From: Chrysophaeum taylorii
Lineage: Eukaryota; Sar; Pelagophyceae; Pelagomonadales; Pelagomonadaceae
Direction of reading: 5' to 3'
Assembly (NCBI GenBank): GCA_029834535.1
Contig: JAQMWT010000572.1
Location: forward strand, 1-64,000
Length of the DNA: 64,000 bases
Shown: positions 1 to 64,000 of the stretch, piece by piece
Layout of the letters: each line of letters starts with the position of its first letter
How positions within the stretch are numbered: the stretch's first letter is position 1
Program-made: the position numbers and the translations under genes
Notes under the pieces: generated by a model
Seen by the model: the letters and a program-made list of their open reading frames with translations, nothing else
Told to the model about the DNA's origin: nothing
The model's database searches: none

Positions 1-400
1 CCGCCGCGCAGCATACTGACCCGGTCATGTATCCGCTGTTGGAAGGCCCGACGAGCGCCGACCTCGACGGCTGCAAGGCCGATCTGGAAGAGCTCAAGGC
101 GCACATGCGCATGCAGTTCGAAGAGATCCACCACCGCCACGCCCTCGAACTCGACGCGATGAAGCATCGCTGCGACGAGGTCGAAGCGAGCGCGCGAAAA
201 CGTCTCGAAGATGCGGCGCCTCGCCGACGAGGCCAGAGAGGCGGCGAGACTAGACGTCGAGCGGTGAGCGAATACACTTAGTCCAACGACACCTATCTCA
301 TCAGGCGCCACGCCGAGTTCCAAGCCCTCGAAGCTAAGCACGAGGACTATAAGACGTGCGCCGAGCAGCGCCTGCGCGACGCCTCCTCGGCGTCATCCAG
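1..400 (+). CDS. Partial coiled-coil protein, 3' part (uncertain model)
   Basis: The frame containing the ATG at 27 is open from the window edge and rich in Glu, Lys, Arg, Leu and His (for example LEELKAHMRMQFEEIHHRH), typical of a coiled coil. Around 205-215 the helix-like signal moves by one base into the frame starting at 211 (MRRLADEAREAARLDVER). That frame ends at a good donor, and a 41-nt GT-AG intron (264-304) joins it to a further charged helix at 305-400 (FQALEAKHEDYKTCAEQ), followed by a possible donor at 401. No conserved family is recognised. The one-base frame change between 27-210 and 211-263 could be a sequencing error, a missed intron or decay. Being coding is likely; the exact structure is not secure. 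Confidence 0.35.
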
Positions 401-2413
401 GTTGGCATTTGCTCGTGTTCCCACTTCGCACAGACCCACGCAGCTTGTCATTTTTCTCTATCCTTCTCTGGCTCACCGCCTCGCTTTTGCTTGCCACAAA
501 TCTGTGCCGCCATTTCCCGGTCGACCTCGCGAGCGTCGCGCATTAATAATGTCACTTCGTTTCCGGTGCTTATTTTTGGGCCCCGTCGCGATTTCGACGA
601 CGACGACGATGCCATATTATATTCCGCCGACTCTTTATCCTTCTCATCCTCCTCCTTCTCGAGATGTTGTCGCCCCTACTCGATCGTGCGCTGAGCGAAG
701 GGCCTCGTCGTCGTCGTCGTCGTCGCAACGCTTTAAAAAGATAGTCTTGCGGCACCCAGGCCGACGACGCATATTGTATCTTAATCTTAGGAGACCATCC
801 ACAATATCCAGCTAGTTGCGGCGGCGGCGGCGGCTGCTCTCGTCGTGCGCTCAAAATTCCGGAAGCTCGGCAACCGTGGTACTCACTCCTTCCTTTGAGG
901 GGAGCACGCGATGTTCACGTTTCTTCAATGCTGGTGCCTGTTCATAGGATAATGATGATGGTGCTGCTGAAGTGCCCAATCGTTTTCGCGGAGCGGCAGG
1001 CGTGTGCAAATCTGGGTGTTGTTGTCGCGACGCGCGCGTCGTGGCGAGCTGTAGAGCATATTTTGGGGGATCCAGGATCGGATGCAGCTAGCCGCGTCGT
1101 CATTGTCGCGAAAGGCCAGAGCATCAAGGCTGAAGGAGGAAAGCGTGTGGAGTTGTAGAGCGCGCGCGTCGAGCAACCCAACGCCCGAGCGGACGTCGTC
1201 GGCGACCGGGTACGCAGCCACGGTGGCTCGTCCTGCGGCAGATCATGTCGCAATTTGGCTGGCGCTGTGGTCGACAATTCACGTATTGACGTCGGCGACG
1301 ATTCTTCTTCGCCAAACCGCCGCCGATCATCGCTTTAAATGACGACGTCTGCCGACGCGAGCGCGCGCAATGACTCGACACGTCAAAAAGTTTCGCGCGA
1401 GAGCAGAGGCGAGAGGCCAGACAATTGTCGCGCAGGCGGTGGCCTCGTTGCAGGGTCGTAAATTGCACAACTAGCGTCAGGATCGCCGCCGCCGCGCGTT
1501 TGGCCAGGGCCAGCCACACGACCATTATTACCCCCTGCTTGCGAGGTCCTCGCTGCGACAATCTAAGCTGCTGCTTTAATCAGCGCACGCTCCAGCCTTT
1601 ATTTAACCTTTGAGTTTTACTCTACTAAACCCTAATCCTTACAGAACGCTTCGGTTTCTGGTTTCTGATTGCACGTGACGAAGAATCCGCCAAAACATGC
1701 AAAGCTCAGTGCACACGCGGACGAGCTCGTCGCAACCGCGCACCCCCCCCAATTCGCGTTTCGAGCTTGTCCATCCGGGCACACGCGATTAAAAGGACAA
1801 CCAGCAAAGACGCGCGGCAAGCGTCACAACTGGTGCCCGCCGCAGACCTAGCTCTCGCCTTGGTGAAGTCATCCCCCACGTCGGGAAAAGGATGGCGTCT
1901 ACCGCGATCAGCGGCGACCTGTCGTAGTTGTCGCGAGTCGTGACGGAGAGGTGCACACAAGTTCGTGAAGAGGGTTTGGTAAACAACTACGCGAGAACGA
2001 GATTCCAAGCAAGCCCCATGCTGCTCGCGAACATGCAGTTCGTCAGCCTCGGATGCGCCTGGGAAAGACTGACTGAACGCGCCATGGTCGGTCCAGCAAG
2101 AGCATCGCGCGTTGTGTGTGGCGGAACAGGAAAGAATGATTTCATAACGACGCGCGCTGCAATTTTAATGAAGTGTCTGCGTCCCTCTATTTTCCTCTCT
2201 CCCTGCACGCACGCTCCTTGGACGTGGCAGGTCATCGCCGCCCCGCGCGCCATCGACCGCCGCACCACGTCACCACCCCCCGCGTCAAGCCAAGCCCGCG
2301 CACCAGTCGAATAATACCCCCCTCACTGCAGCCTGCGAGGTCGGACTACAAAAAAAAAAAAAACGTCCGTTGCTGGGTCCGTTCGTTCATGGTGCGTCTG
2401 GCCCAGCACGGAA
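401..2413. other. Intergenic stretch without a recognisable gene
   Basis: Several overlapping open frames on both strands look like GC-driven chance frames, with no domain or helix/strand pattern and no consistent splice logic. Contents noted: a GTC/GAC trinucleotide run near 704-725; a short sequence at about 1605-1645 containing TTAACCTTTGAGTTTTACTC that recurs around 18.3-19.6 kb and, reversed, inside the Helitron-derived units at 23-27 kb; and a poly-A run at 2350-2363 just upstream of the kelch-like gene. Confidence 0.5.
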
Positions 2414-4057
2414 GTGCATAAAGACGTGGCATACTACAAAGGTAAAGACCAACACACGATGATGAGCGTCGATTGCAGAGGTCGAGCGCCCAAGCGGTCG
2501 TCCTCCGGGAGCATCGACGACGCGTTCGAGGTGGGCGTATTGCGGGGTCTCGCATCGTCGACGGTTATGACGAGCCCCGAGTTGCTGACCGTGATCGCGG
2601 GCTACGACGATGGTCCCTTGAGTTTCTTGCGATATCGCGAGGTGTGCCGAGGGTGGCGTAACTTGTCGCGGTCCGAGGCGCTATTAAAGTGCCTGACGAG
2701 CGCCGAAGCGTGCCTCGCGTACAAGCTGGGCGCGTCGTACCGCGTCTACTCGTCGGCGTGGGGCCGCGGTCGGAGCTTTTTGGTCCGCCGTCGCGCGGGA
2801 AGCGTCGGTAGGGAGGTAGGCCCGCCGGTGTCTGTCGGGCGGCACCGGTTCTTCTTCGAGTGGCTCGAGCGCGACAGCGACTCGATCGCGATATGGGATC
2901 TGATCGACTGGTGGCGCCTCACCGTCTCGCGGACGGCGCCGAGCGCGAACCACGTCTCGAGCGGAGGCGCGACGTGCGCCAGAGGCGAGCTCGTGTATTT
3001 GTGCGGCGGCTCGGCGGCGGGGGGCGCGACCCTCGACTCCATCTTCCTCCTCGACACCAAGCGTCTCGACCGGGGCTGGCAGCTCTCTGTCGCTCGGCTT
3101 CCCGTCCCGACGTCGGACGCGGCGTGCGAGGTCGTCGGCGGCGAGCTCGTCGTCGTCGGCGGGTGCGCGCGCCAAGCCGACGGCACTTCGCACCCCGTGT
3201 GTTACGTGCAGTTTGTCGACCTCGCTACCGCCGCGACCAGGCTCGTCGACCTTCCCGAGGACTACCACCGCTGCTGCGCCGCGTCGTGCTCGCTCGGCAC
3301 CTCGATCTTCCTCGCCGGCGGCGGACCCGCGTCGCGCTGGGAGGCCCTCCAGCAACAACAGCAACAGCAGACCACTGCCCGCACGGCGGCGGCGGCGGCG
3401 GCTGCGGCGCACCATCCCCCAGCGGCAGCGAACGACGGCGAGCCCCCGCCCCCGCCGCCGCACCACGGACCCCCCAACGCCGTCGCGCGCGACGCCGCCG
3501 ACAGACGGAGTCCGTGCCAGGCCGTCCTCTCCTACGACCTCGGCACGAATACCTGGAAGGCCCTCAACTTCCCGCTTGTCATCCGCGACAAGCCCTCCGT
3601 GGTCGCCTTTCCCGACCGCTCGATCCTCGTCGCCGGCACGATCGCCAAAGCCCTCGACGCGCGCCTCGCCGGCGCGTTCGACGTCGACGACTGCGCGCCG
3701 CAGCCTCCCATGCGCTTTGACCTCCACACCCAGACCTGGGCGCCCTTCACCGCCCTCGACCCCAGGACGCGCCATTCGACCCCGCAGCGGGTCACCTTCT
3801 CTAGGCCCAGGCCTCCCCGCGCCGGCGGCCTCAACCTCTCTTGGCCCTCCAAGCCCGACGCGCCCGCCGACACTGTCGTCTCAGACCTCAGTGTCCTCGA
3901 CCTCGCTGTCGTCTACGAACACCTTTTCCAACCCAAGCTCACGCCCGACGCCCTCCTCCCCCGCGACCAACAGCCCCCCGCCCTCCTCGACGACTTTGCC
4001 CAGGGCACGCCCCAGTCGGGCAAGCTCTGGTGGTATGCCGAGCGTTCCGGCCGATAA
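2414..4057 (+). CDS. F-box / kelch-repeat-like protein
   Basis: The 547-residue frame starts at 2414; the internal Met pair at 2459-2464 is an equally possible start. Residues about 53-95 (SPELLTVIAGY, then FLRYREVCRGWRNL) resemble an F-box, which would bind a Skp1-type adaptor of a ubiquitin ligase. Residues about 185-460 hold kelch-like blade signatures: paired glycines after hydrophobic strands (LVYLCGGS, LVVVGGCA, IFLAGGG, ILVAGT) with downstream tryptophans. A low-complexity insertion (polyGln, polyAla, polyPro, about residues 313-360) sits in a loop between blades. A substrate adaptor for protein ubiquitination is the natural inference, but the F-box match is weak and the blades are degenerate. 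It is encoded without introns. The large opposite-strand frame over it is a shadow. Confidence 0.6.
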   Translation: MHKDVAYYKGKDQHTMMSVDCRGRAPKRSSSGSIDDAFEVGVLRGLASSTVMTSPELLTVIAGYDDGPLSFLRYREVCRGWRNLSRSEALLKCLTSAEACLAYKLGASYRVYSSAWGRGRSFLVRRRAGSVGREVGPPVSVGRHRFFFEWLERDSDSIAIWDLIDWWRLTVSRTAPSANHVSSGGATCARGELVYLCGGSAAGGATLDSIFLLDTKRLDRGWQLSVARLPVPTSDAACEVVGGELVVVGGCARQADGTSHPVCYVQFVDLATAATRLVDLPEDYHRCCAASCSLGTSIFLAGGGPASRWEALQQQQQQQTTARTAAAAAAAAHHPPAAANDGEPPPPPPHHGPPNAVARDAADRRSPCQAVLSYDLGTNTWKALNFPLVIRDKPSVVAFPDRSILVAGTIAKALDARLAGAFDVDDCAPQPPMRFDLHTQTWAPFTALDPRTRHSTPQRVTFSRPRPPRAGGLNLSWPSKPDAPADTVVSDLSVLDLAVVYEHLFQPKLTPDALLPRDQQPPALLDDFAQGTPQSGKLWWYAERSGR

Positions 4058-4844
4058 GATCAACCACCACACGGCGCAAGTGCCCTCCGCGTCTGTGTGC
4101 ACGACCCACCATCTCTCCTGGGACCACCACCACCGCACGATTCTTCCTCCTCTTCTTCTTCGCTCTCGTCTTCCTATCATCTTTCTCCGAGGCGCGGGGG
4201 GCGCGTCCCCTCGTCGTCGCTACCTCTCTCCCGCGTCTCGCAGTGCCCTCATGCTGGACGCCCCTCGCGCGCTTTCTTCTCCCTCAAGAAGAACTCGTCG
4301 TCGTCGTCGTTTTCGTCGCGACGGGCCGCGCTTCTCTGCCGCGCTTCTTCGTGCGCGGGCGTGGTGTCCTCGGTCCTCGACGACCTCGCGTACCCCCGCC
4401 CGCGGCGCCACCATTGCCGTCACCTACGATGATGATTCTGTCTGCTGGCATGCCGACGTTGCCCAAAATTGAGGAAACTCCTCGGGCGCTGCCTTCTACG
4501 AGCCGCCGCCGCTCCCCACTTCGCGTTGTATTCGTGACACACCGGTCTCCCACCTCCATCTCCTCCTCCTCCTCGATTTCCCCGCCTAATGGTCGTCGCC
4601 GAGCAGCATGATAGAAGATATGCCGCCGCGCCCACTAGGAGGGTTCGTGGCACGAAGGTGGATTTAGTATTCTCGAGAGGAGGACGAACTTTTATGGTGC
4701 CGAGCAACGTCTCATCTCGTACAACACGTCGGCGTCGTCACACGCTGTCAGCGCACTCCCCTCTCCACCACGGGGAGCACAACAGCAGCAGACAGACTCC
4801 CCGCACACACCCCCCTCTTAGCAGTCGACATTTAAAGACAGACA
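4058..4844. other. Intergenic, pyrimidine-rich, no gene seen
   Basis: This is the 3' flank of the kelch-like gene and 5' flank of the decarboxylase-like gene. It is dominated by CTC/TCC and GTC-type simple sequence, which opens long meaningless frames on both strands. The only distinctive content is the dispersed repeat copy at 4797-4843. Confidence 0.5.
4797..4843 (-). repeat. Dispersed repeat copy (TTTAAATGTCGACTGCTAAG family), inverted
   Basis: The reverse complement of this segment reads TGTCTTTAAATGTCGACTGC followed by TAAGAGGGGGGTGTGTG and matches, with one mismatch, the segment starting near 31806. A third copy lies at 35326-35398 and a diverged one around 22947-22980. The copies sit at gene borders. 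Confidence 0.75.
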
Positions 4845-5027
4845 ATGACGATGTCTCATAGTTTGGGGGAAAGGCAGACTAGATCCGTTGAAGATTTTGA
4901 ATTCTCACGAGCAGTTTCGTTGCCGTTGAGGTCTCCGTTGCCGTTGAGGTTCCGAGTTTTGAGAAGCGCCCCAACAGCAGATGTGTGTTCGGCGTGTCGA
5001 AGCGAAAGAAATCCAAAGAGAGTCGAC

Positions 5028-6581
5028 ATGGTCGTCGTCGTGTTGTTGCTTGCGATCAGAAGCGTAGGTGGGCTGGTGGTGCCTGGAGGGCACGCAGCAC
5101 GCGGAAGGAGCCCTGCATGTCGGCGTCTTCAGTCGGTCGCGTTGCCCAAGGAGGTGCTGAGCGAGATTGTCGCGGGTGACATGGTGACCGAATGCGACCA
5201 GCTGATCTTGCAGCTAATCGACAAGCTCGGCGGGGATCACACGTTGCAGTTGATGTTGGAGTCGTCGCTGACGCGGGCGCGGAACCGCGCGGCGGCGGAG
5301 ATGGACCCCGAGCTGTTCGCGGCGCTGCCGTGGCCGCAGGACGTCGAGCAGTACGCCGAGTACTTGACGCGGCTGTCGCGGTGGGTGCCCCAGCAGCCCG
5401 AGGACCCGGTGTGGCGCGAGCCGTGGCGCGCGTCGAACGGCGTCGATTCATCGCGCGAGGGCTTCGATCGGACTTGCCATTTTTACTACTTGCTCGATCA
5501 GCGAATCGAGGACGTTGCCGTCGCGCACGCACGCAAGCACATGGTGACGGAGGTCCTCGACGAGAACTACGAGGACCTCGACTACGACGCGTCGCTGCGC
5601 GAGGACCCCTGGTTCGGCGAGTGGCTAAAAAAGTTCAGCGCGGCCCTCGGCACGTTCCTCGACGAACCGGTGTCGTTCGGCGACGGACTCCTGGACAAGC
5701 TCCAGGCGGCGAGGAGCTACGAGCTCGACCACAGCCTCGTCGACGGCCACCCATTCAACGCTCCGAGCGGCTGGCGCACCTTCAACCAGTTCCTCAATCG
5801 CGCCGTCAAGGCGGCGGGCCGGCCCGTCGACGACCCGTCGTCGAACGCTATGGTCGTCAGCCCCGTCGACGGGACCATCGCCGCCGTGCGCACGCTCGAC
5901 GAGAACGCCACAATTGTCGGAGACCTCGGGGTCCAGCACACCCACGTTTACGCCGACGCGCGGGAACTCCTCGGGGCCGAAGACGCGGCAGCCTTCGCGG
6001 GCGGCTCCGTCGTCCGCCTCGTCCCGGGACCCTACGCGAGCCGCCGCTTCGTCGCCCCCGTCGCCGGCGTGCTCAAGGAGGTCAGCGTCGACGCTGCCCC
6101 CAAGACCCTGCGGCTCGCCGTCGGCCTGTCGGGCCGCGGCGAGCGCGACGGCCGCTTCGTCGTCAAGCCAGAAGACGACGGATTCGACTTCGTGCAGCAC
6201 GTCGGCCGCGCCGTCCTCGAATCCGACGTCGGCCCGATCGCCGTCGTCCCGGTGGCTGCCAACAAAGCGCAACCTGACTTCATCGCCCAAGAGGGCGCAT
6301 ATCTCGAGAAGGGCGACGACCTCGGCTTCGGGGCCTCCGACGTCCTCCTCTTCTTGAACAAGGACGTGCGCCTCGACGCCCTCAAGGAGCAAGCCGGAAT
6401 CCAACGCGGCAAGGCCCTCGCCAAAACCAAACTCGCCAACTCGATCAACGCGCGGTCCCCCGTGATCAAAAATTCGCCCTTCGCCGGCATGTCCAACCTA
6501 CAGATCGCCGGCTTTATCGCCGGCTTCCTCGTTGCCACATACTCCTTCGCCGACTTGCTCGCGCACATCCACGTTTTTTGA
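5028..6581 (+). CDS. Phosphatidylserine decarboxylase-like protein, atypical active site
   Basis: I start at 5028 because the next residues form a hydrophobic leader (MVVVVLLLAIRSVGGLVV), a signal or organelle-targeting sequence; the frame is open further upstream to 4845. The protein is 517 residues. The PSD fold is recognisable in order: FNQFLNRAVKAAGRP before the core, SPVDGTI with Asp at residue 281, an acyl-enzyme-like stretch VGPIAVVPVAANKAQP, and EKGDDLGFGASDVLLF near the C-terminus. The family self-cleaves before the Ser of a GS motif to make a pyruvoyl group; here the residue before Ser437 is Ala436, and the usual His-containing YHRFHSP motif is replaced by YASRRFVAPV. The last ~28 residues form a possible membrane segment. 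Family membership is fairly sure; decarboxylase activity is doubtful. Confidence 0.75.
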   Translation: MVVVVLLLAIRSVGGLVVPGGHAARGRSPACRRLQSVALPKEVLSEIVAGDMVTECDQLILQLIDKLGGDHTLQLMLESSLTRARNRAAAEMDPELFAALPWPQDVEQYAEYLTRLSRWVPQQPEDPVWREPWRASNGVDSSREGFDRTCHFYYLLDQRIEDVAVAHARKHMVTEVLDENYEDLDYDASLREDPWFGEWLKKFSAALGTFLDEPVSFGDGLLDKLQAARSYELDHSLVDGHPFNAPSGWRTFNQFLNRAVKAAGRPVDDPSSNAMVVSPVDGTIAAVRTLDENATIVGDLGVQHTHVYADARELLGAEDAAAFAGGSVVRLVPGPYASRRFVAPVAGVLKEVSVDAAPKTLRLAVGLSGRGERDGRFVVKPEDDGFDFVQHVGRAVLESDVGPIAVVPVAANKAQPDFIAQEGAYLEKGDDLGFGASDVLLFLNKDVRLDALKEQAGIQRGKALAKTKLANSINARSPVIKNSPFAGMSNLQIAGFIAGFLVATYSFADLLAHIHVF

Positions 6582-7022
6582 AGAAACAACCTTATTGTCT
6601 GTTGTCTCCCCTCGGTGGTACTACGCACTGCGCTCCTCTTTGTCTCGGGGTAGTTGTCGGTGTCTCTAGGTCGTGAGTGGATAATGGACCTTCGCCGCTT
6701 TAGTTTTTTTCTCCTCCTCGGCCTCCTCCTCTCGGAGCTCCGGCGATCTCGCATTCTCATCACACGCTGGATTCAGAACACCGAGGTCTCCTCCTCCTCG
6801 CCAGCGTACGGAAAACACACACAAACTTAGCGCGGCCGGATCATTTTTACCATATGCACTTCACTTATATCATGAGCACCCTCCCTTCGCAAACCGGCCA
6901 GGCCTCATGTAATAATAACAGGATATCCAGGCACGACAGAAAAGTCCTGGGGGGTGATGAGTGACCGAGCTCCCCAAGCCGAGCCGCCGCCATATAATTA
7001 TGGTTGTAAAAAGGGAGAGGCG
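6582..7022. other. Convergent 3' intergenic region
   Basis: 441 bp between the 3' ends of the converging decarboxylase-like and SF3A1 genes. No coding signal, repeat or RNA gene is recognised. It probably holds both 3' UTRs. Confidence 0.5.
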
Positions 7023-9323
7023 TCAGCGACGTCCGCGCGAACGTACGACGAGGTCAATGGTGGAGCCCGACTTGATGTTGAAGTGGGCGAGGGTGAGGGC
7101 GTCCTTGAGGAAGCCGAGGGTTGGACTCTTGAGCTGCTGCTTGCTCGCAGGCATGTTTCCGAGAAGGGGGGAGAGGCGCTCCTTGACGTTGCGGATGGTC
7201 TCGGTGGCCTTGCACTCGACGAGGACGGACTGGCCTTTGAGGCCCCAGGCGGGGTTCGAGTCGTCTACAGGGACCTTGACGGAGATTGATTGGGGGGCGT
7301 CGCCGACGAGCATGGCGAAGTCGGCCTCGGAGACGAGGCCGGTCTCTGGATCGACGCGCAGCCGCTTGGGCTCGGGTTCTCCGTCGGAGGGAGGCAGCCC
7401 CGGGCGACCGGGCGGCGGCGGTATCGCGGGCGGCGGCGGCGGTGGTGGTGGCGGGGGGATCCCCGTCGCGCCGGGGTACTGCTGCAACGCCGCGAGTGGT
7501 TGCTGATGTTGCATCAGGGGGGAGGCGTACGAGGGCGCGCCGAGCGTTTGCGGTTGCGGCGGGTAGGTCGCCGTCGTCGTCTCGGGTGGTTGCTGTTGCA
7601 TCAGCGGAGCGGCGTAGGTCGTCGCGGGTGGTGGTGGTGGTTGTTGATGCGCGGGCAGCAGTCCTTGAAGGGGCGGCACGGCCGGCGGAAGGAACGCTTG
7701 CCGATGCCGCGGGGGAATCGACGTCGGGGCGGGCGCCGACGGGGGAGGGGGCGCGGAGGCGTCCTGCGGAGCGAGTGGCTGCTGTTGCACTACGGCAACA
7801 CCCAGGCCGGGGGGCGCGCCCTCGAGCGGTGGTTCGTAGCCCGGTATGGTTGGGGCGGCGACGCCCGGGATTTGGCGTCCGGCGGCGTCGTCGGGACCGG
7901 CCTGCTGTTCCTGGTTGAGGATGCCGAGGACTTTGGCCTGGACGCGGTTGATCGAGGAACCGTGGCCGTCCCAGATGATGCGGCCGTGCTCGTCGTCGGG
8001 CTTCGATTTGACGAGCCTGTTTTCGTCGAGGAGTGCGGCCTGCTCGTCTTCGGTCGACCCAAAAATGTCGTTGCGTTGGCGCGCGAAGGCCGAGAGCGAG
8101 TGGGCGATCTGTTCCCCCGCCGCCAACGAGTTGGTCGTGTCGCCGCGCTCGGCCAGGCGCTTCTGCTCTTCGCGCCATCGCGGGTCGAGGAGCTGGATGC
8201 GCATGTGCTCGGACATTCGGTCGATAGGCACTTCGTTGCCGGTGAGCGGGTCGATCATCGTCTTGGGTCCCTGGCGCTCGGCGGCGCTCGCGACGCGCGG
8301 CGCGTAGTCGCTCACGATCTTGATATCGTCGTCGCGCGGTAGCGCCGGAGGGGGCGGCGGGACCGCCGTGGGCAGCAGCGGCGGCGGCGGCGGCGCGAGG
8401 TCGGTCTGCATCTCGTCGCCGGCTACGCCGGGCGGCGGCGGCGGCGCGCCAACCATCTCGTCCTTGGGAAAGTCGATCACCTCGACGACGACGAAATCGT
8501 GCCAGTCGACCGACTGGAAGGCGACGCGCTCCGCGTCTTGCTGTGCCTTCTCGCGGCGCTTTGCCTCGTCGGCGCGTCTCGACCAGTCCCAGCGATGCGT
8601 CGCGCGCCGCAGGCAGTGCTCCTCGAGCGTGCACTTTTCGAGCTCCTCGCGAAGCTCGGCCGAGGGTGCGAGAACCTTGGTGTACGCGTCGACGAGCGCC
8701 GTGAAGTACGAAAAAAGCACGTGCGTCGGCTTCAAAAAATCGAACTGCGGGTTGCGCTGCTCGCGCTGCGCGAGGCCCGCCAAAAACTGGCGGCCGCTCG
8801 CTGCCGTGTACTGCGCCGTCAACTTGATGATCTCGCTGTCGAGCGGGCTTATCGCCGTCGGGTGGCTCGGCACGCTCGCGAGCGGTTTGGGGGGTGCCGT
8901 CGTGTCGACCCCCTTGAGCGCGCGGGCGATGGGCGCCGTGAGCCCCGCCTTGCGCTCGACGACCGACGGTCTCGCCGACACGACGTCCTCCGCGACTTGC
9001 TGCTTCTGCTCGGCGAAGGGCGCCACGGGTTGCACTGCCTTGAGCTCGCCGCCGTTCTCCTCGCACTCGCGGATTTTGAACTCGTAGTACCCGTAGTACG
9101 GGTCGGTCGGCTTCATGAAGGAAAACTTCTGCGACTGGCCTTCCTGGGATGCGAGGATCCGAGACTCGAACGACTTGCCGTTCCGCGCGACGAACTGCGC
9201 CGTCTTGTCAACGATGGCGCGAATGTCGGGCGGCGGCTTGATCAGGCCTGTCACCTCGCCGGACCGCGGGGCGGCGATCGCCTCGTCGCCCTGCGCCATC
9301 ATATCGACAGCGAGACCGCTCAT
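7023..9323 (-). CDS. SF3A1: Splicing factor 3A subunit 1 (PRP21 homologue)
   Basis: SF3A1 is the U2 snRNP component that helps recognise the branch point. The start at 9323 (MSGLAVDMMAQ) is preferred; a Met 12 codons upstream is possible. Two SURP domains lie near residues 34-90 and 160-215 (cores KFSFMKPTDPYYGYYEFKI and FDFLKPTHVLFSYF). A conserved central block IIWDGHGSSINRVQAKVLG precedes a long Pro/Gln-rich linker. The C-terminal ~90 residues (SISVKVPV to TLAHFNIKSGSTIDLVVRS) form the ubiquitin-like domain that in the human protein contacts U1 snRNA. Length (766 residues) matches the human subunit, about 793. Single exon. The window's many short introns fit an active spliceosome. Confidence 0.95.
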   Translation of the reverse strand: MSGLAVDMMAQGDEAIAAPRSGEVTGLIKPPPDIRAIVDKTAQFVARNGKSFESRILASQEGQSQKFSFMKPTDPYYGYYEFKIRECEENGGELKAVQPVAPFAEQKQQVAEDVVSARPSVVERKAGLTAPIARALKGVDTTAPPKPLASVPSHPTAISPLDSEIIKLTAQYTAASGRQFLAGLAQREQRNPQFDFLKPTHVLFSYFTALVDAYTKVLAPSAELREELEKCTLEEHCLRRATHRWDWSRRADEAKRREKAQQDAERVAFQSVDWHDFVVVEVIDFPKDEMVGAPPPPPGVAGDEMQTDLAPPPPPLLPTAVPPPPPALPRDDDIKIVSDYAPRVASAAERQGPKTMIDPLTGNEVPIDRMSEHMRIQLLDPRWREEQKRLAERGDTTNSLAAGEQIAHSLSAFARQRNDIFGSTEDEQAALLDENRLVKSKPDDEHGRIIWDGHGSSINRVQAKVLGILNQEQQAGPDDAAGRQIPGVAAPTIPGYEPPLEGAPPGLGVAVVQQQPLAPQDASAPPPPSAPAPTSIPPRHRQAFLPPAVPPLQGLLPAHQQPPPPPATTYAAPLMQQQPPETTTATYPPQPQTLGAPSYASPLMQHQQPLAALQQYPGATGIPPPPPPPPPPAIPPPPGRPGLPPSDGEPEPKRLRVDPETGLVSEADFAMLVGDAPQSISVKVPVDDSNPAWGLKGQSVLVECKATETIRNVKERLSPLLGNMPASKQQLKSPTLGFLKDALTLAHFNIKSGSTIDLVVRSRGRR

Positions 9324-9915
9324 CTTGGAACGACGGGGTAAGGGAGTAGTAGTACACAACAGTGGTGAAAAGTGGAAGGGGGGGATGTTTTGATTGTGGG
9401 AGCAGACGGGGTCAAAGCAGGGAAGACAAGCAGACGGGGACGCCGGCCGTGTGCAGGGGACGGCAGAGTGCGAGCCGAGGCGTCGGAGGGCCGTGGGTTA
9501 GGTTCAACTTAGAGAGCCACCCTCCTTCAACGGGTATGTATGTAGCTGGGGCAGCGCGTAATCTCACAACCTGGGGATCAGAGCGATCGCGGGGAGGAAT
9601 GCGAGCGAGCGAGGTGTGCGAGGAGGGAAGACAACATAATATCGGAGACGCGGGTCGTTCAAAGGGGACAACGGTAGAGGTAGAGCACCTTTTTAGCCGT
9701 CGTCGTCGGGCTGCTTGCGGAGAACGACCGAGCGCAAGCCTAATAACAGCATGATCATCGGAGTGGCGCCAGGAACGCGGCGGCCGGGAGACGGAGGGTT
9801 CGTTGGCATTTTGCCTGCAGGGCGCGCGCCTGGCGTTCGTTCACGGAGGAAATGTTTGCTCGGACCTAGGCGTTTATTGAACTAAACTGCGCACTAAAAA
9901 ACGGGACGGGCTGTA

Positions 9916-9946
<31 letters not shown>

Positions 9947-10551
9947 TTCTATTTTTTTTTCTTACACTATCGTAGTAGTAGTAATAGTAGTAGTAGACTG
10001 CAGAGTCAAAGAGTGCGTCGTGCGGCCTGCGGGAAGGAGCGGTGCCACCGAGGAGGTGGTGAATGTCCAAGCAAAGCCGCCGACGCGAAAAAACGGCCGA
10101 TCGACGTATCCACCCCGACGGATGGATGGAGATGGAGATGGAGATGGATATGGAGATGGGTGATCTTCACGGGGCGTCGCTGTCAATTTTTTTTCCCCGC
10201 CGGGAGAACGCCGCTATTTTCGAGGCACGTCGGGAGCGGGCGGCCTCGGGGGAAGGTCGCGAAGAAGGGGGTAAAAAGCAAAGAAGGGGCCGCCTCGAAG
10301 AAATGCACGGGCAGCCTTCGGGATGGATCACGCGCGCGCTCGGTCGAACGACGAAAAAGGGAAACGAAGAAGAAGGGGAAAATGCCTGCCTCTCTTTTTT
10401 TGTTTGGCGCGTTTGTTTCTTCGCCCAAGACAACATTGATGGCTTTGGAGCCCAAAAAGAACAGAGCGGCGGTCAAAGAAATTCATTCGCGAGAAGAAGA
10501 AGAAGAAGCAGCGAGGAAAAACAACAACAAAAAAGAGAAGACCTTTCAGTG
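9324..10551. other. Intergenic with simple repeats
   Basis: Upstream flank of SF3A1 and downstream flank of the EF-hand gene, both on the minus strand. It contains an ACG trinucleotide run (about 9918-9945), a TAGTAG-type run (about 9970-9997), an imperfect GGAGAT hexamer array (about 10126-10160) and a GAA-rich patch (about 10492-10540). No gene is supported; the long plus-strand frame starting at 10063 is the antisense shadow of the EF-hand gene extended leftwards. Confidence 0.5.
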
Positions 10552-12759
10552 TCAGTCGAGGAAGGGTCCGGCAGGCATAGATTTTGCGATGAAGGCGTGG
10601 AAGGCGTCGACGTCGATGCGGAGGTCGTCTTGTCGGCCGTTTCTCTTTTGGTGCTCGGCGAGGCAGAGAGCCGCGGTAGCGTCGGCGAGGTCGCGGGGGC
10701 CGGCGCCGCAGTCCATCGCGGCCTCGAGGCAAGGAGAGGCGGCGTAGAGGAGGCGGTAGACGTCGAGGAGGTAGAGCTCGAGGTCGCGCTTGGAGAGGCG
10801 GGGGTCGTCGGGCGAGAAGAGCTCGAACGCGGCGGCGATCTTTTCGCGAGCGGGCGCGTCCGCGAGGGAGACCAGGCCGGCGACGACGTCGACGAGCTGG
10901 ACGTCGTCGGCGCCGTCGGGGTCAAAGGCGTCGTAGATTTTGAGGGCGAGGTCGGCCGTGGCGCTGAGATCGGGGACATCGCCCGACAGGCGCGCGACGC
11001 GGCGGCAGATTCGGGCGAAGCCGCGACGCGTTACGGAGCCAGACGGCGCCGCCTCCGAGAAGGCGTCGACGAGCTCGTCGACCGAGAGCTGGGCGAGACC
11101 GAGGAGACGGCGCGCGGTCGCGAGGTCCGAGGGCGCGGTGGGCTGCTTGGAGGCAGCGGCGCGCGAGGGCCTGGGGTCGGGCTCGTCGTCGGGCGTAACG
11201 CGGGCGACGACGGTCGGGTCGTCGTCGACGTCGACGTCGACGTCGTCGTCGTCGTCGTCGTCGTCGTCGCGCGCTCGCGAGAGCCACGCGTCGAACTCGT
11301 CGTAGGAGACGCGGCCGTCGCCGTCGGTGTCTACCTTGGCAAAAATGGTGTCGGCGGTGGCAGCCGCGAGGTCGTCGGGCGCGGCGCCGTTGGCCTCGAC
11401 GACCCTGAAGACGGCCGCGAGGCACGAGCGAAGCTCGTCCCGGCCGACGTAGCCGTCGCCGTCGGCGTCGAAGAGATCGAAGCAAAAGCGGACCTTTGTG
11501 TCGCGCTCGCCGCCGCAGAGCGCGGCGAGGCCGGCGGCGAGCTCGCTCGAATCGACGGTGCCGTCGCCGTCGGCGTCGAACATGTCGAACGCGCGCGAGA
11601 GCACGGCGTCGAGGTCGGACGAGGCGGCCAGGTGCTCGAAGGCGCGGCAAAAGGCGGCGCGCGAGAGGCGGTTGTCGCGCGCGCGGGCCATGAGAATGGC
11701 ATGGACCTCGCGCGGGTCGCGGCCGCGGAGGGCGGCGCTCAGGACGCGCACGACGTCGGCGTTGGCGACGAGCGCGTCGACGGGCGACGAGTTGGCCTCG
11801 TACCACTTGGCGAACTCGTCGAAGCTGAGGACGCCGTCGTCGTTCGTGTCGGCCGTCGCGAAGACGTGGCGGGCCGTCGCCTTGCCGAGGGCCTCGGGGG
11901 AGGTCTGCTTGTCGGGGAGCGCGACGCGGAACACCGAGGCGAAGTAGCGCGACATCTCGCCCTCGTCGATCCGGCCGTCGCCGTTCGCGTCGAAGAGCCT
12001 GAACGCCGCGCGAATTTTCTCGTGCCGCGACCCGCGGCACCAGACGCTCAGCCCGGCGGCGAGCTCGGCGAGATCGATCCCTCCGTCGTGGTCCGTGTCG
12101 AAGGCCTTGAACAGCGTCGCCGCCGCCAGCGACGACCGCCCCCCGAGTGCCGCCTCGAACGCCGCCCGAGATATCTTGCCGTCGACCGCCCGTCGAGAGA
12201 GCCTTTCGTACGCGTCCTCGACGTACATCGTCCCGAACGACTGCCGCGCAAGCTCCGCCGCCGCCGCGGCCTCCTCGGTCCCCATCTCCTCCTCGCTCGC
12301 CTCCACCTCGGTGCTTCGGGCGGCGCCCTCGTTCGAGTACCACGCCCGGAACAGCGAGATCGGCAACTCGTCGTCGTGAGAAACGCCGTTCTCGTCGAAC
12401 GCGCGACGCGCCGTCACCAGACCCAGGTGCTGCGGCGAGGCGTCCCCCCGCGCGCTCGGCTGCGCCTCGAACAACGCCTTGAACACCGACGTCAGGTACG
12501 CCGCGAGCGCGCTCAACGCGAGCCCTCCCCCGCTCGAATAAAACGGCAAAGCCATCTCCACCTTGGAGTCCCTCGATCCCCCGCACACCACCGACAGCGT
12601 CGCCGCGATGTCGCCCAGGTGCACCGTCTCCTGCAGCCGCGCGCTCACGTCGTACACCGCCTCGTCACCGTACGTCCCCAGGATCACCGCCGGCGTCCAC
12701 CCCTGCACCGTGTCTATCACCTCCACCATGTCGCCCACCTCGAGCCGCTCGCTACTCAT
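10552..12759 (-). CDS. Multi-EF-hand protein built of four tandem modules
   Basis: The 735-residue product starts at 12759 (MSSERLEVGDMVEVIDTVQ). Four tandem modules of about 170-190 residues share one plan: a helix-loop-helix, an SxxCxGSRxxK-type stretch, a second loop, a VFxxxL helix and a third loop ending DEFxxWY. Modules 2 and 3 each carry three canonical calcium loops: DTDHDGGIDLAE, DANGDGRIDEGE, DTNDDGVLSFDE (residues about 220-315) and DADGDGTVDSSE, DADGDGYVGRDE, DTDGDGRVSYDE (about 393-488). Modules 1 and 4 keep the helices but have broken loops, for example DPDGADDVQLVD. Each module resembles a calcineurin-B/neuronal-calcium-sensor-like EF lobe. A polyAsp linker after module 3 is encoded by a GTC microsatellite (11219-11272). 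A calcium sensor or buffer is inferred; no enzymatic domain is present. Confidence 0.85.
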   Translation of the reverse strand: MSSERLEVGDMVEVIDTVQGWTPAVILGTYGDEAVYDVSARLQETVHLGDIAATLSVVCGGSRDSKVEMALPFYSSGGGLALSALAAYLTSVFKALFEAQPSARGDASPQHLGLVTARRAFDENGVSHDDELPISLFRAWYSNEGAARSTEVEASEEEMGTEEAAAAAELARQSFGTMYVEDAYERLSRRAVDGKISRAAFEAALGGRSSLAAATLFKAFDTDHDGGIDLAELAAGLSVWCRGSRHEKIRAAFRLFDANGDGRIDEGEMSRYFASVFRVALPDKQTSPEALGKATARHVFATADTNDDGVLSFDEFAKWYEANSSPVDALVANADVVRVLSAALRGRDPREVHAILMARARDNRLSRAAFCRAFEHLAASSDLDAVLSRAFDMFDADGDGTVDSSELAAGLAALCGGERDTKVRFCFDLFDADGDGYVGRDELRSCLAAVFRVVEANGAAPDDLAAATADTIFAKVDTDGDGRVSYDEFDAWLSRARDDDDDDDDDVDVDVDDDPTVVARVTPDDEPDPRPSRAAASKQPTAPSDLATARRLLGLAQLSVDELVDAFSEAAPSGSVTRRGFARICRRVARLSGDVPDLSATADLALKIYDAFDPDGADDVQLVDVVAGLVSLADAPAREKIAAAFELFSPDDPRLSKRDLELYLLDVYRLLYAASPCLEAAMDCGAGPRDLADATAALCLAEHQKRNGRQDDLRIDVDAFHAFIAKSMPAGPFLD
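11219..11272. repeat. Coding trinucleotide (GTC/GAC) microsatellite
   Basis: A near-pure run of GTC with interspersed GTCGACGTC units encodes, on the minus strand, the polyAsp/Asp-Val linker between EF-hand modules 3 and 4. Confidence 0.85.
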
Positions 12760-13477
12760 TGCGAGAGTAAGAGAGAGAGGTACAAACAACCCCTTCGCTC
12801 GACGCGTCGCCCGACCGTCACACCTCTGGCCTCGGAACCATTCCTTTCAACAACCTCTTCTCGCGCCAACAGCTTGAACGCCCCCAGCGCTCTCTCCAGC
12901 GTATTACTTCGGGGTTAGCTTCCGCATCGTGGCAGTTTCTCCTGAAAACAAGTGAAGTGAAAATGCACGGGAATTTACCTACGGAACGAATCCCTCAATT
13001 ACAGTACAGAAAACACGCGGAACTAATTACAACTTCTTACTACAAGCTGATTCTGACTACCGTTGCCACGCGCCTCTTTCCGAGAACCCTACAACCTCGC
13101 CTCCGGGCACTTCAACTAAACCTGACCACACAACTTCAACCTTTTCGCGACAACCTGTGGGCAAGTCCCGGCATGCCTCGAAATTATTAGTGAGTACAGG
13201 AGCTTGCTTTTACGCCCGTCTTCGATTCCCTCCCGAAGTCGCTCGCTCGGGGCACCCTCTCTTTCTTGTCCGAAGGAAGGAGAGAGAGAGAAAGAACACC
13301 CACCTCGTCCTTCCACCTTTTAGGTGATAATTGCGAACGCCGCACGATTGTTCCGCCGCCGTATAATATACGAAACATACGAATTAATGATTATTTTTAT
13401 TATTATGCGCTGCTTCTTTTTTGGGCAGCTCTTTGATTTCAGCGTTCTTCTTCTTCTTTCGGTGAGAAAGAAGAGAG

Positions 13478-13495
13478 CCCGTACACGTGTACGGG
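13478..13495. repeat. 18-bp perfect palindrome
   Basis: The sequence CCCGTACACGTGTACGGG is its own reverse complement. It contains a central CACGTG E-box/G-box hexamer, so it could be a dimeric transcription-factor site or a cruciform-forming element. Function is not shown. Confidence 0.7.
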
Positions 13496-13497
13496 AA

Positions 13498-13579
13498 GCC
13501 GCCTGCGCCACCCCGCCGGCCTTTCTTTCGCCTACCGCGCCGCCTGCGCCACCCCGGCGACCTTTCTTTCGCCTACCGC
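13498..13579. repeat. 41-bp tandem duplication
   Basis: Two adjacent copies begin GCCGCCTGCGCCACCCCG and end CTTTCTTTCGCCTACCGC, differing at about three positions in the middle. They immediately follow the palindrome at 13478. Confidence 0.8.
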
Positions 13580-13746
13580 AGGAAGAGAGGATACCTCGCG
13601 GCCAGATTGACTGGGGGGGGGGGGGATCGTGCGTGTCTAGGGACAGACGCATCCTCCTATCTGCCCAGCAGATTGCACTAGAAGAGGGGCAACTAGAAGA
13701 GGGGCAAATACCTCCTCTAGCTTTGTAGAAAACAGTCACCCTAAAA

Positions 13747-14861
13747 CTAGACCCTATCTCTCTCTCCCCAAAGGTGCCACATCAGACGAAAACTCCTGCC
13801 CTTAAGAGACTTGTATACAACGAAACCGACCAACATTTCGTAAACATGTTCAAGCTGCTCTTTGGCTGCTTCATCCGGCAACATCGGCATCAAAGCCGAA
13901 CGCTCGTGCGACGGGAGTCTCGATGCGAAGTCGGCGAGGAGGTCGCATCGCCGATGTCGTCCTCGCGGAAGCTTTTCGCGCGCAGCCATAAGTAGTGGTC
14001 GGAGAAGCTCTAATAGACGTTGGGAAGTCAGCTCCGCCGCATCATCATCTTCTTCTCCGGCACCGGTGCTTTGGTACGAAAGTCGAACAGTATCAAGTTC
14101 GGCCTGTTCGCGACGGACTTCTTCTTGCTGGGCAGTGATCTTGTCGTCTTTTTCGTCCAGCTCGCAATACAGGCGGTTGACTGTCATGCGTAGCGTCTTC
14201 ACCAGAGCTTTATAATCACGGAGCCGCTTTTGCAGTTCCTCCAAAGTCAACTCCGCGTCCATCTCGTCGCTGTCGCGGTATTCGCCGTCATCTTCCTGAC
14301 CACTCATTCGACCCTTCTGTCGAGGTGGCGCGGCGTGGCTTCGGCCGTGTTGGACACGTCGCTTGCTCCCGGACGACGGCGTCGGCGACGGGCTTCGAGC
14401 CCGGCCGGTGTCGGCGCTCTGCACGACCGGGGCTGCCGAGCCGGACGCCGGAGCCGGCAGAATCGCAAGCGCTGGTTCACGCGAAGGGCTGCGGGCTCGT
14501 TTTCGCCATCGGTGGCCCAAGACGTCTCATCCGTAGCCTTCGGAAACGGAATTCGGGCGGTCGGCCAAGGCAGCGTCTCTCCCTCCAGCAAGATGACGTA
14601 GGCACAGCGCCACTCCTTGCTCAGAAAGTAGTGGCGCCTTTAGACGCCATTCGCGTTGTCGATGTATTCGCTAGATTTCAGGCGCGGTCCAAGCGCCGAA
14701 TTCAGGAAGTCGATCCTCGTGCGTCGGAGGTTCTTCGACCGGTCGCGTGCGAGAAGGGCCTTCATTAGGCGCCAATCCGACCAGACTTGCCGGCGCGTGC
14801 CGGTGGCCAGTACTGCCTTCACCAGCAGGTCCTTTCTGTCGAGAGCGAACAAACGCGGCAT
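13747..14861 (-). CDS. Coiled-coil protein of unknown function (three-exon model)
   Basis: Exon 3 (14488-13747) holds the clearest protein: a Ser/Pro/Arg-rich stretch, then a coiled coil (LTLEELQKRLRDYKALVKTL and LDEKDDKITAQQEEVRRE), an acidic patch and a helical C-terminal domain (LLELLRPLLMAAREKLPRG to LKGRSFRLMWHLWGERDRV). A single-exon 257-residue reading from 14520 is possible. I prefer splicing to exon 2 (14637-14524) and exon 1 (14861-14740) through GT-AG introns of 102 nt (14739-14638) and 35 nt (14523-14489): this removes an in-frame TAA, keeps phase and joins helical sequence (WSDWRLMKALLARDR, YFLSKEWRCAYVILLEGE), giving 325 residues. No family is recognised. Confidence 0.5.
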
Positions 14862-15386
14862 GGCACGTGCTCGAGCAGGTGTAGCGGATCACGATGGGCA
14901 GCCTATAGGGAACACCGCCGCCCACAGGCCCGGGGGAAGCTCCCGACGACGTGGCTTTGAGTATTCTCTAAAGTCCCTCGGCGTTCGGGCAGTGTGGCCT
15001 CAAAACGTGTTGAGCTAGGGTTTGGACGGATTTTCGCGACGGCTTTCAAACGAGTGCCGCTGGTCTCGATGTGCCCCGGCGCGCGTCGTAGCCCAAGGCG
15101 AGAGGGTCGGCGACGTGTTCCCACCTCGCACGACCGCGCTCGGCGCAGCAGTCCTCCGGAGAAGCAGGGAATAGAACCAGAGGGTGCTGATCCTGATTTC
15201 GAAATATGCGCTGCAACGTCAGAATCTCTCTCTCTCCAAAGCTTATGACGCCAAGCTGACTCAGATTTAAGCTGGAGGAAGCAAAGTGCACCATCGGGCA
15301 GGCTTCCCATTTTTTAACCGTCAGAAATTCCGTTTCTTTCCCCATCATGCAGGAATTGGGGTGTCGGCGCTAGCCGAAGAAGAATA
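14862..15386. other. Divergent intergenic region, possible promoter or relic
   Basis: 525 bp between the minus-strand coiled-coil gene and the plus-strand TMEM260-like gene. Short minus-strand frames with some protein-like stretches (for example TLQRIFRNQDQHPLVLFPA near 15180) change frame without splice sites, so this may be an old relic. No gene is called. Confidence 0.35.
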
Positions 15387-17909
15387 ATGGACGAACGTCG
15401 GCGAACGTCGCCGTGCTGGGTCGACGAATTGTGCGTCTTCATCGGAGTGTGGTTGATGTACATTATAACGGTCGCACCCTCGGTGGCCGGCGGCGACAGT
15501 GGCGAGCTTCTTGCCGAGGCGTGCCACCTTGGCACGGCGCATCCGCCAGGCTATCCACTCTTTACAATGCTCATGCATCCCGTGCTGCACCTACCCATGG
15601 TGCCCGGTCTCGCGATTGAGACGCCTGCAGCCTGGGCAAATGTTGCATGTGCTGCCTTTGGAGCTGCGGCGGCCGCAGTCTTGGCGGGCACCGTGCGCGA
15701 CCTCTGCAAAATTTTATTCGGTGTCGACAGTGGACGCTGGTCTGGTGCCGCCGCTGCTGGCCTTTACGCGTTCTCTCCACTCGTGTGGCAATACGCAGCG
15801 ACTTCCGAGGTTTTTTCGCTGAACAATCTCCTGAACACGCTGATCACGCGCTCCGCCATTGACTTCGCGGTAAATCGAACGCGTGCATCAATACGACGAG
15901 GCGCGCTGTGGTGCGGGTTGGCGCTCACAAACCAGCACACAGCGATCTTGTTTGTCGTCCCGATGGTCGTCTGGATGCTCGTTGTGCTTCGCGACGAGCT
16001 CCGACGCCGACCCCAGGAACTTGTGCTACTCGGGACGTTGGTCGCGCTCGGTCTGGCGCCATACGCGTACCTACCGCTTCGAGCCGCTCTCCATCCGAGA
16101 CCGGGCTCGTGGGGCGACGTGACCTCTATTCGTGGGTTCTTTCATCACTTATTACGGAAAGACTACGGGACGCTGCGGCTCTACTCGGGCAGTGCGGGCG
16201 CTTCAGAAGGGCTTGGCCCTCGCCTCCGGGCGTATGGCCGTGACGTCGCGTACCGCCAATCCTCGATCCGCATGCTGCTCCCGGCACTGTCCGTCTTTGG
16301 ATTCCTGGTGTTGCTCTTCTTCTACCCACCTCTGCAGAGGCCAGTCGCGGTGCAGCGCGACTCCTCGTCGCCAATGGCCGCACAGAAATCAAGCAAAGCA
16401 CGGCGGAGAGCGAGAATGCAAGCCTACAACGAATCCAAGCGCGCTTCATCCCGCGGAGTCGATAATGCCTTTTCCGCCGCTGAGACGAACGACGATCCTT
16501 CCGCTTACGTTGGTGCCGCGTTGGTCGCGACACTTGCATTCTATCTCGTCGTCTTTCACGCGCTTGCGAACTTGCCACTGAGCGATCCACTGCTCTTTGG
16601 CATCCACTCTCGCTTCTGGATGCAACCCAACATACTCGTGTGTTTGAGTGCCGGGATTGGCGTCGAGTCCGTCGCTGTTGTAGTGGCGCACGTTGTGCCA
16701 CGTAATCTTCCCTCCGTGTCACCGCTGGCCGCTAGCGACGGAAAGACCACCGACACACCCTCGCACCACAAGTTCGCAGCCCGAGCGAGCATCGTTCTTA
16801 TCGCTCTGCAGCTGCGACTCGGCTTGCGCCCGCATGCTGATGACCCTGGAGCGCCGGCCGGCACTCTGAGCTGGAGGTTCGGCCTCGCGAGATCGCCTCC
16901 GGCTTGGTACTTCCACGACTATGCCCGGGCCCTTCTGGCCCCGCTTCCTCGAGACGCGCTACTCTTGGTCAACTACGACCAACAGTGGACGTCTGTGCGC
17001 TATGCCCAGATATGCGAGCGTTTCCGACCCGATATCACCGTGCTCCAGCTCTCTATGATGACCTATCGTTGGTGGCAAACAAAGCGCGAGCTATACCCTG
17101 GCATCTCCTGGCCGGGCACGCACTACACGAAAGAAAACACGGTCGCCTGGGCCGAGGGCGCCTTTGACATACGAGGACTGCTGGACGCCAACTACGCGCG
17201 CTTCCCGGGAATCTACCTCGGGGGCAAGCTCTCATTCGCCGACCAAGGCTACAAGAGCGCCTACGAGTTCGTTCCGCATGGCCTCGTCTCAAAAGTCTTC
17301 GCTTTAGGTGACGTCCCTTCCCTTCACAAATATATCCTCGACAGTCGCCGGGTCTGGAACGCCACGCTCGACCAATTCCGTCGCCTCCCATTCGAAGAGG
17401 AGGGCTATTCGCGCGAAACGTGGGAATGGACCATCACCCGCGAGGTCTTCGATCATGTCGCCGAACGTGCTTCTTATGTGCTCGAACGAGCCATCGAGAT
17501 GAACGAGACCGCTCCCCGTCGGCTTCGACATCTCGTCGAGGCCGCCCAGTGGCTCGAGTACTGCATTAAATACGACCCCAACCTCCCAACCCACACAGTC
17601 AAAAACAGCGGCCTGGCCGACGTTCACCTCGTTCGATCCACAACCGACAAGCACAAGCCGCCCGCGGTCCCGGATCTCCTGGGAAACAAACCCATCCTCA
17701 GCGCCAACATGTCCCGCTTCGCCGATTTGCATCCACGCGCCCTCGGTGCCGAATGGAAGACTTGGGCCTCCGAGCGATTCACTCTGGCCTGGGGCGAGTT
17801 CCTAGAGCGCAAAGACGCAACCGATGACCCACAGTACGACACCATTCGTCACATTTTTGACAGCGTCGCGAGGCTTCCGCGATCCAAAGCCCACGAGACG
17901 CTCCCTTAG
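15387..17909 (+). CDS. TMEM260/DUF2723-family membrane O-mannosyltransferase
   Basis: The 840-residue protein begins with a short cytosolic stretch and a first membrane helix. It then shows the family signature in the first lumenal loop: APSVAGGDSGELLAEACHLG followed by TAHPPGYPLF (residues about 31-60). Multiple hydrophobic segments follow (about 75-100, 110-130, 175-200, 212-235, 295-320, 375-400, 415-435), with a large soluble C-terminal half (about 500-840) typical of GT-C transferases. Human TMEM260 is an ER O-mannosyltransferase acting on IPT domains of plexins, MET and RON. The giant gene at 35.7-58.8 kb encodes about 14 IPT/TIG domains, a plausible local substrate. Single exon. The start is fixed by the signature lying 30 residues downstream. 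Family assignment is strong; substrate is inference. Confidence 0.9.
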   Translation: MDERRRTSPCWVDELCVFIGVWLMYIITVAPSVAGGDSGELLAEACHLGTAHPPGYPLFTMLMHPVLHLPMVPGLAIETPAAWANVACAAFGAAAAAVLAGTVRDLCKILFGVDSGRWSGAAAAGLYAFSPLVWQYAATSEVFSLNNLLNTLITRSAIDFAVNRTRASIRRGALWCGLALTNQHTAILFVVPMVVWMLVVLRDELRRRPQELVLLGTLVALGLAPYAYLPLRAALHPRPGSWGDVTSIRGFFHHLLRKDYGTLRLYSGSAGASEGLGPRLRAYGRDVAYRQSSIRMLLPALSVFGFLVLLFFYPPLQRPVAVQRDSSSPMAAQKSSKARRRARMQAYNESKRASSRGVDNAFSAAETNDDPSAYVGAALVATLAFYLVVFHALANLPLSDPLLFGIHSRFWMQPNILVCLSAGIGVESVAVVVAHVVPRNLPSVSPLAASDGKTTDTPSHHKFAARASIVLIALQLRLGLRPHADDPGAPAGTLSWRFGLARSPPAWYFHDYARALLAPLPRDALLLVNYDQQWTSVRYAQICERFRPDITVLQLSMMTYRWWQTKRELYPGISWPGTHYTKENTVAWAEGAFDIRGLLDANYARFPGIYLGGKLSFADQGYKSAYEFVPHGLVSKVFALGDVPSLHKYILDSRRVWNATLDQFRRLPFEEEGYSRETWEWTITREVFDHVAERASYVLERAIEMNETAPRRLRHLVEAAQWLEYCIKYDPNLPTHTVKNSGLADVHLVRSTTDKHKPPAVPDLLGNKPILSANMSRFADLHPRALGAEWKTWASERFTLAWGEFLERKDATDDPQYDTIRHIFDSVARLPRSKAHETLP

Positions 17910-19243
17910 TCGCGCCGGGCGGCCCCTCAGACGCAGGCTTTATAAATGATGATGATATGGCGCAAGCCTGGGAAGCACTGGCAAGCAACTCCCAGCCTCT
18001 TAGAGCAAAAAGTGGGGGTTCTAAGAACGACATGAAAGGGTGAGGTTGCTACCGGAGGAGGGAGAAGCGAGAAAGAGCTTCCTGTGGGCACAGCACTAAA
18101 GTATAACGCGAGATATCTGGAATACGATGTAGTCTGCAATACGGCGAGCGAAGCTAGGTAAGGCGCGAGACAACGGCACGAAACGCACTGCAATGTTACA
18201 GCCTGTCAACATCATCGTACACTACCGACCTCAGCCACCGCTTACGCTACGCCCTGTATAGCGGTAACAATAGGGACGGCTTCTCCAGATCAGCCAGTAG
18301 TCCCTACAATTTCCGCCCTGCCCTTAACCTTTGAGTTTTCTCTCTAACCTTTACAGAAACGGCCCCTACGTCACGCGGCCGCCGGATCCCTGGCGGCGCC
18401 CGGACGGTTAAGCTCGCGCTCGGCCGTCCCCTACAAACGGCCTGCGTCAACGTCCTTCCTCCCAATCGCGCCAGCTCACCTTTCAGCTCGACGATCCGAC
18501 CCCCGCCAATCTGAAATGCGCCTGCTCTGCCCTTAACCTCTTAGACTTTACTCCTTAACCCTCTATGGCGCTCTGCCCTTAACCTCGTGTTAGCCTTTCA
18601 CCCCCCGTGATGCGTTGCAGAGGGGGATTGCTGTGTCTACCGACACTGAACACGAGAGGGGGACTACCTCCACTCCTTCACCCGCTCCAGCTTCTTCGGC
18701 TACGGCAGCTTTAAGTTTAATATACGGTAAATATGCGGTAAAGTAGAAAACTTTACTCGGGCCAACGTTAAAGGTAAAGTCACGTGACCACCAATAACGT
18801 ATAGTAAAGTAAAGTGAAGTAGGCTTGCATTCTTTTTTGTATCTGCCGAATCCATTCGCAAGCCGCCGCAAGCCGTCCCACTTCCGGCGAGTCCGTGTCG
18901 TCCTCCTGGTTTTCTTCGGCGGGGATCGTGGTCACGTCGGTGAGAGTGGCTATCTTGCTGCATTTGCCTCAGGCCCACTCCATGAACTCGCGGTTCACGC
19001 GCAAAAGGGCGAGCATGTCGCATTTTTCGTCGCCAGCCAGCGAGGAACCCTCGGTCACAACGATGCTACCTGCCGAGATGACTCGTTCGCAGAAGCTCTT
19101 TTCCGAATCTGGTGAGCTTGGGCAGGAATCCGTAGTTTGTGTCTTTCTCGATCTTCTTGGGCGTTTGCACCCTTCGCCCTCTCACTACGAGGGTAAACTA
19201 GAACCCTTGACTCTAGGCACAGCGAACGAGAGGGGTAAAGTAC

Positions 19244-19296
19244 AAGGCAAGGTAAGGTAAGGTAAGGTAAGGCAAATTAAAGTAAAGTAAAGTAGA
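19244..19296. repeat. AAGGT / AAAGT pentanucleotide repeat
   Basis: About six units of AAGGT followed by AAAGT variants. A looser related patch lies at about 18725-18825. Confidence 0.8.
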
Positions 19297-19614
19297 ATTG
19301 GGTTTTTTTGTCCTATTCTCTTTACTCTGCGGAGTGAAGGTGCAACGCTGTACCCCTTTAGTGTACTCCCGTTCCCTTATAGTCAGTCGGCTGGGCTCGC
19401 GGTCTGCCGCCCCAACGAACGGCCTGCGCCCCCCCGTATTCTTCACGTGTCCTCACTCACCCCGCTCTCCGTTACACTCGCTCTGAATCGGCCGCTCTGA
19501 TCTGCCTCCCTTTCCGCGAACGCTTTGCCCTTAACCTCTTAGAGTTTCGCCTCTTTTCCTTTTTGTCCGCCCTTTGGTGGTACAAGCCAGTACTGATGCG
19601 CGCCTTAACCTTTG

Positions 19615-19680
19615 CACAGGGGTATATATAGCCCCGGGCACTCGCACACACCAGGACCGGCATTCCTACCCTCCCTTCTG
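19615..19680 (+). promoter_or_regulatory. 66-bp direct repeat with TATA core, copy 1
   Basis: The segment CACAGGGGTATATATAGCCC continues to CTCCCTTCTG and recurs at 19997-20062 with one mismatch. The perfect TATATATA flanked by GC-rich sequence resembles a core promoter. No convincing downstream coding region follows on the plus strand, so a promoter for a non-coding transcript or a fragment of a mobile element are both open. Confidence 0.5.
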
Positions 19681-19996
19681 GTTATGGGCCCTTAAAGCGC
19701 TCGAGGTGGATCGCGCGTTCGAATCCGCTCCACCGCTGCGTCGCAAGGAGTGTGTGAGTGTCTACGAAGCTGTTGCCGTCGCCAACTGCTGGAGCCCCAT
19801 AGTCTAGTACAAACACTAGACCCCCCTCATCTGGGCGCTTTCACTTACCAGGACCGGGTGTTCATCTCCGACGCAGATGTTCATCTTAAGCAGATGGCGT
19901 CGTCGTCTGCTGGGTCCCCATCGTCTCGCATACACATACATGACACATACATGCTTGACTCGCCCCAGATGTTCACGTTTCACTATGATGGGGAAG

Positions 19997-20062
19997 CACA
20001 GGGGTATATATAGCCCCGGGCACTCGCGCACACCAGGACCGGCATTCCTACCCTCCCTTCTG
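19997..20062 (+). promoter_or_regulatory. 66-bp direct repeat with TATA core, copy 2
   Basis: Second copy of the 19615-19680 segment, 382 bp downstream, in the same orientation. The flanks of the two copies differ. Confidence 0.5.
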
Positions 20063-20586
20063 CTTTGAGCTCACTCCTTAAGCCTATTTGTGGTGGCACA
20101 CAAACCGCTTGGAGCTCATTGGTCTGAAAAACCTTCTCGCCGTGAGCGCGAAAGTGCCGCTGGGACCAGCCACCTCGAGGTGTTCGAGCGAGCTCGCGCG
20201 CACTACAACGTTCTGCTCGAGCGTAGCGTAAACCGGACAGCGTGCTCTTTTGGTGCGGCCACTAAGAGCCCAGTCCTCTGTTGAACGTGTTCTCGAGAGC
20301 AACCAGACTTGAGAAATATATTAAGGAGCGCCCCTCCAACCATAAAACGGCGGATACACTTAGTTGGTCCGCACGCTGAGATGCATGACGCGCCAAAGCT
20401 TGTCTGTCTTTGAGTCACGGCAACGAGTACTAGGGGATCAATGAGAAGCCCACTCGTTTGGCGCGTTGCCTCGCTCGCTCGCGGGTGGGTCTTCCGGGTT
20501 TGATTCGAAGCTTGGCTTGTAATAGTTTTCGGATCGGCCAGCTGTCTCAAAAAAGAAGAATGCCAGCTGGCCGCGGAAAATCGAAA

Positions 20587-22895
20587 TCAAATGGAGGAGG
20601 TCGCGTCGAACTCGCGAGGCGGCCATCGGGCGTGCCCCGGTACCTGGGGGACACCGTGGATGAGCTCGGTGTCGGTGGTAGCGAGGAAGCGACGAACGAT
20701 GATGTCGAGAGGCGTTTCGCGCACGGCGCGGAGGTCAGAGGCGGAAAAGGTGGCCTGGTTGGGCCAGGCGCGGGTAGTTTGATCGGAGGCGAGTTTGCAG
20801 CGGTCGAGGTCGGCGCGCTCGAAGCAGGCGATCGGCGGGTAGACGCGGTACCAGTGGTTGCCGGCGTGAGCTTCCTCGTGGACGGCGCGGGCGAGCTCGT
20901 CGCGTTCGAGCGAGCTACAATGGAGGCTTTCCTCCTCCTCCTCCTCCTCCGTTTTGTCGCAGAAGGCGTCGATCGCGCGGTCGAGGTTCGCTTGGTAGGC
21001 TGAGGCGTTTGGGTAGGCGTCGGCGCCGACGATTTGAAGCAAGCTCTTGACGTAAGAATCGTCGAAGAAGAGGTTGCCGGAACCGCCCAAATTGGCGTGC
21101 GTTCCCATCATCAAGCCGTTGGTGTTGATTTCCTCGACGTAGACGCGGCCCTTGTCGTCGAGGGTGACGTCTGGCGACAACAAGGAGAAGACGCGAAAGG
21201 CGGCGGCGGCTTTCCTACTACTACTCCTACTACTCCTAGGACCATTCTGTGCCGACGCCGCCGCGAGTTTTGAGCGCGCGAGCATGACGACGCGCGAGAC
21301 GGCAGCCTCGATCGAGGGCCAGACGCGGCGGCTCCAAAATTGCTCTTTGACGGGCCAATCGCGCGGGCGTCGTCGGTCGGTGCGGTAGGAGGAGCGCGAC
21401 ATCTCGCGCGGGTTATAGGACGAGGGCGCGCTTTCTCGCAAGCCGGGGAACTCGAGGCCCTGGAAGAACACGGGGCTGGCCGTGCTCCGCGGGAAGCCGA
21501 AGGGAAAGGCGTCCTTGAACTGCCTCGTCGTCACGTTACACTCGGGATCCAAGAGCATCTTGATGTGGACGCACTGGTCGTCGAGGTCGCGCGGGACGTA
21601 GGCTCTGCTCGAAACTTTGGGGTAGCCGTGTCGGAGAAGAAAAACGCGGAGCGGGTCGACGGAGGTCATCGCGAACCAGAGTCGCACGTCAAATTTGCGA
21701 CCGTGGAAGAGCGCGGGCTTGTGGACGTAGATCTGGAAGGTGACGAGGCGACGGTCGCACTTGTGCGGGTCGTACCTCTCCCTGCAGCTTGGCTCGACGA
21801 CGTTGGCGGAAATCCAGTCGAGGAGCGAAGCCTCCGAGTTGACGTCGGCTTTGGCTAGTTGCGAGAGGTGCATGCCCTGGCTCAAGAAGGTGCCCTTCTG
21901 TGGCTTGACGATCCACCAGGTGGGGGGTCTGGCGCCGCGAACGAGGTCGTAGAGCCCTTTGAAATGCGGGACGTCGCTCGCCGTTATCCGACCAGTTCGA
22001 AACCCGACAGACCTCCTGTTTTCGTCGCCAAAGACGTTGAACGCCGGGAGCCAGGCCGCGGGGCACAATACCCTCCGATCGTGCATTTCCTTGCTCAACT
22101 CCTTGCAGTACCAAAAGAGATTCGCGTACGACTCCTTTGACCCGAATCCCGCCATCAGTCCGTCGATCGCCCCGACCGACGCGTTCTCCGACGCGACCAG
22201 ATCGTAGATCCGCCGAGCCCACGACGGCCCGTTCTCGCTCTCGAATTGTTCGCCAACGTAAAAGTCCAGGCGAGCGTGGCTCTCGTTCAACGGCGCCTCG
22301 CACAGCCCGAGCCTACGCCGCCGACGTGAGGCCGCGCGCGACAGAGAGAGAGAGAGACGCACTCCAGTAACTCCTCGCGCACGAAACCCGAGAAGTCCTT
22401 GCGGTCGCTCACGACGAACCATCGCACCTTCGACAGGTCATCCAACTCCTCCTCGGTGAAGTTCGCCACCTCGTCTGCGATCTCACTCCGCCGCAACGCC
22501 TTGGCGCGCTCGCACCGCTCCAACAGCCGCCGCGACCGACGAAACCACGCCATCGCGTGATATCGCGCCTTCCGACGCTCGTACGCGAACACCTGCGACG
22601 CCGACAACGCCCGCGGAGGCTGCCCGAGTCGCGTCAGCATGGCGTACTGCCGTGCGAGCGCCGACCGCGGCACCGCGCTCTTGTTCTCGTTTTTGTTTCC
22701 CTGTTGTTGTTGTTGTTGTTGTTGCGACGGTTTTGACACGAACGTTTTCAGTTCGCCTGCTGGCCGACCTGATGCCTTCGCCGGCGGAACCAGCTCACCC
22801 GCTTTGTTGCGCTCTTCTCCCGGCCTGTGCAGCAGCATGAGCCCCACCTGGACAGCGACGCCCGCCACCACGAGGCGCCGCCATCCTCTCATCAT
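20587..22895 (-). CDS. Tubulin-tyrosine-ligase-like (TTL) protein with N-terminal signal anchor
   Basis: Exon 1 is 22895-22363 and exon 2 is 22312-20587. A 50-nt intron (22362-22313, GTGCG...GTAG) joins FVREELLE to LGLCEAPLNE in frame, giving 752 residues. Residues about 5-22 (RRLVVAGVAVQVGLMLL) are a membrane anchor, followed by a polyGln tract and a basic helical region. The TTL core lies at about 330-560: WWIVKPQKGTFLSQG (ATP-grasp nucleotide loop), then FHGRKFDVRLWFAMTS and PLRVFLLRHGYPKVSSRAY. VYVEEINTNGLMMG near residue 610 is the family's metal-binding strand. TTL-family enzymes add amino acids (Tyr, Glu or Gly) to tubulin or other proteins. A signal anchor would place this one in the secretory lumen, unusual for a tubulin modifier. 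Substrate unknown. Confidence 0.85.
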
Positions 22896-22998
22896 CTTCT
22901 CGTCGTCGGGTCAAGGATCAGACGTTTTTTAACCCTAGCTCGACTTCAAAGCCCCCCCCCTCTTACCAGTCAACCTTTAATAACCGACCGCCCCGAAG
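22896..22998. other. TTL-like gene 5' flank with diverged dispersed repeat
   Basis: Immediately upstream of the TTL-like start. CCCCCTCTTACCAGTCAACC at about 22957 is a diverged relative of the repeat seen at 4797-4843, 31814 and 35326. Confidence 0.45.
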
Positions 22999-23125
22999 TC
23001 CTAACTACTAATCGACAGATGTTTGTCTGTCTGTCTGTTTGTCTGTTTGTTTGTTTGTCCCTCGATTTAGGGTAAGGATCAGGTAGGCGCGAGAGTAAGG
23101 ATCAGGTAGGCGCGAGAGCCAGACA

Positions 23126-23740
23126 GTGATCCTCCAAGCCGTCTACGGCGACCTCGCAGACTATTTCCACGACCCGCGGCGGCTCTTTCAGCGCGCCATT
23201 CTCACGCCCCGTCGAAACGATGTTGTCGATGCTGACAACGCGCGCATGACCGCGGCCTTTTTTTCCCGAAGACGAGGCGTCGGAGTTCTTTTCGGCCGAC
23301 TAGGTTGGGTCGGAAGCCGACGCCTCGCTCTTTACAGTCGAGTTTTCAACTCCCTGACAACCAACGGGATGCTGACTTTGAGCGCGAGCTTAAGGTCTTC
23401 GAAACCTCGACCCGTCGCACGGCCACTGCAACGGTACCAGATACATGATCGATCGTGTCGTTGTCACCGAGGCTCCTCCAACCTGTATCCGTTAAGGCCC
23501 GCCTACGCCAAACGATCAACAAGAGCCAGGGCCAGACGCCCCGCGAGGTCGGCGTCCTCTTTCCCAAGCCCGTCTTCTGCCACGTCCAGCTCTACGTGGC
23601 TCTCTGTCGATCGGCAACCCCGAGGATATACTCATCTGGGTCGACGACGCCACCCTACCCCACACGTGCTGCGCAATACCGATAAGCCCCCTCACGGCGT
23701 CTACACGCGCACTGTACGTGAACTTACTGGGACCAGGTGA
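23126..23740 (+). pseudogene. Decayed Helitron helicase C-terminus (unit A)
   Basis: Helicase similarity moves between frames: AVYGDLADYFHDPRRLFQRA then ILTPRRNDVVDADNARM; NLDPSHGHCNGTRYMIDRV near 23405; TINKSQGQTPREVGVLFPKP then VFCHVQLYVALCR near 23510-23610; and NPEDILIWVDDATLPH. These are the last motifs of Pif1-type helicases as found in Helitron transposases (NLDPSxGLCNGTR, INKSQGQT, GQLYVALSR). Frameshifts and a stop after FFSAD break the frame, and the same breaks occur in the other units. No Rep (HUH) domain is present, so this is a non-autonomous fragment. Confidence 0.8.
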
Positions 23741-23830
23741 ACTTACTGGGGTTGGAGATTGGGACTAGGTGAGCTGAGTGACCAGGTGAAACTGGGACCA
23801 GGTGAACATACTGGGGCTTTTAGAGTAAAG
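23713..23830. repeat. Minisatellite, GGTGAACTTACTGGGACCAG type
   Basis: Imperfect ~20-bp repeats at the tail of unit A. Similar arrays end the other units (about 24645-24715, 25655-25775, 26673-26780, 26920-27000, 32703-32815). Confidence 0.75.
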
Positions 23831-23939
23831 GGTATTTAGAGTAAACTCAAAGGTTGGCGGCGCGTGCGGATCAAAGCAGCTTAGATTGGCGGAGGCGAGA
23901 GCGACGAGCTCAAAGGAGTTGGTGTGAGCTAGGTGAACT

Positions 23940-24930
23940 TACTACTACTAATCGACAGATGTTTGTCTGTCTGTTTGTTTGTTTGTCTGTCTGTCTGTTT
24001 GTCCCTCGATTTAGGGTAAGGATCAGGTAGGCGCGAGAGTAAGGATCAGGTAGGCGCGAGAGCCAGACAGTGATCCTCCAAGCCGTCTACGGCGACCTCG
24101 CAGACTATTTCCACGACCCGCGGCGGCTCTTTCAGCGCGCCATTCTCACGCCCCGTCGAAACGATGTTGTCGATGCTGACAACGCGCGCATGACCGCGGC
24201 CTTTTTTCCCGGAGACGAGGCGTCGGAGTTCTTTTCGGCCGACTAGGTTGGGTCGGAAGACGACGCCTCGCTCTCAAGAGTCGAGTTTTGAACTCCCCGA
24301 CAACCAACGGCATGCTGACTTTGATCGCGAGCTTAATGTCTTCGCAACCTCGACCCGTCGCACGGCCACTGCAACGGTACCAGATACATGATCGATCGTG
24401 TCGTTGTCACCGAGGCTCCTCCAACCTGTATCCCTTAAGCCCCGCCGACGCCAAACGATCAACAAGAGCCAGGGCAGACGCCCCGCGAGGTCGGCGTCCT
24501 CTTGCCCGTCTTCTGCCACGTCCAGCTCTACGTGGCTCTCTGTCGATCGGCAACCCCGAGGATATGCTCTTCTGGGTCGACGACTCCACCCTACCACACG
24601 TGCTGCGCAATACCGATAAGCCCCCTCGGCGTCTACACGCGCACTGTAGGTGAACTTACTGACCAGGTGAACCTGGCTAGGACTAGCTTGACCAGGTGAA
24701 CTTACTGACTTAGTGAACTGGGGGTTTTTAGAGTAAACTCAAAGGTTAGCGGCGTGTGCGGAGCAAAGCATGGGAGGCGGGGTGAGAGCGAGCTGGGAGT
24801 GGGGTGAGGGGATGTGAGAGAGTGGTTTACGCCGAACTTACTGGGGTTAGGTTGGGACTTAGGTGACAGACCAGGTGATACTGAGGGTGTACTTACTGAG
24901 ATAGTAGGTGAACTTACTGGCCTGCACTTG
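23940..24930 (+). mobile_element. Helitron-derived tandem unit B
   Basis: Same order as unit A; the start reads ACTACTAATCGACAG after a minisatellite repeat. The helicase fragment runs from about 24077 to 24650 with the same frame breaks (NKSQGRRPARS replaces NKSQGQTPRE because of a local deletion). Confidence 0.8.
24077..24655 (+). pseudogene. Decayed Helitron helicase C-terminus (unit B)
   Basis: Same helicase motifs as unit A, plus extra small deletions in the NKSQGQT and FPKPVF regions. Confidence 0.75.
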
Positions 24931-24951
24931 TCCTAACTACTAATCGACAGA

Positions 24952-24990
<39 letters not shown>

Positions 24991-25954
24991 TTGTTTGTCC
25001 CTCGATTTAGGGTAAGGATCAGGTAGGCGCGAGAGTAAGGATCAGGTAGGCGCGAGAGCCAGACAGTGATCCTCCAAGCCGTCTACGGCGACCTCGCAGA
25101 CTATTTCCACGACCCGCGGCGGCTCTTTCAGCGCGCCATTCTCACGCCCCGTCGAAACGATGTTGTCGATGCTGACAACGCGCGCATGACCGCGGCCTTT
25201 TTCCCGGAGACGAGGCGTCGGAGTTCTTTTCGGCCGACTAGGTTGGGTCGGAAGCCGACGCCTCGCTCTTTACAGTCGAGTTTTCAACTCCCTGACAACC
25301 AACGGCATGCTGACTTTGATCGCGAGCTTAAAGTCTTCGCAACCTCGACCCGTCGCACGGCCACTGCAACGGTACCAGATACATGATCGATCGTGTCGTT
25401 GTCACCGAGGCTCCTCCAACCTGTATCCCTTAAGGCCCGCCGACGCCAAACGATCACCAAGAGCCAGGGCCAGACGCCCCGCGAGGTCGGCGTCCTCTTT
25501 CCCAAACCCGTCTTCTGCCACGTCCAGCTCTACGTGGCTCCCTGTCGATCGGCAACCCCGAGGATATAATCATCTGGGTCGACGACTCCACCCTACCCCA
25601 CACGTGCTGCGCAATACCGATAAGCCCCCTCCCGGCGTCTACACGCGCACGGTAGGTGAACTTACTGGGACCACGTGAACTTACTGAGGTTTGAGATTGG
25701 GACTAGGTGAACTAAGTGCCCAGGTGAACTAACTGGGACCAGGTGAACTAACTGGGACCAGGTGAACTTTCTGGGGTGTTTAGAGTAAACTCAAGGGTTG
25801 GCGGCGCGTGCGGATCAAAGCAGCTTGGATTGGCGGGGGTGAGAGCGACGAGCTCAAAGGAGAGTGGGGTGAGTGGGTGTGAGCACGAGTGGGTTTACGC
25901 CGAACTTACTGGGGTTAGAGATTGGGACTAGGTGAACTTACTGGCCTGCACTTG
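24931..25954 (+). mobile_element. Helitron-derived tandem unit C
   Basis: Begins TCCTAACTACTAATCGACAG. The preceding unit and this one both end with ACTTACTGGCCTGCACTTG, which marks the tandem junction. Length 1,024 bp. Confidence 0.8.
25066..25680 (+). pseudogene. Decayed Helitron helicase C-terminus (unit C)
   Basis: The longest first segment of the set is intact here: the Leu-Gln-Ala-Val-Tyr start through NDVVDADNARMTAAFFPE reads in one frame. Later motifs are frame-shifted as in the other units. Confidence 0.75.
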
Positions 25955-27006
25955 TCCTAACTACTAATCGACAGATGTTTGTCTGTCTGTTTGTTTGTTT
26001 GTCTGTCTGTTTGTCCCTCGATTTAGGGTAAGGATCAGGTAGGCGCGAGAGTAAGGATCAGGTAGGCGCGAGAGCCAGACAGTGATCCTCCAAGCCGTCT
26101 ACGGCGACCTCGCAGACTATTTCCACGACCCGCGGCGGCTCTTTCAGCGCGCCATTCTCACGCCCCGTCGAAACGATGTTGTCGATGCTGACAACGCGCG
26201 CATGACCGCGGCCTTTTTTTCCCGGAGACGAGGCGTCGGAGTTCTTTTCGGCTGACTAGGCTGGGTCGGAAGACGACGCCTCGCTCTTTACAGTAGAGTT
26301 TTCAACTCCCTGACAACCAACGGCATGCTGACTTTGATCGCGAGCTTAATGTCTTCGCAACCTCGACCCGTCGCACGGCCACTGCAACGGTACCAGATAC
26401 ATGATCGATCGTGTCGTTGTCACCGAGGCTCCTCCAACCTGTATCCCGTAAGGCCCGCCGACGCCAAACGATCACCAAGAGCCAGGGCCAGACGCCCCGC
26501 GAGGTCGGCGTCCTCTTTCCCAAGCCCGTCTTCTGCCACGTCCAGCTCTACGTGGCTCTCTGTCGATCGGCAACCCCGAGGAGATATACTCATCTGGGTC
26601 GACGACTCCACCCTACCCCACACGTGCTGCGCAATACCGATAAGCCCCCTCCCGGCGTCTACACGCGCACGGTAGGTGAACTTACTGGGACCACGTGAAC
26701 TTACTGAGGTTTGAGATTGGGACTAGGTGAACTAAGTGACCAGGTGAACTTACTGGGACCAAGTGAACTTACTGGGGTTTTTAGAGTGAACGCAAGGGCT
26801 AGCGGCGTGTACGGATCAAAGCAGCTTAGATTGGCGGAGGTGAGAGCGACGAGCTCGAAGGAGAGTGGGGTGAGTGGATGTGAGCACGAGTGGGCTTACG
26901 CCGAACTTACTGGGGTTAGAGATTGGGACTAGGTGAACTTACTGGGACCAGGTGAACTTACTGGGGTTAGAGATTGGGACCAGGTGAACTTACTGGCCTG
27001 CACTTG
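25955..27006 (+). mobile_element. Helitron-derived tandem unit D
   Basis: Last unit of the upstream array; begins TCCTAACTACTAATCGACAG and ends ACTTACTGGCCTGCACTTG before a T-rich unique sequence. It carries a longer minisatellite tail than the others. Confidence 0.8.
26084..26700 (+). pseudogene. Decayed Helitron helicase C-terminus (unit D)
   Basis: Same helicase motifs and breaks as unit A. Confidence 0.75.
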
Positions 27007-27243
27007 TTTTTTTTAAATCGCGATCCGTTGTCTCAATCTTGAGACCAGGGGTATGTCGTTAGCGTGGTGGGGGGGATTAAGAGTACGGGCCGCACCTGTG
27101 GGAACCGGAACCGAATCTGGATGATGGGCGCGAGGACGACGAAGATGATGCGACCGGGTAGGACGAGCATGTCGATACGAATACGCGGGCCGATTCTGTC
27201 GCGTCGGTGAACAACAAGAAGGACCGCCTGATTTTCATCGAGG

Positions 27244-30200
27244 ATGGACGGAACGTACTACTACTGTCCGCAGAACCCGCCGCGATACGACTTTGGTGGG
27301 CCTTCGGGTTTCTCCCCGCCACGCGACGGCGCCGACGGCAACCGTGGGTTGGGCGGGCCGGCGATGCGAGGCAGCGACCAGCCCGCTCTTTTCGTGATGA
27401 GGCCTCCTCCTGCCGCGGATGCGCAGGGCACGCACGCGCCGGCGCGGTGCGCGAAGTGTGGAATCACCAAGATGTGGACGGAGTTCTCTTGCGAGCAGTG
27501 GAACACGCACCCGAGGAGGTGCAAAACGTGCATGTACGGTCGGACATCGCGACCGGCGCCAAGGCCAGCTCGGGCGCCGCGGACAGTTTTGGCGTCACTT
27601 CGGGCGCCAAAGCCAGCTCCGGCGTTGCTGAGAGCTCCGAGGCATTCTCGGCCGCCAAAGCCAGCTTCTTCGCCGATGACAGCTCCGGCTCCAAGGCCGT
27701 CTCGGGCGCGAAAGCCAGCTTCTTCGCCCCTGACAGATCGGGCGCCGGGGCCAGCTCCGGCGGCTCCAAGGCCGGCTAAGGCGCCGCGACCAGTTCTGGC
27801 TCCAAGGCTGGCTATGGCGCCGCGGCCAGTTCTGGCTCCAAGGCTGGCTATGGCGCCGCGGCCAGTTCTGGCTCCAAGGCTGGCTATGGCGCCGCGGCCA
27901 GTTCCGACGCCGCGGCCAGCGCGAAAGCGCATGGCGCCGACGGACTCGGCGTCTCTCAACGACCTTCATAAGAAGCGTGGCATCCTCCGAGCTTCGTCGC
28001 AACGACCCTCTTTCCCGGTCGCCGTCCCCGAGGAGCAGCCAGAGCCGCCCAAGCGCAAGAGCATGAAGATCGTTCCCGGGACAGCGCTCGCTACGCGACA
28101 CAACTCGACGTCCTCGGTGTTCCCGGCCGAAACTCCGGGCGTCGCCCCGGCGGCTTCCTCCGTCGCGGAGCCTCCCGAGGGAAATGGAAGGCCGCCCTCG
28201 GGAGGCTCCAGCGACGATGACCTCGGTGTCTTCGAGCCGAAAGACGATTCGGCCGCGCTAATCGCAGAAGGCGCGTCGTACGACGGAACTGCGCAGGGCT
28301 CACCCGGCCACTCGGTGCGCGGCCAGTCGCTGCGGTTCGCGCGACGCCCGATCTGTACCTTTATAGCAGGCTCGTGGGTCGTCCGACGCGCGCGGCCGCC
28401 GGACGCGCCCCCGAGGCGACTCGACGCTTATCGCTTCCTCGGCAGCCCGCGCCGGCGCCTGGCGCTCTCTCGGATGACGGACGTCTCAGAAGAAACAAGT
28501 TTCTCCGACACTGCGACGCAAACTACGATGCCGCAAACGAAGGATGCGACAACATTCTGTGCAACGACTTTACTACGCCCCACGACTGCCATACCATCTA
28601 GCCAAGCCGATGGAACGCCGCAACAATCCGCTACGTCTTCTTCGATGACGACGCAAACCGCGAGTCCAAGCGCCGACGCTGCGACACAAACGGCGATGCC
28701 GCAAAAGAGGGATGCCGCGACATCCTGTGCAACGACTTCACTACCCTCCACGACTGCCTTACCATCTGGCCAAGCCGATGGAACGCCGCGACAATCCGCG
28801 GCGTCTTCTCCGATGACGACGCAACCTATGAATCCAATCGCCGTCGCCTCGCCGCCGCTGGGCTATCTGCGCTCGCCCGTACCGTCCGACGTGCCTCCGC
28901 TGCCGGGAAAATCAACTGGGCACCCCGCGGACGCTCCAGAAGACCACGACAGTCGCTTTGCAGCCGCCCCTATCGCCGCCGCGCACCCCGAGTCGCGCGC
29001 GCACTCCGACAAACACGTGGGCGCTTCGCTTTGCGACCTCTCCGACGAGCAAATCATGGCGCTTTGGCAAGAGCGCAACAAATGCTGCGAAGCATGCTCG
29101 GGCCGAGGATGCGAGGAGTGCCATCGGACCGGCCGTCGTTTGACGTGGAGGTCGCACTCCGCGTACAGGTATGTCTATAACCGCCAGCGGCGTATCGCAG
29201 CTACGTCCCGTGCAACGACTTTACAACCCCCCGCGACGGCCATACCATCTAGCCAAGCCGATGGAACACGACAACAACTCGCGGCGTCTTCTCCAACGGG
29301 GGACTCTGCGCATCCTACTCCGACTAATGCTCCTCCCCCCGTTTCCACATCACCTACGTCTACGTCCCGCGCAGACACTACACCACCAACTTCTTTAACT
29401 GTCGATGATACTTTCTCGCCACCACCGCTCCTACCATCCTATAAGGACCTTTTTGCTCAGGACAACCTCGAACTCCAACCTGGTCTCCGACGCCCCAACC
29501 AGCGCAAAGGCGCGTCCATGCAGTACGTCACTGCTCGGCTTCGAGCCTCTACTGTTGGCGCGTACAAGCGAGCTGGTGGCAAACTCACCGACTTTCGATG
29601 GGATCTCCAGCACAAATTCCTCGAATTCAAATCACCCTCCCTCTCCGCCCTCCACAACTCTGGTGGTGTCATCCACGTGGCGACTATCAGCCCGACAACG
29701 CGACCGATGATTCCAGTCGCCGTCGCCTCGCCGCCTCTCGGCGGCGGTTACCTGCGCTCGACCGTGACGTCCGACGTGCTGCCTCCGCAGCCAGGAAAAT
29801 CAACTGGGCAGCCCGCGGACGCTCCAGAAGACCACGTACAGACGGTCGACGGTCCTCCGGAGCCTCGCGTCGTCCCGGCCGCGCCCGCTCCCGACGCGAC
29901 CTTGCCCGCCGCCACCCGCGAGACCGCCGTCGACGACGCCGCGGCTACGTATCGGAGCTTCACCAATGCCCAGATCCTCGACTTCTGGCAACAGCGCACG
30001 GACGTGTGCGCGTCGTGCACGGGACGCGGCTGCGACTCCTGCTATCGAACGGGGTACCGTTTCACGTCCTTGCACGCCGGATACAAGTACGTCCGCGACC
30101 GCCACCGCCGCATCGCCGCGCGCAACGATCCGACGTACGACTTGGCGGCGGCACGAGCTAAGCAAGCGGACAACCAGCGGAAGTCGCGCGAGCGCGCCAA

Positions 30201-31686
30201 GGCTCGATGTGGACCCAAACCTGCGCAACCTGCGACGTCTGTCAGCGGGCCACCGATGCCGCAACCGACAGCCCACGTCGTGCCCGAGACGTCCGACGCG
30301 CCTCCGGGAAGGATGACGCGGCCCGCGCAAGGCTCCAGTGGCGGACTTGAACCGTCTGCTGCCCCACCAATGTCTCCGCCATCGCCTGGCCGAGCCGATG
30401 GACCACTGCCGCAGCCCGTGACGTGCGAGATTCCTCCAGTGGCAATGCCAAAGCCCCTGGATTCAGCTGGGAGCAGACCCAAGCCTGCAGCGTCTGCCGA
30501 CGCCCCGCCGACCACGCGTCAAACCACCACCACCACCGAACGCGGGCCAGCTAATCATGATGACAGGAATGCTGGGAAGGTCCAAGACGGATCGAAACAA
30601 GCGCAATCGACTCGCGTGCACGCCGAACCCAAAAGAAGGACAACGGACGAAAACTTTGTGGACCTTACGCTGGACAACGACGACGACGACAACAACGACC
30701 TCGCGCTGGACGACGACGATGACGACGTTGTCGAAAAAGAAACGAGGAGTGTGGCTGGCGAGTCTTCTTTCCACGAAACGCTTGCGGGTTCTGAAGACAC
30801 GGCGTTGCCAAAAAAACGGAAAATTTCCTTCGACGAAGAACAGCGGCCTAAAGTTCGTTCTCGCGCCAATTCGGGGGATAATAGTGAACCCTCGATCCGA
30901 GCGCGCAAAGATCGGCCCGAGACGGGAGACGAAGTGCGGCGTGCCGCCGCGCCGGATTCTGCTCAAAGTACCACCGCCGCCGCACCTATGGGCGTCACGA
31001 ATTCCCCCAAGGCTGCGACTCCTGGCGCGAGTGCGAGCGCGCCAATCGACGTCACGAAGGACGACGAGGCCGAACCCCGGAAGACCGCTTCGACAGCCAC
31101 GCCGTCGGCGCAGAGCGCCCCGAACGTGCCTTCTCGAGGGCCGACACGACCCCACCACCCCAGACCATCCGTCGTCCCGCCCCAGGCCGGCGCCAACTCT
31201 CGAGAACCTGCCCCGAGGCGAACGCCGCATCTGTTCCAACGTCCTCTGTGGTCTTCCTACGCTGCGGACGTTGACTGTGAGCGGACTTCCTATACTGCGG
31301 ACCTTGACAGTGAGCTGAACAGAAACGCGTGCGTTCCGTCTGTACTTTTATCGCTGATTGATTTCCGCCGCCGCAGGCTCGAGCAGGAACGACTACTGGA
31401 GGCATCTCGCCGACGCTTCATGCGAGATAAGCGCCCGGCTCCCCCGCGTCCCCCGCCTCCCATGCCTCCACCGCCCGTCGTCGTCTCCCGATGGCAATCT
31501 CACAACCCCTACGTTGTCCTGGGAGTGCCACAAAACGCAAACTTTACAACGTGCCGCAAGGCCTGGTTGAGGCTCGCGCTCAAGCACCACCCAGACAAGT
31601 CCAACAGCCCCGATTCTCGCGTTGCCTTCGACGCCATATCCAAGGCTTATCAAGCTGTCTCGACGACCTCGACGACCATCCTGTAG
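27244..31686 (+). CDS. Large C-terminal J-domain (DnaJ-like) protein with Cys-rich modules
   Basis: A single 1,480-residue frame. Residues about 68-95 hold a four-Cys motif (CAKCGITKMWTEFSCEQW, then CKTC) like the Stc1-type zinc fold. A 14-residue Ala/Pro/Arg/Met repeat (about 180-225) is encoded by tandem 42-bp units. Two ~75-residue copies of a module, about 595-660 and 905-965, share QIxxxWQxR, CxxCxGRGCxxCxRTGxR and YxYVxxRxRRIAA. An acidic region contains VDLTLD, a SUMO-interaction-like motif, and PKKRK is a nuclear-localisation-like signal. The C-terminal ~65 residues are a J-domain: PYVVLGVPQNANF, LRLALKHHPDKSNS with the HPD triad, and FDAISKAYQAVS. It may recruit Hsp70 to a nuclear partner (inference). 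Helitron-derived units flank it on both sides. Confidence 0.8.
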   Translation: MDGTYYYCPQNPPRYDFGGPSGFSPPRDGADGNRGLGGPAMRGSDQPALFVMRPPPAADAQGTHAPARCAKCGITKMWTEFSCEQWNTHPRRCKTCMYGRTSRPAPRPARAPRTVLASLRAPKPAPALLRAPRHSRPPKPASSPMTAPAPRPSRARKPASSPLTDRAPGPAPAAPRPAKAPRPVLAPRLAMAPRPVLAPRLAMAPRPVLAPRLAMAPRPVPTPRPARKRMAPTDSASLNDLHKKRGILRASSQRPSFPVAVPEEQPEPPKRKSMKIVPGTALATRHNSTSSVFPAETPGVAPAASSVAEPPEGNGRPPSGGSSDDDLGVFEPKDDSAALIAEGASYDGTAQGSPGHSVRGQSLRFARRPICTFIAGSWVVRRARPPDAPPRRLDAYRFLGSPRRRLALSRMTDVSEETSFSDTATQTTMPQTKDATTFCATTLLRPTTAIPSSQADGTPQQSATSSSMTTQTASPSADAATQTAMPQKRDAATSCATTSLPSTTALPSGQADGTPRQSAASSPMTTQPMNPIAVASPPLGYLRSPVPSDVPPLPGKSTGHPADAPEDHDSRFAAAPIAAAHPESRAHSDKHVGASLCDLSDEQIMALWQERNKCCEACSGRGCEECHRTGRRLTWRSHSAYRYVYNRQRRIAATSRATTLQPPATAIPSSQADGTRQQLAASSPTGDSAHPTPTNAPPPVSTSPTSTSRADTTPPTSLTVDDTFSPPPLLPSYKDLFAQDNLELQPGLRRPNQRKGASMQYVTARLRASTVGAYKRAGGKLTDFRWDLQHKFLEFKSPSLSALHNSGGVIHVATISPTTRPMIPVAVASPPLGGGYLRSTVTSDVLPPQPGKSTGQPADAPEDHVQTVDGPPEPRVVPAAPAPDATLPAATRETAVDDAAATYRSFTNAQILDFWQQRTDVCASCTGRGCDSCYRTGYRFTSLHAGYKYVRDRHRRIAARNDPTYDLAAARAKQADNQRKSRERAKARCGPKPAQPATSVSGPPMPQPTAHVVPETSDAPPGRMTRPAQGSSGGLEPSAAPPMSPPSPGRADGPLPQPVTCEIPPVAMPKPLDSAGSRPKPAASADAPPTTRQTTTTTERGPANHDDRNAGKVQDGSKQAQSTRVHAEPKRRTTDENFVDLTLDNDDDDNNDLALDDDDDDVVEKETRSVAGESSFHETLAGSEDTALPKKRKISFDEEQRPKVRSRANSGDNSEPSIRARKDRPETGDEVRRAAAPDSAQSTTAAAPMGVTNSPKAATPGASASAPIDVTKDDEAEPRKTASTATPSAQSAPNVPSRGPTRPHHPRPSVVPPQAGANSREPAPRRTPHLFQRPLWSSYAADVDCERTSYTADLDSELNRNACVPSVLLSLIDFRRRRLEQERLLEASRRRFMRDKRPAPPRPPPPMPPPPVVVSRWQSHNPYVVLGVPQNANFTTCRKAWLRLALKHHPDKSNSPDSRVAFDAISKAYQAVSTTSTTIL
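27780..27915. repeat. Coding 42-bp tandem repeat
   Basis: About three copies of CCAAGGCTGGCTATGGCGCC plus GCGGCCAGTTCTGGCT encode the PRPVLAPRLAMA repeat of the J-domain protein. Confidence 0.85.
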
Positions 31687-31813
31687 AAAATCTGTGATGC
31701 CCGTCGCTTTTTCCCACCACCACCACCCCCCCTTTTAAGGGCGAGTAGCGCGCCTATCCTAACTACTAATCGACAGATGTTTGTCTGTCTGTTTGTTTGT
31801 TTGTCTGTTTGTC

Positions 31814-31880
31814 TTTAAATGTCGACTGCTAAGAGGGGGGTGTGTGTGGGGAGCATGAAGGATGTGGGTGGGTTTGTGGG
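31814..31880 (+). repeat. Dispersed repeat copy (TTTAAATGTCGACTGCTAAG family)
   Basis: About 67 bp shared with 35326-35398 in the same orientation, and its first ~40 bp with 4797-4843 inverted. It lies 128 bp after the J-domain stop codon. Confidence 0.8.
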
Positions 31881-32114
31881 GTATGAGGGATGTGCCTGAC
31901 GGGCGGAGATAAGTACGCGGGACCTAGTCGGGGTCATCACCGAGGCGTGGGACAGGCGAAGAGAGGACGGGCCCCGCCCGTAGGTCGTACGCGTGCTGCC
32001 GCCGGACGTATGTGCGACGAAGGGTGACGTCCTGCTGGGATCGGGCGGCCTGGGTGGGGTTTGTCCCTCGAATTAGGGTAATGATTAGGCGGGCCAGCGA
32101 GCCAGGCAGGCAGT

Positions 32115-32727
32115 GATCCTCCAAGCCGTCTAAGGCGACCTCGCAGACTGTATCCACGACCCGCGGCGGCTCTTTCAGCGCGGCATTCTCACGCCCCGTC
32201 GAAACGATGTTGTCGATGCTGACAACGCGCGCATGACCGCGCCCTTTTTTTCCCGGAGACGAGGCGTCGGAGTTCTTTTCGGCCGACTAGGTTGGGTCGG
32301 AAGACGACGCCTCGCTCTCAAGAGTCGAGTTTTGAACTCCCTGACAACCAACGGCATGCTGACTTTGATCGCGAGCTTAAAGTCTTCGCAACCTCGACCC
32401 GTCGCACGGCCACTGCAACGGTACCAGATACATGATCGATCGTGTCGTTGTCACCGAGGCTCCTCCAACCTGTATCCCGTAAGGCCCGCCGACGCCAAAC
32501 GATCACCAAGAGCCAGGGCCAGACGCCCCGCGAGGTCGGCGTCCTCTTGGCGAAGCCCGTCTTCTGCCACGTCCAGCTCTACGTGGCTCTCTGTCGATGT
32601 GCAACCCCGAGGATATCCTCTTCTGAGTCGACGACTCCACCCTACCCCACACGTGCTGCGCAATACCGATAAGCCCCCTCCCGGCGTCTACACGCGCACT
32701 GTAGGTGAACTTACTGGGACCAGGTGA
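32115..32727 (+). pseudogene. Decayed Helitron helicase C-terminus (unit E)
   Basis: Same motifs as units A-D, more decayed: the Val-Tyr-Gly-Asp motif has become a TAA stop and the Tyr-Phe-His motif is altered, while NLDPSHGHCNGTRYM and GQTPREVGVL remain. Confidence 0.75.
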
Positions 32728-33039
32728 ACTTGCTGGGGTTTGAGATTGGGACTAGGTGAACTTAGTGACCAGGTGAACTTACTGGGACCAAGTGAACTTA
32801 CTGGGGTTTTAAGAGTGAACGCAAAGGCTAGCGGCGTGTACGGATCAAAGCAGCTTGGATTGGCGGAGGTGAGAGCGACGAGCTCGAAGGAGAGTGTGGG
32901 GTGAGTGGGTGTGAGCACGAGTGCGCTTACGTCGAACTTACTGGGGTTAGAGATTGGGACTAGGTGAACTTACTGGCCTGGACTTGTTACCTTTACCCTA
33001 ATCGAGGAGCTCCAGCGACTGAAGCGAACGTACACGACG

Positions 33040-33320
33040 ATGGTGCCTCCGCCTGTGCAAAACGGGACGTTGACCTTTATCATAATCGCGTTGGCCCTCT
33101 CGGTGATCACGATCCTTGGCCGATGTATCGGTGTCGTCTCGAAAGACTCGGCCGCAATTTCGCTGGTTCTCTACTGGCTCGCCGCCGCCTGCGGATGGAT
33201 CTTGTGGTGAGGACGGTCGACGAGTCATTCCCGCCTGACCCTACGTTTTTTTTCAGGTTGTGCGCCTGGATGCACCAATGGCACCCCTTGCTCGTGCCAA
33301 CATACCCCGGCGATGATTGA
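33040..33320 (+). CDS. V-type H+-ATPase V0 subunit e-like protein
   Basis: Two exons, 33040-33206 and 33257-33320, flank a 50-nt intron (GTGAGG...TTTCAG) and encode 76 residues, the usual size of subunit e (Vma9/ATP6V0E, about 70-81). Two hydrophobic helices are seen (FIIIALALSVITILG and ISLVLYWLAAACGWILW). The family hallmark near the end, a Trp/Leu-x-x-Gln-x-His/Asn-Pro-Leu stretch, appears as LCAWMHQWHPLLVPTYPG. The intron restores the reading past the in-frame TGA at 33208. Subunit e is a small V0 membrane protein of the proton pump of vacuoles and other endomembranes. The start lies 53 bp after the end of Helitron unit E, so its promoter probably overlaps the repeat. Confidence 0.75.
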
Positions 33321-33789
33321 GTCGCCTTCGCTACCTGCGTAGCTATTGCGTTATGATGCTGCGTAGCTAGCGTTATGATCACCAGTATAGTGGCCGCCGC
33401 CCTTTTCTTCAAGCGTTAGCAGGCCACCGAAGGTGTGTGGGGCTGCTCGACTTGGTGAACACTCAGCGCTCGCGCCGTTTTGGAGGAGCGCGCCACATCA
33501 TATACAGAAAATCGGCCGAAAACGTGGTGTGCGAGATTGTGAAATACAATCATGGAAGAGAAGAGGCGCACGCCGAGCGTTTCCTTCTTCGGCTAGAGTA
33601 TATTAACTATTTATATAATCTGAGTAGTTCGATTTATTTTGACACGGACGATGGGTATAAACCCGAGCTCGCGAGAGAGGTGCCGCCCGCGAGGTCGAGC
33701 GCGCACAACGTGCATCAGTTGAGAGGAGTCCCATCACTAAGCTCCACCATGAGCAGCAATATTGTAAGATCATGCGTTACTTCGGAGGG
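33321..33789. other. Intergenic, no gene seen
   Basis: Between the 3' end of the V-ATPase e gene and the 3' end of the minus-strand helical-repeat gene. An AT-richer patch lies at about 33595-33650. The open plus-strand frame at 33437-33889 has no protein-like features and runs into the opposite-strand gene. Confidence 0.45.
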
Positions 33790-34323
33790 TCAAAGAAGAT
33801 ACCCGCGCTGGTCGTCGCGCGGATTTGGCAAACCAAGCTTTTTCGCAACGATTACCGCGGCTTCGCGCACCGAGTCGGGATTGCCTTGAATCTTTACTGC
33901 GGCGGCCTCGGCAAGCGCTTCGTCGTTGGGAAAGTCTCGAACGATGAGATCGAAGATCGCTTGCAACTCGGCCCGCGCCGCCTCGTTATCGCGACGAGCG
34001 ACGAGCGTCAGCGCCAGCGCGTGGCGCGACTTGAGGGTGGTTTGGTGGCGCATGCCCATCGAGCGCGTAAAAAGCCCGACCGCGCGCCGATGCGTGTCGA
34101 TGGCACGGTCGAGGGCGTAGTCCAGGCCCTCGGCAATGTCACGTTGGACATTGCCAAGCTTCAAAAAGAGCAAGGCCACCGCCAAATCGTTAGTCGCCGC
34201 GTCGGCGATTGCATCACGGTAGGCCTCGAACATTGGCCGGCTCTCGTAGTCGTCCAAGCAACGCAATTTACGGTCGCAGAGTAACTCGTCGACGTATTCT
34301 GCATGCTCGGACAAACGGCGCAT
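33790..34323 (-). CDS. Small helical-repeat (TPR-like) protein
   Basis: The 177-residue reading starts at 34323 (MRRLSEHAEYVDELLCDRKL); an in-frame Met at 34383 would add 20 residues. It is nearly all amphipathic helix with a tetratricopeptide-like pattern: DLAVALLFLKLGNVQRDIAEG, YALDRAIDTHRRAVGLFTRS, HALALTLVARRDNEAARAEL, NDEALAEAAAVKIQ (last Ala/Gly positions approximate the TPR consensus). Role unknown, probably protein binding. It is divergent from the methyltransferase gene with only 58 bp between the preferred starts. Confidence 0.6.
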   Translation of the reverse strand: MRRLSEHAEYVDELLCDRKLRCLDDYESRPMFEAYRDAIADAATNDLAVALLFLKLGNVQRDIAEGLDYALDRAIDTHRRAVGLFTRSMGMRHQTTLKSRHALALTLVARRDNEAARAELQAIFDLIVRDFPNDEALAEAAAVKIQGNPDSVREAAVIVAKKLGLPNPRDDQRGYLL

Positions 34324-34381
34324 CTTTATTATCTTGATTTCGTCGTCGTCAACTATATTCGAACTATAGGAAAAATAGGAC
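34324..34381. promoter_or_regulatory. Short bidirectional promoter region
   Basis: 58 AT-rich bases separate the preferred ATG of the minus-strand TPR-like gene from the ATG of the plus-strand methyltransferase. CATG at 34381-34384 supplies an ATG on both strands, so the two open frames even touch if the longer minus start is used. Confidence 0.5.
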
Positions 34382-35197
34382 ATGTATAGAGGGCTGGCGA
34401 TCCTCGTGGGCGCGGTCGCGTGGCAGCCCAAGGGGTCGTCGGCGCCTCGACTCGTGTCGCGGTGGTCGGAGGCGGTCCCGAGCGAGCCCGTGCGCGCTCC
34501 GCGGCCTTTTCGCAAGAAGCGGCCTCAGGCAACGCGAGTGGGTCGGGGGGGGCAGCAAAAGAAACTGCTCCGCGTCATCGCGGGCGAGGCACGCGGCCGA
34601 AGGCTCGAATCGCCGGAAACCTTACTGCGACCGATGATGTCGCGGGTCAGGGAAGCCCTCTTTTCGACTCTGCTGTCGCTCGGCGTTTTCCGCGCGCCGA
34701 GACGCGTGAATTTCCTCGACGTCTTCTGCGGCTCGGGCAGCGTCGGCATCGAGGCGCTGTCGCGTGGCGCCGATTTCGCTGCCTTCGTCGACCTTAGCCG
34801 CGACGCGTGCGATGTCACCACGCGTAACGCCGATGCCTGCGGCTTCGGAGGTCGACACGCGGTGATATGCGAGCCCGCGGAACGCGCTCTCGCCCGAGAC
34901 GCTCTGGCCGACCGCACCTTTGACGTCGTGGCTCTCACCCCCCCGTACGAAGAAGTCTCGTACGCCCAACTCGCCCAGGCCCTCGTCGACTCTCCCCTCC
35001 TCAATGACGACGCCGTCGTCGTTATCGAGTACCCCGTCGAGCTCGGCTCGATGCCGCCTTTCCTTGGCAACCACCGCCAGATCGTCGGTCTAAGGAACCG
35101 CCGCTATGGAAGAACAGTCCTTGCTTTTTACGCGAAGCGCCCTACCGGCCAGCTCCCCTTCGACTTTCGCCATGACGAATTCGCCGGTGGCGGTTGA
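34382..35197 (+). CDS. RsmD-like 16S rRNA (guanine-N2) methyltransferase, organelle-targeted
   Basis: 271 residues. The first ~55 are hydrophobic then Arg/Ser/Pro-rich (MYRGLAILVGAVAWQPKG, RPFRKKRPQATRVGRGG), typical of a targeting presequence. The RsmD core follows: LLRVIAGEARGRRLESPE, LRPMMSRVREALFSTL, FLDVFCGSGSVGIEALSRGA (SAM motif I), then FDVVALTPPYEEVSYAQL. Motif IV, usually D/N-PP-Y/F, reads TPPY here (Thr186). RsmD methylates G966 (E. coli numbering) of small-subunit rRNA, so a plastid or mitochondrial ribosome role is inferred. Single exon; start chosen because the leader follows directly. Confidence 0.85.
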   Translation: MYRGLAILVGAVAWQPKGSSAPRLVSRWSEAVPSEPVRAPRPFRKKRPQATRVGRGGQQKKLLRVIAGEARGRRLESPETLLRPMMSRVREALFSTLLSLGVFRAPRRVNFLDVFCGSGSVGIEALSRGADFAAFVDLSRDACDVTTRNADACGFGGRHAVICEPAERALARDALADRTFDVVALTPPYEEVSYAQLAQALVDSPLLNDDAVVVIEYPVELGSMPPFLGNHRQIVGLRNRRYGRTVLAFYAKRPTGQLPFDFRHDEFAGGG

Positions 35198-35325
35198 ATG
35201 ACCACTAGCGAAATCGCTAATGTCGCTATATTTGCGCCTGGTTGTTGCTTTTGCTCTTCCTGCTTTTTTGGGGTGTTGCGGTCCGCCGACAAGAGACACG
35301 AGCGAGCGGTGCGACTGCGTGTGTG

Positions 35326-35398
35326 TTTAAATGTCGACTGCTAAGCCTAAGAGGGGGGTGTGTGTGGGGAGCATGAAGGATGTGGGTGGGTTTGTGGG
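35326..35398 (+). repeat. Dispersed repeat copy (TTTAAATGTCGACTGCTAAG family)
   Basis: Matches 31814-31880 with a 6-bp tandem insertion (CCTAAG). It lies 129 bp after the RsmD-like stop codon, almost the same spacing as the copy behind the J-domain gene. Confidence 0.8.
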
Positions 35399-35602
35399 TG
35401 TGTTCCCACAAACACTCGGAGGAACACTCCGTCTTTCTTTATTTATTAGTATTACCGTTGAATATTTCTGTTGTTGATGAGTCGTTGTTTTGGGCCCGCG
35501 TTAAATTAAATCAGAACCTTGACCCTTGTTGTCTCAATAAAATCCAAGAAGCATCATCGCGCAGCTAGCTCCCTTTGGGCATATCGAGCAATCAAAAAGA
35601 CT

Positions 35603-35644
35603 CCGGCCTCGAGAGCGAGCGAACCGGCCTCGAGAGCGAGCGAA
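35603..35644. repeat. 21-bp perfect tandem duplication
   Basis: Two adjacent copies of CCGGCCTCGAGAGCGAGCGAA (first 20 bases CCGGCCTCGAGAGCGAGCGA) directly upstream of the TATA box of the giant gene. Confidence 0.9.
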
Positions 35645-35647
35645 GCT

Positions 35648-35655
35648 TATAAAAA
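35648..35655 (+). promoter_or_regulatory. TATA box of the giant surface-protein gene
   Basis: TATAAAAA lies 36 bases before the ATG at 35692 and next to the tandem 21-bp repeat. If transcription starts ~25-30 nt downstream, the 5' UTR is very short. Confidence 0.6.
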
Positions 35656-35691
35656 GTACGCAGCTGGACTTGGCTCGCATCGGCTGTTGGC

Positions 35692-38600
35692 ATGCGGGTT
35701 GCTGGCCTCCTCGTGCTGCTTTGGTTGTCCTCCACGCGAGCGTCGGATCTCCTAGATTTGAAGGATACGTTCGTCGTGAATGCCGAGAAGACGCGAGCAA
35801 TAACCTCGATCTCGCCGTCCTACGGGTGCGCCAACTGACTTTCACCTTTCATGCTGTCGCAGACCTGCCGAAGGTGGCACGCACCTGCACATTACTGGTA
35901 CGAGATTCTTTGCTGCCAGCGCGCGCACGCGGCATCGCGCAGGCGTCGGCTTCGCAACGGAGTTTTACTCGGGGAGTAACAAGGTGTACTTAGGAAGCTC
36001 GTCGACGTGGGTCCAGTGCGACGTGATCGAGGGCGCGTGTACAGTTGATTGCGGCGGCGACAAGAAGGTCGTTTGCGACACGCAAGCTTGGACGTCAGAC
36101 GCCAACTCGGGGTGGCTCGACGTCTGGGTCGTCGTCGAAGATTCCGTCTCGACGTACGACCTCGTCCTGAGCAACGCATTCGCGTACATGAGTACCGACA
36201 GCTCGCTCTCACCTCGGATGACCAAGGTGTGGCCGCGGCACGCCATGGCAGGCAGCGTCTTGACCATGTTCGGAGAAAACCTCGGGGAGAGCGTGGCGGA
36301 TTATCGGATGATCTACGTGGGCGCTGGCCGGCCTCCTCAGGGTGGCAACATCAACGACGGCTCGAGTGCAAGCACGACGACGCACGCCGTGTGCCGCGCT
36401 GATGACCTAAACTTGGCAGTAAATCCGGATACGGGCGTGGTCGATTCTTCATCCTTGCCCATCATGGTTGAGGACGCCGTCATCGGCCACGACTCGCCCA
36501 TCACCGAGGACCAGGTGAATTGCTATTTGGGCGACTTCGAGGCAGGCTCCTACAACATCACGGCGTTCATGGGCACGACCGTCCGTACTGGCTACGGCGG
36601 CCTTACGGCTATCTATGCGACAAATATTTCGCGCGATGCGTCCGGCGAGTACTATGCAATTCAGTTTTACCCGCATGTCGAGAAAGTCAGACCTACGGCT
36701 GGGTCGATTGCCGGTGGCACTTTGGTTACGATTACTGGTGCGTGGTGGTTGATCTGTTCAAGTTTCGGGTTCATTGAGCTCGTGCGCAGGCGGCGGCTTT
36801 TCGGACGACGCGGACGAGATCGTCGTCTCGATCGGCGGCGCCCGGTGCGAAGTGGAGGATTCCTCGCTCGTCGAGATCAAGTGTCGCACAGCCGACTACA
36901 GCGAAATTTTTTACGACAACAGCTCCAAGACCTCCTACAAGGAAACAAATCCCGCGTCGGCTGGAGAAAGAAGCGCGACTTGGCTTCTGAGCGACGAGAA
37001 CGCGACGACCATTCAAGGAGACTTTGCTTACGTTCGTTCCGCATCGTCGCGTTTCGGGGGTTACCTCGAGGCAAACGGCTGTACTATCCCGCCGTGCACG
37101 CCTTCGTGGGTCGAGCTCGCGCCAGCTAACGTTGACTTCGACGGTCGCTACATAGTCGAGTTGCTAGTGCCGTCTGGGGTTGACAGAGGTGCCGGTATGA
37201 GCTGCAACAGAGACCAGGCACTCGCCACCAACCTCACGGTCGTCGTTGCCGACGCCGTTCGTGGCTACGTCGCAATCAACGTTACTCTCACCGAAGCCAG
37301 CACTATTTCATTGGGCATCTTCGACTTTGCGGCCGGAAGCTACGATGGCCGCAGAGGCGTCGTCATCGTGGACACAATGGGTGCTCGCGGCTGCGTGGTC
37401 GTCGATGGCGTGAGAGCGACGCGCGCAAGCGCGCTTACGGGGGGAGATTGTTCTGATCCACTCGCGGCGAACTACAATAGCGCGGCGACTTCGACTGACG
37501 ACTGCATCTATATCGGCGGGCGCGGGCTCGCGCACAAGACCTGGTCGCTCCTTGCTCCAGGCTACCGGGACAAGAGCTGGTACGAGGACCTCAGTGAATT
37601 CAACGCCTATGCCGCCGTGGAGGGCGACGGTTCTGTCAAGCGATGCGTCGCTCCCGAAAACGTTACGCTTTACAACAGCAGTGACTCTGAGCGCTGGGAC
37701 CGCTCGTGCGGCAGCGTCGGGTATTGCTGCCTGACCAACGACTTTTACGGGTGCGATGCCGTGTGGGACGTCGCCGACGCCGACGGCTGGATCGACGTGC
37801 TACGTCAGGACCGCAACCAGGGTCGGCTGTTCGAGATCGACGAGTGGCGCCGCAATGCGCACGATCGCCACCAAGATAATTACGCAATTCTTGACGAAAT
37901 TGAAGAGGTAAAGCCTATCCTTCGATACGTGTTCAGGTCTCGACACACAGATGAGGAGGCTTGAGGACGGACGGATTGAGTTCAAGCTCGATTGGCCAGG
38001 CACAGACTTTTTTGAAATGCGTTGGGCACAGAAGATGAACCCGACGCTATTCAACGCGCTCACGAAGAGCGAGCAGTACGACGAGGACCTCGGCCTCAAA
38101 GAGGAGTGAGTGCCGACTTCCAGCCTGAACGTCCATTCACCCGTTTTGCAGGTACGTGCCTTACGGCTCTTACGACTACTGGGGCGGCTTGGAGTACAAC
38201 GGCAACGAAGCATTGCTTGATGGCTCATTCAACAACGATCAATATTTCTTCGAAGTTGGTGCAATATCGGGCGACGTTTTGCATGTGAGCACGGGGGCGT
38301 GGACCGCGGACGGCGACGACGCGACCGCGACCAAAGTCCGACTTCAAGTGAGTCTCCAACTTGATTCAGGTTACCTGAATAATTTTGTCAATTATTAAAT
38401 TGAACAAACACAATAATTTTGTCAAGGTCAAGCCAAACGAGTACTACTTTGACCCCAAGTGCATCGACTGCCGCGCGTGTAAGCCTGTTGATATTATTGT
38501 TCCCTATATAATGGAAGGTCATTCATTTTCCACGCAGGCTACGACGCCGATGGGTACGAGAGAGTAACTGCTCTTGTTCGCCACCACAATTCGAGTTGCA

Positions 38601-41600
38601 AGATGGGCTTACCGTGCACGATAAACGCCACGGCGTATGAGAGAGTGCGCGGCTGCCCGAAACGCTGCAAAGGCCTTCAGCTGCGATCGTTTGAGGCGAG
38701 CGCTGCCCATCAGATAGCGATCATCGACGCCTTGTACGAAGACGACGCCAACTACACACAGGACAATAACGCGTCCAACGCGACACTGCGCGATGCGACA
38801 GAAAGCGCCGCAACCGACGCTATTTCGCTCGAAGCCGACGGCGCGCTCACCGTCGGCAGCTATGAGGGCTTCTTCGTGGCACCCATCACAGCGAACTATA
38901 CTTTTTTCGTCGTATGGGACGCGGCCCTGGAGCTTGCCCTCGGCAATACGGCTGATCCGAGGTCGCGCCAGGTGATCATCGGCGGCCCAAAAGACGCGAG
39001 CTCAACGCGGTCGTCCAGCGACACCGTTGATGGTTGGTCGTTCTTCGATGGCCACTGGTACAAAGTGTCAACATCTAAGCTTGCATGGACTGACGCTCGA
39101 GACGCATGTTTGAGTGATGGCGGATACCTTGCCCAGATAGATGACGCCGCCGAAAATAGCTTTGTGCACGATCTTGTTTATTCGACTGCCTTGACCTCCC
39201 AAGCCTTTCTTGGCGCATCAGACGCAGATTTGGAGAACGTATGGCGCTTGGCGAATGCCGAGGAAGACAGTGACCTCCTCGGCGCGGGCGAAGGCAAGAA
39301 CTTCGCGACAGCTAAGGGCAAATATTCCAACTGGTACACGAATGGCCACAGCCTCTGGGAGCCGAATAACTACGGTGGCGACCAGGACTGCATGGCCATT
39401 TACACATCGAGTGGCACGTGGGACGACCAGTATGTGCGCTTGGAAACATTAAGCGAAAGAATGTCAATCACAGGTGGTGTACTACTGAGCTCAATTTCGT
39501 GTGCGAGTCTGAAATGGCGCGCGCGAACGCCGGTCCCTACGCGCTCGTAAAGGGCGAGGCGCGTTACTTCGAGCTACTCCATGTATCCCAATCCCGCAGC
39601 GTCTGGCTTATTGAATTCCAGAAGATGATCATCCTAATTCACGCAGGTCCACAACGAGACAAACGCCGCTAACAACGCTGGCCCCATGCTTGGCCTCTCG
39701 CTTGAAATCTCCAACGAGACCGACACGTGGAAAACTCAGGTTTCAGGCACGCCATCGCTCTCGATGGAATTCTTCCGCGAGCTCGCCAGCGAGCCGACCA
39801 TCAGCGTCGGCGTGGGAGCTTTGGCCGCATCGCCTCTTGCGTCGGCGTGCGTGGGCAGCTGTAGCTTCGTGTACACGGAAGATGCGACTCCGACAGTGAC
39901 GAGCGTTAGCCCGGTGTCGGGCGGTGCAGGCCAACTTATCACGTTGCGAGGGACAAAGTTCCCGTTTGCGGTCAATGACGTATCTGTTGGCATCGGCGGT
40001 GCGACGTGTGCTGTCAGGTTGACGAACGGTACGGCATTGGAGTGCGTACTTGCCGAGAACGAGGCGCAAGCGGGGACATACCCAGTGCGCGTTCGCGTGA
40101 ACCGCCTTGGCAACGCGCTTTCGAGCGTAAATTACACGATCGAGCTTGTTGTCGCTGACTTCTCACCGCGCAATGGCAGCGTGCTGGGCGGTGGAATCAT
40201 GCAGATTTGGGGCAGAGGATTTTCGCGTTTTGGCCCGCAGAACAAAGTCACTATTGGAGACGTCGCATGCGTGCCACGGACGCTTAAGAACAAAGCGTGT
40301 CGCGTGTCGGAGTTCGACAGCGGCTACAAGTGCGCATGGACCATGCACGATTGGTATGGCTACCCGATGGTTGAAAGCGCCTACGCCGATTCAAACGTCC
40401 GCGCACACGCCGAGTGGTTCGACTTTTCCAACACTACATACATCGAGTGCGTACTCGAAGATGTACCATCAGGGAAAGGCGCGCCGAATGGTTCATCGTG
40501 GCCAATCACCGTAACTCTGCTTCAAGAGTCGGACCTCGTTGACGATAACACAATCGTCCAGACCTACACTGACAAACGCGCCGTCGAACTGGACTACGCG
40601 ACGCGGAACCTGGATTGCTATGTACTCTTGGGTGCGCCAAATCTCGAAGTTCGCAGAGACGCGTAACACTCACTGCGCGCGCAGGTTATCGTATCTGGAA
40701 CGTCGGCCTGTCAGTGACCGAATCAGGCGCAAACGGCACGGAAGCCGAGAAGTCCCGGAATGACTGCGTGCTTTGGGATGAGCATTACGACGAGGTTGGC
40801 GTCTTTGGTGACTCGTTTACTTTCAACGGCTCGTCTGCAAAGTCGACCTCAAACTACACCTTCCTCTTGGACATGACACCCACTATTGAGCGGATGGACA
40901 ACTCGGGGATGGCAGGGCAGGAGATCGCAATTTACGGGTACAACTTCGACGCCGCAGTCGCCGAATGGGACTTCGAGTGGCGTATGGACGAGTTTGGCTT
41001 CTTTTCGCAACCGGAGACGCCTGTGGTCTTCATCGGTACGTCTCCGACAGTCATCACCTTCAAAAACTCGACGTGCATCAAGCTGCTGCCGACCTACAAC
41101 GTGCATGAAGTCTTGCACACGGTGCATGTCTGGGTGCGTGGACGGGGCTACGCTGCAGGCAATAAGACCTTTGCGTACGTCAACTACCTCTACGACGTGT
41201 CGCCAAATGTCGGATCGACGGAAGGTGGCACTCATCTCAAGTTGACTGGTTCCGGGTATGTGTCCCGAGCCATTAAAAATTTTTGTTTATTTGCCTTAAT
41301 TTAGATTTGCGACGACTTACACGTTCTATGCTGACACGAACGGCGAGTCAATGGGCTCTTCAGTCGCCGATTACACGATTACGTTACCCTCGGGCACGTC
41401 GTGCCTTGTCACGTCTTACTCCTCGACTACGATCGAGTGCGTGACCGAGTCTCTCGCTGACAAGAGCTACGAGAATGACGCGACGTTTGTGGACGTCGCA
41501 GTCGCGCGCAGCAGTGTTTACATCACCTTGATTTTTAACCGAGCTTCGACGCACAGGCGTGGAACCACAAACCTTTCTATTTTACGTGTGCGAACAAAAA

Positions 41601-44600
41601 CTGCTCTCCACCTGGCTGCCTCCAAGAGACGAGCGCGTGCAAATTCACGTATACTGCGGCTTCGACTCCCCAGATAGTCTTGCGGAACGGCTCTACTTTT
41701 GATGGCACGCCTTATTTCGCGCCCGGCGACCAAATGATCTTCGATCTTGTCGTCGACACCGATTTCAACTGGACATCCGTCGACACCTCGATCATTTCTA
41801 TACGTGTTGGCAACGTGTCGTGTGAGGCCATCGAGCTCAGTAATTCGACCTTGCAATGCACGTTGCCAGAGTCTGCGACGCCGCAGGGCGAGGATTCTGT
41901 CGAGATTGTTGTTCACGCAAGCGGCTTTGGGTACGCAAAAATCACCAATAAGATCGTCGCAATTCGGCCGACGGTATCGAGCGTCTCAGCCATTCGCGGC
42001 TCGCTCGCGGGCGGTCTCAACCTCTCGATCACGGGTCGCTTCGGCGGTTTCGCAGAAAATCTTGTGACGGCCGTGGTCGTCGCGTCGGACACGTTATGTG
42101 GTGAACTCAAAGTGTGGTCCTCTACGCTGTTGACGTGCACCACAACCGCCGTCGAGACGACGCCGAGTGATGGGGTGATCCATGGTAGCGTCTACGTGGT
42201 GGTCAACTCGACGCAAAGCGCGTGCGAATCAACGACGTCTTGCGGCTTTTCGTTCGTCGGCAACTCAACCGATGTCACTCCACTCGTGACCAACATATCG
42301 CTGGGCGAGGCGGTCGTGCGAGACTCTTCGGACGAACTCACGCTGATCGGCGAGGGTTTTGCGGAAGCTGGCAACATTGTCAATATCGGCTACATGGGAT
42401 GCTTTGTAGTGTTTGAGAACACGACCTTGCTGAAATGCAGTCTTCCGCGCCATCCGGCTGGGCTATACTCGATCACTGTGAATGTCCCACACAAAGGCAA
42501 CGCCGCCGGTTACGGACTCTGGTTCCGGTTTTTGTTCGAGCTTGACGTGAGGGCGATTTCTGGATCACTGTATGGGGGCAAGATAGCGGCCCTCACGGGG
42601 GCCGGCTTTCCCACGTGCACGTCCACGACGTACAACATTGCAAGCGCGAACAAGGCAGACCACCCGGCGTTGACATGCACGGATGCCGTCCGAGCAGCAT
42701 GCAACTGGCTCACATTCGAAGATGGCGAGAGTATCGAGACTTTTATCTCGGCGTATTCCGGTACCTACTTTGCCGCTGATATCGTGTCATCGACGTACTC
42801 GGAATTAGTGCTCGTCACGACCTTACGCGGACTCGACGGCATCGACTTTGACGCCGCCGCGGGGACGTTGGACGTTCAGGTTGCACCGTCGTCGCGCTCG
42901 GGTGAACTCAGCATGTCATCGTCAAACATTGTCGCGACCACCCTGTTCAATGGTGGTAGACAGTCGCGCGTTTTCAACACAAACTACGGGAGATACTGGT
43001 ACATCACCTGGGATGGTTACGAGTACGCGACGTTGACTTACGATTATGGCTCTCCGACAGCTGTCGGTGAGTACAAGTTCTTCATCAACGGATACGACTC
43101 ATGCGCGATAAGCTGGATTCTCGTCGCATCCGAGGATGGTTTGAAGTGGGAGGAAATTGATCGCTACTCATACAACAACACCAACCTCGACTGCACCGCT
43201 GTCTGGCGTTCGAGCACGGTAGTCGCCCCTGGTTTCTACAGGTACTACCAATGGAAAATTAAGGACGTCTATAAGACCGAGACGTACCCACTCTGGATTT
43301 CCAGACTTGAGACATACGCGCCCGAGTTCGGCTCGACGAATGTGACGTATTCGCGTAGTAGCGCCGACACTCCCCAAGTGACCTCCGTCTCGCCACCACG
43401 CGGCGGCTTTCGCCAGGTCCTCGCTCTTAGCGGCGCGTGGGACTCCTCCGCGGACGATATTGCCGTAAGGGTTGGCGGCGAGCCGTGTCCTATACACTGG
43501 GCTAATGATTCGTACCTGGAATGCGCCTCGCCAAACGCTTCTGCGGGCACGTATCCGGTGATGCTGACGTCGTCAAACTACGGCCTGGCCGGGCCGTCAA
43601 CGCCGCTGGAGTACACGGTCGAGCTCGAAATATGGAACATGACGCCAAGTGTGGGGAGCCTGGCCGGCGGGACTGTCGTTACTTTCTACGGGTAAGTAAC
43701 GACGCGTTGTTAATAAACCTGACATCCTGCGCAGGTTTGGCTTCGCAGAGTCGCTCGCAGACAATGCCATCACGATCGCTGGTGCAGAATGCAAAGTGAT
43801 GGAAACGCTCGAAGATTACTTAGAGAGCCTCGAACCCACTTTTAACCCGACAAAAGTGCCTACAAACTCCCCCACGACGCAGCCATCGCTGTCACCGGTG
43901 CCCACCACAATGCCGTCTCCAGCACCCACTGCGATTCCTCTCGCTACACCGTCGGGCTTGCCCACATCGCCGCCGTCTGGCGGGCCGACAGCGCCGCCCA
44001 CAGCCGAGCCCAGCACACAGCCTGTCTCGGTGCCGACCCCAAGGCCAACATCAGAACCCACGCTCGAACCGTCGGCAACATCGGCGCCGAGCGCGACAGC
44101 ATCGCCGACCTCTATGCCTACCTACTCGACTCATTTGCCAACTCTGTTGCCCTCAACGGTGCCGACGCCGGTCCCGACGTTTTCTACCGATACTCCGACG
44201 TCTGCGACCCCGAGCAAAAATCCGACGACCGCACCCACGCCGAGCCCAACGTATTCAACTTCGCTTCCGACAACGGCGGGGCCTTCCACGGCGACGCCGA
44301 CACATATTCCCACATTCGCAACATCGATTCCATCATCAATCCCATCTTCTCAGCCCTCATCGTCCCAGACGATGCCGACACACTTGCCCACCTTTTCAAC
44401 ATCCGTCCCATCATCATCCCCAATTCCCTTTCCCTCCTCGTCGCCGACAACATCCGCACCATCGACACCATTGCCGACGCTTTCGTTGGCGCCTTCTGCA
44501 CACCCTACCAGTAGTCCGACACTTTCTGCAACCGATCCAACGCGCACGCCTACAGAGCTCCCGACCCCAATGCCGACTCATTCGCCGACGACGTCGGCAC

Positions 44601-47600
44601 CATCTCCTGCGCCATCAACAAAGCCGAGCGCAACTCCAACTTCACAACCATCTCACCTCCCATCAATTTCACTGCCACCGACCTACTCGGTGCGTCCGAC
44701 GCGCGTCCCAACGCCCATTCCAAGCGCCCGACCGTCGAGCGCCCCGACCGCCTCGCCCAGTTCGCAACCCACGACGAGCGCTCCAACTCCAAACGCCACA
44801 GACTTCCCTGGCTTTGAATACTTTGCGAGCATTACGTGCAAGACCGGGGCTCTGGAATACAACGTGACCGACCTCGTGAACGCCGAGCCCAGACTCGGAA
44901 CGCGCCTCCGCACTAACGAGAAACTCGTTCTCCATTCTGGTCGTAACGGCTGGTCGTCGTATGGCGGTGCATCCTTCATAGCCATATCGGCCGAGCCTAA
45001 CTGCCGCTTCCGGACGAAGCTCCTGGAACTGACTTCGAGCGGCATCGCTTTTGCGTTTTATGTTCCAGCGACGCGCACCTTGAAAGATAGCCTCACGTAT
45101 ACGGGGTCGCTCACAACGAGTCGGGCCCAAGCGGCAGCCGAGTTCATCACTTCGTATTCGAATCGCGACGACCTGCTCCTTTTGGTCATCACTTCGTACA
45201 ATTTCGCGATATATTCGAGCAGCTCGCTGCTCGCCGCACTCAAAGCCTGCGGAGGTAGCTCGATGCTTCAATCCCTCGCGTCGTCAAGTGGTAGAAACGC
45301 CAACGCAAACTATGCTCTCGTCGCGCGATGCGGCGCCGGCCTCTCGGCGGGCTTTTCGTCGAACTACGGCCTTGAAGTCTCAGATGACACATCAGCCGAC
45401 ATCGAGGTCGACGTCGGCTCGGTCTTTTTCTTTACAAATGGTCAAACGAAGGCAGGATTCAACTTTACCCACGACCCACGCCTCACTCCCTCGCTCGTTT
45501 CCATGTCGCGTCTCAACGGCACGACCGCTGGTGGGACGACGCTCCGACTAAACGTGACAAACATGCCAAGCCCCGCGAGTGCGGGCAACGTATCCGTCAC
45601 GCTTGGTGGAGTGACCTGCGCTGTCGACCATGGTGACATCGGGACGTATCGCGGCCTCCACTTGTGCAGGTACGACGTCCGTATTCTGTCTTCGTACGTG
45701 ATTCCGCGCGCAGTTGGGACGGAGTAAGCTGCTCGGGCATTGGCACGAGGCTCCTCGATAGTAATTTGACGGAGATCACGTGCCTGACCAACCCGTGGGA
45801 CTTTTCTGGCGATGCGAAGAAGGCGGACGTAGTGGTATCCGTCTATCCATACGGCAACGCGAGGCACAACGGATTCACGTGGTCATACATTGATCTCTGG
45901 AGCGCCGTGACTACGTGGGGCGGCGACGAAGACAACATCCCTGAAGAGGGCGACTCGGTGTGTACGGCTCAACGAGCCAATTGTGATGAGCATTATAGCC
46001 CATTTTAGTTGATTGTACTAGGTGGTAATCACGAGCGGGCAATATATTGTGCTCGACATCTCGCCGCCAAGTCTCTTCTTACTCGTCATCTACGGCGGAG
46101 CCCTGGAATTCTCCCACGACGTTGGCGACCTCGCACTCAATGCCTCCTACATCTTCGTTTTTGGTGGCAAGCTCATCGTTGGAACCGAGGAAGATCCATT
46201 TCCCAACAAAGCGATAATCACGCTCGAGGGAGATCGCAAGTCGCTCGAGCTCCCCGTGTACGGCGCCAAATGCCTCGCCGTTCGCGATGCTGTCCTGGAC
46301 CTTCACGGGCTGCCGACGGCAGCGGGAAGCTGGGTTCGACTCGCCCATACTGTGCGTGTTCTCCTCATTTATTGAAATCGATAGAAACACTTGTCCAGGT
46401 TTACGCGGGCAACTACACGCTCGAACTCGACGCACCGGTTGATTGGTTGTCTGGTGACCATATCATCATCACGTCGACAACCTTCGACCCGCTCGAAACC
46501 GAGGAGCGCTACATAGACAAAGTCCTCGATGGTGGCTACACGTTGACACTGACTCAAGCACTGTACTTCGATCATTGGGGTGAAGGCTACCTTGATTCTG
46601 CGACGGGCGAAGAGCTCGTGCCAGAGTACCGTGCCGAGATTGGCCGACTGACGAGGAACGTCGTCGTCCAGGGCGACGACACGTTTAGCAAGCGCCAGCA
46701 ATTTGGTGCGCAGATCATCTTCGCCAGCTCACAGACCTACGACAACTCAATTATCGGCCGTCTGAGCAATGTCGAGGTCCGCCTCGCTGGTCAAGGTCTG
46801 AAACTTGGTAAATATCCAATCCACTTCCATTTGGTCGGCAAAGTCGACAAGTCGTACGTCGCGAACTGCTCAATCCACCACGCCAACAATCGTGCGATCG
46901 CCATCCACGGCATCTCGCACTTACGGGTGCTCGGCAACGTCGTCTTTGACAGTGCGTCGCTCCTCTATATTTTGCTCGATTTGACGTCTGTGTTAGCACG
47001 GGGGCACGCGATTTTCATAGAAGACGGCACCGAAACTCGAAACCTCATAGCTCACAACTTGGTGGCGGTTGTGAGGCCTATCTGGTCGCTCTTGCTCGTC
47101 GACCAGTCGCCGGCGGCCTACTGGATCGTCAATCCCGACAACGACGTGAGTTTAACCCGAAGGGTATTATCCGCCACAGGAGTTGCCGCTTGAAATAGAC
47201 GATCCTCTGAGTACCTCGCGCTTTTGGTTCTCGTCGGCTCCTGTCGGCCCTTGTGGTTTCCCTGGTCTTTAAAACCAGAAGCGCGAGACACAGTAAACAC
47301 CGTCGATTTCAAGCAAGCAACTCCTGTGGCGGAATTGCTTCATGTACATCAGAACCAGCTGGTGGTGACTAGAGTCAAAATGCTACAGGTGCACGACAAC
47401 GTCGCCGCCGGCTCGAGCCACTACGGCTTCTGGTACCGTGCTCTCGAGCGGCCCGACGGCGTCTCTGGCCAAGAGCTGATTGATGCCAACGTCGACAAGT
47501 GCCCCAATTATACCCCGATCGGCGAGTTCTATGGCAACGTTGCACATTCAACCAAACGCCACGGCTTGAAGCTGTCAGACTACTTCCCGGCGGTCGATGG

Positions 47601-50600
47601 CGACGTTTGCGCTTCCAACACCTTCGGCCATCCAGTTAACTTTGGAGACTTCGTCGGTTTCAACAATGGTCGCTTTGGAATTTGGGGAGAGTTCCTCGTC
47701 GACGTTAACTTCGACAACATCCGCATCCTCAACCCCGGCATCGGGGGCATCGAGTTCCTGTCCCCCCAGCGTTCTTGTCGATATTGTTGGCTCAACCCGC
47801 GATAGGTACATGAACGGCCGCACGACTGAGTTTGCACGCTCGTACGTCACGAACTCGCTCTTCGTGGGCCGAACGACTGAGATCGCGACTGCGGGTCCAG
47901 GCAAGTCTCCGTGAGACCAGATTACGGAGTCAGAAGACGCGTCCTGCGTTCCAGGTGACATGTGTGAGGGGCTCCAAGATGTGAACGGCGCGGTCAACCA
48001 CGATGGCAATGGCTGCATTCATGCCCTACACCTCCCAGGCTTGGGCTCCGAGCTCGTGGTGCACAACGTGTCATTCGTCAACTTTGAAGCCGCGCTGTGG
48101 ACGTGCAGTTGGTGCATCGGGGTCAAAGGGGGTTACGAAGTCAGTTTCGCCAACATATCATATTTCAACGTGACTCGACCGGCAACTTTTAAAAAGGGCT
48201 TTGGTGGTGACATTGCGACCTCTGGTATTCTCAACGACCTGGACGGGAGCCTGGGCACGGGTGTGGCTGGCGGGTCGGTCGTACCGTATGCGGGGCACTT
48301 CAAGGACAACCCGCAATGCGAGATAGGCTATGACCTGTTTGACGAAAGCATCGGCGAGCCCGAATATTTGATATGTAAGACAGCCGTGCGACGTGTGAGC
48401 TTCGCCGCGAGGATGACGAGCATGTTCATGAACTTCCGTCGACTCTATCGGTTCCCACACGCACGCATCGTCGACATTACCGACCGCGAACCCGACTTTG
48501 ACTTTTCGGCTCTCTTCAACGAACCGTTCTGGAAAGTCCGGCGTGGCGACCAGTCGTGCGTGGAACAAGCCCCACAAGGAGAATATTTATTTTTGCTCGG
48601 AGTCGGTCGCGAGTACGCGCTGTTGTTCCGCGACCAGGTTGGTTTTCCAGTCACAGTGACCGGCTCGATGTACGCCGCAAAGATGCAATCGAACGAGTCC
48701 ATCATAATTCATCTCAGCCACAAAGGGCCGTTTCAAGCGGCTGCGGCGTATGCCGAGGTTCACCAGGACGGCGAATCACGCTGGGGGGAAAATACCATGA
48801 ACATAGGCTGGGAACCCGAGCCGCCCAACCCACCCGATTATTCGGTAGGTAAGTCTGACGACCAACAGTGTGGCTTGCGCGAGTTTTCGAGGTGCGAGGC
48901 CGATGACCTCTACCAGACACTCGAGCTCAGAGACCCGCTCAAGATGGTGAACGGCAGCCTTCAATATCCGCTCACCGCCAAACCCGCGGCCCGGACGACG
49001 CGCGGCGGCCGAATCTTTGTCGCGTCGGACGTGGTCTCGGTCACATCAGGATACGACGCGTTCGACTTCTGGGTCACCGACACGACTGGCTTCGTCGAGG
49101 GCACCGCCATCAGCTTTAAGCTAAAGGGTGACGACTTCATTAAATCGTCGCGTTGGCGCCACGGCTTCGACCACAAGAAGTTTAAATTTTTTACCGAAGA
49201 GGACGGCTATTCTTCAACCGGTGAAAATCGCGATGCAATTCCCAATTTCAAGAACGGTCTCAATAATCCCAGTGTCCGTTTAGTTTGATCTATTTACGCG
49301 TCGATCGGAGACAAATGTCTAATTTAGCTGCCGCGCTTAAGACTCTCGCGTGTAGGCACGCTGACGATCTCGCCTGTTGAGGTGCCCACCTACTGTTGGG
49401 ACGTCGAGCACAGCGACGAACGGAAGCCGTCGAGCCGCGAAGACCCTGCGACAACACCCAACATCGAATTATGGCTCTGCGACGACGAAACCAATTTCCA
49501 GGACTGGGTCTGGGTCTCCAGGGGCGAAGGTGGCTTTCTGCAGAACGTTGGATTCCCGGGATACTGCGCCGGTATCTCGTCATCCACAGTCTCCGATGGC
49601 ACGACGCTCGTGCTCACAGACTGCGACCGCACGGCGAACTCAAGCTTGTCTGGTTCCCTGCTGTTCGACAAGTCTTTTCTCGAGGAGGCTACTGTTGAGG
49701 CGCGTCACGGGATTTTTTATTACGACCGATCCCGCGGCCCTGCTGGCTACGAGTACGACGGCGTAACATGGGACAACAGGACGACGAGCACCTGGTTCCC
49801 ACGCGGCCAAATTCCTTACGACCAAACAAATATTTCATCAATGACGGTGCTCCTTGCCGGGAATTCCACAGTTGAGATTGAGACCTTCGAGTGTGGCCCC
49901 GAAGGCTGCCCGTTCACTTTGCCAGTTTGCACCACGTGCACGAGCCGCGTGTTTCGTTGGGAGACCGGCGACGCAACGCAGAATGCCATCAACTGGAACG
50001 TGACTAGCAGAGTCCGAGCTTTCTACGTGTTTCTCGTGTTCTTTCACACGCGTCATGTCGAATTGAGTTGTGTGCGCGCGAAGTTATCGCGCTTTCACGC
50101 GAAAGATCTACCCAGGTAACAAACGACCCAAGCGCCGACATCCCATCAAGCTACTGGTCTGGAACAATCTGGGACCAGTGGACGGTCATCATCGATCAAG
50201 ACACGGTATGGGACTTTTTCTTACTGTGTTCAACCTGCCGTCGTTCGCCGCAGCCGGTCGTAAATCGGCTCGTTGTTCGGGGCACGCTGATGTTCGACCC
50301 GAATGCGGACGTCGACATGACGTTGCACGCGCACTACATTACTGTCGACGGTGGCAAAATCATAATGGTGTGGTGCTCGGTCGGTTGATCGGTCACTTGA
50401 TCGGTCGTAGGGCAACGCTAGCGACCCCATCGGCAACTCGACAACGGCCACCATCGCGCTCCACGGCGACCGCTACTTGGCGACGGTCAAGCGAAGTGGA
50501 GCGTGAGTGACAATTGTTCCTCAGCGTGTTTGTTGATGTGCAAAAGCGTAAATAACCTCGTGTGTCGTTGACTACCAGATGATCCCATTGCTGTGCGCAG

Positions 50601-53600
50601 GTGGGAGAAAGTCTACAATTTCAAGCGCATCGACGTGAATGGCAACTTTTCTATTTGGGGCCAGCGCATCACATCGTGGCGAAAGTTAGGCGCCCACGCC
50701 TTTTCTGGAGACACCACGATTCATCTCGACGCGCCCGCAACTGACTGGGTGCCGGGCGATATCCTGACGCTCTCGCTTACCACGCATCACGGTGCCGGGA
50801 AAGGCAACGCGCGTGCGACAAACTACCAAGAGTACACGATCTTGAACATCACGGAGGATGGCCTCAATGTCACGCTTGAAAAACCACTCGCATCAGATTA
50901 TGTCGGCGAGGTCGTCGAAATCGCGGGAACGAACGCGACCAACGCAACGACGATCGACCTGCGTGCCGTTGTGGCAAACAATCGGCGCAACGCGCGAATC
51001 CTTGGAGCGGATACTACTAAGTACGACCGCGCATCTGGGTTGTCGGCGCATCAGCAGGGTTACGGCGCGCAGATTCGTGGCCTCGGCGAACGAACAAAAG
51101 CCAAGCCTGGGTGGACGTCGACCGACCCGATGTACGACGTCCTTGGCAAAGAAACACTCCCCGCTGGTAATATTGATATCCACTTCGCAACCTTTGAAAC
51201 GTGCGGGAAAGGATATTTCCTCACACCAATCACAACGTGGGATGGCGCGGCCTTCGCGGAAGCTATCGGGTATTCGAGCGAACAGGCGCATATCGAGATC
51301 GAAGGCATACGCACAGTGACGCCCCTCGTTGGGAGTGGAAAGAAGGTACACAACTACTTTGTCGCGGGCGTCTGGCGGTCGTCTCTCCGGTTTTCTCACA
51401 ATGTCTTCGTTGGAGTCGCGTTTAAGTTCGGTTCGACGACGGACGCCAGGCACATCATCGCCAGCAATGCGTTCTTGGGAGCTGGTGACGGCAACTACTG
51501 TGCTGGGAGTACTGCGCACGGCGTGTGTCCAGACATGTACATGGTCGAGCTCGGCAACTCGGGCAGCGGACTCAGCATTGTTAACAACGTCTTCCACGGC
51601 GCTTTCTTGTCGGCGTTGCACGTGACACGGCCGTGCTCGGGGTTTGATGCTTTCGCGGGCAACGTTGTCGCAAGTTCGTACATTGGCGTCTCAATCCAGG
51701 ATAGGGGGTGTGGGTCGCTTCCGGTCCACACGTACCGAAACTCGATCGGTGTTGCCGCCGGCGACGTGACGACAGTGTCGAACATCGTCGCCGCCGAGAA
51801 CGGGTTCGGGATTCTCCCGACAGCAGATTGGGACCTGAAACCTCAAAAGTTCTTCGATCCTTCGCTCGACCTCCACGCTGACCTCACGAGCGTCCTTGAC
51901 TCAGTTTTTGTCGGGGTCCTTCTCGATCTTCAAGGGCGCGGCTTCGAACCAGACTGTGCCAGTTGGACTGGAGTGGAATATGGCGTTAAAGAACATTGGA
52001 TCAAATTCCGCGATTGGAACTATACGGGTATTCAGCGCGGCGCCTTTGGCGGCGCGATGGGCGATCGCATCGCCTACGACGACGCAGCCGTGGACGGCAA
52101 GTGGCTCGAGATTCGGCGCTGCACCTTTGTGGCTTACTCCAACGATGCCGACGAGTGCTTCGGGCGCCAGGGCGTCGCGTTCGCAAACGAGGCATCGGCT
52201 GTTGGGCGGGGCAGTGGCAAGGCGTGTACAACCATAGGGTCGCCCGTCTGCTACCAAGCGATCACGAGCGATTTGTCGTGGATAAAAACTCCAGCCAACG
52301 GGCGTTTGGCCTTTTCCAAGGGCGGTGGGGGTATCTCTGGTCTTCTCAAGGACGAGGACTACGGGTATTGTACGCTATATGACGAGGATGGTAGCCTCTA
52401 CGGTACGTCATCAAGTGCCAAGCTCTACAAGGCGGACGTCCGCCAAGATTGGCCGGACGACGTCCTCGAAGACTGCCGGGAATACATGGAGAACTACGAC
52501 GATAGCCCTGACGTGTCGAGCTGTCCGTGGTTCGTTCGCGAGAATTCTTACCTCCTTGGCGCGGCGGATGACGAGGATCGACGCGGCATTGCGACGCCTG
52601 ACCAGGCTCTCGGCACATCTTACAAGAATTGCGAATCGTTGTCCGATGTCGACTGGCGGCGTCGAGTGATCTATTGTCCCAATGCGGACTGGGTGTCTAT
52701 CAAGTACACGGTACCCTTACGCATTGTTTCGGGCTCCGAGGTGCTCTGGGCGGTAAGATACTGCATTTTGTTGCGCGAATCGTTGATCTTCTTTAGCCGC
52801 GCGTTGACCTTCGTGTTGTTTTCGCGCAGCCAATCACGTGGTCAACGATGAGGGAGGAATCAATTGCGACTTCTATCTACTACGAAGACGAAACCGTCGT
52901 CGCCATGCACCCCGTCTATCCCGCTGACACCGAGCTCGCCCAGTTCTCAGCACGGTGGCCAAATCCCTTCAGTGAGTTCATATCGACACGGTATTTGTTT
53001 GAGTCACCTCTTCGAATCAGCGCACGTTGTCCCAAACCAAGGCATCTACCGTCTCGATTTCACCGGGGACATCACTGTCTTTTCGGAGCACGGCGACTAC
53101 ACGTTCCAACTCCTTGGCACAGGCGCTCGCAACCCGGTGGACGGCAGCGACGAGTTTGTCGTCATCGTCAACATCAAGTTTCTCAAACCGTGCAAGCTCC
53201 TCTTCTATGCCAACGGCAAGAAGATTAGCGGAGCAACGCGGCGAGGCCAAGTCACGACCGCCAAACCAGCGGGCTATGGCTTCCAGCACGCAACGACGAA
53301 GGTCGCAGCGTGTGTTGTGAAGGGGTCGACGCAAGTTCGGATGAAAGCGCTTCAAGTAGTTCAGGTGACGCTCGCTATCGCCGAGACGTTCGAGACGTTT
53401 TTTGCCGACAATCTGTGAACTCCGAGCGTCCAAACCCCAGTGGTTTGTTTCATTTGTTGGTTGCTCTTCGCGTCCTTTGACCATTTGACGCAGGATCGAT
53501 CCTACGGCTATTGATGACGAATTCGCAGATCTCGTGCTCCACAGAGTCTGCGCCTCATCACTTGAATTTAAACGCGAAAATCACAATCCCAGGTCCCTCC

Positions 53601-56600
53601 AAGTTATTCGGCGAGCTATGACCCGTGAAAAATATCACTGAGCAAACGAATCCTGTTGTGTCGATTTCTTTATTCGTGCCGTTCGTACCCTTGACTCTTT
53701 GACGCAGGAACGGTGGCGCAATCGTTCGAGAAAACCGCTTTGTTCGAAACATGGTCAGTCTGTCGCTGGTTGCTTATTTGCACTTGCGCCTCGTCGCTTC
53801 CATTTCAGGCGTCGGTGCTCCAGATAGAGCCGTCACGAATAAAAGTCACAAATATCGTGCCAGGAAATAGGAGGCGTCGCAGACTTCGAGAAACTGGCCG
53901 CATGCTCGAAGCAGATGACGGCGATGACATCGAAGTCGAGTGGGAAATCCAGGAAGAAGACAACTGCGATGAATCGCTGGATTGCCACTATGGGACGTGC
54001 GCGACGGCGACTGGCGTCTGTGACTGCGACTCGGGGTGGACCGGAAAATTTTGCAACGTCACGACGAATTCCACTGTCGTCGTCGAAGACGACGATGGCG
54101 ATTATACATCGACGCCCGCGCCGTCGTACGATGACAACAACTCGACGAGTCAATACGACCAGCTCGTGGCGCTGTCCGTGACTCTGCAGGAAAAGGCGGA
54201 CTCCGGTCAAATGGATACCGGCTATACCGTGACAGCAATGCTCGTGGTCGAGCCGGAAGACGTGTGCGGCGTTGCGGGCGGCAACGGCACGTCGTGCCTC
54301 GACGACTGTGGCGTCGCGAACGGCGACGGCACGAGCTGCATATCGACGACGGCGCCGACGGCTGCGGCTTACGGAGACTTTAGTGTGTGCGAGAACGCGA
54401 CCTCGAATGCCGGCGCCAGCGAGCGCCAACAAATCTGGATCAAGTCGTCCAATTTCGACAACTCGAGCGGATTCTTCGGGACGTTCAAGTTGAGCTTTAA
54501 CGGCTACTCGACGGACTCGATCTCAGTGTATGCGAGCACGAGTGACATTGAGACGAGGCTCCTCAAATTGGCGAGTGTCCGTGATTCTGTTTCGGTCACG
54601 GGCCTCCTCGAGGGCTATGCGGTCTCGAATACGTCGCGTGAGACGAACGGTGTCACGCAACTTCGCTTCGGCGTCGAGTTTCCGGACACGCCCGACAAAT
54701 CCGAAAGCGTACAAAATTTGGGGTCTCTTCCGTTGATCGAGGTCGACACTTTCTCTCTCACTGGTGACGTCAAGGCTTCGACCGTAAATGCGGTCTGCTT
54801 GGGAAAATACCGCACAGGATATGAATACGCCGAACAGCGCGTGACAATCACGACGATTAACTCACTCCAAGACCTCGCGGCTGCGGGCGGCTCGGTGACG
54901 CTCGAGCTCGACGCAGCTGGGAGCTCGTCGTGCGGCAACGGCACCTCTGACACGCTGAGCCCGACAGCTACGCCCGCCGAGGTTGCCGAGGCGCTCTACG
55001 CGCTGGGCGAAGGTATGTTTGGGGGAACCCTCGAAGGCCGCGTGGAGGTCTTTCAGAACGCTTCAAATGCATCGGTCTCGTGGACTGTGCGCTTCTATAC
55101 CTTGAAAGCCGAAGATCTGACGGGCTGCACGAACAACGGGGAACTTAGGGGCATGCGTGCCTTCCCAAACGATGCATTCAGGAACGCAGGGGCGAGAGTG
55201 GCGGTTGATGTCATTGTTAGCGGCATCGTACCAACGTCAGCCATGCCAATTGACCTAACGCTCGAGAGCGCAACGAGCGGTGCAGTGGAAGCGTTTGAAG
55301 AAGATGAGCTTACGGAGGCGGCGCTGGACTCCGTCGCAGCTCTGGTTGTTGTGTGCGGCGATGGCGTCTATATGTCAGCTGAGGGTTGCGACGACGGAAA
55401 CACTGTCGACGGCGACGGTTGCGCGTATCAGTGTACATCGCTCTAATGTGTTGACTTTTCGCTGACGTTTGACTTTGTCGCAGGCGACAAAAACTGCACC
55501 GTTGAATCGGGATATGTGTGCACCAAGGAAATCTCCTACACGAGTGTCTGCACCGTTCCGTTGGAGGCGACGATCCAGTTCCAGACGACCACGTACAATG
55601 GAATTCCTGAGGGAAACTCGACGACGGTCTACATCGAACGGCTTGGGGACAACACGACGGCTTGCAACGTTTCGTACACGACCGTCGACTCTGATGCAAA
55701 GCACTCCGCCGCGAAGAACAATGACTACACACCTGGAGGTGTGGCTGCGGACGCTGGGGACTACGAGTTTGTCAATGGTACCTTGAACTTTGCGCCTGGT
55801 GAGACAGTGAAGTCAATCACGCTCCACGTGCTGGAAGATGGGTGCTACGACGGCGCCGCAGACGAGACGTTTGTCTTGCGCCTCGAAAGCACGACTTGTG
55901 TCTTTATCGATGACGCGCTCTCGCTAAATGCATATATAGAGATCGATGATGACGACATCGCGCCAACACCACAGCCTACACAATCGCCGAGCTCATACCC
56001 GACGACACACGAGCCGAGTGTCGTGCCGACAAGTTTCCCATCGGAGGAGTGCGCAGGAAGTGGCACCTTCCGCCTTCACAGCCAAGCCGCCAACAACATG
56101 ACATACGAAGTTCACAATTTGAGTTCGTCGACACTGGTGGTGAGCGCCGAGCTCATTGGCACGGGCGTCAAATGGATCTGCCTCACCGATGCGTGCTATA
56201 TGCTGAACGTGACCCACGTTTCGGATTCAGGGGCCAGCTGGCTCTTCGGTGACGGTACACGAGCTGCGACTTTCACGGGCACCGGTATCATTGAATTCTG
56301 TGTGCAAAACGGGGAGATGAACGATTTCCCGACGCCTGCCCCGAGTATGTCTCCGGTGCCGACGAAGATTCCGACGTCACAGCCGAGTGTGAACCCGACT
56401 GGGTTCCCGTCAGTACAACCCACCGAGCATCCGACCGAGTCGCCAACCGCAACGCCTACACTTTTACCGACTTCTGGACCGTCCGCACAACCGACCGCGC
56501 AGCCAACAGAACCCCCAAGCGGAGCACCCACAAATCCACCGACGTCGGCGCCCACGACTTCCCTTCCGTCAGCGGCACCGACGGCGATCCCCTCGATGGT

Positions 56601-58752
56601 ACCGACGTCATTCCCATCCATTGACTGCGGTACACACGACATCTACAAGATTGTCGTCGAACCCACTTCGACTCCGGTCTTGTACACAATCTATAACAGG
56701 ACGACCGAGAGCGCCGCCCCCGTCGCATTGATCGCGTCTGGCTCGGAGTCCTCTGTCCGCTATGTTTGCCTTGGTCCACAGTGCTATGTACTGACCCTGA
56801 GCGCCGACTCCTCCGCAAGCGTCTCCATTTCATCCTCTATCGACAGCTTCGTCGCACCAGTGCCGACGTCGGCATACTACTTCTGCACGTCGAACACGAG
56901 CGAATTTTATTCGCTACCAACCGCGACTCCGTCGGTGTCGCCTGTCCCGAGTGCAAGCCCAACGTCAATTCCAACACGTTTTCCCACCGAAAAGCCCAGC
57001 TCCGCACCAAGCTCGTGCCCGACAACAGGCGAACCGTCGGCCTTGCCAACAGGAGACCCCACGGCAGTACCAAGCGCTGCGCCGTCTACGCCGGTACCAA
57101 GCACCACGCCGTCGGCGTACCCTTCCCCCGATTGCGATGTCGGTCTCTACCGCTACGACACAAACGCTGCAGGAGCTCACTTCGAGATTTTCAACGTGAC
57201 GAATCAAACCGAGGGAAGTCTAGTTGCGGTCGGAATGCTCAACGATGCCGGCTACGTCTGTTTGAGCGATGGCTGTTACGTCTTGAACATGACCGGCCGG
57301 AAAGAAATCTCAGGCATTTTGACTTTTTTGTCGCTCCGCGACGATGCTTTCCACGTTGAGGTGCCGGTCCGGAACGAGCAGTTCTGCACGGCGAACAGCA
57401 CGTTTGTCGGGCTTCCGACGCCTGCGCCAACGATAACGGGTATTCCAACCGCCGCGCCGAGTACGGCGCCATTGTCCAAGCCGACAGTCAATCCTACCAC
57501 GGTAAGTCCCTCGCCGGCACCTTCGATGGCGTTGCCCTCAGAAACACCGATACCACCACCATCGGAGGCCCCAACCACAAACGAACCATCCAGCGCACCG
57601 ACACTACCGCTTCCTACCTTCAAGCATGCGCCGACTGGGGCGCCTACATCGACGTCGACAGCGGTCATCCTCAAGACGTCACTCGGCATGACGAGCGAGT
57701 ATAACGCCACCGCAATCCTCGCGAGTAGCATGCGGAAGCAGGCCTTGGCGAGCGCGATGAGCTCGAGCTCGGACTACCTGCGATCAGACGGTGTTGAGGT
57801 CGCCGATGTCGCCGACACTGGCAGGCGAAGACTCAATTTGGACCGGGCGCTTGCGGCTTCGCACGGCATCACGGTCGACTTCTCGATGACCGTCTATCCC
57901 GCAGCATACGGTATCGACGACCACGAAAGTCTTGTCCAAACTGTCGTCTCAAACATCTCAAGTTTCGTGAACAATGGTGGCATGACGACGGCGGTTTCCG
58001 ACGCTGCAACCTCTCTCGGCGTATCCTTTACGGCGACCGTGCCCTCTCAAACAGTGACCGCCAACTACACGGTTACGACGGTCGTGACGCCTGATTGGTT
58101 TCCGACTGCCAACCCGACTACGCGGCCGACGCTCGGGCCGACGGTCTCGACGAACCCAACTAACACGCCAAGCGAGCCGGCCCAAGAGAAGAAAAAGAAG
58201 GCTGGCGACAGTATGGGCTCTTTATGGATTCTGATAGTCATCATCATCGCACTCGGCGCTTGCGCTGGGGCAAGTGCGCTCACCTACGGTGCGCTCAGAC
58301 TTTTGTCGGGCGCATCCAACAGACTCAGCAATACTAAGATTGCGGTGACCTGTGCTTCCTACGAGGTTTCTCAGCCACAAGAAGAGGCCGTCGACAAGAA
58401 TACCAAGCTGGTCTCCGACCAACAGCGTCCTTTAAAGCGAGACAACCGATTGTCGAGCTTCTCCAAACTTCCAAAGAACTTTAAGCCGGACGATGCCGAG
58501 ATCGAAGCGACGCAGCAGGCTGTCGCGTCGATGGCCAAAGAGGACGTAAACAAGCTCGTCGCGGTGGAACGCTCGAGTCGGGAGAGTGAAATGGAATGCT
58601 GTGCGGACGCCAAGTCGGAGACCGCAAACAGGATTCAAGAGGAAGCGGAATATGAACATACCCGCGAGCTCTTGAGGAAGCGCGGCACGGAGGGGTCCGC
58701 CACAAAAAATACCTGGAACCTCCCGCCGATAGACCGCGGGACTCGCGCTTAG
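35692..58752 (+). CDS. Giant fibrocystin-L (PKHD1L1)-like surface protein, 31-exon model
   Basis: Deduced product 7,037 residues: a cell-surface type I membrane protein. A signal peptide (MRVAGLLVLLWLSSTRA) leads into IPT/TIG 1 (SISPSYGPAEGGTHLHITG). Order: three IPTs (about 36-400), a region with PA14-like sequence (about 440-990), a C-type lectin domain (about 1005-1160), ten more IPTs (about 1255-2500), a Pro/Thr/Ser stalk (2511-2835), an ILEI/GG-like domain and another IPT (about 2840-3180), G8 domain 1 (about 3185-3310) with parallel beta-helix, a ricin-B-like segment, G8 domain 2 (about 4370-4460) with beta-helix, EGF-like, DUF4215, Calx-beta, three Cys modules in Pro/Thr linkers, a SEA-like segment, one membrane helix (about 6859-6885) and a ~150-residue cytosolic tail. 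The IPT-PA14-IPT-G8-PbH-G8-PbH-TM order is that of vertebrate PKHD1L1. Ligand unknown; the lectin and stalk suggest glycan or surface recognition. Confidence 0.85.
35863..37907 (+). other. IPT/TIG domains 1-3 and start of PA14-like region
   Basis: IPT 1 opens GPAEGGTHLHITGTRFF, IPT 2 MTKVWPRHAMAGSVLTMFGE, IPT 3 VRPTAGSIAGGTLVTITG followed, across the intron 36738-36789, by GGFSDDADEIVVSIGGARC. Many NxS/T sequons are present, consistent with a lumenal or extracellular location. Confidence 0.8.
38538..39582 (+). other. PA14-like tail and C-type lectin domain
   Basis: A PA14-like strand set (VGSYEGFFVAPITANYTFFV) precedes a C-type lectin fold: WSFFDGHWYKVSTSKLAW, ARDACLSDGGYLAQIDDAAE, WYTNGHSLWEPNNYGGDQDC, then WDDQ joined over the 44-nt intron 39430-39473 to WCTTELNFVCESE. 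EPN is the motif of mannose-type sugar specificity in animal lectins, and the WxD and final Cys pair are conserved. This lectin is not part of vertebrate PKHD1L1. Confidence 0.8.
43835..44812 (+). repeat. Coding Pro/Thr/Ser mucin-like stalk repeat
   Basis: About 325 residues of PTxxPTxxPS-type repeats (for example PTPVPTFSTDTPTSATPSKN) within exon 13. Such tracts are common in stramenopile wall and surface proteins and are probably O-glycosylated, rod-like spacers. They separate the IPT block from the ILEI-like/G8 half. Confidence 0.85.
45890..47894 (+). other. G8 domain 1 and first parallel beta-helix region
   Basis: G8 signatures: WSAVTTWGGDEDNIPEEGDS spliced to VVITSGQYIVLD, LLVIYGGALEF, FGGKLIVGTEEDPFP. 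Then DWLSGDHIIITSTTFDP, KLGKYPIHFHLVG, HHANNRAIAIHGISHLRVLG, GHAIFIEDGTETRN, WIVNPDND spliced to VHDNVAAGSSHYGFWYRA. These blocks are those shared by fibrocystin, PKHD1L1, CEMIP and TMEM2. Confidence 0.9.
50116..52829 (+). other. G8 domain 2 and second parallel beta-helix region
   Basis: A second G8 is spread over four small exons: YWSGTIWDQWTVIIDQDT, PVVNRLVVRGTLMFDPNADV, HYITVDGGKIIMGNASDPIG. Then ATDWVPGDILTLSLTTHHG, QQGYGAQIRGLGERTKAKPG and beta-helix turns such as NSGSGLSIVNNVFHGAFLSA and GNVVASSYIGVSIQDRGCG. Confidence 0.85.
55970..57660 (+). repeat. Three Cys modules alternating with Pro/Thr/Ser linkers
   Basis: Three ~100-residue copies (about 56047-56330, 56624-56935, 57133-57420) share a leading Cys, YxIxN, WICLTDACYMLNVT / YVCLGPQCYVLTLS / YVCLSDGCYVLNMT, a later FC, and LPTPAPS-type exit. 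Linkers are PTxxPS repeats. This reads as tandem duplication of a linker-plus-domain unit within the coding sequence. Confidence 0.85.
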
Positions 58753-59510
58753 TTCCACCTATTTCCTTCGTTGAGCTCGGAATCGTCCTGAGAATAGCGC
58801 ACTCCCTGCCCCTCAGCGACGCGTAAACTGCGCGTGCTACAAATCCTGCAGCGATTGATCGCGGAGCCGCTGCATGCATGCGTAGGTTTTATTTGATTCA
58901 CATCAGCTCTTGCCGCGGCGAGGGTGTTTCAGCCAGAGTGACCCGATGTGAGTGACGTGTCCAAGTGTAGTAATGGAATCGGGGCTCATACCGAAAGAAC
59001 GAGCTGGCGGGCGCAGCGCTATTACAGTACCTATGCATCGCGTTCGTGATGTTGTAGGGTGCATCATCATAACGTCATTTTATACGCGTATAGGCATGTA
59101 TGGAATGGCGATAAGCACCAGCAGCTCCTCTCTACAATTCTTACTCAAGGTTGCTCCGCCATATTCTTCAATCCTCCTCACCTCACTTTTTGTATGACGC
59201 AACTTGGGTGCGTGGCATGATGGTTTTTTCTAGCGCTCGACCCGATGTACTCTACATGTCTCACGCCTTGTTACTGATAAACCACCGACATGACCAATTA
59301 ACTAACTAACTAGCCAACTAGAAGCCAGTCCAATGCATGGGGCGTAGGCTTATCATAGCGCCATGGCGCGTGGGAGTAGGGTCGCGGGGCAATGAGACGG
59401 GGTGGGTACAAAGGGGGATTGAGGACGGATTGACTTGTTGTCGCCAGTGGTCACTCACGGTTTTGAGCGATGGAGTACCAGGTCGCTGACATGATGGCAA
59501 CAAAATCCCC
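58753..59510. other. Intergenic, no gene seen
   Basis: 3' flank of the giant gene and 5' flank of the ZPR1-domain gene. No coding pattern, repeat array or RNA gene recognised. The short duplication AACTAACTAACTAGCCAACTAG lies near 59300. Confidence 0.5.
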
Positions 59511-60962
59511 ATGATGACCACCATGGCGGATATCGGCGCTGCGCCGCACCCCGCGTTTAGTTCTTTGCACTATTTAGGAAATACGCGCTGCGACGGCATG
59601 TCGATTTCCCCCCACCTTCCTTCACACTTCCTAGCTATGTCGATTACCCTCGACTTCGCACGAACGAAACCCTTCGCGTGTTCGGAACCGTCGCCGCCCA
59701 AGGTCGACCGGTTGGCGATGACGTTCGAGGCCCTGGCCGCGGTGGCGGGTACCGTTCAGAGGGAAGCAGAGAGTGCTGCGTTGCGCGATCTGACGTCCGG
59801 GCGGTACGAAGTTTATGGGGAGGCTGTCGCTGCCAGCGGAGCTCAGTTCGACGTGTCCGGGCAACTAGAGTTGCTCGAGAACTGGAGCGTCCGCGGGAGC
59901 TTAGGGGATGGTCCCGTGATAGACGGTCGATGGAACGAGGACACGTTGCAATTCACGCTGCTGTACAACGGCTCGTTGCGGTACTCGTACGACGTCGCGG
60001 GCCGTAGCTGGCGGGGGAGCGAGGGCGATTACGGCGAGCTGCGCGTGTCGCTGACGCGGACGGTCTCAGCCGAAGCTACAAAGGCGCGGAATCGCGCGGC
60101 CGATGTCGCCGGCCTCGAGGCGCAGGTTCCCGGAGGAAACGAGGCGTGCCGTGTCCGTCACGCGTCGTCGGTCGCGGTGCCGTGCGCTACGTGCGACGCG
60201 GACGACGGCGTGAGCTCGAGGCTCGCATTCTTTGATTTGGACATCCCAAACTTTGGGCGATCCGAGCTCGTGTCCTTCAGCTGCGACGATTGCGGCTACA
60301 AGTACAACAAGGTGAGGGCGACGACTCCGGTGGGCGCCAAGGGGAGGACGATTTGCGCCAAGGTCGTCGACCATCGCGACTTGAGTCGACACGTCGTCCT
60401 TTCAGAAACCGCGCGCGTCAAGATACCGCAGCTCGACGTTGAGATGGACGTCGAAGCCAAGTACACTACGCTCGAAGGCCTCGTCCGTGCCTTTATCGCG
60501 ACGCTGGGTGGCGTCCCGATTGCGAGCGACGGGGGCAGGCTCGAGGCTGCCGACTTCGAGGCCAAGGTCGGGCGGCTCCTGGAGACGTGCGGCTTCGACG
60601 TCGACATCGAGGACCCCGCGGCGCAGTCGTGGATTTCGGGGGAGGTCGAGACCCGCGACTGGGTCCGAACCCCCGAGCAAGAAGCCGAGCTCGGCATTGC
60701 CAAGCTTAGCGTCACGCCGACAACGGCGGCGAGATTTCCGGCGGCATTGTCGCCGTCGTCGTCGGAAGGCGGCACGATGACGCTTATGAGGGCCTGCGAG
60801 GCCCTCTCCGCGGAGTACACGCGAGAGTATGTTGGCCAACGAGATGATGGTAAAGTAGGCTCCTCGCCGCACCCCTCTCGACCTCCCGCGGACAGAGGCG
60901 CGCAGCCGCCCGTTGCTCAGCACCCGGTAGGTAATAATAACTGCTACGCCGAGGTCGACTAG
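59511..60962 (+). CDS. Single ZPR1-type zinc-finger domain protein with novel N-terminus
   Basis: 483 residues from 59511; internal Mets (59637, 59718) are alternative starts. Residues about 100-185 form a beta-rich region of no known family (GRYEVYGEAVAASGAQFDVS, NEDTLQFTLLYNGSLRYSY). A ZPR1 domain follows, about 220-375: VPCATCDADDG, LDIPNFGRSELVSFSCDDCG, GAKGRTICAKVVDHRDLSRH, LSETARVKIPQLDVEMD, YTTLEGLVRAF. All four zinc Cys are present. Eukaryotic ZPR1 has two such halves and binds eEF1A; here only one is seen, so it resembles single-domain members of the superfamily. The C-terminal ~45 residues are Pro-rich and may be an unspliced tail. The next gene starts 68 bp downstream in another frame. 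Confidence 0.7.
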   Translation: MMTTMADIGAAPHPAFSSLHYLGNTRCDGMSISPHLPSHFLAMSITLDFARTKPFACSEPSPPKVDRLAMTFEALAAVAGTVQREAESAALRDLTSGRYEVYGEAVAASGAQFDVSGQLELLENWSVRGSLGDGPVIDGRWNEDTLQFTLLYNGSLRYSYDVAGRSWRGSEGDYGELRVSLTRTVSAEATKARNRAADVAGLEAQVPGGNEACRVRHASSVAVPCATCDADDGVSSRLAFFDLDIPNFGRSELVSFSCDDCGYKYNKVRATTPVGAKGRTICAKVVDHRDLSRHVVLSETARVKIPQLDVEMDVEAKYTTLEGLVRAFIATLGGVPIASDGGRLEAADFEAKVGRLLETCGFDVDIEDPAAQSWISGEVETRDWVRTPEQEAELGIAKLSVTPTTAARFPAALSPSSSEGGTMTLMRACEALSAEYTREYVGQRDDGKVGSSPHPSRPPADRGAQPPVAQHPVGNNNCYAEVD

Positions 60963-61029
60963 ACCTAACGGCCTAACGGAACCATGATGCCTAACACAGC
61001 AGCAGACTTTTCCAAACTTTCGGGTCGCC

Positions 61030-64000
61030 ATGTTGATGGTGATGTCGTTCGCGACGATTGTGGAAAGCATCGTTATGGGCTGGGTGCCGCTGCAGGGAGG
61101 CGGCAGTATCCCGCAACTAAGTCTGGGGATAAAGTCAGGGATGAGCGCGGACGAGGCCTACGGCATCGTGACGACGGCCTTGGGCCGTGGGTATCGCCAC
61201 ATCGTCGCTGCGACCAATCACGACGCGGTCGCGCGGGCAGTGCATGATTTTGTGGGCGTGTCTCGAGGCGACGTCTTCTTGACAATCACGGTGGCGCCGG
61301 GCGAGAACGCGAGCGCGGCAATCGAGGTCGAGGCCGACCTCGCGATGCTAGAGCTTTCCAATCACGACTATTCAGCTCGCAAGGAGGCGTGGCTATCGCT
61401 GGAGGAGGCTTGTGCAGCAGGTCGGGTCAAGTACCTGGGTGTTGCGAACTCTTCGGTCCCCCACTTGCGAGAGATGGCTCGATATGCATCGATCACGCCC
61501 GCCGTCATCCACCTCGCGGGGAGCGAGTGGCGCGACGTGCGAGATTACTGCCTAGAACACGGCGCCGTCGGAGCGGTCGCGACAGCTAGCACACGTAGGG
61601 TGCCGATCGAAAAAGTAGTTCGCTGGGCCATGCAGCGCGGGCTCGTCGTACTTGTAGACGACATCGTCGAGCCGAGGATGTTCGCGGGGGCCGACGACGA
61701 GGAGGCAACGATTGACTTCGACGCGCTTTTTTTTGATAGCCGTGCTCCCGCCTCTGGGGACGTGCTGCCTACAGCTAAGGAATATATCGGTGACGAGCTT
61801 CCGGCGTTCAGGGAAGTTGACGAGAGCGAGTGGACCGTCCAGAGTGTCGGCGGAATGGCGTCTACGCCGCTCTTCCGGCTCCCGTGGGAGTTCGACCTCG
61901 AGGCCCTGCAAGCCGACGCCCGCGTTGCGATGGAGGGGTGGGACTGGAACGTTTCGGAGTACGGTCACGCGCGGCCGCTCCTGACAGCAGACCGGCTCCC
62001 CCTCGAGTTCCGCGATCACTTCATCAACGCGCCGCACGCGTCGACGGACCTCTTCGTCCGCGCACCAACGTTCCGCGCTTTGTTTGAGTGGTTTGCGGAG
62101 CGTTGCGAGGTCGCGTCTTTCCGCCTCTTGCGTCGACTGCCTTTGACGGCCTATGGGCTCCACAACGACGAGGACTTGCACGTGCGGCCCGAAATCCGGC
62201 GGTTTCAGGTGCCTATCTTCGCCGAGGAGGACGAGGCGTTTTTGCTCGCGACACCGTTCGCGTCGCCCCTGAGCCTCGCCGACCGGCTTGGGGTGGACTT
62301 TGGGACTCAAAATCCGCTTTTGAGCCACGAAGCCTGGCCGACCGGGTCGTGGGACTACGAGAGAGCGCCCGGCGACCCCCCGTGGTACGACGTCGTCGGC
62401 GGCGGGTACGCCGTCGAACGCGACAGGATTGTCGCGTGGATAAACGACTTTGCTCAAAGAAGCGGCAGCGTCTACACGCTGACGCCAGGACGCCTGCACC
62501 ATTTCGACACCATGCGGCGCCACACGCTCGTGAATTTGATGCGCGAGCCTCGCATCACGCTGGTCGTCGACCTCGTCGAGAACGAATGGATGCGGCGCGT
62601 TATGCCGGCCATCACGAATACGAAGCGCGTCGACGCGGCCACGGATGCCGCCGAGCTCCTTCGGGCGGCGCGATCTATGCGCGATCAGGACGGTGTTTTC
62701 CTCAACGACCTCGTAGTCGACCAGACGTTCCCACGCCAGGCGACGCTCACGGGCTCGATCGTCGACGACTCGTCCGCCACGGTCACCGTGGCGCCGCAGC
62801 TGTCGGCGGGGTCGCACTGGGGGCTCTATGCGTTCAAGGTGCTGTGCGGCCGCGCTCTAGACGATGTCGCGAGCCACCAGGTTGCCGATATCCCGCAGCT
62901 GGCCGACGGCGACTGTTGGTTGTCGTTCGTGCAGCGAGACCTCTCTCGCGCGCGAAAGCTCGGGGATGGCGAGGCGCGGCTCACGCGTCGAGTCAACGCT
63001 GATTTCGACGTGACGCTCGACGCTAGGCGGTGCGAAAACGAGACACGGTGCGCCCTGGAACTCACCATCTTCGACTCCGAGGGCATCGCGCTCACTCCGA
63101 CCGTTTCCTCGACTGCCTATCTCCGAAAGACGTCGTCGTCGTCGTCGTCGTTTATCGACCCCGACCTCGCATCGCGACTTTCGCGGCTGAGCTTTTCGTT
63201 TTCGCACGGCGCCGCGCCCAACTTCCTCGGCACAGGCCTCGTCTACTACGCGCTGTGTTACGCGCAGCGCGCGACCCTGGCCGTCGTTCTCGGCTCGGGA
63301 GGCGGGTTCGCGCCCGGTCTGATCCGCCAAGCGCAACGCGACGCGGCGATCGGAGACGTCTCGAGAACCGTGTTGGTGGATGCCAACGTCGCGCGCGGTC
63401 CTTGGGGCTCGCCGGACTACCTAGATTCGCCGCCAAACAGCGCTCTCCACCAGCTTTACCCCGAAATCGAGATCGTCGTCTCGACGACAGACGGGGCGCT
63501 CGGCATGTTTCGGGACATCGACTTGCTTTTGATCGACGCCGACCATTCCCATGGCCAGTCCCTCAAGGATGCTCTCGGGTGGCTCCCGTTGCTTAAGCCG
63601 ACGGGCGTCGCCGTGCTCCACGACACGGGCGGCGCCGCTTACGGCTGTTCCAAGACGCCGCGGGATCTCCGGGGCCGCGGCTACGACGTGGTTAACTTGG
63701 CCGACTCAAACTGGGGAAGTGGTTTGGCAATCGTCCGACTCGCCCTCGACAATCCCGTGGTCCTCGAGGCGAGCCTCGGCACCGGAAACGCCGACGAGAT
63801 ATACGCGGAAGCCGCAACCCTCGCCGCGGCGCGTGATAGGGCGTTCGATATCTGCGCGCGCCGGGGCGTCCAGCCGCGCGCCGCTTGCGCCGAGAACCTC
63901 CTCCGCTCCGCCGAACTTCCCCAGCGCCAAGACGACGACCACGACGACGACAAAGTAACGCGCATCGCCGCTCTCCTCGCGCAACGCGCGCAAATCGATC
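61030..64000 (+). CDS. AKR-like / 2OG-oxygenase-like / SAM-methyltransferase fusion (3' end outside window)
   Basis: The frame from the ATG at 61030 (in-frame stop at 60985) stays open for 990 codons to the window edge. Domain 1, about 19-215, follows the aldo/keto reductase plan (VPLQGGGSIPQLSLGIKSG, ALGRGYRHIVAATNHDAV, CAAGRVKYLGVANSSVPHL) but lacks the family's Asp, Tyr, Lys and His catalytic residues. Domain 2, about 320-520, resembles the Asp/Asn beta-hydroxylase fold: HND at 378-380, RRFQVPIFAEEDEAF, LTPGRLHHFDTMRRH with His498, and EPRITLVVDLVEN with Arg508, i.e. an Fe(II)-binding HxD...H set and a 2OG-binding Arg. Domain 3, about 720-900, is a class I methyltransferase: VVLGSGGGFAPGLI (Gly755), LLLIDADHSHGQSLKDALGW (Asp836), LKPTGVAVLHDTGG. 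A tailoring enzyme for a small molecule or peptide is inferred. Not a known fusion to me. Confidence 0.75.
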   Translation, partial: MLMVMSFATIVESIVMGWVPLQGGGSIPQLSLGIKSGMSADEAYGIVTTALGRGYRHIVAATNHDAVARAVHDFVGVSRGDVFLTITVAPGENASAAIEVEADLAMLELSNHDYSARKEAWLSLEEACAAGRVKYLGVANSSVPHLREMARYASITPAVIHLAGSEWRDVRDYCLEHGAVGAVATASTRRVPIEKVVRWAMQRGLVVLVDDIVEPRMFAGADDEEATIDFDALFFDSRAPASGDVLPTAKEYIGDELPAFREVDESEWTVQSVGGMASTPLFRLPWEFDLEALQADARVAMEGWDWNVSEYGHARPLLTADRLPLEFRDHFINAPHASTDLFVRAPTFRALFEWFAERCEVASFRLLRRLPLTAYGLHNDEDLHVRPEIRRFQVPIFAEEDEAFLLATPFASPLSLADRLGVDFGTQNPLLSHEAWPTGSWDYERAPGDPPWYDVVGGGYAVERDRIVAWINDFAQRSGSVYTLTPGRLHHFDTMRRHTLVNLMREPRITLVVDLVENEWMRRVMPAITNTKRVDAATDAAELLRAARSMRDQDGVFLNDLVVDQTFPRQATLTGSIVDDSSATVTVAPQLSAGSHWGLYAFKVLCGRALDDVASHQVADIPQLADGDCWLSFVQRDLSRARKLGDGEARLTRRVNADFDVTLDARRCENETRCALELTIFDSEGIALTPTVSSTAYLRKTSSSSSSFIDPDLASRLSRLSFSFSHGAAPNFLGTGLVYYALCYAQRATLAVVLGSGGGFAPGLIRQAQRDAAIGDVSRTVLVDANVARGPWGSPDYLDSPPNSALHQLYPEIEIVVSTTDGALGMFRDIDLLLIDADHSHGQSLKDALGWLPLLKPTGVAVLHDTGGAAYGCSKTPRDLRGRGYDVVNLADSNWGSGLAIVRLALDNPVVLEASLGTGNADEIYAEAATLAAARDRAFDICARRGVQPRAACAENLLRSAELPQRQDDDHDDDKVTRIAALLAQRAQID

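Follow-up and report, generated by a model that had tools for sequence, protein, structure and literature searches.

The question raised by this locus is whether a single frame in the pelagophyte alga Chrysophaeum taylorii encodes several enzymes on one chain and, if so, what such a chain would do. The window, meaning the whole stretch of 64,000 nucleotides that was analysed (positions 1 to 64,000 of contig JAQMWT010000572.1), ends inside a forward-strand gene (61030..64000) which, as the original prediction held, reads as one unbroken frame of 990 open codons (61030-63999), and which continues beyond the window until a stop codon at contig base 64122 (6122 of L004), giving a protein of 1,030 amino acids. 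The domain order on this protein is a degenerate aldo/keto reductase (AKR), an Fe/2OG hydroxylase, a region without Pfam match and a Methyltransf_24 domain, all features described below being on the forward strand. Two paralogues are present in the same alga, one complete (L006) and one whose contig stops shortly ahead of the methyltransferase (L007). The predicted three-enzyme fusion on one chain was thus found in the same order on three contigs, each time in a single frame, whole in the window copy and L006 and as far as the contig reaches in L007.

The hydroxylase domain, of the HxD-type Asp_Arg_Hydrox, spans residues 279-530 (61864..62619) and was delimited by profile-profile comparison and alignment. 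Its HxD iron ligands H378 and D380 (62161..62169), the distal iron ligand H498 (62521..62523) and R508 (62551..62553), expected to be the 2OG-binding arginine, are invariant in 11 of 11 aligned rows, comprising the three algal copies, seven bacterial rows and the alga's own L022 (L196 was left out). A complete HxD...H and Arg set in an Asp/Asn-hydroxylase-like domain, as had been read from the sequence, is therefore present at residues 378-380, 498 and 508. An insert of about residues 401-468 (62230..62433) occurs in the three algal copies and is absent from the seven bacterial rows and L022.

Kinship of this domain emerged from profile comparisons. A direct Pfam scan gave a weak match for the window hydroxylase (E 0.15) and stayed below the cut-off in all three algal copies, and comparison with an HxD-type Asp_Arg_Hydrox (PF05118) profile using hhalign returned a probability of 97.9 (E 5.6e-13, 180 columns, score 91.2). 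On gap-trimmed columns the score was 86.7; none of 200 shuffles exceeded 20.6, and the reversed profile reached 14.0. The HxD profile consisted of L022 and eight of 13 fetched regions, which were hand-picked (12 weaker-scoring search matches and one match from a search of 199 genomes of one bacterial phylum); L191-L194 and L195 were omitted because they seem to belong to a different type, with no HxD motif at the corresponding position. Against solved structures, the joint profile matched L-proline cis-4-hydroxylase (4p7w, E 4.2e-15), 1e5r (1.7e-9), a proline 3-hydroxylase listed by the PDB as PROLINE OXIDASE, and Cpz10 (7v4f, 4.3e-9). The algal hydroxylase profile (A2) by itself matched no solved structure, reached a probability of 5.5 against L022 alone, and aligned with 80 bacterial and eight algal Asp_Arg_Hydrox domains, mostly of HxG type, over the C-terminal motif only (score 30.8, probability 27.8). 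In the control for the HxG-type comparison, one of 100 column shuffles scored 132.4, which is unexplained although gap columns are suspected, and the next best 21.9. A MAFFT alignment of the window hydroxylase with 31 of the 80 bacterial loci was discarded, having misplaced the HxD motif. Because the algal profile alone gave no or weak matches, the proposed kinship rests on the HxD-type and joint profiles. AlphaFold run on the single sequence of the hydroxylase domain gave a pLDDT of 32.9, too low to bear on the double-stranded beta-helix expected of this family. Asp/Asn hydroxylase is correct as the name of the Pfam family. Among solved structures, however, the joint profile comes closest to a proline hydroxylase and a nucleoside-antibiotic hydroxylase, and these matches favour a putative small-molecule role over a protein-modifying one, both of which had been suggested.

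The N-terminal domain (residues 20-232, 61087..61725; phmmer, Pfam and paralogue alignment) is recognisably an AKR, with a phmmer E-value of 2.3e-11 to 2,5-diketo-D-gluconate reductase (1hw6) and a Pfam Aldo_ket_red match just below the cut-off of 24 (22.3 bits, E 8.1e-5). AKRs use an Asp-Tyr-Lys-His catalytic tetrad (PMC8524200). As predicted, this tetrad is absent from the window copy, in which the alignment places V59 for Asp and T87 for Lys and leaves the Tyr and His positions in gaps. Both paralogues have intact-looking AKR domains (Pfam 9e-37 and 1.4e-37) and keep all four catalytic residues. They also keep a motif of the form PKSxxxxRIxEN, which we take to be the C-terminal NADPH-binding motif of AKRs, as LPKSTSAARIKEN and VPKSASRDRIVEN; the window copy has LVDDIVEPRMF at this place and the motif is lost. 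Loss of tetrad and NADPH motif is confined to the window copy among the three algal copies, so that a dead reductase, which had been regarded as part of the architecture, is not its defining trait. Since the two paralogues retain both features, the ancestral chain probably combined reductase, hydroxylase and methyltransferase in this order, and the window copy would have lost its reductase. The suggested role of the dead domain as a cofactor sensor finds no support either, as the NADPH-binding motif has gone together with the tetrad.

A degenerate AKR might still be useful as a protein-binding or substrate-docking module, an addition to our preferred reading (below) rather than an alternative, which we regard as possible but doubtful. 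The remnant is still in frame despite several indels and keeps an 11-residue block, VPHLREMARYA, common to both paralogues; when random mutation was simulated with half of the window-L006 divergence placed on the window lineage, the absence of stops had a P of 0.03. However, the frame must stay open anyway for the downstream domains translated from the same start, so an in-frame AKR is no proof of function, and identity to the two paralogues has dropped to 37-43% (66 and 70 gap columns).

Between hydroxylase and methyltransferase lies a weakly constrained region of unknown type (residues 531-725, 62620..63204), on which the original prediction was silent; all three copies share it at 25-31% identity, and it has no Pfam match. 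Changes at codon positions 1/2/3 amount to 0.53/0.49/0.60, and because positions 1 and 2 change almost as fast as position 3 the region may be just a linker. The Methyltransf_24 domain (PF13578; residues 753-866, 63286..63627) scored 39.7 bits in the window copy and 39.4 in L006 against a Pfam cut-off of 26.3. It contains VVLGSGGGF (752-760) as the glycine-rich SAM loop, followed by TVLVD (780-784), LLLIDADHS (832-840) and VAVLHDT (860-866) as acidic motifs, with three of these 30 residues differing in L006; the predicted SAM methyltransferase with glycine loop and acidic motifs is thus upheld. A two-row methyltransferase profile matched no solved structure at E 1.

With moderate confidence we read the gene as a multi-step small-molecule tailoring enzyme, possibly acting on an amino acid or peptide-like substrate. 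What the sequences show is domain homology, a common order of domains (two loci complete, one truncated), conservation of the iron ligands and arginine, and loss of the AKR tetrad and NADPH motif in the window copy only. In favour of this reading, the domains evolve differently: relative to the other two branches added together, the window branch measures 1.00 (0.71-1.38) for the AKR and 0.49 (0.31-0.75) for the hydroxylase, intervals that just overlap, and window-L006 identity is 43% with 66 gap columns in the AKR against 65-68% in the hydroxylase core and methyltransferase. The Fe(II)/2OG domain would hydroxylate a C-H bond, after which Methyltransf_24, carried by the same polypeptide, would methylate an oxygen, probably that of the newly made hydroxyl; hydroxylation followed by O-methylation, and likewise the substrate class, we infer from sequence. 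In the ancestral form, kept in L006 and probably in L007, an N-terminal NADPH-dependent AKR would add a reduction step. In the window copy the AKR would have decayed in frame, with any remaining role limited to that of a scaffold or N-terminal segment. Going further, and more tentatively, the three copies may represent a new single-chain reductase-hydroxylase-methyltransferase family of this algal lineage performing three consecutive steps on one small molecule, in which the region after the hydroxylase may hold or position the substrate and the window copy would be a two-step version whose reductase is now a non-catalytic module.

The substrate could instead be a sugar, with the methyltransferase methylating a sugar hydroxyl and the hydroxylase oxidising a sugar or its aglycone in cell-wall or extracellular glycan synthesis, a reading that we consider unlikely. 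Immediately downstream come a Galactosyl_T gene and a frame of 1,444 codons that matches Glyco_trans_1_4 and, below the cut-off, Sulfotransfer_3; these glycosyltransferase-like genes beyond the 3' end fit a sugar substrate equally and count against our preferred reading. At another locus of this genome (L031) Methyltransf_24 is joined to Glyco_transf_8, and the hydrophobic N-termini are compatible with a putative secretory route. However, Pfam finds no glycosyltransferase domain on the window protein, the neighbours seen on one side of each paralogue are of other kinds (an SDR gene and a PTH2/Peptidase_C15 frame at L006, an enoyl-reductase-like gene at L007), and amino-acid-like compounds are the substrates of the solved enzymes that the joint hydroxylase profile matches best.

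Less probable still is that the window copy is a decaying duplicate without enzymatic role, leaving the work to the paralogues. Its dead AKR sits on a long branch, with a third-position GC of 0.73 versus 0.83 and 0.82. Against such decay, the hydroxylase core and methyltransferase share 65-68% identity with L006; changes in these two domains fall mostly at third codon positions (0.28/0.17/0.53 and 0.32/0.24/0.55 at positions 1/2/3), the ligands are intact and no stop occurs within 1,030 codons. A chance read-through of separate genes, or of an assembly chimera, is highly improbable, given that the order recurs in one frame on three contigs (the third as far as its contig reaches) and that, although long frames are common in the window owing to its high GC, the longest stop-free run in 50 random 64-kb sequences with the composition of 60-64 kb averaged 390 codons with a maximum of 522, about half the length of the frame at 61030, which is therefore not a chance frame.

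Relatives of the algal hydroxylase were sought widely. Using two short peptide patterns, which distant relatives could escape, none of 60 pattern-matching stretches in viral contigs and none of 65 in the genomes of 84,980 prokaryote species was confirmed for A2; two degenerate motif patterns found nothing in viral contigs, and tblastn with the L006 hydroxylase domain gave no match in phages or plasmids. Matches of A2 in five of 16 prokaryote genomes (best E 0.014) were taken as chance. Single Asp_Arg_Hydrox domains (L015, L022, L185) had no confirmed match in viral contigs. The L022 domain has a match in a single phage record, that of Limnohabitans phage DC33 (E 1e-4), and in one of 199 genomes of one bacterial phylum. 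One bacterial HxD domain had no match in the algal genome, a result that carries no weight. Two further long AKR frames (L056 and L059) had no Pfam match in their N-terminal parts, and Rfam returned nothing on the window at gathering thresholds. A literature search, mostly outside subscription journals, found no description of the reductase-hydroxylase-methyltransferase order.

Other fusions in this genome, which speak for the preferred reading by analogy, include a second 2OG-AKR protein, TauD with an AKR (L053), and a hydroxylase with a sulfotransferase domain (L022); Pfam likewise finds Sulfotransfer_3 in three of seven prokaryote HxD members scanned (L189 was left out of eight). Together the TauD-AKR and hydroxylase-sulfotransferase fusions suggest that fusing tailoring enzymes is a habit of this lineage. 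The HxD Asp_Arg_Hydrox-sulfotransferase fusions (L184, L185, L196 and L022) belong to the same hydroxylase branch and also place a group-transfer enzyme C-terminally, but would transfer sulfate rather than methyl if the domain name holds, and no AKR was found in them.

Among known systems, 4p7w and 1e5r resemble the window domain in HxD, distal His and Arg, and match the joint profile over most of the domain, but have neither AKR nor methyltransferase and lack the algal-type insert in the joint alignment; both are known as single enzymes acting on free proline. The 2,5-diketo-D-gluconate reductases (1hw6, DkgA/DkgB) are the top AKR group for the window remnant (phmmer) and for all three copies (NCBIfam), but stand alone, whereas the window copy lacks the tetrad and the paralogues fall short of the DkgA/DkgB equivalog cut-offs. 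In the opium poppy reticuline epimerase REPI, the partner domain is a P450. The DRR part of REPI is likewise an AKR inside a larger biosynthetic protein, with tetrad residues replaced; however, DRR is treated as a catalyst there, while the window AKR has lost whole segments and has another partner (PMC8524200). The caprazamycin beta-hydroxylase Cpz10 (7v4f) shares the H-x-D...H facial triad (iron held by H115, D117 and H160) and a role in natural-product tailoring, its substrate being a nucleoside-antibiotic intermediate, but is a stand-alone enzyme of a bacterial cluster, the pathway methyltransferases Cpz11 and Cpz26 being separate (PMC9814697). In that pathway, the sole bacterial one compared, hydroxylation and methylation are thus described on separate enzymes, whereas the algal chain appears to join both with a reduction. 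Two complete copies and one truncated copy, one of the three lacking the first step, offer a natural comparison for substrate channelling by fused steps and, with the TauD-AKR and hydroxylase-sulfotransferase fusions, point to gene fusion as a way in which this lineage builds tailoring enzymes.

The fusion frame opens at base 61030 (+ strand), runs without a stop to the edge of the window and, on contig JAQMWT010000572.1, ends at a stop codon at base 64122, giving a protein of 1,030 residues. GC-rich sequence of this kind favours long chance frames, yet the longest stop-free run in 50 simulated 64-kb sequences averaged 390 codons (maximum 522). Searching the genome (70.8 Mb, 697 contigs) at both DNA and protein level recovered two additional close copies of the hydroxylase domain and no others. 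The first, L006 (contig C387), is 1,120 aa long and keeps the domain order of the window copy on through the methyltransferase and C-terminal tail, while the second, L007 (contig C9), comprises the aldo/keto reductase (AKR), the hydroxylase and a region of unknown type before its contig ends at FLGTGT, just short of the methyltransferase. The single unbroken three-domain frame of the original prediction is thus borne out, and since all three copies are open in one frame each over the part seen, a chance frame or assembly chimera is an unlikely source of the fusion. The start codon at 61030 is supported by L006, which begins at the same position with a similarly hydrophobic stretch (MLLFLWFAT, against MLMVMSFAT in the window copy).

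Judged by sequence, each named domain of the fusion is a member of a known family. The window AKR alone is related to 2,5-diketo-D-gluconate reductases (E 2.3e-11) and falls narrowly under the Pfam cut-off, compared with 9e-37 and 1.4e-37 for the AKRs of L006 and L007. The canonical AKR tetrad is given in PMC8524200 as Asp, Tyr, Lys and His. Both paralogues carry the corresponding segments (DTAxxYGNH, FVT(T/S)K and HFPAP), whereas in the window copy Asp is replaced by V59 and Lys by T87, Tyr falls in a gap and His is gone with its surrounding segment, as expected of the AKR-like fold lacking its catalytic residues that had been proposed. A linker following the AKR, TGCGPxCxxGxYLWSPDVVPA, is common to both paralogues and mostly lost in the window copy. 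The motif PKSxxxxRIxEN, which we take to be NADPH-binding, is present in the paralogues and reads LVDDIVEPRMF in the window copy. Three-way branch lengths on an unrooted tree place the AKR change on the window lineage: the ratio of the window branch to the sum of the other two was 1.00 (0.71-1.38) for the AKR, 0.49 (0.31-0.75) for the hydroxylase core, an interval just overlapping that of the AKR, and 0.40 (0.26-0.56) for the unknown-type region. Elsewhere in the genome, a 752-codon frame (L061:130-2385, +, contig C38) joins a ShK domain to an AKR.

All three copies contain the region at residues 531-725, which has no Pfam match; they share 25-31% identity there and four common cysteines, and codon positions 1 and 2 are almost as divergent as position 3. 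The SAM methyltransferase predicted as third domain was recovered as Methyltransf_24, scoring over cut-off in the window copy and L006, the two copies extending this far (65% identity between them); its profile had no solved-structure match. The genome holds 22 Methyltransf_24 matches at E 0.01, 20 over cut-off, two being these copies. Another is fused to Glyco_transf_8 (L031:1-1953, -, contig C43), and a frame at L026 pairs the domain with a half that looks rhodanese-like by eye.

The protein is most economically read as a tailoring enzyme in which the hydroxylase would act first and a methyl group be transferred next; copies with an intact AKR could add a reduction step. The original prediction is upheld as an observation of a fusion, and its interpretation, hydroxylation then O-methylation beside a dead reductase as possible sensor, is supported in part only. 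Glycosyltransferase-like frames downstream would also be compatible with a sugar substrate: just past the window lies a convergent Galactosyl_T gene (L004:6132-7340, -), its stop codon 6 bases past that of the fusion gene, followed by a 1,444-codon frame (L005:1429-5760, +) that carries Glyco_trans_1_4 and, below cut-off, a sulfotransferase match. No such genes were seen beside L006 or L007, each examined on one side. Upstream of the fusion gene are a directly adjacent frame that matches the ZPR1 jelly-roll and zinc finger (window 59511-60962, +) and a frame of 1,078 codons in which a Calx-beta domain occurs together with PT-rich repeats (window 55516-58752, +).

A 685-codon frame (L053:1441-3495, -, contig C345) joins a TauD 2OG dioxygenase (1.7e-22) to an AKR (4.2e-45). 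It is unrelated to the window fusion, and because its 2OG family and domain order differ, the 2OG-AKR pairing appears to have arisen twice in this genome.

Pfam Asp_Arg_Hydrox matched the three hydroxylases under cut-off (E 0.15-0.22) and occurs in at least eight other places in the genome, among them a fusion to a sulfotransferase domain (L022:979-2757, +, contig C671). The algal profile alone found no PDB match, hardly matched L022 alone, and aligned with a mostly HxG-type profile at the C-terminal motif only. When it was compared with nine members of the HxD type (L022 and eight prokaryote loci), hhalign gave a probability of 97.9 (E 5.6e-13, score 91.2, 180 columns); with gap-trimmed columns the score was 86.7, whereas 200 column shuffles never exceeded 20.6 and the reversed profile scored 14.0. 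H378, D380, H498 and R508 are invariant in the 11-row alignment, in agreement with the apparently complete HxD...H and Arg set first noted. The algal domain has an insert, at about residues 401-468 in the window copy, that is missing from the seven bacterial rows and L022. A hypothetical protein of Limnohabitans phage DC33 (L153, 4609-4950) resembles the L022 hydroxylase domain (32% identity, E 1e-4). One bacterial HxD-type hydroxylase (L186:711-1601, +) bears a sub-cut-off C-terminal Nif11-like stretch (20.3 against 23.8 bits), which faintly hints that this branch is linked to peptide natural products.

Three of seven scanned prokaryote HxD members carry Sulfotransfer_3 over cut-off, the same pairing as in L022, so this hydroxylase branch stands beside a group-transferase more than once. 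Among solved structures, Asp/Asn beta-hydroxylases reached only E 0.03 to 1 with the joint profile, which matched L-proline cis-4-hydroxylase 4p7w (4.2e-15), 1e5r (1.7e-9) and Cpz10 7v4f (4.3e-9), matches that the bacterial rows may drive. Cpz10, as described in PMC9814697, binds iron through H115, D117 and H160 and beta-hydroxylates a caprazamycin intermediate.
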